Shown: positions 1-64,000 of the stretch, in pieces
How positions within the stretch are numbered: position 1 is the stretch's first letter
Layout: the number at the start of each line of letters is the position of its first letter
Assembly (NCBI GenBank): GCA_021298015.1
Contig: JAJTGY010000018.1
Location: 1 to 64,000, forward strand
Length of the DNA: 64,000 nt
Reading direction: 5' to 3'
Source of the DNA: Flammeovirgaceae bacterium
Lineage (GTDB): Bacteria; Bacteroidota; Bacteroidia; Cytophagales; Cyclobacteriaceae
The notes under the pieces: model-generated
Database searches by the model: none
Told to the model about the DNA's origin: nothing
Seen by the model: the letters and a program-made list of their open reading frames with translations, nothing else
Made by a program: the position numbers and the translations under genes

Positions 1-53
1 AAAGGCGGGAGGGTCGGGGGTTCTCCCGATGGCTATCGGGACTCAGCTCCCAC

Positions 54-79
54 AAAGCCTCAGTTTTTTCTGGGGCTTT
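54..79. terminator. Terminator-like hairpin (AAAGCCTCAG-TTTTTT-CTGGGGCTTT)
   Basis: Near-perfect 10-bp inverted repeat with one G-T type mismatch, just downstream of the minus-strand chaperone gene. Confidence 0.5.
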
Positions 80-112
80 GCTATTTCTGGACATTGCAAG
101 CAATTGATTTAC

Positions 113-595
113 CTAACTGACTTTCTGAGTGTTTTTTGTGTTTGAGTGCATAAGCCAATTAGGATCAACCACGGGCAAAATAAATGACTCCATCACTGTT
201 CCCTGAAAGCGCGAAAGCAGAATTCCTCGCGAGGTGGAGTACGAAATAGAAGCTATCGCATTCGCGAGATAGGGATTCCAGTCTATTTCATTACTGGCAA
301 CAATGGCGGCATGCTCGCTTATCTTGTCATAATGAAACACAAAAACAAAATGGTAGCCGCCCGTAGCCTCAATCGCATTACCCTCACTCTTGGTTTTAAT
401 CGATACTTTGAAATCAGCCCGTATCAGGTCTTGTTCCAGGTTGATACCCGTTTCAAAATCAACATTGTAATCGAAATGCTGAATGCCGGATATCTTAAAC
501 TCATACGGGCTGTCAATCTGGCCTTTTACGAGGCGAAACTCGCGCATCACAATCTTCCCCGGTTCAATTGGTTTGCGTTCCATATCAGGCGGCAA
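113..595 (-). CDS. SecB-like chaperone, third gene of a putative TAC toxin-antitoxin-chaperone operon
   Basis: 160 aa; C-terminal pattern 'ANAIASISYSTSRGILLSRFQGTVMESFILPVVDPNWLM' resembles SecB/SecB-like proteins; overlaps the upstream HTH gene. Confidence 0.65.
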   Translation of the reverse strand: MPPDMERKPIEPGKIVMREFRLVKGQIDSPYEFKISGIQHFDYNVDFETGINLEQDLIRADFKVSIKTKSEGNAIEATGGYHFVFVFHYDKISEHAAIVASNEIDWNPYLANAIASISYSTSRGILLSRFQGTVMESFILPVVDPNWLMHSNTKNTQKVS

Positions 596-980
596 CAGGT
601 TCAGTAGGCGTTAACTCCTGGCGATGTGTTGAAGTAAACGGGATGGTGCCCGATACCGGTTCGGCTTTTGCTACCGAAGACTTGAATTGGCCGCCCTGTT
701 GCACATGGTACGAATCCTTTTTCGGCACGTAAAAAATATCTGCGCCCAACTCCGCTTCCAGTTTTGTCAGGCTTTTTAGCGTGAAGTTGTGTTCGCCCTT
801 CAACCATTTGCTGATTTCAGAAGGTGATTTCCCCAACTGATCGGCCAGCTTTTGCTGAGTTATTCCCCGCTCTTTCAACAACTGATGTACGCGCATGACT
901 ATATCGCCATACTTGCGCACAAACCGCTTGGTTTCTTCGGGCGTTTCCGCCATGATGCGGTCAGCAATTTTACTTCTCAT
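585..980 (-). CDS. HigA/Xre-type HTH antitoxin with C-terminal extension
   Basis: 131 aa with an HTH core 'LLKERGITQQKLADQLGKSPSEISKWLKGEHNFTLKSLTKLEAELG', followed by about 40 aa of low-complexity tail. Confidence 0.8.
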   Translation of the reverse strand: MRSKIADRIMAETPEETKRFVRKYGDIVMRVHQLLKERGITQQKLADQLGKSPSEISKWLKGEHNFTLKSLTKLEAELGADIFYVPKKDSYHVQQGGQFKSSVAKAEPVSGTIPFTSTHRQELTPTEPVAA

Positions 981-1004
981 ACGCTTTACGTTTTTTTACA
1001 GCGT

Positions 1005-1559
1005 TCATAAATAGATATCAGGCCGGCCGGCATAATCGGTGAGCGTACGCCCATGAACAACAATTTCGCCCGTTTGGATTGCCTGTAGGATACGCTTGGC
1101 AAAGCCATTGGCTTCATAAAGCTTTGCTGAGATAACATCGCTGCTCTCCTGGGCAGTTTGAGCATCCTTGATGCCCCCATTAAAAAGAATGACCAACTCT
1201 TCGTTCAGCGCCATGCAGTACAGGCGTAACGGGAACCCCCGGTAGTCTAATTCCAACTCACTGATTTTGATCTGGCCTTTTGGTGGGAGAGCCGTAACCC
1301 GGTTTTCGAACCGATTGAAAAAAGCGTCTTGCGCTCCATGTATATTCCCAATTGTTTCGATCACTAACTCTAACAACTCCTGAAGCGGTTCTGCCATGCC
1401 GGGTAACTGCTCCATACGCAGCAGGAAACGATCCATTTCGCTATGGTTAGCACCTTCCACTTTTGGCGAATAGAAGGTTACCCGCTCCGTCTCGTCATAC
1501 CAGATTACCAGTTCAAAACTACTTACTCAACGATGATTTACAAGTTGTTGTTCACTCAT
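1005..1559 (-). pseudogene. HigB/RelE-like toxin, reading frame interrupted by in-frame TGA at 1527-1529
   Basis: From ATG at 1559: MSEQQLVNHR*VSSFELVIWYDETERVTFYSPKVEGANH..., then the open ORF 1005-1460 ('FPLRLYCMALNEELVILFNGGIKDAQ...'). Frame is continuous across the stop. Confidence 0.6.
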
Positions 1560-1598
1560 AAGTGAATTTATTTCAAATTTGACTCAAAAAAAGCATTT

Positions 1599-4484
1599 TC
1601 ACCCCTCAAACCGCACACAATCCTCGGTTATAAAAGCCTCTTTTCCGGGGATTTTCTCCGGCCAGCCGGGGGCTTGCACGGGTTGGCCGCCTGCCTCGCG
1701 GGCTGCGGTGGCCAGGTTTAACTCCAGCAGTTGGGTGAGTACATCCCGTTTGGCATCAAAGCCGTAGGCCTCCAGCACGGCCGCATCGAGGGCGGCATGC
1801 AGGTCTTTGATGGGGTTTTTGCCGGGCTGCTCCAGCAAGCGGTAAAGGTCGCGCAGGCTCATTTGGTGCTCGCGCAAGGTTTGGGTGCGCTTTTGGTGCA
1901 GCGCCAGGGCGGCCTTAGCCACTTTTTCTACCTGTTTTTTGGTGGGCGCCTGCGGCCAGGGGAAGGTGTCCCAGGTTTTGTTCGAATTATATCGGTAGGT
2001 GTCACCCAAAGTTGCCCCCGTATTTTTTATCCAATCCCAGTGGGTGTTGGACTGAATGATTCCAAAAGAGTAATAGTCATCAAATCCAAAGTAATACAGC
2101 GACTGGCTCGGGTTTATCGCACTAGAGAAAAAGTCAAAGGTCGGACGGAGAAGAGTTTGTGGACACGCAATGTAACGTTTAATGCTGGCCATATTGGCCA
2201 AAAGTTCTTCACGACCATACGACAGTTTCCACCAGTTGTTGAAAAAATTGATATGGTGAAGATTAGTTTTCGCTTTTGGATTATCGGCAAGTGCTTTTTC
2301 ATTTTCTTTTTGCTGGTCTAGAGCTTTTTCTTTTCGATCAGGTAACACTAGCATTTCGATTCTTTGAAAAAGTTCCTTGTAGGAGGATGCGCTCACTACA
2401 TCATTATGGGTGAAATCAATAACAAACCTTAAAGGCTGTGACATAAACGTTGCGACTAGCTCTTCGCCATTCAGATAGGGTTTCAGGACTTCGGTATACC
2501 TAGGGTGTTTTTTCAGTACTTTCAACGCTTCAGCTTTATCTAGAAGAAAACCTTCGTGCCCATGCGTTTGCCCCTGAAATACCTTTTTAGGTTTTTTATT
2601 GCATTGTAACACTTGGGCAGCGGTAACATCGGTTTGCAGACTCAGGCTGGAGTTGATGGTAGCCGGGTGGATGCTTTTCAGTTCGTCATCCTCAAAATAA
2701 TACAGGGTTTTTTCGCCCTCGTACACACCTTTTTTCCAACATGCAATGCTTACAAACACAGCTGCATCGCCACTCCAATCCTGCGAGCTTACGGCATTAA
2801 AAATTTCGCCTCCGTTTTGCACGATGTAGTCCAGGCTGCCCTCGCGGCTGTAATTTTGGCGGATGGTGTTGGTGCCTACCAATCCCGCGTAAGCGTTGGG
2901 CTTTAAATGTTTGTGGGCGCGGTAAAACCAGTACGCGCAAAAATCGGCCCGGCCGGGCACCTCGGGGTAAGCGGCCCGCAGTTGATTAATGTAGGCCACA
3001 CCAAACTCCTGCTGCATGTTCTTCTTACTTTGAAAAGGCGGGTTGCCAATGATGGCATCTACTTCCGGCCAGGGGCGTTGGTGGCCATCCGCGGTGAGCA
3101 AGGCATCGGCACAGATAATGTTCTCATCTAAGTTATCCAGCGGCAGCGGTTTAAACTTGTTGTCGTAGCGGTGGTCTTGCTCTAAAATGCTGAGCTCTTT
3201 GGCTACCATAAGCGTTACTTTGGCAATTTCCACTGCCGTAGGGTTGAGGTCAATGCCGTAGAACTGCTGTGTGTTTACAAACGGGTAGGTAGTGAGGAAC
3301 TTGTGCAGTTTGTTTTTGTCGGCCGGTTTGGTCTTTTCAAAAATGAGGGCGAAGAGTTTGCGCTCCAGCAGTTTCATTTCGCGGAAGGCCACAAACAAGA
3401 AGTTGCCGCTGCCGCAGGCGGGGTCTAACACTTTAAACCGGCACAACTCCGTAAGCAGGGCAAAGCAATCGTCAATGGTTTCGGCCTGCTCCATGCGGGC
3501 CATCCACGGCTGCACAATGACGGGGTTTACAATTTTCTTGATGTCGATTTCGTGCGTGTAGTGCGCGCCTAGTTCGTGGCGCAGGTCTTTGTCGAGATTG
3601 TTTTCAAAAAAAGAGCCGAAGATGGCCGGGTTTACGTGGCGCCAGCTTTTATCCGCACCGGCTTCGAGCATGTTGATTTCGTGCTCGGTAAGTTCCAGTG
3701 CCACCGTATTTTTAAACAAGCCCCCGTTAAAGTAGTCTACGCCCTGGTAGTAGCCAGCCGGGGTAATGCCGGGTTTGTTCATTTCATGAAAGAGGCCGCC
3801 AATCAAATCGTACGGGCTGGCTTTCTTTTTTATGCACTCTTCAATGATGCGGCTGAAGATTTTATCGGGCAGCAGCCCAACGTCTTCGGCAAACAAACTT
3901 ACAATGCATTGTAGGGCGTAATGCAGGGCTTGCTGCGGGGGTACTTTTCGCTTGACCATGCTGCGGTACATCGCGGCAATTTTTTCTGCAGCCAGCTCGG
4001 TAACATCCTCTTTGTCCTTACCGAAGACGGGCGTTACCGGTTTGGGCAGTAAAAAGCCAAAGGCCTCTTTGCGGGTGGGTAGTTCGGCCAGTTTTACCAA
4101 ATCAACCGGGTCGAAAACCTTTACGTTGAAATCGTAAATCCAAAACTCGTCAAAGTTGCAGAGGATGATGTATTGCGGCCGGTCGCCCGCGAGTTTAAAC
4201 CAATAGTCGGTGGCTTGCTGCAGGTGCACGGCCAGGTTTTCCTCGCGCTTTTTCATTTCGATGAGCACGCGTTTTTTCCACACCAGGTCGCCAAAGCTGG
4301 TGGTTTTCTTTTTGGTATCGCGCACGCGGTACTCACACTCCGCTCCGGCACCTTTAAGGCCTTCGGGCCAGCCCAGGGCGGTAAACAAGCGATCCAGAAA
4401 AATCTGGGCTTCGCCTTTTTCATCACCTTTGATGTGCTTTTGGCAGTAGGAAACGAAATCCGTTAGCAGGTCTTGTTTTGCCAT
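1599..4484 (-). CDS. Type IIG/IIL (MmeI-like) restriction-modification polypeptide, class I SAM-dependent DNA N6-methyltransferase
   Basis: Motif I 'LDPACGSGNFL', motif IV 'IGNPPFQSK', N-terminal PD-(D/E)xK-like 'SFGDLVWKKRVLIEMKK'. ORF is open to 4820, but the likely start is ATG 4484 (MAKQDLLTDFV), because upstream sequence overlaps the divergent gene. Confidence 0.85.
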   Translation of the reverse strand: MAKQDLLTDFVSYCQKHIKGDEKGEAQIFLDRLFTALGWPEGLKGAGAECEYRVRDTKKKTTSFGDLVWKKRVLIEMKKREENLAVHLQQATDYWFKLAGDRPQYIILCNFDEFWIYDFNVKVFDPVDLVKLAELPTRKEAFGFLLPKPVTPVFGKDKEDVTELAAEKIAAMYRSMVKRKVPPQQALHYALQCIVSLFAEDVGLLPDKIFSRIIEECIKKKASPYDLIGGLFHEMNKPGITPAGYYQGVDYFNGGLFKNTVALELTEHEINMLEAGADKSWRHVNPAIFGSFFENNLDKDLRHELGAHYTHEIDIKKIVNPVIVQPWMARMEQAETIDDCFALLTELCRFKVLDPACGSGNFLFVAFREMKLLERKLFALIFEKTKPADKNKLHKFLTTYPFVNTQQFYGIDLNPTAVEIAKVTLMVAKELSILEQDHRYDNKFKPLPLDNLDENIICADALLTADGHQRPWPEVDAIIGNPPFQSKKNMQQEFGVAYINQLRAAYPEVPGRADFCAYWFYRAHKHLKPNAYAGLVGTNTIRQNYSREGSLDYIVQNGGEIFNAVSSQDWSGDAAVFVSIACWKKGVYEGEKTLYYFEDDELKSIHPATINSSLSLQTDVTAAQVLQCNKKPKKVFQGQTHGHEGFLLDKAEALKVLKKHPRYTEVLKPYLNGEELVATFMSQPLRFVIDFTHNDVVSASSYKELFQRIEMLVLPDRKEKALDQQKENEKALADNPKAKTNLHHINFFNNWWKLSYGREELLANMASIKRYIACPQTLLRPTFDFFSSAINPSQSLYYFGFDDYYSFGIIQSNTHWDWIKNTGATLGDTYRYNSNKTWDTFPWPQAPTKKQVEKVAKAALALHQKRTQTLREHQMSLRDLYRLLEQPGKNPIKDLHAALDAAVLEAYGFDAKRDVLTQLLELNLATAAREAGGQPVQAPGWPEKIPGKEAFITEDCVRFEG

Positions 4485-4586
4485 AAGCACCAATATCCTA
4501 AAAAAAGCCGCCCGCATAACCTTGGCCAGTAATTTTATTTGGTTTGATTCCTGTACCTTATTTTTGCCTATCCATTTTTTAAACTC

Positions 4587-7058
4587 TTGAAAGTTCTTCG
4601 CAAGGTTGCCCTTTTCGTGTTGCTGCCCATCGTGCTGTTGCTGGCTGGGGCATTGGCTTCCGTGTATCTGTATAAGGATCGGCTCGTTCGCCAGTTTATC
4701 GAGGAGGCAAATAAGAGTCTGAATACCCCGGTCAACATAGGTAAAATTGATGTGGATTGGTGGGATGATTTCCCAAGACTGTCTCTCATTTTTGAACAGG
4801 TATACGTGGAAGACAGTCACCCGGAAAAATTTCCGCTGCTCGAGGCCAGGCGTATTTCTTTTTCGCTCGACCCGATAGAGGTCTGGCGAGGTAACTATAC
4901 CGTTAATGGGCTCCGCATCAGCGATAGCAAGACATATCTGAAGGTTGATGTCAACGGCAAGCCTAACTATAACATACTAAAAGAGGCGGCAACAGCGCCT
5001 GGGGGCCCTATCCGTTTTGATTTGCGCAATGTGCGATTGCTCAATACGGTTGTTTCGTATGCAGATGAACAATCCCGTCAAGACCATGTCTTTGAGAGTG
5101 ATAAGCTGACTACCACCGTTCGGGTGGATGGTCTCAAATATTCGATTGTCGCGCAGGGTGACGTCACGACAAAGCAAATAGGTGTGAGCAACCGGCTTTT
5201 CTTGCAGGACAAGCTCTTTCTTGCAAAAGTCCGCCTGTTGTTTGATGATGAAATCAATCGCATAACGTTCGAACCCTCTACCCTCGAAACCGGGTCATCG
5301 GTATTTGACGTCAGTGGTCAGTACTCATTTCAGGAGAAGAATGAAATTGACCTGAACGTGGCAGGCAAAAACACCGATGTCCAAACCCTTTTGTCGCTGC
5401 TGCCGCAGAATGAGGCTCGTCATTTAGCGGAGTACCGCAGCGAAGGCGATGTATTTTTTGATTTATCTCTCAAAGGCGAGATAAGTGCACAAAAAGATCC
5501 CCTGCTGTCGATTTCATTTGGTTTTACCAATGCTGAAATTTTTCATCCGGAATACCGGGCCCGCTTGCAAATACTCAACCTGCGCGGCTCGTTTACCACT
5601 GCTTCCTTTTCGGACCTTGGCCAGGCCAGACTGTTGCTCAAGGACATCAGCGGGGAACTGAACGACAAATCCTTTGCGGCCGACTTTTCGCTGGTGAACT
5701 TTAACGATCCGTTTGTGGCGCTATCCTTTGAAGGAACGCTTGATGCGTCAGATGTGGCTTCCTTTTACCCGCTGCCGGATGTGAATTCGCTTACCGGCCA
5801 GTTAGTGGCCAATGTGCGGTTTGAGGGTGAGGTAAACAAACTCAGAAAAAGGGCGACAGCTCAGCAAGTGAAAACGGAAGGTGCCATCGAATTGCAGAAT
5901 GTTTCCCTTCACTATGGACCCCGTAAAGTAGCCTTGAGCGATTTGAACGGACAACTGCAGTTTAACAATAATGACCTGGCTCTGAGCAACGTCACCGGCC
6001 GGTTTGGAATGAGCGACTTTCGGCTCAATGGTTTTTTTAAGAACATCATTACCTATTTTTTATTTGAAGGACAGCCCATTGGAATTGAGACAGATTTGAG
6101 ATCAAACTTCCTGGATTTGGATGAAGCGCTTCTGTTGGCGTTCGGCAATGAAGCGACTGATGCTTTCTCATTTCGAATTTCACCATTAGTCTATCTCAAT
6201 TTTAATTGCGATGTGCAGGAGCTACGATACAAGAAGTTTTTGGGAAGACAACTAAAAGGGGATTTGTTGGTTAAAAATCAAATGGCCGTTTCCCGCCAAA
6301 TCAACGTTCAATCCATGGGCGGCAAACTTTCATTCAATGGTATAGTGGATGCGCAGCAAGAGGGCCGTATAGAAGTCTCCAGCGGCTGGAAGCTGGAGAA
6401 TATCCGCGTGGATAGCGTCTTTTATGTGTTTGAGAACTTTTATCAGGATTTTATTATAGATCAGCATCTGAAAGGAGAGGCAACAGCAGATGTAAGTTTG
6501 GAGTTCGCGCTCACCCCTCAACTCAAACTAATGCCGGAGAGTCTGGTGGCGGATATTACCGCAACGCTCCGAAACGGTCAATTGAATAACTTTGAGCCCT
6601 TACATGCGCTTAATCAGTATTTGGATGATGAGGGATTGGCTCATCTCCGGTTTTCTGATTTGAAGAATGATATTCACATTGAAAACAAGACCATTTACAT
6701 TCCGCAAATGGAAATTAAAAGCAATGTGACCACGATCCAGTTGAGTGGGACTCACACCTTCGATCAGAAAATTGACTACCGCGTGGTGGCCCCCTTGCGC
6801 AACAAAGCCCAGGTTGACCCTGACGAGGCCTTTGGTGCGATTGAAGAAGACAAGACGGGTAAGGCAAAAGTGTTTTTCCGTATCACGGGCACCACGGATA
6901 ACTATAAAGTGGTCTACGACAAAGAGGCGGTGAAAAAGAAGATCTCGGCTGATCTAAAAAAGGAGGTTCAGGAGTTGAAAGATGCATTCAAACTCAAAGG
7001 GCAAAAAAAGAAAAAGGAATTGGAGCTGACTACTGAAGAATTCGAATGGGATAACTAA
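4587..7058 (+). CDS. AsmA-like family protein (outer membrane biogenesis/lipid transport type)
   Basis: 823 aa; N-terminal TM, 'NIGKIDVDWWDDFPRLSLIFEQVYV' and AsmA-type repetitive beta architecture. Putative TTG start. Confidence 0.8.
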   Translation: MKVLRKVALFVLLPIVLLLAGALASVYLYKDRLVRQFIEEANKSLNTPVNIGKIDVDWWDDFPRLSLIFEQVYVEDSHPEKFPLLEARRISFSLDPIEVWRGNYTVNGLRISDSKTYLKVDVNGKPNYNILKEAATAPGGPIRFDLRNVRLLNTVVSYADEQSRQDHVFESDKLTTTVRVDGLKYSIVAQGDVTTKQIGVSNRLFLQDKLFLAKVRLLFDDEINRITFEPSTLETGSSVFDVSGQYSFQEKNEIDLNVAGKNTDVQTLLSLLPQNEARHLAEYRSEGDVFFDLSLKGEISAQKDPLLSISFGFTNAEIFHPEYRARLQILNLRGSFTTASFSDLGQARLLLKDISGELNDKSFAADFSLVNFNDPFVALSFEGTLDASDVASFYPLPDVNSLTGQLVANVRFEGEVNKLRKRATAQQVKTEGAIELQNVSLHYGPRKVALSDLNGQLQFNNNDLALSNVTGRFGMSDFRLNGFFKNIITYFLFEGQPIGIETDLRSNFLDLDEALLLAFGNEATDAFSFRISPLVYLNFNCDVQELRYKKFLGRQLKGDLLVKNQMAVSRQINVQSMGGKLSFNGIVDAQQEGRIEVSSGWKLENIRVDSVFYVFENFYQDFIIDQHLKGEATADVSLEFALTPQLKLMPESLVADITATLRNGQLNNFEPLHALNQYLDDEGLAHLRFSDLKNDIHIENKTIYIPQMEIKSNVTTIQLSGTHTFDQKIDYRVVAPLRNKAQVDPDEAFGAIEEDKTGKAKVFFRITGTTDNYKVVYDKEAVKKKISADLKKEVQELKDAFKLKGQKKKKELELTTEEFEWDN

Positions 7059-7066
7059 TTTCGCGT

Positions 7067-7621
7067 ATGGGCAGGTCAATTATTGTTTTCCTGTTGGCAT
7101 GGGCAATGACCTCATACACCCAGGACGAACCCAAGCTTCAATCACTGCATTAGGTATGTTTTTTAAATCCCAGCTACGAATTTGAGGCGGCACTGTCACC
7201 TACCGCCACGTTCACGGTCAACCCCGGCCTAAGCTTCACTTCTGGAGTACGCTACAGTTCTGCCTCGGGGGCTGAAACCCTCTTTTCGATTTTTCCATCG
7301 ATCAATGCAGGCTTTCGTCACTATTATAACCTTGTCAAAAGGGAAAACAACGGAAGGTTCATTCGCGGAAATTCCGGAAACTTCCTCACAGCCGTCTTCT
7401 TTTTATATGGTGGTGAACTTGCCTCCTCCGGAGTAGACACTCCCGATGTAACCATTTTACCTGCGCTGGCATCGGGGTTGCAGCGCACGTAAAACAAGAA
7501 TTTCAATCTCTCGCTCATGCTGGGTATGGGCTATTACTCGGCCCGGTCGGGTGATCGCACCTGACAGGGCGAAACGCTTGTGGTACAAGTAAAAATCGGA
7601 TATGTGTTTTTGAAACGTTGA
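7067..7621 (+). pseudogene. Secreted/outer-membrane-like protein remnant with three in-frame stop codons
   Basis: Single uninterrupted frame of 185 codons beginning MGRSIIVFLLAWAMTSYTQDEPKLQSLH*; internal TAG 7151, TAA 7490, TGA 7562; ends QGETLVVQVKIGYVFLKR*. Confidence 0.6.
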
Positions 7622-7656
7622 TTGAAGAAAGCCTGACCAAATACCGTTTGTAAGAG

Positions 7657-8472
7657 TCAAATTTTTTTGGCCATCTCCCAATACATGTCCATTTCGGCCA
7701 GCGACATTTCGCCCAGTTTTTTCCCGTCTCGGGCAGATTCCCTCTCCAGATATTGGAATCGTTTAATAAACTTTTTGTTTGTTCGCTCCAGTGCCTCTTC
7801 GGGGTCTATATTGATAAACCGGGCGTAATTGACAAGTGAAAATAGCAAGTCACCAAACTCTTCAACCACCTTTTGGCGGTTGTCGGGTTCATCGGTTTCA
7901 GAATCAAACGCCCTCTTGAATTCCTGCATCTCTTCCTCCACTTTTTGCCACACTTGCTCTTTCTTCTCCCAGTCAAAACCTACGCCCCGGGCCTTATCTT
8001 GTATGCGAATGGCCTTGACCAGTGCCGGAAGAGATTTGGGTACGCCTTCCAAAACGGACTGATTGCCGGTGCGCAGCTTGATTTTTTCCCAATTGGCCTT
8101 CACCGTTGCTTCATCATTCGCCTCCACATCCCCATACACGTGCGGGTGGCGTTCCACCAATTTGTCACAAATGCTGTTCAAGACATCGGCCATGTCAAAA
8201 AGCTTTTGTTCAGCGGCAATTCGGGCGTAAAAAACATTGTGCAACATCAGATCGCCCAGCTCTTTCTTGACCTCAGCATAATTGCCATCCAATATCGAGT
8301 CCGATAACTCATACGTCTCCTCAATCGTCAGGTGGCGAATGCTCCCCATGGTTTGCTTCCTATCCCACGGGCAGTTTTCGCGCAGTTCGTCCATAATGGT
8401 TAGCAGCCGGTCAAAGGCTTCTAATTTTGCCTGGCGGTTGGGGTCGGGTTGTGCGAGTGGTTTTTTAGCCAT
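7657..8472 (-). CDS. mazG: Nucleoside triphosphate pyrophosphohydrolase MazG
   Basis: 271 aa; 'FDRLLTIMDELRENCPWDRKQT...IRHLTIEETYELSDSI' and a second MazG repeat. Confidence 0.95.
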   Translation of the reverse strand: MAKKPLAQPDPNRQAKLEAFDRLLTIMDELRENCPWDRKQTMGSIRHLTIEETYELSDSILDGNYAEVKKELGDLMLHNVFYARIAAEQKLFDMADVLNSICDKLVERHPHVYGDVEANDEATVKANWEKIKLRTGNQSVLEGVPKSLPALVKAIRIQDKARGVGFDWEKKEQVWQKVEEEMQEFKRAFDSETDEPDNRQKVVEEFGDLLFSLVNYARFINIDPEEALERTNKKFIKRFQYLERESARDGKKLGEMSLAEMDMYWEMAKKI

Positions 8473-8505
8473 GATGCTGAAACTTCGGATGTGGATTTAC
8501 TGTTG

Positions 8506-8513
8506 TATTTTTG
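8506..8513 (+). promoter_or_regulatory. Bacteroidota -7 box (TAnnTTTG: TATTTTTG)
   Basis: Exact match to TAnnTTTG, 25 bp upstream of ATG 8538. Confidence 0.5.
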
Positions 8514-8537
8514 CCCTCACAATAATCGGTAATTCCC

Positions 8538-8777
8538 ATGGCTGTTTTCCTGCTCACCATCGGCATTTTTGGCGCTTTCTTTCTTTTGATGTCGGTGCGC
8601 CTGCTGTTTGTTAAAAATGGAGAATTCCGTGGAACCTGTGCCACACAGAGTCCGTTCCTGGCCAAGGAGGGTATTACCTGCGGTTATTGTGGCAAAGTGA
8701 TTGGTGAAGGCGATACGGCCTGTGGCGATCCCGACAAGGCAGCCGCTGCCGCGCTACCGGAAATCAAGAAGAAATAA
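8538..8777 (+). CDS. Small Cys-containing membrane protein (NqrM-like/Bacteroidota 'membrane or secreted protein')
   Basis: 79 aa; one N-terminal TM segment followed by 'GTCATQSPFLAKEGITCGYCG'. Confidence 0.55.
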   Translation: MAVFLLTIGIFGAFFLLMSVRLLFVKNGEFRGTCATQSPFLAKEGITCGYCGKVIGEGDTACGDPDKAAAAALPEIKKK

Positions 8778-8784
8778 TAGCAAT

Positions 8785-11421
8785 CTAGTCAGCGAAGTTA
8801 TTCCCAATGCTGCTGGCAATGCCGATGCGGAAACCATACGTCTGCTCGCGCCAGTCCTGCAAAGCAAGGGCTGCCTCTAGCCGGAAGATTCGCAGGATGC
8901 CATCAATCCCATAACCCAATTCGGTGTAGTTTTTTGATGTGGCGGTCTGAAGATAATTGACAAAAATGTTCTCCTGAATGCCAACCATTCGAATTTTGGG
9001 AATTCGGGTGATCAGGAATTTGCGAAAGTGATAGTGCACGTTGGCCGTGAAGTAATCATCATTTGTACTGTGTCGGTAATAGTCCAGCAAACGAAAGCTG
9101 CCCACGGGATCGGTGGTTACAAACGGGGTTCGGTTGCCCATAAAGTGAGCGTAGTCCATGAAGTACATGCGGTTGCGGTTTAAGAAGGTACCTGCGGTAA
9201 GAGCAAAATCGAGCCGCCCCCGGATGCCAATGTCGAAACCATAACGCATAGAAGCCTCTACCTGATCGAAGTCAATATCACTGCCTGCCAGGTCGCGGAA
9301 GCCCTTTCGGTATTCCAAACCAAAAACGGGTGTGGATTCGGAAATGGGAATTTTAGTGCCGTTTCGAATCCGGAATTTTTGCCACGGCTTTGCCTCTAAC
9401 CCGAATGTGCCCACCAACGCGTTATGCGTGGGGAAATTTGTGTCTGTTAGTTCCTCATTAACCGGAGCGTTGGGCGTGTATTGGTCACGGTTGCTTTTGA
9501 AGAAGGTATAGCTTGTGGTATTGATCAACTGATACCGTTTCGAGGCAGTCCAATACGTGTAAACCAGCAGCCTCGGATTGATTCGCTCGCGATAGCGGAG
9601 TTCTACAAAATCATGCTCGTAGATTTTCATCCAGTTGTCACCCAGAAACAGTGTGGTGAAGTCGTTAACGAGCGGATGAATGGGGTTATCTGGATTGAAC
9701 TGTTGAATGTAACGCCCTCCCGTCAGGGTCAGTCGCCTGTTCGTACTTCGGTAGTCAATGCGCAGAGTTCCTGAAAACGCATCGCGCGAGAAGGCATAAC
9801 GCGCCAGCGGACTGATTTCAAGGCGTGATGAACGCGGTAAAGCGCCTGGCTTAGTTGAATCGGATTTCACCCAGCGCTTGAAGTAACCCAACCGGTAAGT
9901 TAAAAATACCCCATCTACGGTATTAAAGCCGCCAAAAGGAGCACGAATTTCAAATGATGAAGTTTTGTTGATCGCGTAGGTGTCACCGGTAAGAATATCC
10001 CAGGGTTGAAATCCCGCTTTGCCTTTCTTTTTTCTTCTTCCCAGGGTATCGCCTTCGGCTTCTCTTCGCTCTACCTCAGCCAGACTGTCTGTAGTAAAAT
10101 ACCCCCGGATTTCCTCCTTGGTCAGCGGTACAGGTCGCATATCGGCCCAAAATGCGGAGTCCTTTTTGTACGCCAGGGAATCAACAGCATAGTTCGATTC
10201 AAACAGAACATCGGGTTCTTTTTGTTCTTTTTGTTCCTGTTTCTCGTATTCCTTCACCAGTTGTCGAAGCTCTTTGTCCGAAATTTCTTTACCCTCATTC
10301 AACCGTTGCTGTAACTGCTGATTCTTTTTGCTAAAGGTTTTCTCGACTCGTTTTGCTTCGTCTTTTTCCAGCTTTTCGTCAATCACTTTCATTTCCACTT
10401 GCAACTCGGGGTTCATCGTGATCTTGTAGTCTTTCACGGTAGCCAGGTATTGACCTTCAAACTCAAACCCAAACACTTTCCCATCCACCTGAAACTGCTG
10501 GGACACCGGCAACCAGGCTTTGTCTTCAATCGGATTGTAGAGCTGCTTGATGTTAAAGTTGATTCCAACTTTTGTGGCCTTTAATTCAAGGCTGTGAATA
10601 CTCCACCAGTCCTCTACGATGTAGATGATGCCTTCAAAGACGTTATCCCCCCGTGACCGCGGGGTGACTTTTATCTTACTGATTTCGTACTGACTGTCTT
10701 TAAACGAACCGAGATATTCGAATCGATAGTAGCTAAAGGATTTTGGCGACAGGGGCGATACTGTTTCTGCGATTTCGGGTTCATAAAAGCTTCCGAATAC
10801 GTAAGCGTTAGGGGAACTGTTACGGTTATTGCCGTTGGTATACACCGCTATCACCTTTTCCTCAAACTTTTTAGGACGTGTGTATTTGATCTCACTCACC
10901 GATTCCTGAATGAACACGCGATCCTTGGTAATGCCCTCTTTCTCCAAGGCTTTTTTGGCCAGCCAGGGGTAATCTTTCAGTTGTCCCCGCCCTTTGATGT
11001 ATACCTTGGCCGAATAGGTATCAATTTGCTGGGTATGAAATTTCGCTTTCGCTATGGCCTTGCGCATGATGGTGTAGGCGGGGTCTTCTTTACCGGCCCG
11101 TATGGTCACGGCCTGCAAAACAATCACCTGAGTTTTTAGTGTCACGTTCAGTTCAACAAACCCTTCGCTCACCTCAACCACAACGGCTTGGGTCTCATAA
11201 CCCAGATATTGAAAGAGTACATCATATTTTCCGGCCGCCAGCACGATTTCATAGCGGCCCTCTCCATCGGTAACAGCGCCACTTCCGGCCTGCCGTACAA
11301 ATACTGAGGCAAACGGCAGGGCTTTACCATCATCGGCTTTTACCAAACCGCGGATGCCTCCGGACCAACCGGGCACGGCTATCAGACTAACGGCAATTGC
11401 AGCAAGAATTGATTTCATCAC
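8785..11421 (-). CDS. DUF5686 / carboxypeptidase-like regulatory domain outer membrane protein
   Basis: 878 aa; signal peptide, CarboxypepD-reg-like 'IRGLVKADDGKALPFASVFV...GKYDVLFQYLGYETQ', then a long beta-rich region. Confidence 0.85.
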   Translation of the reverse strand: MMKSILAAIAVSLIAVPGWSGGIRGLVKADDGKALPFASVFVRQAGSGAVTDGEGRYEIVLAAGKYDVLFQYLGYETQAVVVEVSEGFVELNVTLKTQVIVLQAVTIRAGKEDPAYTIMRKAIAKAKFHTQQIDTYSAKVYIKGRGQLKDYPWLAKKALEKEGITKDRVFIQESVSEIKYTRPKKFEEKVIAVYTNGNNRNSSPNAYVFGSFYEPEIAETVSPLSPKSFSYYRFEYLGSFKDSQYEISKIKVTPRSRGDNVFEGIIYIVEDWWSIHSLELKATKVGINFNIKQLYNPIEDKAWLPVSQQFQVDGKVFGFEFEGQYLATVKDYKITMNPELQVEMKVIDEKLEKDEAKRVEKTFSKKNQQLQQRLNEGKEISDKELRQLVKEYEKQEQKEQKEPDVLFESNYAVDSLAYKKDSAFWADMRPVPLTKEEIRGYFTTDSLAEVERREAEGDTLGRRKKKGKAGFQPWDILTGDTYAINKTSSFEIRAPFGGFNTVDGVFLTYRLGYFKRWVKSDSTKPGALPRSSRLEISPLARYAFSRDAFSGTLRIDYRSTNRRLTLTGGRYIQQFNPDNPIHPLVNDFTTLFLGDNWMKIYEHDFVELRYRERINPRLLVYTYWTASKRYQLINTTSYTFFKSNRDQYTPNAPVNEELTDTNFPTHNALVGTFGLEAKPWQKFRIRNGTKIPISESTPVFGLEYRKGFRDLAGSDIDFDQVEASMRYGFDIGIRGRLDFALTAGTFLNRNRMYFMDYAHFMGNRTPFVTTDPVGSFRLLDYYRHSTNDDYFTANVHYHFRKFLITRIPKIRMVGIQENIFVNYLQTATSKNYTELGYGIDGILRIFRLEAALALQDWREQTYGFRIGIASSIGNNFAD

Positions 11422-11468
11422 ATCACCAAGACGCAGAAAAGTGAAAAAGGTTGACCAAATTCAGCCAA

Positions 11469-12056
11469 TTATCGGTAAAGATGCCTCTGACGAATCATTT
11501 GTTCAACAGGTTCGGGTACCAGATAACGTATCGACTTGTTATTTTGTATGCATTGCCGAATATAAGTGGCGGATATGTCGAGCAGCGGAGCATCGACCAG
11601 GGTAACGTTCGGGTGTCGATGCAATTCTGTCTTTTCAGACCCTGGGCGGGGATAAATGTACAACCCGTAGAGGTCCAGCAGTTGCCGGTAGTTTTTCCAC
11701 TTGGGCAAATTTACCAGGCTGTCCTCCCCTAAAATCACACGGAAGCTATAGTTGGGATACCTTTCAACAAGGTGAGCTAACGTGTCAATGGTATAACTTG
11801 GTCGGGGCAGGTGAAATTCCACGTCACTGACTTCCAATTTGTAATGATCGGCAATGGCCGCTTTAACCATGTCGTACCGGTCAAACTCGTGTAGCAGGCT
11901 TTTGGAGTCTTTCAGTGGGTTATGAGGCGATACTACGAACCACACTTTCGACAAATCCGTGTTTTCGGCCATAATATTGGCAATAATGAGGTGGCCGATA
12001 TGAATGGGATTAAATGACCCAAAGAACAAACCGATTTTCCGGGCCGGGGCATCCAT
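11469..12056 (-). CDS. nadD: Nicotinate-nucleotide adenylyltransferase
   Basis: 'IGLFFGSFNPIHIGHLIIANIM' nucleotidyltransferase motif; 195 aa. Confidence 0.95.
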   Translation of the reverse strand: MDAPARKIGLFFGSFNPIHIGHLIIANIMAENTDLSKVWFVVSPHNPLKDSKSLLHEFDRYDMVKAAIADHYKLEVSDVEFHLPRPSYTIDTLAHLVERYPNYSFRVILGEDSLVNLPKWKNYRQLLDLYGLYIYPRPGSEKTELHRHPNVTLVDAPLLDISATYIRQCIQNNKSIRYLVPEPVEQMIRQRHLYR

Positions 12057-12628
12057 CAGGGTTTCCGTTTGAATTCGTCATAGAGGCGTTGCGCCTCCGC
12101 CAGCGATCGGTCGAGTACTTCGTTTACCAAAACAACATCAAACTTATCCTCAAAGGTGAGTTCAAACTTGGCTTTAAACAACCTGCGCGACAGACTCTCC
12201 TCGCTTTCGGTACCGCGGCCGGCAAGTCGCTGCTTCAGAATGTCCAGCGAGGGCACCTTCACAAAAATGGCGAGTGCCTTTTCGCCAAAATATTTCTTCA
12301 GGTTTACACCCCCCTGCACATCAACATCGAAAATCACATTTTTGCCACTTGCCCAAATGCGCTCAATCTCTGACTTGAGCGTGCCATAGAAATTGCCCGC
12401 ATACACTTCCTCCCACTCGATGAACTCCTGATTATCAATTTTTGCCTTGAATTCATCGGGGGTCAAAAAATAGTAGTCTTTTCCATGTTCTTCTGTGCGG
12501 CCGCGCCTGTCGCGGGTGGAGGCGGAGATGGAGAACCCCAGATCCGGATTGTGGGCCAACAAGTGCTTGACAATCGTGGTCTTCCCGGATCCTGAGGGTG
12601 CCGAAAAGATTAGTGCTTTACCGGCCAT
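12056..12628 (-). CDS. gmk: Guanylate kinase
   Basis: '[20 protein letters not shown]', '[19 protein letters not shown]'. Start set at ATG 12628 (MAGKALIF). Confidence 0.95.
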
Positions 12629-12875
12629 TAGCTTGAATTTGCATGCGGATTTGTTCGGCAAGGGTTTGGGGCACCTGCCCCCCGCAGCAGGTGGTCTTAA
12701 TCATCGTTTTGATGAGTTGATCCACCTGGTACTGCTCATAGCACGGGATGCATTCTGCGAGGTGGTCGCGCAGAAATTTTTCCTCTTCTGCGGTAGCCTC
12801 TCCGTCAACAATCAGCTGCAGCATTTTCATGCATGAGCAGGGCGTGGGGCCGGAGGGTGGGTTTGTGTTTTGCAT
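12618..12875 (-). CDS. Zinc-finger (ZAS-type) anti-sigma factor
   Basis: '[13 protein letters not shown]' gives H-x3-C-x2-C; directly downstream of an ECF sigma gene. Confidence 0.75.
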
Positions 12876-12880
12876 AGCAC

Positions 12881-13462
12881 TCAGCTTTTATACCCCATTT
12901 GGCGGGCGTATTCGGTCAGTTTTTCTTTGAGCAGATTGCGCGCCCGATGCAAACGGCTTCGCACCGTGCCAATCGGGATATCGAGAATCTTAGCCATTTC
13001 TTCATACTTGAAACCCTCCAGATCGCACAATATAATTACCGTACGAAAATCCACATCCAGCGCGTTCAATGCGTTCGAGATTTCATCTCCTAACATCCCC
13101 TGCAAAACATCCACTCGTAGGTCCGGTGTAATCTGGCGATCAACATCTTCCGAGTTATAGTACGCCTCCACTTCCTGATAGTCTACCTTATTCGGCTCCT
13201 TGCGTTTCTTCCGGTAGTCGTTGATGAAGCTGTTTTTCATGATTCGGAACAGCCACGCCTTGGCATTAGTTCCTTTTTGGAACGAATCGATAAAGCGGTA
13301 TGCCTTCAGGTAGGTGTCCTGAACGAGATCCTGAGCATCATCGCTATTCAGCGTCAGCCGGTAGCCGAAGTTGTACATCGACCTCATGTGGGGCATAAAT
13401 TCATTATCAAACAAGGCCTGTTTCTCGGCAGCAGTATAGTTCTGTCTGGGCGACTCGTCCAT
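12881..13462 (-). CDS. ECF/sigma-70 family RNA polymerase sigma factor
   Basis: 'SDDAQDLVQDTYLKAYRFIDSFQKGTNAKAWLFRIMKNSFINDYRKKRKEP' region 2; 'YEEMAKILDIPIGTVRSRLHRARNLLKE' region 4. Confidence 0.93.
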   Translation of the reverse strand: MDESPRQNYTAAEKQALFDNEFMPHMRSMYNFGYRLTLNSDDAQDLVQDTYLKAYRFIDSFQKGTNAKAWLFRIMKNSFINDYRKKRKEPNKVDYQEVEAYYNSEDVDRQITPDLRVDVLQGMLGDEISNALNALDVDFRTVIILCDLEGFKYEEMAKILDIPIGTVRSRLHRARNLLKEKLTEYARQMGYKS

Positions 13463-13497
13463 GAGGGGTTAAAAATACAAAGGGCTACTGAACCACC

Positions 13498-14487
13498 CTA
13501 CTGCGCAGGGAAATCAATTACCGATGGTTTTTTTACCACGAGGTAGCCAATTTTTTTGATAACGCGCAGAACAGGATTATGCTCGTTTTTATAAGAAGGT
13601 CTTACACGGTTGCGCGTGCCCAGGGTGGGTTTATGGTTTGCTAGTTCTTGATAGGGATGTTCAATTAACGCCTGGCAGTAAGTTTCCGTCAATGAGGCAA
13701 CTTCCGGAAAATCGTTAAGCTGCACATCTGGATCGTAAACGGATAGTTGCTTCGGTTTTGAAATTTTAAACCCACTGAAATGGAAAAACCGTAGGGGGTG
13801 ATCATTCACCTGAAAAAAGCCGTTTTGCCGGGTGATTCTGCGGTGATGTATGTTCCAGTACGCAACATTGTACCCTGGGTCGGTGATGATTCTGACCTGA
13901 GTGAAGTAAGCGGGAACAAAGTTTAGCCAGATTTGATCAACGAATAGTCCCGGCTTACCCTGATAGGAGAACTCGGCCATCCGATTCTTCCACCAATTCA
14001 AAAATAGGAGCGATTGCTCTCCGGCCCGAAGGGCAAAAAAGCCACCGTTAAAGATTCCCGATTCCAACATATGGAGTTCATTCTTTTTGTTCAGCCCATC
14101 TTGGGCCAGCAGGTGAGGAGTCAAAAAAATTTGATCATCCGGGTAGTGCTCAAGCACAGGTAAGCGGCCATAAACGACCACATCCGAATCAAAGTAGAAA
14201 ACCTCCTTTGCCCCCTTTTCCCTCATCAGGTAATCGGCATAAAAAGGCTTGAGTGCGCACGACAACTCAAAAATGTTGTAACGCGAGAGCATACTTCCGA
14301 GATTTGATATCCCGATATCTTCAACAAACAGGAAACGGAGGTTATTTGAGGGCGGAAGTATTACATCCTTTTTTTCAAGTATACCTACATAAAAGGTATA
14401 GTCAGGATGGTGCGTAAGAAATGAGTCCGCCAGTACGCCTGCAAATGGAAGATAGTTAGCAGAGACAATGGCAAAAGCAGCTTTCAT
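13498..14487 (-). CDS. Glycosyltransferase (GT8-like)
   Basis: 'EVFYFDSDVVVYGRLPVLEHYPDDQIFLTPHL' DxD-type motif. Confidence 0.75.
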   Translation of the reverse strand: MKAAFAIVSANYLPFAGVLADSFLTHHPDYTFYVGILEKKDVILPPSNNLRFLFVEDIGISNLGSMLSRYNIFELSCALKPFYADYLMREKGAKEVFYFDSDVVVYGRLPVLEHYPDDQIFLTPHLLAQDGLNKKNELHMLESGIFNGGFFALRAGEQSLLFLNWWKNRMAEFSYQGKPGLFVDQIWLNFVPAYFTQVRIITDPGYNVAYWNIHHRRITRQNGFFQVNDHPLRFFHFSGFKISKPKQLSVYDPDVQLNDFPEVASLTETYCQALIEHPYQELANHKPTLGTRNRVRPSYKNEHNPVLRVIKKIGYLVVKKPSVIDFPAQ

Positions 14488-14534
14488 AGACGGGCCCGCG
14501 AGTCCGAAAGGTAATTGATATAGTCGGGCATTCG

Positions 14535-15407
14535 CTATGTAATTCTGTAATTCTTGTATTCACCAATGCGGTAACCGACTAGCGAACTGATTAATCGCTT
14601 TACGCGTTCACGTAAGCTGTAGCGCTTTCGACTAATGTCGTGGTCAAAACTCCAATTTTTTCTTTGAATGCGCCCTTCCATCACGAGGGGATGTGTGCCG
14701 TTGAATCGCTCCAATGAATCAATCAGAGAATAATCGAACTCATTTGCTGCGGCCAGGTTTTGATCAATCCATTCATCGGTTTGGTAAAATTTACTCCAAC
14801 CGGTGATTTTCTCCTGCATTTTTCGTGGATCTTTTACCCAGCCGTAATGGTAAATGAATGCGTCAATCAACTTTACGCGAAGTTTTTCATTTGGTCTTTT
14901 ACGGAAGCCCTGCGCATCGCGATAGGAGAATACTGATGGCAGGTTGCGAACAACACGAATCTCCCTCTGGTACCATCGCCAGGATTCACCCACATAGTCG
15001 TACGAACCATAGAAATGCTTGTAGTTAAAAAGCAGGCCCTCAACGCTTGTATCGGATTCAAACCGCTTCATAGCCTGTTGAACCGCAGGGTAATACTGTT
15101 CATGCAATACCTCATCGGCTTGGATATAAAAACACCAGGTGACATCCGCACTTACGGCTCGTAACGCTTTGTCGGTCTCCAGTGCAAACGTGCGGCCACC
15201 CGCTCGTACGGAATCATCCCACACGGTTTGAATGATTCTGATTTTTTCGGATGGGATGGATTGAATCAACGACAGGGTATCATCTTCTGATTTCCCCACG
15301 GCAACTACCATCTCGTCACAAAGCGGAAGAATAGACGAGATGGCTTCAACAATGGGGTAATCGTACTTGATTACATTTCGGGCGATCGTAAAGCCGGCAA
15401 CTTTCAT
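14535..15407 (-). CDS. Glycosyltransferase family 2-like
   Basis: 'MKVAGFTIARNVIKYDYPIVEAISSILPLCDEMVVAVGKSEDDT'. Likely start ATG 15407. Confidence 0.75.
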   Translation of the reverse strand: MKVAGFTIARNVIKYDYPIVEAISSILPLCDEMVVAVGKSEDDTLSLIQSIPSEKIRIIQTVWDDSVRAGGRTFALETDKALRAVSADVTWCFYIQADEVLHEQYYPAVQQAMKRFESDTSVEGLLFNYKHFYGSYDYVGESWRWYQREIRVVRNLPSVFSYRDAQGFRKRPNEKLRVKLIDAFIYHYGWVKDPRKMQEKITGWSKFYQTDEWIDQNLAAANEFDYSLIDSLERFNGTHPLVMEGRIQRKNWSFDHDISRKRYSLRERVKRLISSLVGYRIGEYKNYRIT

Positions 15408-15432
15408 GAAACACAACGCTTTAGAAACGAAC

Positions 15433-17208
15433 CTATGCCACCCCTTCTTTGCAGGCGCTTAAATGGGTTTGTGCAACTGAATCGATGACATCACGAACCT
15501 GATTGGTTGAGATCTGTCGGATACATTCGCAGGAGTCAATTCCGCTGCAACTCGAACAGGACTGCTTCGACACGAGGTATTGCGCTCGCTCCCCTATTGG
15601 GGACCACCGACCCGGATGAATCGGTTTCAGGGGAACAAAAAGACCTATTGCAGGCTTGCCAAGTGCCGCGGCAACATGCAACACACCTGTGCTTCCAGCC
15701 AAAAGAGCATCAGATTGGCTTATCAACGCCATCATCTCCAGCAGACTGGTTTTCCCGGTCATGTCAACAACATGGGGCTGTCCAAACAATTCAGGCAATT
15801 CTTTTCTTATCAATTCACCTTCACTTGATAACCCCGTGATCAGAATTTGAAATCTTTGTGGAGCAAGACATTCAACGAGCTCGAGATAACAGGCCAAAGG
15901 CCATTCTCGACCATGCCCTTTTGATTTGGGGTGTATGATCAAATTGAACCGATTTGGATCAATTGGAAATTCAGCACGGCCCAATTTAGGTCGAAGTCCA
16001 TAAAGTTTCTGTATTTCAACCTTATCAAGATCATTAGAAAGTAAAAAGGGTTGTAACAATTTGAAGTTAAGCTGTGCCTCGTGAAGCTCAGACCTTATTC
16101 TGCTAAAAAAAACCAGGCGATTGCATGTCAGCCAATGATACCAGCGATGAGCTGTGCCAACCCTTGTTTTTATGCCCATCTTTACAGCAACCCTTGCTAT
16201 TTCAGTATCAGGGAAAACATGGATTATTGAGGTGGGCTTAAGCGTTAAAAACCCCATCGGATTCGAAATGAATTGGGCGCGGTCAATGAACCCATCGATG
16301 AAGCAACTTGATTCAATTACGGGCTGGGTATAGCTCCGACCGATCAAGTAGATCCTTAATCCCGGTATTTTTTTTTTGAGGTAGCCGGCTAGCGGAATAG
16401 TCAGCACTACATCACCTAAATTATCAGTTCGGCTGATGAATAGACAACTGCCCAATTCCGAAAAGCGGTTTAATTCATAGAGCTTTGAGTACTTGTAGAA
16501 CACGTGATTAGCAACAGCCTTAGCTACCATGAGGCCTGCAAACCCATCTTGAAAACCTCGCTTTAATACAAAACTTCGAAAAAACGCGAATGTGGAGTGG
16601 ATGTATATCTTAAAGACCGAACTCCTTTTTTTCCCTACATTTTCGCGAGCAAATATATCTGAGTATCGCTGAATCTTCTGGATGGATTCGTACGCATCGG
16701 AATAGGCCCGGTGCATCAGGTTGCCTTTCAGCTGTTGAACTCTGGCATTTTTAGTGAGAATAACTCTATCATGTGGATTTTCGCCCCCCCAACTTCCAAA
16801 GCTCTTTTTCCACAAACGTATTTTACGATCAGGATACCAATCACCGTGTCGAATCCATTTGCCGCCATAGCTAGATAAACGATTCATCCGATAGGCTTCG
16901 ACCTTCCAATCTGTTTTTACTCTTAAGATTGACTCGGTTAGTTCGGCAGACAAGTACTCATCTGCATCGAGCGACAATACGCATTCATGAGTTGCAAGGC
17001 TTAAAGCAAAATTTTTCTGCTCAATATGGCTTACAAACCTATTCTGAATAAAACGGGCTCCTTTGGCCAAGCAAATTTCCTGTGTTCGATCTGTTGAGAA
17101 CGAGTCAACAACAACCAACTCATCTACCACGGGTAAAAGGGAATTCAAACACCTCTCAATATTCCCTTCTTCATTGAAGGTAATTACAACTGCACTTATC
17201 TTTTCCAT
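15433..17208 (-). CDS. Fused glycosyltransferase: N-terminal GT2 (WaaE/KdtX-like) plus C-terminal GT9 heptosyltransferase-like domain
   Basis: N-term 'ISAVVITFNEEGNIERCLNSLLPVVDELVVVDSFSTDRTQEI'; C-term 'LFISRTDNLGDVVLTIPLAGYLKKKIPGLRIYLIGRSYT' and 'LLAGSTGVLHVAAALGKPAIGLF'. Confidence 0.85.
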   Translation of the reverse strand: MEKISAVVITFNEEGNIERCLNSLLPVVDELVVVDSFSTDRTQEICLAKGARFIQNRFVSHIEQKNFALSLATHECVLSLDADEYLSAELTESILRVKTDWKVEAYRMNRLSSYGGKWIRHGDWYPDRKIRLWKKSFGSWGGENPHDRVILTKNARVQQLKGNLMHRAYSDAYESIQKIQRYSDIFARENVGKKRSSVFKIYIHSTFAFFRSFVLKRGFQDGFAGLMVAKAVANHVFYKYSKLYELNRFSELGSCLFISRTDNLGDVVLTIPLAGYLKKKIPGLRIYLIGRSYTQPVIESSCFIDGFIDRAQFISNPMGFLTLKPTSIIHVFPDTEIARVAVKMGIKTRVGTAHRWYHWLTCNRLVFFSRIRSELHEAQLNFKLLQPFLLSNDLDKVEIQKLYGLRPKLGRAEFPIDPNRFNLIIHPKSKGHGREWPLACYLELVECLAPQRFQILITGLSSEGELIRKELPELFGQPHVVDMTGKTSLLEMMALISQSDALLAGSTGVLHVAAALGKPAIGLFVPLKPIHPGRWSPIGERAQYLVSKQSCSSCSGIDSCECIRQISTNQVRDVIDSVAQTHLSACKEGVA

Positions 17209-17282
17209 AACAAGCTAAGGGCAAGATAATCATTTTTTTTCCGGTCGGATCAAGAAACAACCATCTGTGGCAAACGATTCGG

Positions 17283-17999
17283 CTACAAACTCATCATATC
17301 CTTAAACCGGGCAGCCTGCCTCCGGCTCACTTCTACTTTGTCTCCACCCCGCAAGCGCACCATTAAACCACCGTTAAACCAGGGCTCAATGCCCTCGACC
17401 CAGCTTAGATTAACGATATGTTTACGGCTGGCGCGGAAAAATGCCCGTTCATCAAGTTTTTCATCCAGCGCGTTTAATGATTTATGAATCATTGGCCGAT
17501 TGCTGTCGAAATGGACTTTGATATAGTTGCCGTCTGACTCAAACATACGCACTTGCGCCAGGCTCACAAACCAACAGCGTTCGCCATCTTTAACAAACAC
17601 TTGGTCGTCTAATCCGAGTTTCTTGTCGCGAGGGTTCCCTGAGCGCATACGTTCCTTTTCCTGCACTTTGTGTACGGCTTCCCCCAAACGCTCGGGTGTA
17701 ATGGGCTTGAGCAAATAGTCTAGTGCGTTAACCTCAAATGCTTTCAGTGCGAATTCGTCATAGGCGGTAGTGAAAACCACAAGTGGAGCCGAATCCAGCG
17801 ACTCCAGCAAATGGAAACCGGTTCGGCCCGGCATCTGAATGTCCAAAAACAACAAGTCCGGATTCAGGTCGGTGATCATTTGCTCGGCTTCATCTGCGTT
17901 GGCGGCCTCACCGGCAATTTCAATAGAGGGGTGCTCTTCCAGTAGTTTCATCAATTCTTTCCTGGCCAGTCGCTCGTCATCAACAATAAGGGCTTTCAT
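17283..17999 (-). CDS. LytTR-family response regulator
   Basis: REC domain 'MKALIVDDERLARKEL...DLLFLDIQMPGRTG' plus C-terminal LytTR DNA-binding region. Confidence 0.93.
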   Translation of the reverse strand: MKALIVDDERLARKELMKLLEEHPSIEIAGEAANADEAEQMITDLNPDLLFLDIQMPGRTGFHLLESLDSAPLVVFTTAYDEFALKAFEVNALDYLLKPITPERLGEAVHKVQEKERMRSGNPRDKKLGLDDQVFVKDGERCWFVSLAQVRMFESDGNYIKVHFDSNRPMIHKSLNALDEKLDERAFFRASRKHIVNLSWVEGIEPWFNGGLMVRLRGGDKVEVSRRQAARFKDMMSL

Positions 18000-18018
18000 C
18001 CTGGAGATGGGTTAAAAA

Positions 18019-19068
18019 TTAAACGTTGTACAGATGGGGCACCGTTACTTCGGTAACCACAAAATTGTCTTTTTCGGTGATGATCCGGAAGGATGCCTCA
18101 TCGTGATAAATCAATTTTAGACGCTGACGTGTATTGTCCAAGCCCAGCCCCGTACCCGGTGTGTTCGGGCTGCCTAGCTTAAAACTGCCACTGTTGCGGA
18201 TGATCATACGCAGCCGATCGCCTTCAACCCGGGTTCTGATTTGAATTAAACCGCCATCGCGCAGTTGCGAAATGCCATGCTTGATCCCGTTTTCAACCAG
18301 CGTTTGAACCATCAACGTGGGCACATAAAAATCATGAGAGGCAGGGTCTATGTCAAACTCCGTGCGCAACCGCTCTTCGAACCGAATGGATTCAAGCCCC
18401 AGATAATCGGTAACAATGCGCAGTTCGTCCGAAAACTTGCTTAAACCCCGCTTTTCGGCAACCAGCGAATTGCGCAGGATGTTGGACATTTGGTTGATGG
18501 CCAGTTTGGCCTTGACCGGGTTTTCGTCTACCAGGCCGCGAATCGAGTTTAGGGCGTTGAATATGAAGTGAGGATTAATCTGAGATTTCAGATTGTTCAG
18601 TTCAATCTCTTTGAACGAGGCTTCCAGTTTTAAACTCTTGTTGTACCGCTCAAAGTAATTGTAGATAAAATACAGGGCCGCCCAGATGAAGAAGAATATG
18701 CCGTAGGTAAAGACACCTTGAAAAAAGTTTGCCGTGTTGAAAATCACCTCCGCATTATACAGGCCGGTAACCCACGATACCGGAATCCGGGCAACGTACA
18801 TGACGGCACCCATGGCCACTACGGTGGCCAACACGACCGGAATGAGTTTTCGAAGGCCAACATCCAGCCAATGAAACCGGTTGCTGGCGGAGCGGAACAA
18901 GTGCGTAATCAGCAGGCAAAGTGCGGCTTCCGCCACAAAAAAAACAACACGCCCGCCCGCAATGTGGCCATCATCCGCAGCCAAAATCGCCACCAGGGTT
19001 TGAAAGCCCGCGTAGGCAGCCCAGCCGCTGAACTGCAATGACCAGTATAAACGGGTTTTATTAACCAC
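18019..19068 (-). CDS. LytS/YehU-type sensor histidine kinase
   Basis: His_kinase motif 'LKSQINPHFIFNALNSIRGL' and HATPase 'LVENGIKHG'. Confidence 0.93.
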   Translation of the reverse strand: MVNKTRLYWSLQFSGWAAYAGFQTLVAILAADDGHIAGGRVVFFVAEAALCLLITHLFRSASNRFHWLDVGLRKLIPVVLATVVAMGAVMYVARIPVSWVTGLYNAEVIFNTANFFQGVFTYGIFFFIWAALYFIYNYFERYNKSLKLEASFKEIELNNLKSQINPHFIFNALNSIRGLVDENPVKAKLAINQMSNILRNSLVAEKRGLSKFSDELRIVTDYLGLESIRFEERLRTEFDIDPASHDFYVPTLMVQTLVENGIKHGISQLRDGGLIQIRTRVEGDRLRMIIRNSGSFKLGSPNTPGTGLGLDNTRQRLKLIYHDEASFRIITEKDNFVVTEVTVPHLYNV

Positions 19069-19100
19069 GTGTGAAAGTTAATGGTAATTCGCCTTGGCAA

Positions 19101-20528
19101 TCAAGGAGCCTGAACCAGCCCGCCCGTGAGGCGCACCAGGTTGGTCTTGGCCAATAAGGCGCTGTAGATGGCCAGGTATTTCTCCAAAGCAGCGGTCCGG
19201 TAGTTTTCCTGAACTATCCGGAGGTCAATCGCACTCAACGCCCCGTTTTTGTAGCGCTCGTTGGCCAGTTCCAGATTGAGCTCTGCGGCTTTTTGCTTCG
19301 TGTCGGCAATCACTACCAATTGCCTGCGCAGGTTGTACAAATCCAGGTTTGAGATCAAGTCAAAATCCAGTGACAAGTTCAGTTGTTCGATATTCAACTG
19401 ACCGATTTTTTCCTGAATGCGCGCCTGGTCAATCGCACGCTTTACCTGCCCGCCATTGAAGATGGTCCACCGAAGCGTAAGGTTGGCAAAGGCACCATAG
19501 GAATTACCCGTTTGGGTTTGGTACTCGGGGGCGAATCGACTTTGAATCACCGGAAAGGCCGGGTCGTCATTAACGAAGCCGACCGTGCCTTTTTCCACGG
19601 TGCCGCCCTGTGTAGGGCGAAATTGCGCATTCAAACGGTCCAAGCTTCCGGTTCCGCCAATGTTCAACAGCAGGGACGGGTACAAATTGCTCTTCTGTTG
19701 TAAAATAGCCGTGCGCAGTAACTCCTGATTGATGAACTGATTTCGGAGATTGGTGTTGCTTCGCGTCATCCGTGCCTTCAAATCATAGTAGAATAGCAAC
19801 TCATCTACGAACTCAAGAGGACTCGTGAGGGCATAGACGCGCTCAATGCTATCACTTAGCAACAGGTTGAGGCTACGAAGGGAGTTCTTGTACCGGATTT
19901 CCTGCTGCAACACGTTGGCCGAATCGGTGAGGTAGTTATTCTGTTCCTGCAGCACGTCAAAGGTAATCGCACTGCCCAGGCTCTTGCGCAGTTTCACGAA
20001 TTCATAGCGTTCTTTCGAGAACGAGAGATTGGTGCGCAAAATCTGGAGACTTTCGCGATCAAAGCAGGCCTGGTAGTAACCCAGAATGATGCTTTGAACG
20101 GTGGACTCAATAACGAACGATGCGTTGCCATAACTCAGTTGTTCAAGTTGGGCAAGCCGTTGTTTGTTCATCCTTACCCCAAATCCATCAAAGAGCGTGA
20201 ACTGAATATCCAACTGCCCGTTCAAGTTGTCTGAGATATTTCGCCCGGCAACGGCAAACGGGTTGGCCGGTTTCCGCTGCACGATGCTGTTGTTGTTGGC
20301 CAAATTCAGGTTCACCAGCGGCAGCGCACCCGCCTGACCCCACGTGTTGTTCTTGTTGGCATTTTCGACATTCAGTTTTTCGATCAGAATGTCAAAATTG
20401 TTTTTCAATCCCAGACGAACGGCATCATCCAGCGACAGCGGTTGCTGGCCCCACACCGGAGCACAGGCCAATGCCAGGCCAATCACCCGGCATGCCGGGA
20501 ATAGAAATTTCTTAGTCGATGTGAACAC
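19101..20528 (-). CDS. TolC-family outer membrane efflux protein
   Basis: 475 aa; signal peptide, 'LSLDDAVRLGLKNNFDILIEKLNVENA' TolC repeats. Confidence 0.9.
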   Translation of the reverse strand: MFTSTKKFLFPACRVIGLALACAPVWGQQPLSLDDAVRLGLKNNFDILIEKLNVENANKNNTWGQAGALPLVNLNLANNNSIVQRKPANPFAVAGRNISDNLNGQLDIQFTLFDGFGVRMNKQRLAQLEQLSYGNASFVIESTVQSIILGYYQACFDRESLQILRTNLSFSKERYEFVKLRKSLGSAITFDVLQEQNNYLTDSANVLQQEIRYKNSLRSLNLLLSDSIERVYALTSPLEFVDELLFYYDLKARMTRSNTNLRNQFINQELLRTAILQQKSNLYPSLLLNIGGTGSLDRLNAQFRPTQGGTVEKGTVGFVNDDPAFPVIQSRFAPEYQTQTGNSYGAFANLTLRWTIFNGGQVKRAIDQARIQEKIGQLNIEQLNLSLDFDLISNLDLYNLRRQLVVIADTKQKAAELNLELANERYKNGALSAIDLRIVQENYRTAALEKYLAIYSALLAKTNLVRLTGGLVQAP

Positions 20529-23500
20529 GGGCTTCTTTCGAGGATAAATACGAATAGATGGCAGGGATGACGTACAGCGTCAGCAGCGTGGCAAACAACA
20601 TGCCGCCAATAACGGCCATGCCCATGGACACGCGGCTTTCGGAGCCGGCACCGAGAGCTAGTGCAATGGGCAAAATGCCCAGAATGGTAGACAGACTGGT
20701 CATTACAATCGGACGGAAACGGGATTCCGCTGCTTCGACCACCGCTTGCAAAACATTCTTTCCCTGCTCTTTGCGCTGGTTGGCAAACTCGACAATCAAA
20801 ATGCCGTTTTTGGTCACCAGGCCGATCAACATAATGATTCCAATCTGACTGAAAATATTCAGGGTCTGGTTGAAATACCACAGGGTGATCAATGCACCCG
20901 CGATGGCCAACGGCACAGTGAACATGATGATAAAAGGGTCGCGGAAACTCTCGAACTGACCTGCCAAAACCAGATAGATGATGATCAGGGCGATGAGCAA
21001 GGCCATATAAATGCTGGATGAACTCTCGGCAAACTCGCGCGAAGCGCCATCGAGGCTGGTGGTAAAGCGCTCATCCAGAACTTCATCGGCAATGCGCTGC
21101 ATTTCCTTAATCCCTTCGCCCAAAGCCACCCCTTTTGCCAACTGGGCCTGCACCTTGGCTGAAGAGTAGCGGTTGAACCGGTAGAGTTGTGGGGGGCTGC
21201 TCAATTCCTGAAACGTTACGAGGTTGTCAAGCTGAATGAGTTCGCCACGTCTGTTTTTGACATACAGCGTTTTCAAGTCGAGCGGCTCATTTCGGTCTGC
21301 CCGCTCCACCTGCCCGATGATTTGATATTGTTTGCCATCCATGATGAAATTCCCGAAGCGGGAGCCACTCAAGCCCAATTGCAAGGTTTGCGCGATATCA
21401 ATAACGTTAACGCCCAGGTTACGCGCTTTATCCCGATCGATGGTAATGTTGATTTCCGGTTTGGTGAATTTCAAATCCAGATCAACAAAGGCAAACTTGT
21501 CGCTGGCGGCTGCCTTTTGCATAAACACGGGCAATACTTCCTTGAGCTGATAAAGCTCGGCTGCCTGCACCACGAACTGCAACGGGAAGCCGCCCCTGCG
21601 GTCGCCAATGGTTTGTGCCTGTGTGGTAAACGTGCGCACACCTGTGAACTTTCTCACTTTTGCCGTTACATCATCCACGATGCCCTGTTGCGTGCGGTCG
21701 CGTTCTTCCGGTGATTTCAAAATGACACGAACAAAACCCGAGTTAACACCGGCACCCCCAAAGCCCGGGGCCGTTACGGACACCAAACCTGCGCGCTCGG
21801 GCACTTCCTCCTGAATGAAGGCGGTAAGTTCCCGCACATAGCTGTCCATATATTCAAATGTGGCACCTTCCGGGGCTTGCGCCTGTAAGCGAAACTCACT
21901 GCGATCTTCCAGTGGCGCAAGTTCAGAAGGCATCGTTGCCCCGAGCCCATAAATCAATCCCGCACTACCGAGTACGATGACAAAGGCCAGCCATCTTCGT
22001 TGCATAAAACCCTGAAGCGATAGCGAATAAGCATTGGTGAGCCAGTTGAAGAACGGCTCGGTCTTCCGGTAAAGCCAGGGTTGCTGCTCGCGCCTTTTGA
22101 GCAGGCGGGCACTCATCATGGGTGTTAGCGTGAGTGAGACAAAAGCTGAGATGGCCACCGAGCTGGCTACCACGAGGCCAAATTCGCGGAAGAGACGACC
22201 GGTGAGACCCTGGAGAAAAATCACGGGTAAGAAAACCGCGACTACGGAAACCGTGGTGGAGATCACTGCGAAATAGATTTCGGTTGAGCCACGCTTGGCG
22301 GCCTCCATAGGTTCCTCTCCTTCTTCCACTTTTACGTAAATGTTTTCGAGCACCACAATGGCATCGTCCACCACAAGGCCAATGGCTAATACAATACCCA
22401 GCAGGGTAAGTACATTGATGGTGAAACCCAGGAGATACATGACAAAAAAGGCTCCGATGAGGGATATGGGAATCGTCACAATCGGTATGACGGTGGTGCG
22501 CCAATCGCGCAGGAAGATGAAGATAATGGACAACACGAGAAAGAAGGCGATCAGAATCGTTTCCTCCACCTCGGCAATCGATGACAAAATGTACCGGGTA
22601 GAGTCGTAACTCATCTGGTAGCTTACATCCGGGGGCAGGTCGCGCTGGATCTGGTCGAGCTTTTGGTATAAGCGCTCTGCGATATCAATGTTGTTGGCTC
22701 CCGGTTGTGCCACAATGGCGAGTGCACAACCCGGAATGCCATCGCGCCTCAGAATGGTGCGGTCGTTTTCGGGGTATAACTGGGCACGTCCGATATCGGA
22801 AAACCGGACCACGTTGCCACCGTCTTCCTTAATGATCAGATTATTGAAGTCATCTTCGGTATTCAACCGGCCGAGCGTACGCACGGTCAGTTCAGTGTTG
22901 TTTCCTTCCACGCGCCCCGAGGGCAGCTCAACGTTTTCGCGGTTGACCGCTTGCAGCACGTCCGAAGGGGCCAGTTTTAAGGAGGCCAGTTTGATGGGAT
23001 CCATCCACAGGCGCATGGAGTACCTGCGCTGGCCCCAAATCTGCACGGAACTTACACCCGGAATGGTTTGAATGCGTTCTTTGAAATAGATCTCGGCAAT
23101 GCGCGATATCTCCAGCAGGTTCCGTTTGTCGCTTCGTACCGTCAAAAAGATAATGGGGCTTGAATCAGCGTCCGCTTTTTCAACCACAGGCGGGTCAACA
23201 TCCGGAGGCAGGCGGTTGAGGGCGCCTGATACCTTATCGCGAACATCGTTGGCCGCTGCTTCAATGTTAACTCCTAATTCAAACTCTACCGTTATGTTGC
23301 TGCGACCTTCGCGACTTACTGAGGTCAGTGTGCGAATGCCGGGTACACCGTTGATGGCATCCTCCAGCGGTTCGGTAATCTGCGATTCAATAACATCTGC
23401 ATTCGCGCCAATGTAGGTGGTGCTCACCGTCACCACGGGCGGGTCAACACTGGGGAATTCACGAACGCCCAAAAAGGAGAATCCGATAATGCCGAACAGC

Positions 23501-23568
23501 ACAATGACCATCGACATCACGATGGCGAGTACAGGCCGCTTAATGCTGATAATAGACAGACTTGCCAT
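20512..23568 (-). CDS. RND multidrug efflux permease (AcrB/MexF-like)
   Basis: 1018 aa; 'GLVVDDAIVVLENIYVKVEEG' TM4 Asp pair; full RND architecture. Confidence 0.95.
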   Translation of the reverse strand: MASLSIISIKRPVLAIVMSMVIVLFGIIGFSFLGVREFPSVDPPVVTVSTTYIGANADVIESQITEPLEDAINGVPGIRTLTSVSREGRSNITVEFELGVNIEAAANDVRDKVSGALNRLPPDVDPPVVEKADADSSPIIFLTVRSDKRNLLEISRIAEIYFKERIQTIPGVSSVQIWGQRRYSMRLWMDPIKLASLKLAPSDVLQAVNRENVELPSGRVEGNNTELTVRTLGRLNTEDDFNNLIIKEDGGNVVRFSDIGRAQLYPENDRTILRRDGIPGCALAIVAQPGANNIDIAERLYQKLDQIQRDLPPDVSYQMSYDSTRYILSSIAEVEETILIAFFLVLSIIFIFLRDWRTTVIPIVTIPISLIGAFFVMYLLGFTINVLTLLGIVLAIGLVVDDAIVVLENIYVKVEEGEEPMEAAKRGSTEIYFAVISTTVSVVAVFLPVIFLQGLTGRLFREFGLVVASSVAISAFVSLTLTPMMSARLLKRREQQPWLYRKTEPFFNWLTNAYSLSLQGFMQRRWLAFVIVLGSAGLIYGLGATMPSELAPLEDRSEFRLQAQAPEGATFEYMDSYVRELTAFIQEEVPERAGLVSVTAPGFGGAGVNSGFVRVILKSPEERDRTQQGIVDDVTAKVRKFTGVRTFTTQAQTIGDRRGGFPLQFVVQAAELYQLKEVLPVFMQKAAASDKFAFVDLDLKFTKPEINITIDRDKARNLGVNVIDIAQTLQLGLSGSRFGNFIMDGKQYQIIGQVERADRNEPLDLKTLYVKNRRGELIQLDNLVTFQELSSPPQLYRFNRYSSAKVQAQLAKGVALGEGIKEMQRIADEVLDERFTTSLDGASREFAESSSSIYMALLIALIIIYLVLAGQFESFRDPFIIMFTVPLAIAGALITLWYFNQTLNIFSQIGIIMLIGLVTKNGILIVEFANQRKEQGKNVLQAVVEAAESRFRPIVMTSLSTILGILPIALALGAGSESRVSMGMAVIGGMLFATLLTLYVIPAIYSYLSSKEARVHID

Positions 23569-23573
23569 GTGCC

Positions 23574-24635
23574 TTACTTCATTTTGCTAATACCCACTTC
23601 CATTCCGCTGCGCAATTGCAAAATACCGGTCGTCAACACGGTATCTCCCACCTGTAGTCCACTAAGCACTTCCAGTGATTTTTCGGTGCGAATGCCTGTG
23701 GTGATGCTCACCTCCGCCACTTTACCGTTTCGGAGAACAAACACTTTCTTTCCGTCTTGTTCCGGCACCACCGCCTCGGTGGGCACCAGCAGGGCATCAT
23801 CCAATGTTTCCAGGATCAGATCAATCTTTACAAATTGTCCTGGCAAAAGACGGCCGCTAGTGTTATCCGCTACGGCCCGCAAACGCAGTGTGCGGGTTTC
23901 CAGGTCAATGCGAGGCTCTATGGCATAAACCTCACCCTCAAAGAAAGTGGTGTCGTTTTCGATCGTAAACCGGATTTTTTTTCCGGCTGTTACCTGCGTG
24001 CTATACCGGCCCGGTACCGCAAATTCGATTTTGGCGGGATTAATGTTGTATAGTGTTGCGATGACAGTGCTGGGCGAGATGTAAGATCCTTCACTTACAT
24101 ACCGGAGGCCGATGCGGCCCTCAAACGGGGCTTTGATTCTTGTTTTTTCCAACTGTGCTTCCAGCAGTTTGATATCCGCTGTGGTGGTGTTCAGGCGGTT
24201 CAGCGCGTTCTCATATTCTTCCTGGCTGATGGCATCCTTCTCCAACAGCTTGCGTTGCCGGAATTCATTGTCCTCGTTCAGCTTCCGGTTGTACTTCTGC
24301 TTCTCCAACTGCGCTCGCGTCTCCTCGTCATGAATCAGTACCAACACTTCGCCTTTCTTCACGGTCTTGCCTTCGCTGAACGTGATTGACGCTATCTTTC
24401 CCGACACTTCGCTTTTGAGCTCCAACGACTCATTGGCTTGCACCGAACCCGTGACGATTAACTTATTATCAAGCCGGGACGGCCGGACCGTGATGGCCTC
24501 AACGGCCATTTTTCCAGGCCCACGCGGGGCATCCGCGGCCGGACCCTTTTTGGACTTGAAAAGATCCAGCTTGGGAACGATCAACAAGGCGGCTATCGCC
24601 ACTACCACTCCAACTGTGATCAATGTTTTCTTCAT
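23574..24635 (-). CDS. RND efflux periplasmic adaptor (membrane fusion) protein
   Basis: 'VTGSVQANESLELKSEVSGKIASITFSEGKTVKKGEVLVLIHDEETRAQLE'. Confidence 0.93.
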   Translation of the reverse strand: MKKTLITVGVVVAIAALLIVPKLDLFKSKKGPAADAPRGPGKMAVEAITVRPSRLDNKLIVTGSVQANESLELKSEVSGKIASITFSEGKTVKKGEVLVLIHDEETRAQLEKQKYNRKLNEDNEFRQRKLLEKDAISQEEYENALNRLNTTTADIKLLEAQLEKTRIKAPFEGRIGLRYVSEGSYISPSTVIATLYNINPAKIEFAVPGRYSTQVTAGKKIRFTIENDTTFFEGEVYAIEPRIDLETRTLRLRAVADNTSGRLLPGQFVKIDLILETLDDALLVPTEAVVPEQDGKKVFVLRNGKVAEVSITTGIRTEKSLEVLSGLQVGDTVLTTGILQLRSGMEVGISKMK

Positions 24636-24662
24636 TTTAAAACAGAATTCGGTTGATTAAAC

Positions 24663-25280
24663 TCAACTACCGGAAAATTGGTTTCGCTCACAAAACATTT
24701 CGTGCAGCGACAAAACCTGAGGGATGACCAATTGAGTCTCATCGTTATCAATCAAAAAATCCGCCCGCTTCACTTTCTCCTCTTCCGGCCATTGCCGATT
24801 AAATATGTTTCGCACCTCGTCCTCCGTGCGGTTCCGGTCACGTTGCAGCACCCGTTGAATGCGCAGCGCCTCCGGAGCCCTTACCACGATCATTCGGTCA
24901 ACGGTTTTATCCGCGCCCGCTTCGTACATCAGGGCGGCTTCTCGGATTACGTAAGGGGCTAGCTGTTGACCGGATGCCCACCGCTGGTAATCTTCGGCCA
25001 CCCGCGGATGAACCAGTTGATTCAACTTTTCCAGCCGCTCGGGACGGCTGAAAACTTCGGCCGCCAGATACGTCCGATTTAACGAACCATCTGCACCGAA
25101 TGACAAGTTTCCGAATTCTTTTTTGATCTGTTCCACCAGTATTCCGTCAGTGGTCATTAGTACTTTCGCTCGGCTATCGGCATCGTATACGGGTATGCCC
25201 AGGCAGGCAAAGATTCGGCAAACCAGGCTTTTGCCCGATCCGATCCCACCCGTAATGCCTACCTGTAGGTTTGACGCCAT
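24663..25280 (-). CDS. coaE: Dephospho-CoA kinase
   Basis: 'LQVGITGGIGSGKSLVCRIFACLGIPVYDADSRAK'. Start at ATG 25280. Confidence 0.95.
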   Translation of the reverse strand: MASNLQVGITGGIGSGKSLVCRIFACLGIPVYDADSRAKVLMTTDGILVEQIKKEFGNLSFGADGSLNRTYLAAEVFSRPERLEKLNQLVHPRVAEDYQRWASGQQLAPYVIREAALMYEAGADKTVDRMIVVRAPEALRIQRVLQRDRNRTEDEVRNIFNRQWPEEEKVKRADFLIDNDETQLVIPQVLSLHEMFCERNQFSGS

Positions 25281-25287
25281 GATGATT

Positions 25288-26217
25288 TTAAGGATTTCGC
25301 GGGAGTTGAACGGAATCGATCTGAAGCAGCCGGGCCCAGTCAGGAACACCGGTAATCTGGGGTGTAACCCACCCGGAGTTGCTCAGGCTTGCCCGAGCCT
25401 GGATCGTCTCACGCAGGTTGCGTAGCGAGGCGTTTGCGTCCATTTCAACACGGACGGCCACGCTGTCCGGAAACCCACGCACTTTTCGGTTGCCTTCGAC
25501 TGTGAGGGGCACGCGAACCTCCAGCTGCCGCACGCGACCCACCGGAAAACTCACCAACACCATGGGCGGTGATCGTTTGATGAAGTCATTGTCCGGAATT
25601 CCTACCTCAACATCTTGGCGAACCAGTTCATCCACGCGACTGCCGCGCGGAGTAACCAGGAGCACCGCTGGTAGTTTTTCAACGATGCTTTTGGGGCCTT
25701 CTACAGCAATACTGTCCGGCTCAACGGTGATTGCCCCAATGCGACCAAAGCCCTCGCGGAAACGAACAGCCGATAAGTCGGCCTGAACGGCCAATGGGCG
25801 CGTGATAGCCACATCCAGATGAATGAACAAGGTGTCGGTTACCACGGATTTGATTTCAAGAGCTCCCAACTGACCTTCCAGCACGGGCGCAAGTTGGGAC
25901 CCCAGGAGTTTTCGCACTTCCAGCGGCCGATCGAGGGGCACCACGAGCTCAGGGACTTTTAGACCGAAATGTTTACGCGATAAATCCCACCCCAGGCCGC
26001 TTACATTCAACGTTACATGCGTTGGCAATGCCTCGGCTGGCATAAACCGTTGCTGATCATAGTCAAACGTTAACGGGAAGCGGATGTTAGTTGAGTACGT
26101 CTTGTTCAACGCATTGAACAACCAAAACACCACTGCTGCCAGAAGGCACAGAAACAGCGCCTTCCAATTGGTTCGGTTAAAATGAAAAACCTTGACAATG
26201 GCCTTTAGCAAACCCAT
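25288..26217 (-). CDS. YbbR-like/CdaR family protein
   Basis: 309 aa, N-terminal TM, YbbR-type repeats; located between coaE and yajC. Confidence 0.8.
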   Translation of the reverse strand: MGLLKAIVKVFHFNRTNWKALFLCLLAAVVFWLFNALNKTYSTNIRFPLTFDYDQQRFMPAEALPTHVTLNVSGLGWDLSRKHFGLKVPELVVPLDRPLEVRKLLGSQLAPVLEGQLGALEIKSVVTDTLFIHLDVAITRPLAVQADLSAVRFREGFGRIGAITVEPDSIAVEGPKSIVEKLPAVLLVTPRGSRVDELVRQDVEVGIPDNDFIKRSPPMVLVSFPVGRVRQLEVRVPLTVEGNRKVRGFPDSVAVRVEMDANASLRNLRETIQARASLSNSGWVTPQITGVPDWARLLQIDSVQLPRNP

Positions 26218-26250
26218 GAGGCCACCAAAGGTACAAGAATTGCAGCTCGC

Positions 26251-26562
26251 TTACGCCTTTTTGGCGGTAATAGCCTTGGTGGATTCCATCGAGATGGAAG
26301 ACTTATTGAAACGGATGCGACCGCCACGTTCTACTTCGAGTACAAACGTGTCATCTTCCATTTCGGCCACTCGCCCATGCGCCCCGCCAATCGTTACCAC
26401 CTTGTCGCCCACCTTTACCTCATCAATGAATTTCTTTTGGTCTTTCGCTTTTTTCTGCTGGGGCCGGATCATAAAGAAATAAAAAACAATGACGATCAAT
26501 ACCAGCGGGATGAATTGCATCCAATTGGATTGGGCTTGTGCCTGGAGAATAACTGCGTACAT
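26251..26562 (-). CDS. yajC: Preprotein translocase subunit YajC
   Basis: 'FYFFMIRPQQKKAKDQKKFIDEVKVGDKVVTIGGAHGRV'. Confidence 0.95.
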   Translation of the reverse strand: MYAVILQAQAQSNWMQFIPLVLIVIVFYFFMIRPQQKKAKDQKKFIDEVKVGDKVVTIGGAHGRVAEMEDDTFVLEVERGGRIRFNKSSISMESTKAITAKKA

Positions 26563-26621
26563 GGTTCTAAAAATTAGGGCGTAAAGATATTGAGATATTC
26601 TGTTTACTGGGGATGAAAAGA

Positions 26622-26648
26622 AAAAATCCCGCTCGTAGCGGGATTTTT
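26622..26648. terminator. Rho-independent terminator, perfect 12-bp stem (AAAAATCCCGCT-CGT-AGCGGGATTTTT)
   Basis: Perfect inverted repeat with flanking A/T runs, just downstream of the DUF1573 gene. Confidence 0.9.
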
Positions 26649-26666
26649 ATATTGCCTTTGTTCGGG

Positions 26667-27257
26667 TTATTGCTTCACCGGGCCATTGTCACCCGTTGCC
26701 TTACCTACAACCATCGCCTTGAAATTCAATTGTGTTGTTTTAGGCCACGTGTTGGCCGTAACGGTGATGCTCTTGTTGTTTACGCCTGGTTTGCCGTTGC
26801 TGTCAAATTCAGCTTTGACAAAGCCGGTGCCCCCAACGGGGATTGGTTCTTTCGTCCAATCGGGTACCGTGCAACCGCACGAAGGCTGTGCACTTTGAAT
26901 GATGAGCGGTGCCTCGCCCGTATTTTTGAATTTGTAAGTATGAACTACTTTTTGCCCTTCGTTAATGGTGCCGAAGTCATGGGCGGTTGTCTCGAAGGAC
27001 AGCACAGGCAGCGGGCCCTCGGGCTTGGTTTCTGGCTGCGGTGTGGGCTGGGGTGTTTGGGCCGGGGTTGCCGGAGCCTGATTTTTGGCTTCCATCTGCG
27101 CCAGCCGTGACTCTAACTCCGCAATTTTCTTTTCCGCATCGCGGTTCTTACAGGCAGCTACCAGCACGATCAACGCCAGGGCTACCATTAATTTCGTCAT
27201 AATTTTCATCGTCATACTCGTTTCTGTTACAAAATTAAGGTTTAGGCAGCAGCACAC
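26667..27257 (-). CDS. DUF1573 domain-containing protein
   Basis: 'FETTAHDFGTINEGQKVVHTYKFKNTGEAPLIIQSAQPSCGCTVPDWTKEPIPVGG'. Confidence 0.92.
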   Translation of the reverse strand: MCCCLNLNFVTETSMTMKIMTKLMVALALIVLVAACKNRDAEKKIAELESRLAQMEAKNQAPATPAQTPQPTPQPETKPEGPLPVLSFETTAHDFGTINEGQKVVHTYKFKNTGEAPLIIQSAQPSCGCTVPDWTKEPIPVGGTGFVKAEFDSNGKPGVNNKSITVTANTWPKTTQLNFKAMVVGKATGDNGPVKQ

Positions 27258-27274
27258 TACCTATTAACACATCA

Positions 27275-27595
27275 TTATAAACTCTTTTTGCCACGCAACT
27301 GTTCCAGCAGTTCATCCACGTCTTCCAACAGGCGTTGTGCCTTACCCTGGGCTTCGTTCACGATTTTTTGGCCTTGTGGGCGTGCCTTGGAATGGCCGTT
27401 TCCATTTTCGGCTACATTGCCGGCAACCAACTCGTTCAGGTAGTCTTCGAGCATCTTTTTGTATTTGTCGAGGCGGTACGAGAGCTTTTCGCGGGTTACG
27501 GAACCCTTATCGGGCGCGTATAAAATGCCCAAAATGGTGCCCACTGCGGCTCCGGCTAAAAAGGCCATGAGGGTGTTGCTGCTTTTTTTGCTCAT
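27275..27595 (-). CDS. YtxH domain-containing protein
   Basis: 'FLAGAAVGTILGILYAPDKGSVTREKL'. Confidence 0.9.
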   Translation of the reverse strand: MSKKSSNTLMAFLAGAAVGTILGILYAPDKGSVTREKLSYRLDKYKKMLEDYLNELVAGNVAENGNGHSKARPQGQKIVNEAQGKAQRLLEDVDELLEQLRGKKSL

Positions 27596-27665
27596 ATCAG
27601 GCGAGTTAAAAATTCGAGCTCGAAAGATACAGTTTTTGGCTGAATCGCGCAGGCAGCCGTTACGG

Positions 27666-28790
27666 TTACTTATTGTCGATAAGACCCCGGCCGCTCTTTC
27701 GAATCACGCCCTGTTGCTGCAGCGTTTTCGTGATCACGTCCAGAATGCCATTGATGAATTGACGGCTTTTTGGTGTACTGTATTTTTTGGCCAGTTCGAT
27801 GTACTCGTTCAGGGTAACTTTTACCGGGATCTGTGGAAACGAGATCATCTCGGCTATTGCCATTTCCAGAATCACCCGGTCGGTAAGGGGCAAACGATCT
27901 ACCTCCCAGTTTTTGGTATTGTCAGCAATCAGTTTGGTGTATTCAGGTTTTAACGATGTGGCCTGCGTGAAGAGCTTCTCGAGAAACTCTTTGTCGTCAT
28001 TCCAATCAATCGTGAGTTTCTGTATTTCAACCTTGCCGTTCTCCAGTGTTTTGATGGTCTTTTCAACCAGGCCTTTGATTACTTCTTTGTCTTCCACCCA
28101 GCGAAGGTCCTGCTCTTCAAAGTAGTCGTGGATTACGCCCTTACCCACAACAAGTCTGCGCAGCATTTGCTTGAGCAGTTGCTTGTCATCATCGGCAGTG
28201 GGCTTTTGCAATTCCTGGTAGGCCTGATATTCCTTGCCGGCTTTGAAAATTTCGCGAAACCACCTGCGGGCAAAGTCCTGTCGGGTTCCCCAGCCGGCAT
28301 CGAATTGCAGAATGGCCTTTTGCAGTTCATCGTTAGCCTGGAGGGCTTTCACCACCTGATTGCCCAACCAGTTCGTGTGGTTGCTTTTGGTGTCTTCTTT
28401 TGCGAGGTCGTAAAAATTCAGCCAAAGTGCGTACACGGAGTAATACCAGCTACTGATGCGCGAAACCTCGCTGACCAGGTTTGTTTTCAGGTGCTGGTGA
28501 TCTTTCTTCACCTGCTTTTCGAACATGGCCAGTCCGTCCTTTACGGCTGTGGTGATTTTGTCATCCTCCAGGCTGGCTTCGGGCGAGCGAAACTTTTTCT
28601 CGAAAAATTGAATGGCCTGCTTCCGTTGTTTTTTCAAACCCTCCTTGTCCTGTACCTCCATTGAATTGAGGTCGGGCAGGAAGTGATCCCCCACCCAATC
28701 TTTGGCCAGCTCAAAATCGGCTTCTTTACATTGTTCGAATGCAAAAAGATTTTGCATGATTTTGATGCGGAGGGTGTGTCGGTTCAGCAT
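27666..28790 (-). CDS. nusB: Transcription antitermination factor NusB (long Bacteroidota form)
   Basis: 'MLNRHTLRIKIMQNLFAFEQ' N-terminus; C-term 'LPLTDRVILEMAIAEMISFPQIPVKVTLNEYIELAKKYSTPKSRQFINGILD'. Confidence 0.93.
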   Translation of the reverse strand: MLNRHTLRIKIMQNLFAFEQCKEADFELAKDWVGDHFLPDLNSMEVQDKEGLKKQRKQAIQFFEKKFRSPEASLEDDKITTAVKDGLAMFEKQVKKDHQHLKTNLVSEVSRISSWYYSVYALWLNFYDLAKEDTKSNHTNWLGNQVVKALQANDELQKAILQFDAGWGTRQDFARRWFREIFKAGKEYQAYQELQKPTADDDKQLLKQMLRRLVVGKGVIHDYFEEQDLRWVEDKEVIKGLVEKTIKTLENGKVEIQKLTIDWNDDKEFLEKLFTQATSLKPEYTKLIADNTKNWEVDRLPLTDRVILEMAIAEMISFPQIPVKVTLNEYIELAKKYSTPKSRQFINGILDVITKTLQQQGVIRKSGRGLIDNK

Positions 28791-28814
28791 GGCACGGAAA
28801 AGAACGGTAAAGCG

Positions 28815-28822
28815 CAAAAATA
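28815..28822 (-). promoter_or_regulatory. Bacteroidota -7 box (TATTTTTG) upstream of nusB
   Basis: Exact TAnnTTTG match on the minus strand, about 25 bp upstream of the nusB ATG at 28790. Confidence 0.5.
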
Positions 28823-28864
28823 ATTGAATTCGCCCTGTCCGGAAAGTAATCAGGCGAGCGAAGG

Positions 28865-30022
28865 CTATTTCATCTCCGGACGGAACAGCCCGGCAAATTT
28901 CTCCGCCAGCGCCAAACGGTCGTATGATCGTTTCGCCAGCGACCGTGCATTGGATTTCATCTGTTGAACTTCGGCCGTTGATAAGCTCGTCAGTTTTTCA
29001 ACCAAGGCGGCCGGCCGCGCAAGATCAACAAATATCCCGCAATGGGCCTGTTCAATTTCTTCACGCATCCAGCCATTCACGTTCACCACAATCAGCTTGC
29101 CGGCCGCCAGTCCGTCAAAATACTTGTTTGGGGAACCTGTCTGGAGTACGGGTTTATTTTGGTAGCAGATAAACACGGCATCTGCTCCGGCTAACGTTTG
29201 CCGCACACCCTCGCGGTTTTGAAAGGGAAGCAAGTTTACATTGGTAAGCTTTTCGTTGTTGATTCGGTTTACGAGATGGTCGCGCATTGCACCGTCTCCC
29301 CCCACGATAAACCGGATGGCTGCTTTCGCTTTAAGCGATTCGTGCGCACAGTCGAGCAGAAAGTCCAGGCCATTGGCCACACCCAAGGCACCCAGGTAGG
29401 CCACTGCCAGATTTTCTGGCGCTCTGGATTTTTGTGTAGAGGGGTTGTAGTACTCGCAATCCGCCATGTTGGGGATAACATGCGTAACCGTGCCGGGTGA
29501 AACCTTCCGGATGTAGGTCTCGATATCAACGGACAAGGCAACCACAGCCCGGGCCTCCCGGTAGATTGATCGCTCGAGGCGGTAAAGCCATTTCTTGAGC
29601 CAGGCGTTTCGGATATAGCCCAACTGAATGGGAGCTTCCGGCCACAAGTCACCCACTTCAAAGAAATAGGGCACGCCTGTCTTGCGTTTCAGCCAGCGGG
29701 CCATCAATCCCACCGTAAGTGGCGTGGAAATCGCATAGTAATAGTCAACGCCATGAACAGCTTTAGCCTCACGCGTACCAAGCCGAAGAAACCGCCAGAA
29801 GGAAACAAGGCGTTTCCAAAAACCAAAACGATTGTCGTATGCTACCGGCAGGTAATGCACTTCAATTCCCTCCACATCGTCAGTTTTTTTCGGTCCGTTG
29901 TGGGCTGTAATCACAACCGTTGCAATGCCTCGATCAGCCAGTGCGCGGGCCAGATAGTACGATCGGATGGCGCCCCCGCTTTGCGGTGTCTTGAAATGCT
30001 GATGCAGAATAACGACTCTCAT
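28865..30022 (-). CDS. Glycosyltransferase family 4 (WbuB-like)
   Basis: 'MRVVILHQHFKTPQSGGAIRSYYLARALADRG'; C-terminal GT1 fold. Confidence 0.9.
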   Translation of the reverse strand: MRVVILHQHFKTPQSGGAIRSYYLARALADRGIATVVITAHNGPKKTDDVEGIEVHYLPVAYDNRFGFWKRLVSFWRFLRLGTREAKAVHGVDYYYAISTPLTVGLMARWLKRKTGVPYFFEVGDLWPEAPIQLGYIRNAWLKKWLYRLERSIYREARAVVALSVDIETYIRKVSPGTVTHVIPNMADCEYYNPSTQKSRAPENLAVAYLGALGVANGLDFLLDCAHESLKAKAAIRFIVGGDGAMRDHLVNRINNEKLTNVNLLPFQNREGVRQTLAGADAVFICYQNKPVLQTGSPNKYFDGLAAGKLIVVNVNGWMREEIEQAHCGIFVDLARPAALVEKLTSLSTAEVQQMKSNARSLAKRSYDRLALAEKFAGLFRPEMK

Positions 30023-30098
30023 GCCGGGTGCAAAGAAAATGAAACGCTTGCTTGGTCAGCATTTTTTGGTCAATTTGTTTGACCTCAAAGACCCAGCC

Positions 30099-30686
30099 AT
30101 GAAAAAACTGATCTTGCTTCTGTGCCTTTCTACGCCTCTGCTGGCGCAGCAACCGCTAACGATCTTCAATGGAAAAGATCTGACGGGCTGGGCCGTTTAC
30201 GGAACGGAAAAATGGTACGTAGAGCGCGGGGAGTTGGTCTGTGAGAGTGGCCCCGAAAAACAATACGGATACCTGGCGACCGAAGCTGAGTACAAAGACT
30301 TTGAACTCACCCTTGAGTTTAAGCAGGAGTCGAACGGCAATAGCGGGGTTTTTTTTCTTGCTTCGCTGGAGGGCACTATCATCAACGGGTGGCAGGTGGA
30401 GGTTGCCCCGCCCGGAATGCACACGGGCGGCATTTACGAGTCCTACGGACGGGGCTGGCTCATTCTGCCGCATCCCGACAAGGAAGCTGCCCTTAAGCCC
30501 ACGAAGTGGAATACACTCAAGGTTCGCGTTACCGGCAACGATGTAGTCACCTGGTTGAACGGCACGGAAATGATTCGCTTGTCGGATGATAAAATCGGAT
30601 CTAGTGCCGGAAAGATGGCATTACAGATTCATGACGGTGGGGGCGTTAAGGTGCGCTGGCGCAACATTCGGGTAACGAGACTTTAG
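30099..30686 (+). CDS. 3-keto-disaccharide hydrolase / DUF1080 protein
   Basis: Signal peptide; 'TIFNGKDLTGWAVYGTEKWYVERGELVCESG' and 'NSGVFFLASLEGTIINGWQVEV'. Confidence 0.9.
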   Translation: MKKLILLLCLSTPLLAQQPLTIFNGKDLTGWAVYGTEKWYVERGELVCESGPEKQYGYLATEAEYKDFELTLEFKQESNGNSGVFFLASLEGTIINGWQVEVAPPGMHTGGIYESYGRGWLILPHPDKEAALKPTKWNTLKVRVTGNDVVTWLNGTEMIRLSDDKIGSSAGKMALQIHDGGGVKVRWRNIRVTRL

Positions 30687-30792
30687 CGGCTGCGAATCGG
30701 GCAAGATTCTTTGCGCTTGGTCTGCCGATTGGTCTAAAAAAGCCAAACTCCTTTTTCTTGGAACTTGTCTTTGGTGCCGCGCGGGTGGTGGG

Positions 30793-31035
30793 TTATTGTT
30801 TTACCTCCAGGCCACGGGCATAATTCAGGATGTTCGCAATTACCTGACTGCCGGGTTCCAGGCGGGCCTGGTCCAGTTGGCGTTTTTGGTCGAGCAACTC
30901 GGCATGGCGCTGGCGCAATTCCGAGTCGCACAACAAGGCTTTATTGATCTCCGACTCCTCCTCGTTCGTGGTCTCGTGGTAAATAAACCTGATCAGGTCG
31001 TTTTGGGTAAAGGTTTTTATCATAGGCATTTGCAT
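30793..31035 (-). CDS. Small protein, probable anti-sigma factor partner of the adjacent sigma gene
   Basis: MIKTFTQNDLIRFIYHETTNEEESEINKALLCDSELRQRHAELLDQKRQL; starts inside the upstream sigma gene. Confidence 0.5.
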   Translation of the reverse strand: MQMPMIKTFTQNDLIRFIYHETTNEEESEINKALLCDSELRQRHAELLDQKRQLDQARLEPGSQVIANILNYARGLEVKQ

Positions 31036-31597
31036 TGCTATCCATTTTTTTGCGCAGGTTGATGAGGGCGTAGCGCATACGACCAAGTGCGGTATTGATG
31101 CTGACCCCTGTTTTTTCGGCAATTTCCTGAAAACTGAGGTGCATGTAATGCCTCATTACCAATACCTGCTTTTGTTCGGCTGGCAGCCCTTTTATTAACG
31201 TGCGTAGTTTGGCCTTAGTATCCTGCCAGATCTGGAAATCTTCAAAAGACCCCTCGGAAAACTGGAGCGAGTCAAAAACCCGGCTGCCATCCTCCAAGGT
31301 TACTTCGGGATAGCGCTTATTTCTCCGAAAATGGTCAATGGCCAGATTGTGGGCTATGCGCCCCAGCCAAGGGCCGAATTTTCCCTCTTCGTTGTAGCGA
31401 CCGCCCTTAATGGTGTTCACAGCTTTGATGAAGGTTTCCTGCAAAAGATCCTCCGCCACGTAGCGGTCTTTTACAATCAAATAAATGGCAGTATAAACCC
31501 GGGATTTGTGTCGAAGCAGAAGCGTCTCGAATGCCCTCTCACTACCTTGTTGATATCGCGAAACCAATTCATGGTCGCTGCATCGGTTGTCTATCAT
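30941..31597 (-). CDS. Sigma-70 family (ECF) RNA polymerase sigma factor
   Basis: 'DRYVAEDLLQETFIKAVNTIKGGRYNEEGKFGPWLGRIAHNLAIDHFRRNKR'; 'SFQEIAEKTGVSINTALGRMRYALINLRK'. Confidence 0.92.
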   Translation of the reverse strand: MIDNRCSDHELVSRYQQGSERAFETLLLRHKSRVYTAIYLIVKDRYVAEDLLQETFIKAVNTIKGGRYNEEGKFGPWLGRIAHNLAIDHFRRNKRYPEVTLEDGSRVFDSLQFSEGSFEDFQIWQDTKAKLRTLIKGLPAEQKQVLVMRHYMHLSFQEIAEKTGVSINTALGRMRYALINLRKKMDSNANAYDKNLYPKRPDQVYLPRDHERGGVGDQ

Positions 31598-31773
31598 GTT
31601 ACTTAGGTTGGGTAACGTAAAGGTCTGAGTCGATAGGCGATGCGGTTAATTTTATTTGTTGCGGATGAGAAAGGTAAGTAGATTATTCAGGGCAGCAAAA
31701 AAAATCAAAAAAAATTTGCCTCTAAGAATAATTCTTTTGTCTATTTACCCCGATTTTACAATAAAGTTGATTC

Positions 31774-32169
31774 ATGCCCGTTAGCAAAAAACGTGTCATT
31801 AAAAGCCTCGAGGGGCTCAATGAGGATTTGAGGGAATTATTGCGGACACAATATCCTAACGGCTATGAGACCAGCATTTCCCGAATCACCAACGCCAAGA
31901 ACGAACCTATTTTTGTTTTTCCCCTTGAAACGGATGATGCAACGTATCTGATCAAGGTGCCCACAACCAAGAATAGCGAGGGGGACTATGAAATGGAGAA
32001 GGCCGCAGATGGGGAGTTCGCAGCCGTGCCCCCGGCAGGCGATGATGATTTCGACAATAGCAGCAATGACGATTTCGAGGAAAACGGAGAGTCCGACTAC
32101 GATGAAGAAGATGGCGGAGAGCGAAGAGGCAATCGCGAAGCCAGCTACGACCCCGATTTCGATAACTGA
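31774..32169 (+). CDS. Hypothetical protein with highly acidic C-terminal tail
   Basis: 131 aa; N-terminal folded segment, then 'GDDDFDNSSNDDFEENGESDYDEEDGGERRG'. Confidence 0.7.
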   Translation: MPVSKKRVIKSLEGLNEDLRELLRTQYPNGYETSISRITNAKNEPIFVFPLETDDATYLIKVPTTKNSEGDYEMEKAADGEFAAVPPAGDDDFDNSSNDDFEENGESDYDEEDGGERRGNREASYDPDFDN

Positions 32170-32194
32170 GTTTCCCTGAAATATTTACAATGCG

Positions 32195-32220
32195 GAACAC
32201 CATCCACCCGGATGGTGTTC
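32195..32220. terminator. Perfect 11-bp hairpin (GAACACCATCC-ACCC-GGATGGTGTTC)
   Basis: Perfect inverted repeat followed by TTTACTTTT, between the 31774 gene and uvrA. Confidence 0.85.
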
Positions 32221-32222
32221 TT

Positions 32223-32230
32223 TACTTTTG
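32223..32230 (+). promoter_or_regulatory. Bacteroidota -7 box (TACTTTTG) for uvrA
   Basis: Exact TAnnTTTG match, 6 bp upstream of the probable uvrA ATG 32237. Confidence 0.5.
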
Positions 32231-32236
32231 TCCCCC

Positions 32237-35083
32237 ATGTCCTCGCCTGTACTGTTTACTGAAAGCGAACTCGATCAACTGGATCCCCGCCAGTACATCA
32301 TTATCAAGCGTGCGCGGGTAAACAATCTCAAGGACCTTAGTGTAGCGATTCCGCGCAACAAGCTGGTGGTGATCACAGGCCTGTCCGGCTCCGGTAAATC
32401 ATCCCTGGCCTTTGATACGCTTTTTGCCGAGGGCCAGCGCATGTATGTGGAAAGCCTGAATTCGTATGCCAGGCAATTCTTAGGGCGTATGGAGAAACCG
32501 GATGTCGATTACATCCGGGGGGTGTCGCCTGCCATTGCCATTGAGCAGAAGGTGAATACACGAAACCCGCGTTCTACGGTGGGCACCACTACTGAAATCT
32601 ATGACTACCTCAAGTTGCTTTTTGCCCGAATCGGGAAGACGTACTCCCCGGTAAGCGGTGAGGAGGTAAAGCGAAACACGGTTACCGAGTTGGTGGAGTT
32701 TATCAATCGGCAGACAACCGGTACCCGGGTGATGGTAGCAGCACCCCTCACCTTGCAAAAGGGACGTAGCCTGGCCGATGAGTTGAATATTCTCCTGAGT
32801 AAAGGATTTGCCCGCGTGTTGGTGCAGGGTGAGGTGAAGTTTATCGAAGAAATGCTGGCCACCCTCGGGCACACAGCACCCAAGAAAAAGAAAGGAGCGA
32901 CACCCTCCCAGAAGCCGGAGGTAGAGATACTTATTGACCGTGCGACTGTTAACGCGCAAGATGAAGACTTGACCTTTCGACTAGCTGATTCCGTGCAGAC
33001 GGCTTTTTTTGAAGGCCATGGCGATTGCGTGATTTATGTGGAGCAGCAGCCCAAACGGCATTTTAGTGATCGCTTCGAACGGGATGGTATTTTGTTTACC
33101 GAGCCTTCCGTCAATTTTTTCAGCTTCAACAACCCCTATGGCGCGTGTCAAACCTGCGAGGGTTTCGGCCGTATACTGGGTATTGACGAAGATCTGGTTA
33201 TTCCGGATAAATCATTGTCTTTGTATGAGGGTGCCGTGGCACCCTGGCGCGGTGACGTCATGAGTGAGTGGGCCAAGCCGTGGATTAAGCAAGGTGTCAA
33301 ATTCGATTTCCCCATTCACCGGCCTTATAGCGAGCTCACCGCCCGCCAGCGCGAACTTCTTTGGAATGGCAACGATTCGCTTGACGGCCTACATAATTTC
33401 TTCCGCTACCTCGAATCAAAAACACACAAGATTCAATATCGGGTGATGTTGTCGCGTTACCGCGGGCGCACCACCTGCCCGGACTGCCGCGGCACCCGGC
33501 TTCGTAAAGATGCCGCGTACGTAAAAGTTGCCGGCCAGTCCATCACCGATCTGGTGCTGTTGCCGATTGAGGAGGTGTTACAATTTTTTGATTCAGTGAA
33601 TTTGCCGGCTCACGACCGCAAAGTTGCCGAGCGGTTAACCACGGAAATCAAATTCCGCCTGGAGTATCTGGTGAAGGTGGGCCTTGGCTACCTCACCCTC
33701 AACCGGCTTACGAACACACTTTCCGGGGGAGAATTCCAGCGGATAAAACTTGCAACTTCACTGGGCAGCGCACTGGTCGGCTCCATGTACATTCTAGATG
33801 AGCCAAGTATAGGCCTGCACCCGAAGGATACGGCCCGCATGGTGGAAGTTTTATTGTCGTTGCGCGATCTGGGGAACACGGTAATCGTAGTCGAACATGA
33901 AGAAGAAATCATGCGGGCGGCTGACCAGATTATCGACATTGGTCCCGATGCGGGCAGCCATGGCGGTCGCCTGATGTTTCAGGGGAGTCTGGCCAGGATG
34001 AATGGCGTGCAAACACACACAACTGATTACCTGACCGGGCGAGATCGAATAAGCATACCGGCCCGAAGGCGTAAGTGGAAGGATGCCGTTGTCGTACATG
34101 GCGCACGCGAAAACAATCTGAAAAACCTGGAGGTTAATTTTCCGCTGGGCGTACTCACGGTAGTCACCGGCATCAGCGGCTCGGGCAAGTCCACGCTGAT
34201 TAAAAAAATACTCTATCCGGCTGTCGGCCGGCTAAGTGGAAGTGTATCGGAAGTGCCCGGCCGGTACGACAAGTTGAGCGGGGATTATGCCCGCATCACG
34301 CAGGTGGAGTTTGTGGATCAGAATCCGATCGGAAAATCCTCTCGAAGTAATCCGGTGAGTTATGTAAAGGCCTACGATGCCATCCGGCAGTTGTATGCCG
34401 ATCAACCGCTGGGTAAACAACGAGGCTACAAGCCCTCGCATTTCTCCTTTAATGTGGAGGGTGGCCGATGCGAGACGTGCGAAGGCGAGGGACAGATCAC
34501 GGTAGAGATGCAGTTCATGGCCGATATTCACCTGACCTGCGAAAGTTGCAAAGGGAAGCGATTCAAAAATGAAATCCTTGAAGTGGAGTATCAGGGCAAG
34601 TCGATTGCCGATGTACTTGACCTAACCGTGGAAGAAGCGCTTGAATTTTTCCGCGACAAAAAGCCCGTATACGAAAAGCTGTTGCCGCTGTTTGACGTTG
34701 GTCTCGGCTATGTCAAATTGGGTCAGTCCTCCAACTCGTTGAGCGGTGGCGAGGCCCAACGCGTTAAGCTGGCGTCTTTTCTGGGCAAGAATGCGGCTGA
34801 GGGGCACCTGCTTTTTATTTTTGATGAACCCACAACGGGTCTTCACTTTCACGATATCAGCAAATTACTGAAAGCCATCAACGCACTCGTGGATCAGGGT
34901 CATTCGGTGATCATCATCGAACATAACCTGGAAGTAATCAAATGTGCCGATTGGATTATTGACCTTGGCCCGGAAGGAGGTGAGAAAAGGGGAGGTTACC
35001 TGGTGTTTGAGGGAACCCCAGAAGAGATGGTTAAGAAAGGTAAAGGGTATACAGCCGATTTTTTACGAAAGAAACTCATTTGA
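32237..35083 (+). CDS. uvrA: Excinuclease ABC subunit A
   Basis: '[40 protein letters not shown]', zinc-finger Cys pairs, '[12 protein letters not shown]'. ATG 32237 chosen over the upstream TTG. Confidence 0.97.
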
Positions 35084-35135
35084 GGAGGCATCGGCCTCAC
35101 GTTGCGGGTTGACAGCGGAGTTGGAAATTACCGTC

Positions 35136-38100
35136 TTATCGCCCCCAGCCCCCGCCACCGGGCGTTTTGATCTTGATCATGTCTCCGTTCCTGACCTCTG
35201 CGCTATCCAGCCCTTTTAGTTTTTGACGTGTACCATCTGTTCGTATGATCTCCTGTTGACCCGGGGCCCCGGCTGCACCACCTCGTTTCCCAAAGGGTTT
35301 TTCCTTTCGGTGTTGCGTCAGAATATTCACTTCCATCGTTTCTCCAAAACGGATGACACGCGTAAGGCCATCGCCTCCGTGCCATCGGCCCTTACCACCC
35401 GAACCTTTTCGTACGGAGAACTCCATCACTTCAACCGGGTAGCGATGTTCCAGAATCTCCGCATCGGTAATTCGGGTGTTGGTCATGTGTTGATGCACGG
35501 CACTGGCTCCAGTAAACCCGGGACCGGCTCCGCAACCGCCAGCTATGGTTTCATAGTAACCCAGCCGGGCGTTGCCAAACAGGAAGTTGTTCATGGTGCC
35601 CTGGCTGCAGGCCGAAAGGTCAAGGGCTTTCAGCAGCAGATCGGTTAATCGCTGGCTTACCTCTGTGTTTCCGCCCACCACGGCCGGAATCGGTTGGCGG
35701 TGGAAATCCGGATTCAGCAAACTTGAGGGAATATGAAGGTCAATCAGATCCATGAGTCCTTCGTTCATCGGAATGGGTTGATTGACAAGCAGACGCATGA
35801 CGTACAGCACCACGCTTTGAACGATGGCCGGTGTGGCGTTCAGGTTGCCGGGATGCCGGGCGGCCGTTCCGGCAAAGTCGATGGAAATGCGATCATTGTG
35901 TTTTCGAATCTGTACACACAGGGGCGAGCCATCATCCAGGTATTCGACTGCCTGATAACGAGAGCGCGGTAGCTGGTGTAAAGCTTCCCGCAGCGATTCG
36001 CGTGCGAGAAGCCGGAGTTGTTTCATAAAGCCGCGCACACGCGCAGCACCTTCCTGCTTGCAGAGCTGATGTAGGGCCTGCTCACCGTACTGCAGAGCGG
36101 CCAGCGCTCCGTTGAGGTCAGCCAGGTTTTCTTCGGGAAGGCGCGAGGGGTAACGTCCATCAGTAAACATTTTTTTTACGCGTGCCCATTCTACCTTTCC
36201 GTTTCGCATCAGCCAGGTGGGGGAAATAATCACTCCTTCTTCATCCAGCGATTTGCCGAAGGCAGGCATTGAGCCGGGTTTGGCGCCACCTATCTCGGCA
36301 TGATGCGCACGGTTGGCTACATAGCCGATCAACCGGTTGTCATGGTACACCGGCTTGATCAACGTGACGTCCGGTAGGTGCGAGCCGCCAAAACCTGGGT
36401 GATTGGTCATCACCACATCACCCGGTTTCATCTTCAGCGCCTTCTTCACTTCACGTACGCACACCCCCAGGCTTCCTAAATGCACGGGGATATGCGGAGC
36501 GTTCACCACCAGAAAGCCTTGCGCATCCAACAGGGCGCACGAAAAATCAAGCCGCTCTTTTACATTCACCGAAAACGAAGTGCGCTGCAGAAGGGCCCCC
36601 ATTTCTTCTGCAATGGCGGTAAACCGGTTGGTGTACAATTCCAGATCCGCCTCGGCCACCAGCTTTCTTGTGTTTTTTTGTGGCAACCTCGTGGCCGACA
36701 GGTGCCCGGTCATTTTTTCATCGAGTTCGAATCGCCAGCCTTCTTCCACCCAGGTGGTAGAATTGTTGCTACTGATTAAAGCAGGTCCATTAATTCGGGC
36801 GCCAGCCCGGAGCCGCTCCCATTCAAAAACAGGCGTGTTGAGCCATCGGCCCCGCGAAAAGATTTTTTTCTGATGAGCAGGATCAGGAGAATAGGTCTTT
36901 TTTCGATGCGGTTGACCGGAGCGGTTAGCTTCGCGGACGGTTACGCGCACCTGAACAGACACAACTTCGATTTCCCGGTCGGGAAGCCAATGCCCATACA
37001 CTTGGCGGTAACGCTTTTCATACGCGGCCGGCAGGTTAGGCTGCACCACTATTTCGAGCGGTGTTTCCTGGCCGCAGAAGCGAAGAAAAATCAAACGCTC
37101 TTTCACGATAAGTTCATCAGCGGTCTCACCTTGTTCGATCAGATGATTCCGGGCGCGCTGGGCCAACTCGTTCAAAAGAGGTTCAATGCGTAAAGCTACA
37201 TGTACATAATCCTGAAGTACCAGCTGTTCCTCCGTTCGTTCCAATCGGGCGCAGGCAATACCAAATGCGCTTAGCAGGCCGGCATCGTAAGGAACCAGTA
37301 TGTTCTTCATGCCCAAATGCTCCGCCAGGCTGCAGGCATGCTGTCCTCCGGCCCCGCCAAAACTAACCAAGGCAAAATGGCGTGGATCGTAGCCCCGCTG
37401 CAACGATACTTTTTTGATGGCCTCGGCCATCTTCTCATTGGCAATCGTTACCAGGGCGAGCAACACATCCAGTTCGCGATAGGCACGTTTGGTTTGCTTC
37501 CGGGCCTTTGCCATCAATTGTTGCAATGCCCGCGCAGCCGCGGTTGGTGAAAGCGGGAGTGCGAACTGGTTTTCGTTCACCCGGCCCAATAGCAGATTGA
37601 CATCGGTGATGGTCAGTGGGCCGCCTTGCCCGCAGCAGGCTGGCCCGGGTGATGCGCCCGCGCTATGCGGCCCTACCGTGAACTTATGGCCATCGAAATC
37701 GCAAATTGACCCGCCTCCGGCTGCGATCGTTTCGATGGCCAGGGATGGGGAGAGAATTTTTTGATCGCCCACTTTCGATTCATACCGATAGTCAAGTCGT
37801 TGATGATACAGCGATACATCCGTGCTCGTTCCGCCCATATCAAAGCCGATAACTTCACGGTGTCCGGCCTGCTTCCCAATCTCAACTGCGCCCACTACTC
37901 CCCCGGCTGGCCCGCTCAGCAGGCTATCCTTGGGTTGGAAAGCACCGGCTTCTGCCAGGCTTCCCGCGCTGGTCATGATTCGAAGGGGGGCATGATGCAA
38001 ACCCTGGCGAATACGCGACACGTACTGATGAATAATCGGCTGCAGGTAGGCATTGACCACCGTGGTTTCAGCCCGCCACAACAGTTTAATCTGGCGCGAC

Positions 38101-38882
38101 AACTCGGATGAGATCGATACAAACGCATAGCCATGCGTGACCAGAAAATCCCGCAGCATGATTTCATGCGTGTTGTTCTGGTAGCTATTGAGCAGGGCAA
38201 CCGCTACCGACTCAATCCGGTGCTTGCGCAGCAACTTCAACACGCGTTGTTGTTCGCTCGTGGTGAGTTCCTGAAGCACTTCACCCCTGGCATTCACCCG
38301 CTCATTGACTTCCAACGCCAATGCATAGAGGGGTGTCGGCTTGCGCACATCCAGGGCAAATAAGTCAGGCCGCTGTTGGTCACCAATAATCAAAAGATCC
38401 CGGAAGCCTCGCGTTGTAATAAAGGCCGTACGCGCACCCTTTCTTTCTAGAATTGCATTGGTGCCACGGGTGGACCCGAGGCGCATTTCCAGTTTGGGAA
38501 ACGACCCTGTCAGACGTGTGCGGGTGAGCAGGCGGGCGGCTAACACCGGCACTTCTTCATCTGTGGTGAGGTCGAAGGATTCTCCTGTGCGCGACTGTGG
38601 GAGTGCGTGGCTAAGTGTAATATGGTTGCGGCTGATGTTGACGGCCTTCACGCGAATATTCGCTTGGCCGCTGGGTCGAAAAAGGAAGCCCTGATAAATA
38701 TCTTCAATGACCGGCCACACCATATTAACTAACCAGGTGAACCGGTCTACACGTGCTACCAATCGTCCACGAAGGGTGCTGTTGCTGAGAATCTTCAGTC
38801 GGTGAATGGCACCATCCGGATCTTCAGCCAGGCAATCCGTGAAAGTACCACCTGTATCAATCCGGATTTTCCAGTCGCTCAT
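35136..38882 (-). CDS. Bifunctional hydantoinase/5-oxoprolinase family protein (HyuA-HyuB fusion)
   Basis: 1248 aa; 'WKIRIDTGGTFTDCLAEDPDG' (HyuA N) and 'VMTNHPGFGGSHLPDVTLIKPVY' (HyuB). Confidence 0.93.
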   Translation of the reverse strand: MSDWKIRIDTGGTFTDCLAEDPDGAIHRLKILSNSTLRGRLVARVDRFTWLVNMVWPVIEDIYQGFLFRPSGQANIRVKAVNISRNHITLSHALPQSRTGESFDLTTDEEVPVLAARLLTRTRLTGSFPKLEMRLGSTRGTNAILERKGARTAFITTRGFRDLLIIGDQQRPDLFALDVRKPTPLYALALEVNERVNARGEVLQELTTSEQQRVLKLLRKHRIESVAVALLNSYQNNTHEIMLRDFLVTHGYAFVSISSELSRQIKLLWRAETTVVNAYLQPIIHQYVSRIRQGLHHAPLRIMTSAGSLAEAGAFQPKDSLLSGPAGGVVGAVEIGKQAGHREVIGFDMGGTSTDVSLYHQRLDYRYESKVGDQKILSPSLAIETIAAGGGSICDFDGHKFTVGPHSAGASPGPACCGQGGPLTITDVNLLLGRVNENQFALPLSPTAAARALQQLMAKARKQTKRAYRELDVLLALVTIANEKMAEAIKKVSLQRGYDPRHFALVSFGGAGGQHACSLAEHLGMKNILVPYDAGLLSAFGIACARLERTEEQLVLQDYVHVALRIEPLLNELAQRARNHLIEQGETADELIVKERLIFLRFCGQETPLEIVVQPNLPAAYEKRYRQVYGHWLPDREIEVVSVQVRVTVREANRSGQPHRKKTYSPDPAHQKKIFSRGRWLNTPVFEWERLRAGARINGPALISSNNSTTWVEEGWRFELDEKMTGHLSATRLPQKNTRKLVAEADLELYTNRFTAIAEEMGALLQRTSFSVNVKERLDFSCALLDAQGFLVVNAPHIPVHLGSLGVCVREVKKALKMKPGDVVMTNHPGFGGSHLPDVTLIKPVYHDNRLIGYVANRAHHAEIGGAKPGSMPAFGKSLDEEGVIISPTWLMRNGKVEWARVKKMFTDGRYPSRLPEENLADLNGALAALQYGEQALHQLCKQEGAARVRGFMKQLRLLARESLREALHQLPRSRYQAVEYLDDGSPLCVQIRKHNDRISIDFAGTAARHPGNLNATPAIVQSVVLYVMRLLVNQPIPMNEGLMDLIDLHIPSSLLNPDFHRQPIPAVVGGNTEVSQRLTDLLLKALDLSACSQGTMNNFLFGNARLGYYETIAGGCGAGPGFTGASAVHQHMTNTRITDAEILEHRYPVEVMEFSVRKGSGGKGRWHGGDGLTRVIRFGETMEVNILTQHRKEKPFGKRGGAAGAPGQQEIIRTDGTRQKLKGLDSAEVRNGDMIKIKTPGGGGWGR

Positions 38883-39358
38883 TCGTTACTCATCGAGAGC
38901 ACCACCTGTTTGCGTGACATTCGTATGCCGATGGCCTTCATGAATTCATAGGAGCCGTCCGGCCGCTCCAATTGAACCGGGCGGGTGTACAACAGGGAGT
39001 CGGTGCCCACCTTTTGCATATTCTCCGATAGCTTTTCACCGCGGTTGCTTTGATAGGCTTCCAGTATTTGTGCCTCCACCTCTGTGAGGTTGGATGAAGA
39101 AGAAAGGGGTACGAAAATCACGCCTTGCGCTTTACACAGGGAGTCAATTTTTGCCGGACTATCGCTTATGCTTTCCAGAGTTGTGGCCAGTGGCCGTGCA
39201 TAGGCGTATGCCGCCTCCAGAAGTTCGGCTTCGGATACTTTCCGGATCTCACCCTTTTTCATGTTGTCCCGGATTTCTTCGCGCTGCTCCTGGTTGAGGG
39301 ATTTGTTGCACGAAAGGTTGAACACGATAATCGTGGTGAATAGCAGGAAACGTTTCAT
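38879..39358 (-). CDS. Hypothetical lipoprotein
   Basis: Signal/lipobox 'LLFTTIIVFNLSCNKS'; overlaps the oxoprolinase start by 4 nt. Confidence 0.7.
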   Translation of the reverse strand: MKRFLLFTTIIVFNLSCNKSLNQEQREEIRDNMKKGEIRKVSEAELLEAAYAYARPLATTLESISDSPAKIDSLCKAQGVIFVPLSSSSNLTEVEAQILEAYQSNRGEKLSENMQKVGTDSLLYTRPVQLERPDGSYEFMKAIGIRMSRKQVVLSMSNE

Positions 39359-40416
39359 GATTGAGCCATCAGTTGACGATACAAGTTTACATAATGTTGA
39401 GCAGTATTTGACCAGGTAAACTGAGCCGCGTACTGTTTTGCTTTTTGTCGTCTCCCATAATCCGGCTCCTCGATTTCCTGACGTCCCTTTTCGAACACCG
39501 AAATGATGTGATCATCCTCAAACGAATGCCAATAATGAGCAAACGGCCCGGCTACTTCGGGCAGGCTGGCACGGTTGGAGGTGAAGACGGGCTTCCCGTG
39601 CCACAGCGCCTCCAGTATCGGAATACCGAAACCTTCATCAAGCGAGGGAAAGACAAACGCCTCGCAATGTTGGTACAGCCAAACTTTGGCGTTTTCCGAA
39701 ATTTCGCCCGGCAAAATTACCTGCTGGTCGAGCCGTTGTTCCTGAATCATCGACTTCACCCTTTCACCATAAGCCGTGTTGTGATTTCCGGCCAGCACAA
39801 GTGATAACTGCGGGTATTGACGGACCAAGGGCAACAGTACATGTACGTTCTTTCGCTCAAAAAAGGAACCAACAAAAAAAAGAAAGGGGCCACGCACAAG
39901 GCCAGGGTTCACGGGTTCAGCCGAAGTGGGATTAAATCCAATGTGAATCACTTGCGGCCTTTTGCCGGATAGGTTAAGATGCTGTTGAGCGAAATGGAGT
40001 GTGTGGCGAGAAACCGTTGCTACGGCATCTGACCGGTCGACCAGGCGTTGCACGGCCTCTAGGTTTTTTCTTTTTTGGGCATCCGAAAAGGCTTCATTTA
40101 AAAAATGCAGACCATGAAGGGTCAGCAACACATGGCGCGTGCGCACGGGCGTATGAAATCGGTGTTCGGCTGTGACATGCCATAAATCAGAAGCTGGGAA
40201 AAGGAAATGGCGAGCGGGGCCTCCATATCGCCTCACCCATGTGTTCAACAACTTTGTGGCGGGCACATCGGCTGCCCCGCGCGGATGCACCAGCGCTTCA
40301 ACTTCAAAGTCGGCTAGTGGCAGCGTCTGGTAACATTTTAGCAGCTGATGGCAAAACTGGCCCAGCCCCGTTTGCAGGTAGCGCAAGTGAGATCCGTCAA
40401 AAATCACCCGATGCAT
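39355..40416 (-). CDS. Glycosyltransferase family 4/1
   Basis: 'LFFVGSFFERKNVHVLLPLVRQYPQLSLVLAGNH' and 'EAFVFPSLDEGFGIPILEALWHGKPV'. Confidence 0.9.
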   Translation of the reverse strand: MHRVIFDGSHLRYLQTGLGQFCHQLLKCYQTLPLADFEVEALVHPRGAADVPATKLLNTWVRRYGGPARHFLFPASDLWHVTAEHRFHTPVRTRHVLLTLHGLHFLNEAFSDAQKRKNLEAVQRLVDRSDAVATVSRHTLHFAQQHLNLSGKRPQVIHIGFNPTSAEPVNPGLVRGPFLFFVGSFFERKNVHVLLPLVRQYPQLSLVLAGNHNTAYGERVKSMIQEQRLDQQVILPGEISENAKVWLYQHCEAFVFPSLDEGFGIPILEALWHGKPVFTSNRASLPEVAGPFAHYWHSFEDDHIISVFEKGRQEIEEPDYGRRQKAKQYAAQFTWSNTAQHYVNLYRQLMAQS

Positions 40417-40469
40417 GGGACAAAGCTACGGTTGGCAGTCTGGAGTCCGTCAGGATTGGGGCAAATTTT

Positions 40470-40477
40470 TAACTTTG
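40470..40477 (+). promoter_or_regulatory. Bacteroidota -7 box (TAACTTTG) for prfA
   Basis: Exact TAnnTTTG match, 10 bp upstream of the prfA ATG at 40488. Confidence 0.5.
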
Positions 40478-40487
40478 CCGCCCTGTT

Positions 40488-41558
40488 ATGATTGAGAAGC
40501 TGGAAGAAATCAAGCATCGCTTTGAGGAAGTGGGTCAATTGATCGTGCAACCCGACACGGTCAGTGACATCAAAAGGTTTTCTCAATTAAGCAAAGAATA
40601 CAAAGACCTGGAGAAGGTGGTGCGAAAGTACGATGAGTACCGCAGAGCCTTAGACGGGGTGCAGCACGCCAAAGAGGTGTTGGAGCAGGAAAAGGATGCG
40701 GAGATGCGTGAACTCGCCAAGATGGAACTGGATGAACTTACGCCCAAACGCGATCGGCTGGAGCAGGAGCTGAAAGAACTGCTGATGCCCCGTGACCCGA
40801 ATGACGACAAGAATTGCATTGTGGAAATTCGGGCGGGTACCGGAGGAGATGAAGCGGCCATCTTTGCAGGAGACTTGTATCGCATGTACCAGCGCTTCTG
40901 CGATCGCAGAGGGCTCAAAATGATTGTAATGGATTTTACCGAAGGCACTGCCGGAGGTTATAAGGAAATCATCAGCACGGTGGAAGGCGAGGGCGCCTTT
41001 GGCATTTTTAAGTATGAATCGGGTGTGCACCGCGTGCAGCGTGTACCGGCCACCGAACAACAGGGCCGCGTGCATACTTCGGCAGCCTCGGTAGTGGTGT
41101 TGCCCGAAGCCGAGGAGGTGGATGTGCAACTGAACCCGGCTGACCTGGAGTTCCAAACCGCCCGAAGCAGTGGGGCGGGCGGACAGAACGTAAATAAGGT
41201 GGAGACGAAAGTGCAGTTAACGCACAAGCCCTCCGGCATTGTAGTCGTGTGCCAGGTCGAGCGCTCGCAACACGGCAACCGTGAGCGGGCTTTACAGATG
41301 CTGCGCACCAAGCTTTACGAAATTGAAGTGGAGAAGCAGCAGGCCGCCATTGGCGCTTCGCGCAGGAGCCAGGTGCGCAGTGGTGACCGCTCCGAAAAGA
41401 TTCGCACGTACAACTATCCGCAAAGCCGGGTAACGGATCACCGCATCGGGTACACGCAGCACAACCTGCCCGCCATCCTGAACGGGGAGATCGATGACTT
41501 TATCGAGCAGCTGAAGATTGCCGAGGCGGCCGAAAAGATGGCGGAAGGGAAGGGCTAG
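40488..41558 (+). CDS. prfA: Peptide chain release factor 1
   Basis: GGQ motif '[28 protein letters not shown]'. Confidence 0.96.
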
Positions 41559-42100
41559 TTTTCCCCTTCGTCCTCCGTCTCCTTAATTTGCTCGTCCAAA
41601 ATCTTATTGATCAGATCCATTTGGCGCTCGTTGATGGTTTGGTCAACCTTGGCCTGCTTTTTCATAAACCGGAACATGGCGTTCTTTTTAATCTCATATG
41701 CCATAAACACGGTATACTCTCTTGTTTTTTCGTTGTAGTATTTTTTCTCACCAATCTTGCGCAGGTCGGCCATATCGGTATTCATCACCTGCCGGGCCAG
41801 GCTCTGAAACTTATCGGCCACATCTGCGGCCCGCTCGTTCTCCGTTTGGCCGAGGTATTGGTCAGCTACCTGTTTCATCGTGGTGTTGATTTGGCCCGCC
41901 AGAATAGTTTTGGCATCAATGTCGGCCTTTCCGCGGGCAATGTTATCCTGTGAGCTCGTGCCTTTGCCCGAAGCCCTGAAAAAGCGATTGTTCGATTCGT
42001 AAGCCGAGCCGGTAAAGGGTTCATTTACTTTCTTGCCGAAGGGTGAAGATGAGCAACCCACCATCAAGGCCATCATGGCTATACCTGTCCAGATTTTCAT
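41555..42100 (-). CDS. Hypothetical lipoprotein (LPP20-like)
   Basis: Lipobox '[19 protein letters not shown]'. Start set at ATG 42100. Confidence 0.65.
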
Positions 42101-42156
42101 ATTGAAGATTTTATTGACTGTGAAAGTATAATAATTGTGCCAAAGTAGGGGTATGG

Positions 42157-42861
42157 TTACTGACCCGCGCGGATGATGAGTTGCCATCGAAAGGCCCATT
42201 TCCAGCGCAAATGATAGGTAGTTATGCCGGCTTCCGCCATAATATGCTCGAGTTCTGCCCGCGTAAAGGCCCTGCGCACGGACAAGGGGGCGTCAAACCG
42301 AACCATAGATGATTTTGATAATGCCGTTGTGAGCCATTTAATGGAGTAGTACGCCAGCGGATGACGGTGTATGTCATTAACGATGATGGCAACCCGCGTC
42401 TGGTTGCGCAATTGCCGAAAGAAGTGAATCAGTTGGTCATTGGAAAAATGGTGGAAGAATAAGGTGGCTGTCACCAAATCAAAAGTGAGTTGTTTGAATT
42501 CGTCCGAGAAAATATTCACGGGCTCGAATCGAATTTCCGGATAGCCTCGGGAATGGTTGCGGGCGAACGCAACGATGTGCGGGTTGGCATCAAAGCCGGT
42601 CAGCTCTGCCTTAATTCCACGCGCGCGCGCCAACACACTCACGCGCCTCAGCATATCTCCGCTTCCACAACCCAGGTCCGCCAGGCGTATGGTCGGTCCA
42701 CAATCCGGCAATACTCTTTTGAGAGCTTCAAGGGTGACCGCATTTCCACCGAGCCATTTGTTAATGAAATCGAGTTCCCGCAGGGTTTGGTCAACCACTT
42801 CACCCTGGCAATCCAGATCGTCCATGATCTCAACATCGGCACTGCGTTCTGCAAAATCCAT
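42157..42861 (-). CDS. Class I SAM-dependent methyltransferase
   Basis: 'IRLADLGCGSGDMLRRVSVLARARG'; overlaps the type III PKS gene. Confidence 0.88.
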   Translation of the reverse strand: MDFAERSADVEIMDDLDCQGEVVDQTLRELDFINKWLGGNAVTLEALKRVLPDCGPTIRLADLGCGSGDMLRRVSVLARARGIKAELTGFDANPHIVAFARNHSRGYPEIRFEPVNIFSDEFKQLTFDLVTATLFFHHFSNDQLIHFFRQLRNQTRVAIIVNDIHRHPLAYYSIKWLTTALSKSSMVRFDAPLSVRRAFTRAELEHIMAEAGITTYHLRWKWAFRWQLIIRAGQ

Positions 42862-43955
42862 CAGTGGTTTTCAATTTTAAGTATCATGCTCTCCAGTGTA
42901 AGACCGGGGCCGAAGGCGAAGCTGAGAATGTTCTGGCCATCATCAATGCCGTTGAGTTGCCGGCTAAGCTGCTGAAGCACAAACACAACCGTTGGCGAAG
43001 ACATGTTGCCGTAGTTCTTTAAAACTTCATGGGAGTGCTGCGTATCCTTTCGCGTTAAGCCCAGCTCCGTTTCAATGGATTCGATAATCTTTTTTCCTCC
43101 CGGATGAATGGCGTAATAGGCAATTTGATGTTGACTCAACCCGATTTTGTCCAGTAGCCGATGTGTCAGACTTTTTATCCCCTGCCGGATGACGTCTGGC
43201 ACGTAGGTGGATAGCTTCATTTCGAACCCGAGGTCGCCCACGGTCCAGGCCATGTCTTGCTCAGCGGCCGGGGCCAGATCGCAGAAGAAGCTTACCGGCT
43301 TCAGGTTGAGCCCACGATCCGGACGGCCGCTTACCAATAAGGCAGCCGAGCCATCGGCAAAAAGAGCATTGGCCAGCAGGTTGTCTTCGGTTGCTTCTTT
43401 TTGAAAGTGAATGCTGCAGAGTTCGGTGCAAACGACCAGCACCGAGGCGTCTGGTTCTGCACGACAAATCGTATCGGCCTGCCGAAGCGCATTAATGGCC
43501 GCGTAACATCCCATGAAGTTTATGCAAAGCCGCTCAACTTGCCGGCTGAGGCCCAGTGCATTTACAAGGTCAATGTCCAATCCGGGCGCGTACATGCCGG
43601 TGCAGCTCACCACAATCAGGTGCGTGATTCCATCGGTTGATCGTGTTCCCAGGCATTGCCGCACGGCATCGAGGCTGAGTTTCAGGGCATGCGTGCGATA
43701 CAATTCAAGGCGTTTTCGTGTGGAGGGAAAAGGCTCAAGGTCTTCCGTGTTGGAATAAAACGAGAAGTCGAATGATCGCCCATAGTCGGCCAGCACGGAG
43801 TACCGATGCTCGATGCCGGTGGCGCGGTAAAGCGTTTTGAGTCTGCGCGCATCATCCCCCTGAAGTTGGGTTGTCTTCAACATGAAGTCGGCAATTTGTT
43901 GTTGGCTGTGCCGGTGTGGCGGATTGGCCGTGCCGATAGCGGTGATATAACTCAT
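42861..43955 (-). CDS. Type III polyketide synthase (chalcone/stilbene synthase family)
   Basis: Thiolase-fold KAS III-like; active-site region 'LCINFMGCYAAINALRQAD'; C-term 'ALFGPGLTLESMIL'-type ending (SFAFGPGLTLESMIL). Confidence 0.92.
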   Translation of the reverse strand: MSYITAIGTANPPHRHSQQQIADFMLKTTQLQGDDARRLKTLYRATGIEHRYSVLADYGRSFDFSFYSNTEDLEPFPSTRKRLELYRTHALKLSLDAVRQCLGTRSTDGITHLIVVSCTGMYAPGLDIDLVNALGLSRQVERLCINFMGCYAAINALRQADTICRAEPDASVLVVCTELCSIHFQKEATEDNLLANALFADGSAALLVSGRPDRGLNLKPVSFFCDLAPAAEQDMAWTVGDLGFEMKLSTYVPDVIRQGIKSLTHRLLDKIGLSQHQIAYYAIHPGGKKIIESIETELGLTRKDTQHSHEVLKNYGNMSSPTVVFVLQQLSRQLNGIDDGQNILSFAFGPGLTLESMILKIENH

Positions 43956-44887
43956 TGGGTCAAGTATACCAAAAAAACCATAAATTGACGGTTTCGTTCA
44001 GGTTCATGCGCTCAACCATTCTTCATCTGCGGTTTTTGTTTTCCTGGTTTTTGATGCCGGTGTATTTTTTTGCGCTGGCCATTTCACCAAACCTGAATGG
44101 CGATCGCTTGCTTTGGTCGTTTGTCATTATTCACCTGTTGGTCTATCCGGCCAGCAATGGCTACAACAGCTATTTCGATAAGGATGAAGGCAGCATCGGT
44201 GGACTTAAAAATCCCCCACCCGTGAACCGATTATTGTTTGTGGCGGCCTGGCTGCTGGATTTGGTGGCAGTCGGCCTGGCCTGGTGGAAAGTGAACAGCA
44301 TTTTTGCCGTCATGATACTCCTCTATGGCTTGGCATCAAAAGCCTATAGCCATCCAGCCGTGCGGCTAAAGAAGTACCCCATAGCCGGCTGGTTGTGGGT
44401 GGCGTTCTTTCAGGGCGTATTCACCTTCGTGATGTGCTATGCCGGAATCAATGCGTTGCCGGTAGAAAATTTAGTTCAGACAAAAGTTTTGATTCCGGGG
44501 GCATTGGCCTCGCTGATGTTGCTGGGTACTTACCCGATGACGCAGGTGTATCAACATGCAGAAGATGCGAAGCGGGGCGATACCACCATTAGTCTAAAGC
44601 TGGGCGTGCGCGGTACGTTTGGCCTGGTGATGGGCATTTTTTCCCTGGCCTCGGTTTTGTATGCTGCGTACTTCTACACTTTTTTTGAGTGGCGATTTGC
44701 GATGTCTTTTTTGGTAGCCCTGTTCCCGGTGGTTGTATTCTTCCTGATATGGTTCTACCGTGTGTGGCGAAAAGAAGAAGTGGCCAACTACCGAAATACC
44801 ATGTGGCTGAATTTTTTATCGGCCACTTGCTTAAACGGGTTCTTTTTCTGGTTGTTTTGGGAGACCAGCCACATCAACCAATTGTAA
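43955..44887 (+). CDS. UbiA-family prenyltransferase
   Basis: 'YPASNGYNSYFDKDEGSIGGL' (NDxxDxxxD-like, with NS for ND) and 'EDAKRGDTTISLKLG'. Translation may begin at ATG 44006. Confidence 0.85.
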   Translation: MGQVYQKNHKLTVSFRFMRSTILHLRFLFSWFLMPVYFFALAISPNLNGDRLLWSFVIIHLLVYPASNGYNSYFDKDEGSIGGLKNPPPVNRLLFVAAWLLDLVAVGLAWWKVNSIFAVMILLYGLASKAYSHPAVRLKKYPIAGWLWVAFFQGVFTFVMCYAGINALPVENLVQTKVLIPGALASLMLLGTYPMTQVYQHAEDAKRGDTTISLKLGVRGTFGLVMGIFSLASVLYAAYFYTFFEWRFAMSFLVALFPVVVFFLIWFYRVWRKEEVANYRNTMWLNFLSATCLNGFFFWLFWETSHINQL

Positions 44888-44898
44888 TGGGTGCCATG

Positions 44899-44928
44899 AA
44901 AAAGCCCCGCCAGGAGGCGAGGCTTTTT
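44899..44928. terminator. Terminator hairpin (AAAAAGCCCCGCC-AGGA-GGCGAGGCTTTTT)
   Basis: 13-bp stem with one mismatch, just after the UbiA stop. Confidence 0.88.
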
Positions 44929-45032
44929 GGTTTTTGGCGGAGTTTTCGGTGACGTTCACTTGTCCGCTGTAGGTTCTAAAGAGCCTTAAAGAAAAGCATC
45001 CCGTTACAACCGCCAAGTCAACCTAACCCAAC

Positions 45033-45470
45033 TTAGTGAACTTCAATAGCCTTCGGTTTTACTTTGGTTTCCACTTCCTTCGGCAGTAACAGCTTCAGCA
45101 ATCCATTTTCATAGATGGCATCTACTTTTTCTGTCTTCACGTTTTCCGGAAGAGTGAACGAACGAATGAAATTGGTGTAGTTGAACTCCTTACGGGTGAA
45201 GTTTTCTTCTTTTTCTTCGCGTTTTTCTTCTTTTTCAACCGTAATGGTCAAAACGCCATTTTCAATGGTGATGTTGAAATCCTTCTTGTTCAAACCGGGA
45301 GCAGCCATTTCGATTTCGAACATTTTGTCTTTTTCAACTACGTTTACAGCAGGCACAGCCTGAATTCTCTTCAGCCAGTCGGCATCAAAGAATTTTTCGG
45401 TGTCAAACAGGTCGGTCATCCACTTGTTGTCCAACAAGGTGGGAAATCCCATTCTTTTCATCAATGTCAT
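45033..45470 (-). CDS. Hsp20/alpha-crystallin family small heat shock protein
   Basis: 'MFEIEMAAPGLNKKDFNITIENGVLTITVEKE...FTLPENVKTEKVDAIYENGLLKLLLPK'. Confidence 0.95.
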   Translation of the reverse strand: MTLMKRMGFPTLLDNKWMTDLFDTEKFFDADWLKRIQAVPAVNVVEKDKMFEIEMAAPGLNKKDFNITIENGVLTITVEKEEKREEKEENFTRKEFNYTNFIRSFTLPENVKTEKVDAIYENGLLKLLLPKEVETKVKPKAIEVH

Positions 45471-45591
45471 ATAACCTCCGTTTTTTAGTTGATGGCACTA
45501 ATGTACTATCCCCGGAAGGGCGATTGCCATGACGGTAATCACGGCAGAAACTGATCATTATTAGTTGGCGAGTTGCGGTGCTGTACCGCAA

Positions 45592-46560
45592 TCACACACT
45601 CCGTTCCAGTAGTTTTTTCGTGGCCCGGATGCCTTCATGCTCCGGCAATCCACTACCTTCATATTCAACACCGATGTAGCCCGTGTACCCGGCTGATTTG
45701 ACGATTTGAAGCATTTTTCGATAGTCGGTTTCCTGGCTGTTCCCGTTGCTATCAAATTCATGGCTCTTTGCGCTCACGCCTTTGGCAAAGGGCATCAGTT
45801 CCGTTACGCCCTTGTACCGGTCATACCACTCCACACAAGGCGACTCCCACATGTCTCCTTTTTCTCTGCGCATGCAGAAGTTTCCAAAATCCGGAAGTGT
45901 GCCGCAATTGGGCATGCCCACTTCGCGCATCACTCCGCTCAACCATTGGCCGTCCGATGAAAAACCCCCATGATTTTCGACCAGCACATTAATGCCAACG
46001 GGCTGCGCAAACTCACTCAGTGTTCGTAAGCTTTCGGCACTCGCTTTAGCCATTTCTTCGCGTGTGCCGGCACCAAAACAATTCACCCGAATGGAGTGGC
46101 AACCCAAAAACCTGGCCGCCTCCACCCATTTGAAATGATTCTCCACGGCCGCCTTTCGCTGAGTGGCATCCGGGCCGGCCAGATCGCCCTCACCATCGCA
46201 CATGATCAACAAACTGATAACCCCTGCATCGTTACAACGCCTCTTAAGTTCTGCCAAATAAGCAGTGTCTTTGGCTTTATCCTTAAAGAACCCGTTCACG
46301 TACTCAACGGCATCGATGCCGAACTCATTTCTGGCCAATGCCGGAAAATCCAAATGATCAAGCTCACCGGCCTGTATTGTCCGGTGCAATGACCACTCGG
46401 CCAACGAGATTTTAAAGAACTGGGCATTCGCAGTTTCCGTCATGGCGTTTTCATTTGATGTTTTGGAATTGCCGGAGCAGGCTTGTGCCCAGGCTGCCAA
46501 CGACCCGGCTGAGGTGATTAGCCCCAATTGTTTCAGAAAACCTCTACGTGAAGGACTCAT
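45592..46560 (-). CDS. Sugar phosphate isomerase/epimerase (TIM-barrel) with Tat-like signal
   Basis: '[30 protein letters not shown]'; AP-endonuclease-2-like barrel '[16 protein letters not shown]'. Confidence 0.88.
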
Positions 46561-46617
46561 GTTGTTGCGCATTGTCGGGTGAAGGTAGCAAGCAACCTGC
46601 ATTACTACCAATTGGGC

Positions 46618-47727
46618 TTAAAACGGCTGGCCGTGCGTTTGGCGTATCAGGAAGTTGGCTATGGGGGGCGCGAACCGCGCCAGGTTAACGGCCAGATTTG
46701 AGGCCCATTCGCTACCGAACAGGTTTTGTATTTGCCGGCCGGCCCATAGTCGTTTGGCGAACAGGTTGTTCCAGCGGGTAGCGTAGCGTTGCTCCATTTG
46801 ATCGCGGGTGATTTCGTTTCGGCAAAACGCGCCCACTTCTTCGGCCAATAATTTACTGGCGTGAATGGCCATGGCCATACCATTTCCGCACAGGGGCGTA
46901 ATCATGCCTGCGGCATCGCCTCCCATGAGCACGTGGCCCTCGAGGGGGCCTTTTGTAGCAAACGAAATTTCGTTGATCACCTCCGGGCGATCGAACAGGA
47001 GCTCAGCATTTGTAAAAATTTCCTTCAGGTAAGGATTCCGATGAAGCACGGCCTTCTCCAACTCGGGAATGTGGTGATGTTTCTTTACTGCATCACGGTG
47101 CACCAGATAACATAAATTGCTTTTACCGTCTTCAACCTGGCTGATGCCACAATATCCGTTTTCGAAATTATGCAGCGAAATGCGATTGCGGGGCTGATCA
47201 TAGCGAATGTGATATTTGACCCCCACATAAGGCGAACGCTTTCGGAGAAACGGGCGGTTGAGCGTTGTATCGAGGCGCGACCGTTTGCCATGCGCGCCAA
47301 TAACCACGTCTGCTGACCAAGGTTTCCCTTCGGCCATCACATCAAATCCCTGCCCGTTGAACGTCACCTGGGTCACTTCCGACTGCTCCTTAACCGTGGC
47401 CCCGGCTGCCTTCACGTGCTGCACGAGGAATGCATCGAAGGCAAAGCGGCTGATGCCGAAACCTCCGAGGTCGAGTGGCAAGGTTACTGCGCGGCCGTTC
47501 ACCGAGGTGAGTTGGAGTTCGCGAATCACGGGAGGCTGAAAGACATTCGGGTAGACGCCCAGCGAGCGCAAGAACGGGGCTGTTTCGTTGGAAATGTATT
47601 CACCACATACCCGGTGAAACGGGTATCGTTTGCGCTCAAAAAGAGTTACGGGAATACCCTGCTTAGCCAATTGAAGCACGGCCAGTAACCCGCCCAGACC
47701 TCCGCCTACGATCACTACAGTAGCCAT
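46618..47727 (-). CDS. NAD(P)/FAD-dependent oxidoreductase (geranylgeranyl-reductase-like)
   Basis: 'VVIVGGGLGGLLAVLQLAKQGIPVTLFERKRYPFHRVCGEYIS' and 'GHVLMGGDAAGMITPLCGNGMAMAIHASKLLAE'. Confidence 0.9.
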   Translation of the reverse strand: MATVVIVGGGLGGLLAVLQLAKQGIPVTLFERKRYPFHRVCGEYISNETAPFLRSLGVYPNVFQPPVIRELQLTSVNGRAVTLPLDLGGFGISRFAFDAFLVQHVKAAGATVKEQSEVTQVTFNGQGFDVMAEGKPWSADVVIGAHGKRSRLDTTLNRPFLRKRSPYVGVKYHIRYDQPRNRISLHNFENGYCGISQVEDGKSNLCYLVHRDAVKKHHHIPELEKAVLHRNPYLKEIFTNAELLFDRPEVINEISFATKGPLEGHVLMGGDAAGMITPLCGNGMAMAIHASKLLAEEVGAFCRNEITRDQMEQRYATRWNNLFAKRLWAGRQIQNLFGSEWASNLAVNLARFAPPIANFLIRQTHGQPF

Positions 47728-47736
47728 CCTATCTGT

Positions 47737-48975
47737 TCAAAGGGAATTTTCAAGTGTAATCAGTTTTTTCAATCGTTCACCCTCGCGACTAACTTCCAGA
47801 TGAAGTTTTTTGCCGGGTTTTTGATTAAGAAACGCAATTACCTCATCCAATGTTAAATCCGAGGTTCTGGCGCCATTTATCATCACCAAATCATCACCTG
47901 TTTTGATGTCTGCCCGAGCTGCGGGTGAATCTGGTCGCACGTTGGTGACTTCAAAATTGCGCAGACGCGAACCCTTTGCCTTGAGCGTGATTCCGCTCAT
48001 GTTGTAAAAGAATCCTTTTTTGTAGGCAGCATTTTTCTTCAGGTATACGACCTCCCGTGGAAAATCGAAAATGACGTGAAACCGGCTGAGCACCTCACCC
48101 CCGATGGTCCCGTTGCGAAATATGGCACCACTGGTTTTCAAAGTATCGCGATAGCTGTATTCGTCAGGAAAATTCACCAGAGGTGCTTTTAATTGATATC
48201 GGCCCAGGCGAATTGACTTGATGCGGCCAATTTGGCCAGTGATAACACCGCCCAACCCTCGGCCGATGATGCTGCTGACGTGTTTTTCGGGTACCTGGAT
48301 CGGTCCGTTCTCTGTCTGCTCCAAAAGTAGTCCGTGGCTGGCACCGCTGTCCATCATAAGCTTAACGGGCACATGCGCAGTGTCCGAAACCTGAATAGTT
48401 GTTTCAAGATATGGCTTCGTATCTTCAATGGTAATCGGCAACTTCGCAAAACGCCTGCGGGCCCGAAAGCGTTCAGGTAGCATTAACGTGAGCATCCGCT
48501 GTTCATAATCGATATCGATGATAAACCGACTGAACAACTCGTAGCCCAGCACCCCGTGAACATCCATACCCAAGGTGTTTCGCAACTCCAGGTAGTCTTT
48601 TTCCAACACTAACAGCGCATGGCCACGGCTGTTTACCCCTGGCATCGCAAGTGACACATCATTTGTTACATAGGCCTCCACCAGTTTTTCGCCACCGGGT
48701 CCAGCAATGCTGTACCTCCGCGAATAAGAGAGGTTGAGAATATCGCTGTAAATCTTTTCCGTAAGGATGGATGTGCGAACTCCGGTATCCAGAATGAACT
48801 TTAGTGGCAATTGGCCATTTAGAACAACCGGCACAATCACGAGGTTATTCTGAATTTGAATCGGAATGCTAACTTTTTGTTTGCCTTCAGCCAGTGAAAA
48901 GCCCAGTACTTCCTGCGCGTGAGTGCAGAAGGAAGCGGACAAAGCCACAAGTATGCCGGCAATACGTTGAACCAT
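47737..48975 (-). CDS. Retropepsin-like aspartyl protease with C-terminal PDZ domain
   Basis: Two lobes, 'LKFILDTGVRTSILTEKI' and 'VKLMMDSGASHGLLL'; PDZ 'PDSPAARADIKTGDDLVMINGARTSDL'. Confidence 0.88.
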   Translation of the reverse strand: MVQRIAGILVALSASFCTHAQEVLGFSLAEGKQKVSIPIQIQNNLVIVPVVLNGQLPLKFILDTGVRTSILTEKIYSDILNLSYSRRYSIAGPGGEKLVEAYVTNDVSLAMPGVNSRGHALLVLEKDYLELRNTLGMDVHGVLGYELFSRFIIDIDYEQRMLTLMLPERFRARRRFAKLPITIEDTKPYLETTIQVSDTAHVPVKLMMDSGASHGLLLEQTENGPIQVPEKHVSSIIGRGLGGVITGQIGRIKSIRLGRYQLKAPLVNFPDEYSYRDTLKTSGAIFRNGTIGGEVLSRFHVIFDFPREVVYLKKNAAYKKGFFYNMSGITLKAKGSRLRNFEVTNVRPDSPAARADIKTGDDLVMINGARTSDLTLDEVIAFLNQKPGKKLHLEVSREGERLKKLITLENSL

Positions 48976-49023
48976 ATGATGGTTCCGGTAAGCTATTAAA
49001 AATTTAGATACCGCTGATGGTGT

Positions 49024-49566
49024 TTAAACGCGGATGAGACCGCATCGTTCGAGCAATTTTCGCTCTTCGGTTTCGACCAAAAGGTTTTGCAGGGATGGCA
49101 GGTCCAAAAATCCGTGGGTTACCATGTCCTGCATTTGCGCCAGTAACGGGTTAAAGAAGAGGTGGGTGTTCAGCAGGCCAACGGGCGCGCTCACGAGGCC
49201 TAGTTGCTTCCAGGTTAGAATTTCAGCTAGTTCGTCCAGCGTTCCCCAACCGCCAGGCAAGGCGACAAATGCATCGGCTAAGTCGGCCATTCTACGCTTC
49301 CGCTCGTGCATGCTGCCCACAATCTCCAGTTGGGTAACCCCTCGGTGGCCTACCTCGCGTTGCATCAGGAAGTCCGGAATGACACCAATTACCTGGCCGC
49401 CTCCAGCCAACACGGCATCAGCCAAAACGCCCATGAGGCCTATATTGCCCCCGCCATAAACCAATGTGATGCCACATTCAGCCATAAGGCGGCCGATTTT
49501 GTTGGCTGCTTGCTCGAATTGCGGGCGGGTGCCCTTGCGGGAGCCGCAAAAAACGCACAGGTTCAT
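49024..49566 (-). CDS. LOG family protein (TIGR00730 Rossmann fold)
   Basis: 'LCVFCGSRKGTRPQFEQAANKIGRLMAECGITLVYGGGNIGLMG' and 'ALPGGWGTLDELAEILTWKQLG'. Confidence 0.93.
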   Translation of the reverse strand: MNLCVFCGSRKGTRPQFEQAANKIGRLMAECGITLVYGGGNIGLMGVLADAVLAGGGQVIGVIPDFLMQREVGHRGVTQLEIVGSMHERKRRMADLADAFVALPGGWGTLDELAEILTWKQLGLVSAPVGLLNTHLFFNPLLAQMQDMVTHGFLDLPSLQNLLVETEERKLLERCGLIRV

Positions 49567-49583
49567 GCCCCCGCGTCTTGATT

Positions 49584-49691
49584 CTAGTGCTGGTTGTCGT
49601 GCTCGTTATTGCTGATTTTCTTGTTGGGAATAATCCACACGCAGGCGATGGCAAGAATGAAAAGGGCAATAACTACTAAAAAGACGCTCAT
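49584..49691 (-). CDS. 35-aa single-TM microprotein (MSVFLVVIALFILAIACVWIIPNKKISNNEHDNQH)
   Basis: Below the supplied ORF cut-off. ATG 49691 to TAG 49584; hydrophobic N-term then a charged tail; same strand as, and directly upstream of, the LOG gene. Confidence 0.45.
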   Translation of the reverse strand: MSVFLVVIALFILAIACVWIIPNKKISNNEHDNQH

Positions 49692-49799
49692 GGGCTTTAT
49701 TTTTTGAGTTAGAAGGGGTAAAATTAAAGTCCTTTTCAGGAATTTTGTTACCTCGAATAAAAAAAATAGAACCCAAGGCTAAATAAACTGCTTAGTGCA

Positions 49800-50351
49800 A
49801 TGAAACGATTCTTACTCATTGCCGGTATCCTCGCTCTCATCATTGTGGGACTACTGGCATTTTTTCGCTTTTACTATACCAAAAAATTCAGCCCGGAGGA
49901 GAATGTCAATTTTACCTCGGGCGACCTAAAGGTCAATGTGTTTTACAATAGCCCGAGCAAGAAGGGCCGCGTCATTTTTGCTCCTGATGGGCTGGTGCCC
50001 TTTGGCAAAATATGGAGAACAGGGGCGAATGAACCCACCACTTTTGAAACCAGCCAGGACCTGCTCATCAACGGGCAGGAGTTGAAAAAGGGAAAGTACA
50101 GCCTGTGGACCATCCCCAATGAACAAACCTGGACAATTATCTTCAATACGACCGTTCCTTCGTGGGGCGTTAACTTTGATGGTCCGGCTCGCACGCCCGA
50201 AACTGATGCGTTGAAAGTGGAAGTGCCGGTCGTGATCCAGGAAAAAGAGTTTGAGAAGTTTACCATCAATGTCGAAAAGACTGACGAGGGTTTTGAGCTG
50301 ATTTTGATTTGGGACAAAACGCTGGTGGCCGTTCCGTTTACCACCCGCTAA
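49800..50351 (+). CDS. DUF2911 domain-containing protein
   Basis: 'VIFAPDGLVPFGKIWRTGANEPTTFETSQDLLINGQELKKGKYSLWTIPNEQTWTIIFN'. Confidence 0.9.
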   Translation: MKRFLLIAGILALIIVGLLAFFRFYYTKKFSPEENVNFTSGDLKVNVFYNSPSKKGRVIFAPDGLVPFGKIWRTGANEPTTFETSQDLLINGQELKKGKYSLWTIPNEQTWTIIFNTTVPSWGVNFDGPARTPETDALKVEVPVVIQEKEFEKFTINVEKTDEGFELILIWDKTLVAVPFTTR

Positions 50352-50373
50352 CTGAATTTTTGACACGACTGCC

Positions 50374-51111
50374 ATGATACAGGTAATTCCATCTATAGCA
50401 ATTCGAAAGGGGAAGGTTGTTAAAATGCGAAAGGGCGATCCTTCCAGCGAGAAGGCGTATGACGAAAACCCACTGGACCTGGCCAAGCGATTTTTTGATC
50501 ACGGCATTGAAGTCGTCCATCTGGTCGATCTGGATGGCGCTGAAAAAGGGAGCCCGAAAAACTTTCATGTTATTGAGGCCATTGCCGGGCACACCGATCT
50601 AAAAATTGATTTTACAGGCGGCATTTGCACGGATGGTGACATTGCGAAAGCCTACGAAGCCGGTGCCAGCTACATTACAGCTTCCAGTATCGCCATAACC
50701 GCACCAGAGCTGTTTTCGTCTTGGATCGTAAGCTATGGCCGTGAAAAAATTACGCTTGGCGCGGATGTCACCGATATTAAAAGCAAACGCGTGGCCTTCC
50801 GCGGATGGCAGAAGGTGAGTGAGCTTACGCTTTTCGATCACATTAATCATTTTTATCAGCGTGGGTTGAAATATGTGAAAACCACCGATATCTCGCGCGA
50901 TGGCGTTTTGGAGGGGCCCGCCTTTTCGTTTTATCAGGAAATGATTGATCGGTTTCCGGATTTACAAATCCTGGCCAGTGGTGGTGTTCGGGGTGTTGAT
51001 GATATCAAACGCCTCAATGACATGGGCATTTTTGCCGTCATCTTTGGCAAGGCCTACTACGAAGGTATCTTACAGCTGAAAGATCTGGAGCAATTTCTGG
51101 TGAAGGCTTAG
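50374..51111 (+). CDS. HisA-like phosphoribosyl isomerase homologue (atypical active site)
   Basis: 'HLVDLDGAEKGSPKNFHVIEAIA' and 'KYVKTTDISRDGVLEGPAFSFYQEM...ASGGVRGVDDIK'; N-term 'IPSIAIRKGKVVKMRKGD' lacks the usual Asp. Confidence 0.88.
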   Translation: MIQVIPSIAIRKGKVVKMRKGDPSSEKAYDENPLDLAKRFFDHGIEVVHLVDLDGAEKGSPKNFHVIEAIAGHTDLKIDFTGGICTDGDIAKAYEAGASYITASSIAITAPELFSSWIVSYGREKITLGADVTDIKSKRVAFRGWQKVSELTLFDHINHFYQRGLKYVKTTDISRDGVLEGPAFSFYQEMIDRFPDLQILASGGVRGVDDIKRLNDMGIFAVIFGKAYYEGILQLKDLEQFLVKA

Positions 51112-53162
51112 TTCGCCTTCGCATTAAAGCGGAGGTTTACACCCGCGTAAAATGTGCGGCCGGCTGCCGGATTAAAAAAGCGACCACCTGTAGCGTTCAG
51201 GTCATTTCCCAGACTGTAAAGCTCATCAAGCAGGTTGTCACCCCCCACAAACAGATCGGCTTGATGAGTCCCTATTTTTCTTTTGTAACCGGCCCGGACG
51301 CTTAGCAACAGGAAGCTATCCGCAAAGTCAAGGTTAGAATCATTTAGAGGAAGCGAACTGGTGTAATTGGCGACCAGGCTCAGGTAAAGCCCCGTTGCTG
51401 TTGCGAAGTCCAACCCAGCCAAGATCACTTCGTTGGGTACCCCCGTGAGGCGGTTGCCGCTATAGTCATCGGTCAACTTGATATAGTCGCGGAAAAAATA
51501 GCGGTTAAGCGTTACACTCGACCATATTTTCCAGGAAACCCTGCGCGGGCGCAGGGCCGGCTCAAATGACGCCATCAATTCCAGCCCGCGCTGGTCTTTG
51601 CTGCCGGCATTAACAAAATAGTCAGCGCCACTGCTATCTCTGCGAACCACAATCGTCTCGTCAAGCTGGAAATAATAAACTGCGGCCTCAAGTGTCAATT
51701 GTTTGTTCAACCATGCTCCCTTTATTCCAGTTTCCAGATTCAAGCCGGTCTCGGGGTTCAGGCTCGTATTCAACCGGCCGGTAGATGGAAGGATTTCCGC
51801 AACCGTAGGCGGGGAAAATCCATAGCTGGCCTGCGCATACAGACTGACAAAATCATTAACAGAATAAAGTGTTGCCAGCCGGGGCGACACCACAGGTGAA
51901 AACTTCCGCTCCTGAATCAAGGCCGGTACCGAAGAAAGCGTTTGAATCGAATACGTAAGCCCATTGAGGCTAGCGCCAGCCGTGGCAGTCCACTTGCGCC
52001 AGAAAACCTCAGCCTGGCCAAACACACTGTAATTCCATATCCGAACTTCATTGTCACTCTGAAGTATTCCGGTTTGACCCCCGATGTTTTCGTAAACTTT
52101 AATGGGCCAAAATCCGGATTGAAACTCTCCGCCCCCGGTCAGCGACACCCGGGCCTGGCCCAGCGTAAGCGGCACCTCAGTCACCGTGCGGCCCCCAAAA
52201 CTCTGCTCAACTCTTCGTTCGTAATTTCGGATAGCTGCATTTTCAAAATTCACCAGATTGCCGTACACGCTGGTTCGGTTTTGCCAGCGGTCAAACCGAT
52301 ACTGGTGTGTGATACCGGCAAAGAAAAACCGTGAGGCCACCGCAGCCTGTTGGGCCACGGCACTTGGCAGGCTTGTGGCGGGCCGTGCCTGTCGGGGGTC
52401 GGCCAGCATTTCAGCTTCCGTCAGTCCTCCGGGCGTCTGGTAATACAAATCGCCATAGAGTATTGATGTTTCAAGCACCTGGCGGTCCGATGTTTCGAAG
52501 CGAAATGTGCTATTGATCATATCGCGCACCATGCGGCTCTGGGTGCGGTACCCGTCATTTTGCTGGTGCAGGTATTGAATCTGGTGGCTGGACCGATCAC
52601 TTCCCTCCCGGTAGGCCACCTGCCAGTTCTGCTGACCATAACTACCCCCGAGATAGCCAAGTCCCAGGCCCCGCTCATTCCGCGGATGTTCACTGCGTAA
52701 GAGCAGTATACCACCGGTTCCTGCACCGTAGAGGCTCGAACCAGGGCCCTTGATAATTTCCAGGTGATGGAGCGCAGCCGGGTCAAGCATATTCACATAG
52801 CTATTGCCGCTGGGGTCGGTAAAGGGTAACTCATTCCAATACATCTTCACGTTTCGCACGCCAAAGGGCGAACGTAAGGTGCTGCCGCGAATGGATAAGC
52901 GATAGCTCCCGGGCGACCGTTCTTCCATGCGTACCCCTGATACTGTATTGACAACCTGAACAAGAGTGGCGTTTGAAAACCGCTGCATGTCCGCGGGGCC
53001 CAGCAAGAAAATGGCAGCAGGCACTTCGCGGGCTGCCCGGTTGCTCTCAAAGGCGCGCACGGTTACTTCTTCCAACAGATGCGTGGTGTCTGGTGCAGGC
53101 TGTGCGTGAAGTTGCGAATAGACACCCAGACCAAAAGTCAGGAGCAGCAGGCAGCGGAGCAT
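51108..53162 (-). CDS. TonB-dependent outer membrane receptor
   Basis: Plug 'EVTVRAFESNRAAREVPAAIFLLGPADMQRFSNATLVQVVNTVSGVRMEERSPGSYRLSIRGS'; ends in beta-barrel 'AAGRTFYAGVNLRF'. Confidence 0.93.
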   Translation of the reverse strand: MLRCLLLLTFGLGVYSQLHAQPAPDTTHLLEEVTVRAFESNRAAREVPAAIFLLGPADMQRFSNATLVQVVNTVSGVRMEERSPGSYRLSIRGSTLRSPFGVRNVKMYWNELPFTDPSGNSYVNMLDPAALHHLEIIKGPGSSLYGAGTGGILLLRSEHPRNERGLGLGYLGGSYGQQNWQVAYREGSDRSSHQIQYLHQQNDGYRTQSRMVRDMINSTFRFETSDRQVLETSILYGDLYYQTPGGLTEAEMLADPRQARPATSLPSAVAQQAAVASRFFFAGITHQYRFDRWQNRTSVYGNLVNFENAAIRNYERRVEQSFGGRTVTEVPLTLGQARVSLTGGGEFQSGFWPIKVYENIGGQTGILQSDNEVRIWNYSVFGQAEVFWRKWTATAGASLNGLTYSIQTLSSVPALIQERKFSPVVSPRLATLYSVNDFVSLYAQASYGFSPPTVAEILPSTGRLNTSLNPETGLNLETGIKGAWLNKQLTLEAAVYYFQLDETIVVRRDSSGADYFVNAGSKDQRGLELMASFEPALRPRRVSWKIWSSVTLNRYFFRDYIKLTDDYSGNRLTGVPNEVILAGLDFATATGLYLSLVANYTSSLPLNDSNLDFADSFLLLSVRAGYKRKIGTHQADLFVGGDNLLDELYSLGNDLNATGGRFFNPAAGRTFYAGVNLRFNAKAN

Positions 53163-53188
53163 GCTGGAAGGTAAAGGTTTTGGCGATC

Positions 53189-54475
53189 TCAGGCTACGTT
53201 GTAGGGACGAAGCACTTCATCGAGCGGGCGAGCGGCCGGAAAGAACTCAAGCAACCGTAGCATCACGCGGTCAACCAACGTATCCGGGCAACTGGCACCA
53301 CTCGTTAGAACAATAGATACCAGGGTATGATCCGGCAAGAAGCGGTGAGATGTTTTTTTGACTTTGTTTGGATAGTCGAAATGGTGAATTTCCGTTGAGG
53401 ATTTTATTTCACTGTCGGAATTGATGAAGTACGTGGGAAACTGACGCTCACACAATTCAACAATGTGGGAGGTATTGGAGCTGTTGTATCCGCCCACCAC
53501 CAGTGCCAGGTCAGCCTTTGTTTTCAGTAGTTCATAGGTACTGTCCTGGTTGTCGTTTGTGGCGTAGCACAAGGTATCACGGGTGTCGGCAAAATGCTGT
53601 TTGATATTGCCGGCACCGTACTTTTCGATCATCACCTGTCGGAAGAAGTCCGCAATGCCCTGTGTTTCGCTGGCCAGCATGGTAGTTTGGTTCACTACCC
53701 CCACGCGTTGCAGATCTTTCTGCGGATCAAAGCCCGGGGAAAATCGCCCGGCAAATTCCTGAAAAAATTCATGTGTGGGGCGGGCTCCGCGTATATACGT
53801 AGCCAGGCGCGCGGATTCTTCCAGGTCGCGTACGATTACTGATGCCCCGGCCCGGGTGCTGTGCGAAAAGGTCGCCCGTGTTTCCTCATGGCGGGGTTTG
53901 CCGTGGATGATGATCGTGAAATTTTCGCGTCCCAATTTCTCCGCCCGGTTCCACACCTTCTCCACAAAAGGACACGTAGTGTTGTATTGTTGAACTTCAA
54001 CTCCTTTATCCAGCAGAAGCTGTTCAATTTCCAGCGTTGTGCCAAAGGCCGGGATAATCACCACGTCTTCGCGCGAAATCTGATCCCAGGCAATCAATTG
54101 CGTTCCATCTGTATCCATGATAAAGCGGATGCCCCGGCTCTCCAGGTCGCGGTTCACTTCCTGGTTGTGAATCATCTGACTGAGCAGATACACCTGCCGA
54201 GTCGGATTTTCTTCGATAGCCCGGTAACTTATTTCAATGGCGTTCTCAACGCCATAGCAAAACCCGAAGTGACGCGGCAGAATGAACCTTACCGGCCCAA
54301 AATCCAGTTCGGCCGGAGCGAAATCCTGCTTGCGCAGATCCTGGAGGCGTCTGGCTTCTTTTACGCGGCCGGTGATGGATGACCGATAGAAAACGGGTAT
54401 GTCAAACTTTTTGATAGTCGGGATGCTTGATGGTAAAAACCCAAAGGTACGCGGATTGTTTTTGTTTACGTACAA
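53189..54475 (-). CDS. ispH: 4-hydroxy-3-methylbut-2-enyl diphosphate reductase
   Basis: 'VRFILPRHFGFCYGVENAIEISYRAIEENP', 'TTCPFVEKVWNRAEKLGRENFTIIIHGKPRHEE', 'TSGASCPDTLVDRVMLRL'. ORF is open to 54502; start codon uncertain (TTG 54475 proposed). Confidence 0.9.
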   Translation of the reverse strand: MYVNKNNPRTFGFLPSSIPTIKKFDIPVFYRSSITGRVKEARRLQDLRKQDFAPAELDFGPVRFILPRHFGFCYGVENAIEISYRAIEENPTRQVYLLSQMIHNQEVNRDLESRGIRFIMDTDGTQLIAWDQISREDVVIIPAFGTTLEIEQLLLDKGVEVQQYNTTCPFVEKVWNRAEKLGRENFTIIIHGKPRHEETRATFSHSTRAGASVIVRDLEESARLATYIRGARPTHEFFQEFAGRFSPGFDPQKDLQRVGVVNQTTMLASETQGIADFFRQVMIEKYGAGNIKQHFADTRDTLCYATNDNQDSTYELLKTKADLALVVGGYNSSNTSHIVELCERQFPTYFINSDSEIKSSTEIHHFDYPNKVKKTSHRFLPDHTLVSIVLTSGASCPDTLVDRVMLRLLEFFPAARPLDEVLRPYNVA

Positions 54476-54493
54476 GGAACACGGACCAAAGAA

Positions 54494-54521
54494 AAAGGCC
54501 ATCGTTCTTACGATGGCCTTT
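54494..54521. terminator. Perfect 12-bp terminator hairpin (AAAGGCCATCGT-TCTT-ACGATGGCCTTT)
   Basis: Perfect inverted repeat just after the small minus-strand gene ending at 54525. Confidence 0.9.
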
Positions 54522-54524
54522 GAC

Positions 54525-54698
54525 TCAGGCAGCCCTTGAAATCTGGTCTTCCTTCAACTTTTGATGTCGTACTTCCCTTGACTCAACATCGAACCACCGT
54601 AACTCCAGCAGATTTGATTTCAGGTACTTCAGTACCTCCATCACCCGACCGTCACGCTTACTGCGCACCCGATCACCAATTCGAAAAAGTCTCCTCAT
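54525..54698 (-). CDS. Small basic protein, DUF2158-like
   Basis: MRRLFRIGDRVRSKRDGRVMEVLKYLKSNLLELRWFDVESREVRHQKLKEDQISRAA; 'GD.V..K..G..M.V' and 'WFD' pattern. Confidence 0.5.
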   Translation of the reverse strand: MRRLFRIGDRVRSKRDGRVMEVLKYLKSNLLELRWFDVESREVRHQKLKEDQISRAA

Positions 54699-54717
54699 AT
54701 CAAACAAGAATTTATTA

Positions 54718-56232
54718 CTACATACGTAGGGCATAGATGTATTCGCGGGGGTAATCTTCATAGATACCCGCAAACGTCACCGTTTCACCCGGTTTTTTAT
54801 TTTTCAAGAGTGTATTCAGTTCGGCCGCAGACTTCACCGGCTTGTCGTCTACGTGCGTAATGATGAAGCCATCCCGCATATCGGTATACCGGGCAACCCG
54901 GCCGCTGGACAATAACTTCACTTTTACTCCGCTGTTGATTTCAAGTTTTTTCAGTGTTTTCGCCTCTACGTCTTCCAGCTCCATGCCCAATGAGGCCACG
55001 GCATTTTTTTCTTCGCGCTTGAGGGTTTCTACTCGACCTCCACGTGTTTTCAGCGTTACGGGAATGACGACTGATTTGCCCGCGCGGTTAACCGTTACGT
55101 TGATTTTGTCACCCGGTCGTTTGCGACCAATATACTCGATCAAAGCCGTGTTAGATTTGATGTCGGTGTTATCAAGACGTGTAACCACGTCACCCTCCTT
55201 CAATCCGGCATCTTTGGCTGCACTCTTGTCGGCAAACCCGGCTACATAGGCGCCTTCGTTGACTTTTAGGTCCACTTCCTTCACCAAATCGGGCGTCACA
55301 TTTTGCACGGTAATGCCCAGCCAGCCACGCTGTACCGCTCCATAGGCAATGAGATCTTCTACAATTTTGCTCACTAAATTCGAAGGCACGGCAAATCCGT
55401 AGCCGCTGTAGGAGCCGGTTGGTGACGCAATGGCGGTGTTAATTCCCACCAGGCCACCGCTCATATTGACTAACGCACCACCGCTGTTGCCGGGGTTTAT
55501 GGCTGCATCGGTCTGAATGAACGACTCAATGGCAGTATTCAGGGGTATCTCACCTTCCTGCGAATTTTGCCTCTGCATGTTAGAGCTGATGATGTTAATG
55601 TTCCGGCCCTTGGCGCTGATGATACCCGCGGTTACAGTCGAGTTGAGATTAAACGGATTACCTACCGCCAATACCCATTCGCCTACTTTGGCCTGGTCTG
55701 AGTCTACAAATTGAAGATAGGGCAGTTGCTTCTGGTTGATCTTGATCACAGCCAGGTCGGTGTCAGGGTCAGTACCCACCACCTCTGCCTTGAATGAACG
55801 ATTATCATGCAGCGTAACTTCTACGACATCGGCATTTTGCACTACGTGGTTGTTGGTGACAATGTATCCGTCCGGGTTGATAACTACGCCTGAACCACTA
55901 CTGGCACTGGGCCCACGGTTCTCGAAAGGATTTTCCGGACCGAAGAAAAATTCGAAGGGGTTGCGTTGCGGCTGATCGCGGTTTAGGGACCGCTCGCCCT
56001 GCGTGGATTTGATGTGGACCACCGCGTTCATGGATTTTTCAGCTATCGAAACAAAATCCAGCGGGATAGCCTCACCCTTTTCATTTACCGTGTAGCCAAT
56101 TTGGGTAGCCACGGGGTTACTGGTGCGCTCAATAATGACCCCTTGCTGACCTTTCGTCCACCAGTTGTGGGCGACCAGCGTCAATACACTACCCATAACG
56201 GCCGCCACTAATACCATAGCAAATTGCTTCAT
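54718..56232 (-). CDS. Do/DegP/HtrA-family periplasmic serine protease
   Basis: His 'TNNHVVQNAD', Asp 'DTDLAVIKI', Ser 'AAINPGNSGGALVNMSG'; two PDZ regions. Confidence 0.95.
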   Translation of the reverse strand: MKQFAMVLVAAVMGSVLTLVAHNWWTKGQQGVIIERTSNPVATQIGYTVNEKGEAIPLDFVSIAEKSMNAVVHIKSTQGERSLNRDQPQRNPFEFFFGPENPFENRGPSASSGSGVVINPDGYIVTNNHVVQNADVVEVTLHDNRSFKAEVVGTDPDTDLAVIKINQKQLPYLQFVDSDQAKVGEWVLAVGNPFNLNSTVTAGIISAKGRNINIISSNMQRQNSQEGEIPLNTAIESFIQTDAAINPGNSGGALVNMSGGLVGINTAIASPTGSYSGYGFAVPSNLVSKIVEDLIAYGAVQRGWLGITVQNVTPDLVKEVDLKVNEGAYVAGFADKSAAKDAGLKEGDVVTRLDNTDIKSNTALIEYIGRKRPGDKINVTVNRAGKSVVIPVTLKTRGGRVETLKREEKNAVASLGMELEDVEAKTLKKLEINSGVKVKLLSSGRVARYTDMRDGFIITHVDDKPVKSAAELNTLLKNKKPGETVTFAGIYEDYPREYIYALRM

Positions 56233-56413
56233 AGTTTTTTCTGTTTTTTGTGATTCGGTAACCGCTCATGATGCTGGCGGCTCCGCATTAGTTTTACCTC
56301 ATCTACACGATCTGCACGCTTTCAAAATACATGCCGTGTCATATATACGAAATTTTGTCAGGTTGGGTTCCCCGGAACTGCCCGTAGCAGCACTCGAAAT
56401 ATAATGGGTATTT

Positions 56414-56854
56414 TTGGCCATGGTCAAGTGGGCAGCAGCAATCCTGTTTTTTTCCCTGCCGGTGGCGGCCCCGGCCCAGGAAGCCGAATTCCGATGGCTG
56501 GTGGGTACGTGGGTTACCGAGGATGGTGCCGCCTTTGAAAGCTGGAAGTTGAAGGGGAAGATCGTACAGGGTGAAGGGTATGAAAAGGCGACCACCGGTC
56601 GCAAAAATGTGACCGAACAAATCCGAATAGTGAAAAAAGGCGACCATTTCTTTTACGTGCCCGATGTAGTCGGCCGCCAAGGCCCCGTTTGGTTTCGCAT
56701 TACGTTTCACGATGCCCAGGGATTTGTTGCGGAGAATCCGGAGCATGATTTCCCCCAACGCATCATTTACAAGCGAATGGATGACGACCACTTTCAGGCA
56801 CTGGTCAGCGGGGGCACTAAAACAATTAAGTATTTTTTTTCACGCGTTAATTGA
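56414..56854 (+). CDS. DUF6265-like secreted protein
   Basis: Signal peptide; 'FRWLVGTWVTEDGAAFESWKLKGKIVQGEGYE' and 'ENPEHDFPQRIIYKRMDDDHFQALVSG'. Confidence 0.75.
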   Translation: MAMVKWAAAILFFSLPVAAPAQEAEFRWLVGTWVTEDGAAFESWKLKGKIVQGEGYEKATTGRKNVTEQIRIVKKGDHFFYVPDVVGRQGPVWFRITFHDAQGFVAENPEHDFPQRIIYKRMDDDHFQALVSGGTKTIKYFFSRVN

Positions 56855-58011
56855 TGGAAGTAACAGCTACACTCTTTCTGAAGCCCGGGCGTGATCAATC
56901 GGTCAGGCGTTTTCACCCCTGGGTCTTTTCGGGCGGTGTAGCCCGGCAGCAAGGCGACCCGCAGGATGGCGATTGGGTTGAGGTAAAAGATCACGATCAG
57001 CAAACCCTGGCGCTCGGCCATTATCAAAACGGATCCATTATGGTGCGCCTGATCCACTTTGGCAGTTTTTTACCACCGCGGATCTACGAGGTGCGTCTGC
57101 AAGCGGCAGCGAGTTTGCGTCAGTGGCTTCAAAATGATTTTACCAACTGCTACCGACTTGTGCATGGTGAGGGAGATGGCTTGCCCGGCCTGGTTATTGA
57201 CTATTACGATGGGGTAGCCGTCATGCAGGCCCACTCGGTGGGCATGCACCGCGATCGGCACCAGATTGCCGAGGCCTTGCAAACCGTTTTGGGTGAGCGG
57301 CTAAAGAGCATTTACTACAAACCGGTGCTGCAATCTGCAGAGCCTGAGTATTTACTGGGTATGGCGGGCGTCCCTCACCAGGTGCTCGAACATGGGCATC
57401 AGTTTTTGGTTGATTGGGAGGAAGGTCAGAAGACCGGTTTCTTCCTTGACCAACGGGAGAACCGAAGACGATTGGCCGATTATGCCAAAGGACGGACGGT
57501 GCTCAACACGTTTTGCTACACGGGTGGATTTTCCATCTATGCTTTGCGCGCGGGAGCGCAACTGGTTCATTCGGTGGATGCGTCAGCCAGGGCGATTGAA
57601 CTAACGAAGAAAAACGTGGCGGTCAACGGGTTCGACCAGACCTTGCACGAGGGGTTTGCGGCTGACACATTTGATTTTTTGAAGGACAAAAACGGAAAGT
57701 ACGATCTCATCATCCTGGATCCGCCCGCGTTTGCCAAACATAAAGACTCCAAGCACCAGGCGATGAAGGGTTACCAGCGGCTCAATGCCGAGGCCATGCG
57801 CGTCATAGCCCCTGGTGGAATCATCTTTACGTTTTCATGTTCGCAGGTGGTGGATCGTCAGTTGTTCTACGATACCGTGGTGTCGGCTGCCATTCAAGCC
57901 GGCCGTGACATTAAAGTGCTCGAGCATCTCGGCCAGCCGGCCGATCACCCCGTATCCATTTTTCATCGGGAAGGTGAGTACTTGAAGGGATTAGTCCTTC
58001 ATGTGCAATAG
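56851..58011 (+). CDS. Class I SAM-dependent rRNA (cytosine-C5) methyltransferase, RlmI-like
   Basis: 'HPWVFSGGVARQQGDPQDGDWVEVKD', 'GQKTGFFLDQRENRRRLADYAKGRTVLNTFCYTGGFSIYA', 'DLIILDPPAFAKHK'. Confidence 0.93.
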   Translation: MMEVTATLFLKPGRDQSVRRFHPWVFSGGVARQQGDPQDGDWVEVKDHDQQTLALGHYQNGSIMVRLIHFGSFLPPRIYEVRLQAAASLRQWLQNDFTNCYRLVHGEGDGLPGLVIDYYDGVAVMQAHSVGMHRDRHQIAEALQTVLGERLKSIYYKPVLQSAEPEYLLGMAGVPHQVLEHGHQFLVDWEEGQKTGFFLDQRENRRRLADYAKGRTVLNTFCYTGGFSIYALRAGAQLVHSVDASARAIELTKKNVAVNGFDQTLHEGFAADTFDFLKDKNGKYDLIILDPPAFAKHKDSKHQAMKGYQRLNAEAMRVIAPGGIIFTFSCSQVVDRQLFYDTVVSAAIQAGRDIKVLEHLGQPADHPVSIFHREGEYLKGLVLHVQ

Positions 58012-58018
58012 AACCTAA

Positions 58019-58480
58019 TCACTTTGGATGTTGAGCGTAACGTTCGAAGAATTCAATCACGCGCAGCAGGTGGTCCATCATGCGGCCGGGGTTGCCGCTG
58101 CGCGTTAGCTCATGGCCTTCCTTGGGGTAGCGGATGTACTCCACAGGCTTGTTGAGAATTTTTAAATTTTTGTAGAGCATTTCGGATTGCATCACGCCCG
58201 TGCGCAGGTCTTGGTCGCCATGGATGATGAGCAAAGGGGTGTTGATGTTCTCTACGTAGGTGAGGGGTGATGCTGCATCGAGCAGTGCCTTCGTTTCTTT
58301 TTGCCACGGATAGCCGCCAAAGTTAGTGGGCACCAGCCGCCATGCGTTGCCCTCGCCCATAAAGGTAGTGAGGATGTAGACACTGCGCTGGGCGTTGGCT
58401 GCTTTGAAGCGGTTGTCGTGGCCGAACTACACGCTGCCAGCGGGGATTCGCAACAGGGCATCAGGTTTTTCGCCAGCATA
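58019..58480 (-). pseudogene. S9-family (prolyl oligopeptidase) peptidase C-terminal remnant
   Basis: 'NTPLLIIHGDQDLRTGVMQSEMLYKNLKILNKPVEYIRYPKEGHEL'; only the C-terminal part is present and an in-frame TAG lies just upstream of 'FGHDNRFKAANAQRSVY'. Confidence 0.6.
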
Positions 58481-58555
58481 CCAGCGGAATTGAAAAGAGC
58501 ACGAGCTAACTGAAAGCAGAGTGCACGAACGATCGCAAAAACTGTTTGGAGCACA

Positions 58556-59266
58556 TTAAATTTTCAACATTTCGTACACCCTTTGTTTGTACAATTGGCC
58601 GATGGGCAATTCAACATTTTCGACAAAAAGAGAATTGCCGTCAACCAAGTTGATAAAATGTATTGACACGATGAAAGATTTGTGAATACGCAGAAAATGA
58701 TCTGCGGGCAATGATTTTTCCAGGTTGGTGAGCGTTTCTTGTGCCAATACAATTTTATGGGTGATGTGTATTTTTACATAATTACCAAACGCCTCTACAT
58801 ACTTTATTTCGGGGTAGTCAATTTTGTAAATCTTGCGGTCGGATTTGACGAAAAGATAATTGCTCGGTTTTAGTACGGGTGTCGGCATCAAAGGCGGGGT
58901 GTTGGCTTGCAGGGTTGGAACCACTTTGTTGATTGCTCTTAAGAACCGATCAAAAGCGATTGGCTTAACCAGGTAATCCATGACACCAAATTCGTAGCTT
59001 TCCAACGCGTGTTCTGCATAAGCAGTTGTGAGAATAACCTTGGGCGGATTTTTTATGATTTTCAGTAAGTCTAACCCCGAAAGCTCAGGCATTCGAATGT
59101 CTAAAAAAAGCAAATCGACAGGTTGATTTCGCAACGCGTTACTGGCCTCAATCGCGTTTGAGCAAAGACCAACCAACTCCAAAGAATCGACTAAGCTAAT
59201 GAATCTCTGGAGTACTTTTTGTGCCAATGGCTCGTCATCTACGATCAACACCTTCGCTTTATTCAT
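58556..59266 (-). CDS. LytTR-family response regulator
   Basis: 'KVLIVDDEPLAQKVLQRFI...DLLFLDIRMPELSGLDLL' plus a LytTR C-terminus. Confidence 0.93.
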   Translation of the reverse strand: MNKAKVLIVDDEPLAQKVLQRFISLVDSLELVGLCSNAIEASNALRNQPVDLLFLDIRMPELSGLDLLKIIKNPPKVILTTAYAEHALESYEFGVMDYLVKPIAFDRFLRAINKVVPTLQANTPPLMPTPVLKPSNYLFVKSDRKIYKIDYPEIKYVEAFGNYVKIHITHKIVLAQETLTNLEKSLPADHFLRIHKSFIVSIHFINLVDGNSLFVENVELPIGQLYKQRVYEMLKI

Positions 59267-60264
59267 AACAGACTCAATTGAAGATTAACAACGAATTTGG
59301 TTCCCATATTTTCGATCGTTAACTGGTGTCTGTCAGGGTAAAGCAAATGAAGTCGTCTTCTTACGTTCTCAAGTCCGGTGCCAGAATTCTCCTCAACCAG
59401 CTTTGTTGAAATGCTGTTTTCTATGAAAAAGAAAAGTTCATTTTCTTCTATCCTCAGTTGGCTGTAGAGAAATGCATCGCCTACTGTGGCGTTGATGCCG
59501 TGCTTAAAGGCATTCTCGATAAACGGAATAAACAAAAGTGAGGCTATCGTCTTGTGTTGTGGTTCGCCCACAACTTCAAAGTCAATGGTAGCGCGGCTAT
59601 TCAGCCGAAGTTTCTCCAGCGTTAGATAATTCCTGATGAAATTGATCTCAGCGTGTAGCGCTGACTCTTCGTGCCGGCTGGTTTCGAGCATGTACCGCAT
59701 CAACTCCGATAACTTGACGACAGTGGCGGGGGCGAAGTCTGATTTTTCGAGCGTAAGCGAGTATAAATTATTGAGTGTATTGAATAGAAAATGGGGATTG
59801 ATTTGTGCACGCAGTAATTGAAGTTCGGCTTGAAATTGTTTGGCGGTCAGCTCCTTTTCTGCCAATTGTCGTTGAATACCCGACCGGTACATTTTCAATG
59901 CGCTGGTGATGATCACAAAAGTACTTAGGTTCACTATGTTTTGCAGCACAGTGGTTTGGTTATGGTAGAGATACTTTAACAGGGAGGTTAGACCGAATGC
60001 TGTAATGATTAAAGCGGTGACTAACGACAGAAAATACAAAACAAACTGATGTCGCCCAAGAAACCTTTTCATCAGCACATACATGTTCAAGTAAGAAATA
60101 AATGCGCTGAACAACAGTATGATCAACAAAAAGCTTACATAATCCGGGGGAAGTTCTTCGGCTGGAATCGAGAAAAAAAACAACAAGAGGAAACTTCCCC
60201 AAAAATAAAGGTGTAGAAAAATTCGGTTAGAAAGGAATTTGCCGAGTTGGTTAACGCGATGCAT
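59263..60264 (-). CDS. LytS-type sensor histidine kinase
   Basis: 'LRAQINPHFLFNTLNNLYSLTLEKS' and 'FIPFIENAFKHGI'; 4-nt overlap with the regulator. Confidence 0.93.
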   Translation of the reverse strand: MHRVNQLGKFLSNRIFLHLYFWGSFLLLFFFSIPAEELPPDYVSFLLIILLFSAFISYLNMYVLMKRFLGRHQFVLYFLSLVTALIITAFGLTSLLKYLYHNQTTVLQNIVNLSTFVIITSALKMYRSGIQRQLAEKELTAKQFQAELQLLRAQINPHFLFNTLNNLYSLTLEKSDFAPATVVKLSELMRYMLETSRHEESALHAEINFIRNYLTLEKLRLNSRATIDFEVVGEPQHKTIASLLFIPFIENAFKHGINATVGDAFLYSQLRIEENELFFFIENSISTKLVEENSGTGLENVRRRLHLLYPDRHQLTIENMGTKFVVNLQLSLL

Positions 60265-60290
60265 GACCGATTATCAAAAGTAATCGAAAT

Positions 60291-60343
60291 TGACAAACCG
60301 GGCGAGGTTTTAATGACAAACCATCGAAATCGGCTGACAAATT
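60291..60343. promoter_or_regulatory. Three phased direct repeats TGACAAA(CC/TT), candidate LytTR-type operator
   Basis: TGACAAACC at 60291 and 60314, TGACAAATT at 60335; centre-to-centre 23 and 21 bp; directly upstream of the kinase gene. Confidence 0.45.
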
Positions 60344-60490
60344 CATCGATTCGAAGGGTAAACCTATTCGTTTTTCGATTTCAGGAGTTGGTCATTGATT
60401 GCACGGAGAACATCATTCTTCCTTCTGGAAACTGAACGCACTAGCTATTCTTGCGTTGGTATCAGCAACTCATTAAAACATGATTTAATT

Positions 60491-60782
60491 ATGAAAACAA
60501 TTTCATTCACGATCGTTTTTTCATTTGCTCTGTTGATCGGATATGCTCAAACAAATAGCCCGACTAAGGCCGCTCCCTCAGAAAAAACCCCGGAAAGATC
60601 TTACATTTTTTTTCTGGGGCTTATTGAAATCAAAAAATTATAGGGAAGTAGGAAACCGCCCCGTAAAAATGAAAATTGAATGCCCTACACTTGATTCTGT
60701 AGACAACGGGCTGGAAAAGAAGCAAGCATTATGGGGCGCTATTCAATGGACCGAAAAAAAGAAATCACCCCAAAAGAAATGA
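60491..60782 (+). pseudogene. Small secreted protein, frameshifted at a T8 tract
   Basis: N-term frame MKTISFTIVFSFALLIGYAQTNSPTKAAPSEKTPERSYIFF; the downstream frame continues WGLLKSKNYREVGNRPVKMKIECPTLDSVDNGLEKKQALWGAIQWTEKKK; junction at the T run 60606-60613. Confidence 0.45.
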
Positions 60783-60786
60783 TGCT

Positions 60787-62157
60787 ATGAAGAGAGAACG
60801 AGTACTACTAGCCGTCTACAGTCTTCTGAAACCGGTAAGTTCACTGCTTATGATGGGCTTGTTGTTGCTTTCATCAGTCATTCACGCGCAAGGTGAACGC
60901 CAAGAGCGGCTATCACAACAGTGGGTTGTCGATAACGGGAAACCCGCTAACCTGGAGTTAACCACGCAGAAAGATTTTATATTTCTGAAAAACGAAGTCG
61001 GAAATAAGCCAGTCGTGGCGTTCGAAGAACAGACCCACGAAGACGAAGCCACTTTTCAACTAAGGGGTAAGGTAATTGACTACTTCATTGAGGAGCTGGG
61101 TTTTGAAGTGGTTTTTTTTGAAGTACGCATTTTCGATTTGCTGTATGCAAATGAGTCGGTTAACAGGTTTAAGCAGATTGACAGCCTCCGCAATAGTTTG
61201 TTTTGGTTTTGGAAAACGGCAAATCAGCATGATCATGTTTTATTCTTTTTACAGCAACAGCGCCAGCAAGGGAATACGATGGAACGTGGAGGATTCGATT
61301 GTAATCTGACCTCTTCTTGTGGGAGAATAGGTAGTCGGTACACGAAGAAGTTACAAGCGCAAATCAAAGCAGTTGATGCTCAGTTTTTGTTTACGAATGA
61401 ATTGATCTCCTACCTCCATTTCTGGGATCGGATAGAACTGGACATGAAGAAAGGAGGCATAGGGTCACTTTCATTCAAAATGAATAAACGTGAACAGTCA
61501 GATTTTTTAGAACAAAGTGTTTTTATCCAGCAATGGCTTCGTGACAAAGGGCAATTTGAATGGGCGCAAATTGTGAATTCAATTGACGAGGGCATTGTGC
61601 TCTGTACTGATTTTAGTATCGTCAGAGCGTTATTCAGTAAAGAATGGTTTTTACAGATAAACAACGGGCGAGATAGGCTGATGGCGGAAAATTTAGAGTT
61701 TCTACTCGCTGCGAAAAATGCCAACAAGAAAGTGCTCTTGGTTGGCGCTACGTATCATTTCGCATGAAACGTGCAAACAATAACGCCATCAAAGCTACGT
61801 GGTTTACGGTTAGATAAATCGGTAACCATGGGGGATATCATCCATCCATTGGTTCATCACGAAATGTACACCATTGGGTTTACCGCTTACCAGGGCACTT
61901 ACGGCTACGGTAAAAATGGAGGGAAGGGGAAATCCGTAGAAAAAGAATCAGTAAAGAGCTTGTCGTGTCAACGTGCCCGCCAAAAATACGATGCTCCTTT
62001 TGTGCTATTGAGTTACATGAATGACGAAAGTGAATATTGGTCCAACGGAGCAATTATACGATTTCTGGATTATGCAACCAATACTGCGGCACCGCATCGG
62101 AGTGCAGTAATGGACGCAGTAGTTTACATAAAAACCGTGACACCAATCATATGTTGA
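60787..62157 (+). pseudogene. Erythromycin-esterase-like protein, interrupted by in-frame TGA at 61765-61767
   Basis: N-terminal ORF ends '...LLVGATYHFA*'; same frame resumes 'NVQTITPSKLRGLRLDKSVTMGDIIHPLVHHEMYTIGFTAYQGTYGYG'; region equivalent to GEATHEDG reads EEQTHEDE. Confidence 0.7.
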
Positions 62158-62177
62158 ATTCGCCAAACGCAAAGTAA

Positions 62178-63602
62178 ATGAAAATACAAAACGATTCTTC
62201 TATTTATTCTATGATCCAATTTTGGCAACAGTGTGCTCGCCCTAACATGGTTAAGGTCTGCCTATCTTTTTTGATCATGCTTTTTCTTCACCAACCAACT
62301 AGAGGGCAATCTAGAGCGGACACCATAAAACTGCTGCTGGAATTTCCTTTGGCAGATTTTCCATACCAAACGTTGGCTAATAGAACTACCGGAGGTTTCT
62401 TCAGTGCATACATCAATCCTAGTATGAGCCAGTCTCTTGCTATGTCGAATAATTTATACTCTTCTGCTCACTACGGAATAAAGTCTCTGATAACGAAAAA
62501 AAGCAAGTTTAAAACACACCTATACAGAAACCTAGCGGCTCTGGGGTTTGATATATTCTCAGCTTATATTCCTTTTGGAAATGGTTGGCTTCATGAGGAA
62601 TATCACAGAGCAGTCATGACGCGGAGAGGGGTCAATAGCTTTAACCAGGTAAATACTTTCCCTTTTGGAAATGCTTTTGTTTCAGTGAACTCGGTGAGAG
62701 ATGAAGATTTGATTGTGTTGTCAGACAAATACAATAATGACTTCAGGAGATTGCAAGTAGCAGGAATGGAAGGCGAATATGCGCAAATCAGAACATTGCA
62801 GAGAAATAATTTCTTCTACAATCAGGGTTTGCCGCATATCCCGTTATTTTGGCTTTCTACACTCAACTCCATATCGTATTTAAGTGATTTGAGTGTATAT
62901 GATAAATCCATTGACCAGGCGAATGAAAAGGAGTTGACCATTGAATCGAGGGATTTCACAGGTCCGGATTACACTGCGTGGGTTTCGGCTTTGTATAACC
63001 CGCAACGACCCTATGAGGATAGAGGCATACATCCTTCTGGAACAGGTATTGACCGGTACGTAAAAACGACAGACCTGACTACAGAAGAACTTAACTACCT
63101 GAAAAGACAAGGTCAATTGCATTGGTTAAACGTTCTTTCCCCGCAATTATTCGGTTTTGGAAAGGTAAAACTTAACTCAAATGAAAAAGGCGTGTATTAT
63201 GGAAACTTCGCCATCAGGCACGTCCTGACACCTTTTGGAAACGATATCAGCTTAGACTTGTTTTACCAAACGCCCACAGACAACTATATGTTTTCATTGC
63301 ACAACTACAACAACCTTCATCAGTCATTTTTCGGTATTGAAGGTGGAATAATTGATAAGAAGATGACAGATAAATGGATGGTTAGCAGCAGGGGCATTCT
63401 TTGGACACAGCCGAAAAACCAATCTTTCAGTGATAGAAGAGCGAGTCTTGGTGGAGCGTTACACATTCGAAATTCCCTAAGCCTTAATTCTCTTAATCTT
63501 TTTTTAGATGTAGACGCAAAATCAGCAGGTTGGCTTATGGGCAATGTGTTTCTGGAGGAAAACGTCAGCTTGATTTTTGGGCTCAACGTAAGAGTAAACT
63601 AA
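62178..63602 (+). CDS. Secreted/outer-membrane-like protein with HEEYH (HExxH) motif
   Basis: 474 aa; signal region; 'GNGWLHEEYHRAVMTRRGVN'; repeated amphipathic beta segments; ends 'SLIFGLNVRVN' (aromatic/charged barrel-like end). Confidence 0.6.
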   Translation: MKIQNDSSIYSMIQFWQQCARPNMVKVCLSFLIMLFLHQPTRGQSRADTIKLLLEFPLADFPYQTLANRTTGGFFSAYINPSMSQSLAMSNNLYSSAHYGIKSLITKKSKFKTHLYRNLAALGFDIFSAYIPFGNGWLHEEYHRAVMTRRGVNSFNQVNTFPFGNAFVSVNSVRDEDLIVLSDKYNNDFRRLQVAGMEGEYAQIRTLQRNNFFYNQGLPHIPLFWLSTLNSISYLSDLSVYDKSIDQANEKELTIESRDFTGPDYTAWVSALYNPQRPYEDRGIHPSGTGIDRYVKTTDLTTEELNYLKRQGQLHWLNVLSPQLFGFGKVKLNSNEKGVYYGNFAIRHVLTPFGNDISLDLFYQTPTDNYMFSLHNYNNLHQSFFGIEGGIIDKKMTDKWMVSSRGILWTQPKNQSFSDRRASLGGALHIRNSLSLNSLNLFLDVDAKSAGWLMGNVFLEENVSLIFGLNVRVN

Positions 63603-63612
63603 TAATTAGATA

Positions 63613-64000
63613 ATGAAAACAATACTAAGGTTTCGTAAACTCATAGTTGCATTTACTTTTCTAGTGAGTCTACATACATCTATAAATGGATATTCTCAAA
63701 TACCCACACTGTCAGATGATTGGATTGGGAATAACGTGCATGAGATGGATATTGATTCAAGGGATAATTTAGGATTCTTAAAAAACGAAATCGGTGACAA
63801 ACGCATCGTGTTTTTGGGAGAGGCTACCCATGAAGATGGCGCTACCTTCGAGGTTCGGACGAAGATAGTGGAGTTCTTAATGGAGGAAATGGATTTTGAT
63901 GTTATCCTTTTTGAAGCGGGTATGTTTGATCTGATGCAAGCCAACAAAGAATTTCAAACAACAGGCGATTCTGAAAGCATAAAAAAAGCACTTTGGGGAT
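63613..64000 (+). CDS. Erythromycin-esterase-like family protein (N-terminal part, truncated by window end)
   Basis: Signal peptide; 'KRIVFLGEATHEDGATFEVRTKIVEFLMEEMDFDVILFEAGMFDL' (GEATH motif intact). Confidence 0.8.
   Translation, partial: MKTILRFRKLIVAFTFLVSLHTSINGYSQIPTLSDDWIGNNVHEMDIDSRDNLGFLKNEIGDKRIVFLGEATHEDGATFEVRTKIVEFLMEEMDFDVILFEAGMFDLMQANKEFQTTGDSESIKKALWG

Follow-up and report, generated by a model that had tools for sequence, protein, structure and literature searches.

A candidate outer-membrane-anchored HExxH metallopeptidase family of Bacteroidota

Introduction

Enzymes with an HExxH motif are mostly peptidases. One gene in the window, the whole 64,000-nucleotide stretch of DNA analyzed here, encodes an HExxH protein that a preliminary description could place in no family and took for a possible barrel-fused zincin. 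The locus raises the question of whether this protein is a metallopeptidase and, if so, which residues make up its active site. The reading we favor, with modest confidence, is an outer-membrane-anchored, metal-dependent peptidase of an undescribed Bacteroidota family. The plainer reading of a metallohydrolase is likely.

Open reading frame, export signal, and barrel-like domain

The gene and its two outer parts are as follows.
62178..63602, + strand: whole open reading frame, HExxH domain plus C-terminal barrel (ORF listing and translation), probable start at 62247
62247..62312, + strand: signal peptide, residues 24-45, MVKVCLSFLIMLFLHQPTRGQS, the sole segment of strong hydrophobicity apart from the C-terminal barrel
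63159..63602, + strand: outer-membrane-barrel-like domain of about ten strands (residues 328-471), AlphaFold2 pLDDT ~50-75 over most of it

As the preliminary description had it, the frame is open for 474 amino acids, and HEEYH lies at residues 139-143 (62592-62606). Translation probably starts at M24 rather than at the first codon of the frame because the signal peptide begins there; the profile match to relatives also runs from about residue 24. A hydrophobicity scan gave only one segment of export strength, near residues 24-43, and a search of the window protein for transmembrane helices after the signal peptide found none. In the predicted layout, the signal peptide leads into an HExxH domain that is largely helical and free of transmembrane helices, and about ten C-terminal strands follow.

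AlphaFold2 models of the full-length protein and of the isolated helical domain were made from an alignment of four sequences. Strands were predicted solely at residues ~328-471, and residues 63-324 came out mostly helical at low confidence (pLDDT ~25-33 in the HExxH domain, and no better for the isolated domain). Foldseek of this low-confidence model against the PDB returned no significant match; the best matches were mostly outer-membrane barrels, all below significance. The last third of the protein is plausibly a small outer-membrane barrel. The earlier view of the rest of the protein as beta-rich and barrel-like is thus plausible for this last third and wrong for the predicted helical part. 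Likewise, of the suggested membrane-embedded or barrel-fused zincin, fusion to a barrel-like domain is supported; the HExxH domain does not look embedded in the membrane, as no transmembrane segment follows the signal peptide.

Relatives include L002 (97%, a Cytophagales MAG), L003 (46%, a Saprospiraceae MAG), and L004 (43%, a contig labeled Tannerella). In L002, a deletion of ~1.4 kb (L002:7884-9275 compared with window 60912-62328) took out the greater part of the esterase-like gene upstream, so that the signal peptide of that gene is now joined in frame to the mature HExxH protein in place of the native one. The export signal can therefore be exchanged without loss of the mature protein. 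The 423 codons shared by the window gene and its L002 copy have a dN/dS (NG86) of 0.09; the HExxH domain by itself gives 0.04, and the barrel 0.29. The HExxH domain is under strong purifying selection.

An unnamed family with an invariant motif

No credible match was found in Pfam, NCBIfam, or the PDB sequences for the window protein (P0001), its profile, or relatives from all branches, which agrees with the earlier failure to recognize a family. A literature search found no paper directly on this HExxH-barrel family, and the viral and phage collections held no relatives. By sequence, this is a real family that so far is found in Bacteroidota only. Matches occur in 6 of 149 genomes of the family, 18 of 292 of the order, 12 of 395 of the class, and 2 of 396 of the phylum; these counts include the genome of the window itself as well as a small number of barrel-only, fragmentary, or spurious matches (e.g., G026). 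From this scattered presence, the HExxH-barrel gene is an accessory gene with a patchy distribution.

The main family was aligned as 26 members with pairwise identities of 21-92% over 451 columns, 35 of which are invariant. Invariant residues include W137, H139, E140, E141, H143, R144, D60, D175, G196, R258, D259, G262, D264, and W268. Two of the conserved features are listed here.
62586..62609, + strand: W137-L-H139-E140-E141-Y142-H143-R144, candidate zinc-binding and catalytic motif, by conservation in the 26 members
62355..62357, + strand: D60, possible ligand or structural residue, invariant in the 26 members

The family motif is W-x-H-E-E-[YF]-H-R, where residue 142 is Tyr or Phe and the other named residues do not vary in the 26. 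With E141 beside the candidate catalytic Glu and R144 at the end, it carries more charge than zincin motifs usually do, a point against the enzymatic reading. HExxH alone would prove little because 0.9% of shuffles of the window protein contain it; the weight lies in its invariance among the 26 relatives. HEEYH, put forward earlier as a metalloprotease-type motif, is conserved in that H139, E140, and H143 do not change in the 26 members, and a conserved HExxH is what marks the zincin tribe.

Branches of the superfamily

A second profile (A4), built from remote relatives, recovered further branches. With the barrel removed, the HExxH domain of the A4 set aligns with the main family at an hhalign probability of 97.8% (E 7.6e-13), with HE..H and GxD in register; the barrel profiles of the two sets align at 99.3%. 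In the remote set, HExxH is kept in two proteins, L023 (HEEGH) and L024 (HEAGH). Eight have HExxGH (i.e., HExxxH) instead: HEVNGH, HEIFGH, HEVYGH, HEVSGH, HEAFGH twice, HEVIGH, and HERYGH. These HExxGH loci (L027, L028, L029, L030, L042, L063, L064, and L079) thus have the second His one residue further from the Glu than in HExxH.

A third branch, L065-L073, mostly has QDxxGH in the place of the motif. It matches the A4 set at 98.1%, though its front domain gives no direct match to the main family (2.0%). These copies are probably catalytically dead or altered. Eight of the QDxxGH proteins (L065, L066, L067, L068, L070, L071, L072, and L073) have a basic tail past the barrel. In a tree of the barrel only, which has some long branches and leaves finer placement unsure, the HExxH proteins group together (100/99) and the QDxxGH proteins form a single cluster (100/100) inside the HExxGH part of the tree. 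A tentative picture, a little short of an even chance, is that of a new metallopeptidase family with a soluble helical HExxH...Asp domain that its own small C-terminal barrel keeps at the outer membrane, with HExxH, HExxGH, and decayed QDxxGH versions of the active site all occurring in a single superfamily.

The fold has some role without the canonical motif because the QDxxGH branch lost the motif and yet keeps the rest. The same persistence of the architecture would suit a conserved metal site that serves structure, metal sensing, or trafficking at the outer membrane and performs no hydrolysis, and the sensor-kinase or AraC-type regulators encoded nearby would suit it as well. In zincins, however, the Glu between the two His binds no metal and does the chemistry, and none of the 26 main-family members departs from it. 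A non-hydrolytic site is accordingly given a minor share of the probability and is judged rather unlikely.

Genomic neighborhood

The neighboring genes in the window are the following.
58556-59266, - strand: LytTR response regulator (Pfam Response_reg, LytTR)
59263-60264, - strand: LytS-like histidine kinase (Pfam His_kinase)
60787..62157, + strand: erythromycin-esterase-like gene, upstream, likely operon member, with an in-frame TGA at 61765-61767
63613..64000, + strand: start of the downstream erythromycin-esterase-like gene (PF05139, E 1.9e-20), complete in the contig with 447 amino acids

The LytS-like kinase and LytTR regulator lie divergently upstream of a closely spaced run of + strand genes. 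This run is made up of a small secreted gene (60395-60643), an esterase-like gene, the HExxH gene, an esterase-like gene that begins 10 bp past it, and then two more. Past the second esterase-like gene, the rest of the contig encodes a small secreted protein and then a CAAX-type (Rce1-like) protease. The intact esterase-like paralogue at 63613 is 33% identical to the TGA-interrupted copy. The small secreted protein of the window is related to one at L010:5068-5382; the two lie on either side of the esterase-like and HExxH genes, show SYIFF.G and YSFLWG motifs, and have no Pfam match.

In L047, related kinase and regulator genes directly adjoin the HExxH gene, and in Spirosoma oryzicola a LytTR gene is directly upstream of it. 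An AraC-type regulator lies beside or near the HExxH gene in four clade-B loci; two clade-B genomes (L049:9365-10408 and L052) have the order AraC-type regulator, S41-peptidase-family gene, HExxH gene. LytTR-type regulators, AraC-type regulators, and the S41 peptidase are the recurrent neighbors. A conserved operon partner was considered and rejected, as no neighbor family is present in more than a few loci. The neighborhood suggests regulated expression and names no substrate because no neighbor is common to most loci. Near two members (L004:4734-6926 and L054:10098-12212) are ABC transporters whose N-termini look like C39-type peptidase-containing ones, possibly by chance.

In this strain, the two secreted erythromycin-esterase-like genes with which the HExxH gene seems to form an operon could instead indicate a metal-dependent hydrolase that acts on a non-peptide substrate, e.g., a lipid, glycan, or small molecule, and the lack of a match to any peptidase family points the same way. 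The esterase-like neighbors are not conserved in relatives, however, and in the two clade-B loci just named the gene sits next to one for an S41-type peptidase. This alternative is held to be about as improbable as a non-hydrolytic site, and a peptide substrate is still preferred.

The third metal ligand

Two further segments are candidates for the third ligand.
62760..62777, + strand: A195-G-M-E198-G-E200, helix of the form AG-x-[EQH]-x-[EQ], its Glu not conserved in the alignment
62949..62969, + strand: R258-D259-F-T-G262-P-D264, candidate third ligand D264 and second-shell residues, with R258, D259, G262, and D264 invariant in the 26

GMEGEYAQ had been proposed to supply a third-ligand Glu, as in HExxH...E enzymes. 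The segment is where it was said to be, beginning 53 residues past the second His of HEEYH, but the assignment is not supported. In the main family, residue 198 is Glu, Gln, or His and residue 200 is Glu or Gln. Over a wider set of 35 members, position 198 is Glu in 21, Gln in 12, and His in 2, and position 200 is Glu in 19, Gln in 10, Asn in 4, and Asp in 2. L016 has AGVHAQ (H198, Q200), and so neither Glu, with HExxH, D259, and D264 intact. The conserved downstream Glu of a gluzincin is not seen here.

D264, in the motif RDFxGxD, is the likeliest third ligand and a better candidate than either Glu of GMEGEY. It is Asp in 34 of the 35; the sole exception, L022, is also without HExxH. In L022, a decayed copy carried by a short contig, HEEYHR has become HNEFTK, R258 is Ile, D264 is Glu, and AGMEGEY is retained. 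Since these positions were lost jointly while AGMEGEY was kept, L022 points to H143, E140, R258, and D264 forming one site with AGMEGEY outside it.

A gluzincin-type enzyme with the Glu of GMEGEYAQ as third ligand would account for E198 being conserved in the window's own clade, for the mostly AGxEA sequence of the HExxGH relatives at this helix, and for G196 being present in 35 of 35. Against it are the substitutions at 198, the alternation of E200 with Gln, the intact HExxH of L016, and the retention of AGMEGEY in L022 after HExxH was lost. It is unlikely, more so than the two alternatives above.

D264 is a conserved Asp downstream of HExxH, as in Asp-zincins. The short Asp-zincin motif is HExxHxxGxxD (PMC3890501), and the window protein departs from it, as HEEYHRAVMTRRG has no Gly or Asp within six residues after HExxH.

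Comparison with known peptidases

M41 and M50 also use Asp as the third ligand, like the Asp-zincins. The window family resembles these three in its invariant Asp downstream of HExxH and differs in the spacing of ~120 residues between the two and in the C-terminal barrel. From M41 and M50 it further differs in having no detectable profile similarity and no transmembrane helices. Profiles of M41, M48, M50, and M50B were built from relatives of the host, and against these the main-family HExxH domain scored 0.1-0.3% in hhalign, where the M50B side was one sequence. The positive controls scored 98.1% (M48-M48) and 91.6% (M50-M50). Membership of M41, M48, or M50 was rejected on these scores and the absence of a Pfam match.

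Membership of the M50 (site-2 protease) or M41 group would explain the shared order of HExxH, AG helix, and Asp, and the best zincin-family score of the HExxGH branch is to M50 (24%, E 8e-4), in an alignment that covers HE.GH and the AG helix. However, this 24% is not significant, the main-family scores are far lower, and the transmembrane helices that hold the M50 motif have no counterpart, as no hydrophobic segment surrounds HEEYH in the window protein; isolated weak hydrophobic peaks occur in a few relatives. Such membership is very unlikely.

BepA-type M48 periplasmic metalloproteases are likewise HExxH metallopeptidases working at the outer membrane. They have no barrel and a gluzincin third ligand, and the comparison of the window family with the M48 profile was negative. 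Omptins and autotransporters similarly couple proteolysis to an outer-membrane barrel. In omptins, though, the barrel itself houses the active site, and the autotransporter barrel is 12-stranded, whereas the window protein has a separate helical HExxH domain before its ~ten strands.

The FP0506 elastase of Flavobacterium psychrophilum resembles the window protein in that it is secreted, has HExxH, and represents a metallopeptidase family that is unassigned and confined to Bacteroidota (PMC6414381). It differs in being, by its description, a surface lipoprotein (predicted) some 250 residues long whose ExxA motif follows HExxH at 19 residues, with HHpred similarity to the M48-like PDB 3C37 and no mention of a barrel (PMC6414381).

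That HEEYH arose by chance in an otherwise ordinary protein of the outer membrane would fit the shuffle frequency in a genome that encodes thousands of proteins, but it is hardly credible: the motif is unchanged between relatives only 21% identical, L022 lost it together with D264, and dN/dS is 0.04.

Proposed mechanism and implications

For the preferred reading of a barrel-anchored peptidase, we infer a scheme that takes in metal binding, the ligand set, proteolysis, the membrane side, and control by the regulators. The protein would be exported by Sec, and its small C-terminal barrel would insert in the outer membrane and hold the preceding helical domain there. The periplasmic side is probable, since 8-10 strands make too narrow a barrel for a helical domain to be exported through it. 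H139 and H143 would bind one zinc, D264 would most likely supply the third ligand, and E140 would act as the base that activates water; R144, R258, and D259 probably complete the site. The enzyme would cleave an envelope or exported peptide under the control of the nearby LytTR or AraC-type regulators.

If active, the protein would bring a further metallopeptidase family into the envelope biology of Bacteroidota, along with a new layout in which a zincin-like domain has an outer-membrane barrel of its own as its tether. The occurrence of both HExxH and HExxGH in one superfamily, with decayed copies beside them, would then amount to a natural experiment on how much the distance between the two zinc His can vary. 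Annotation pipelines label these proteins hypothetical, including two copies on Spirosoma plasmids.
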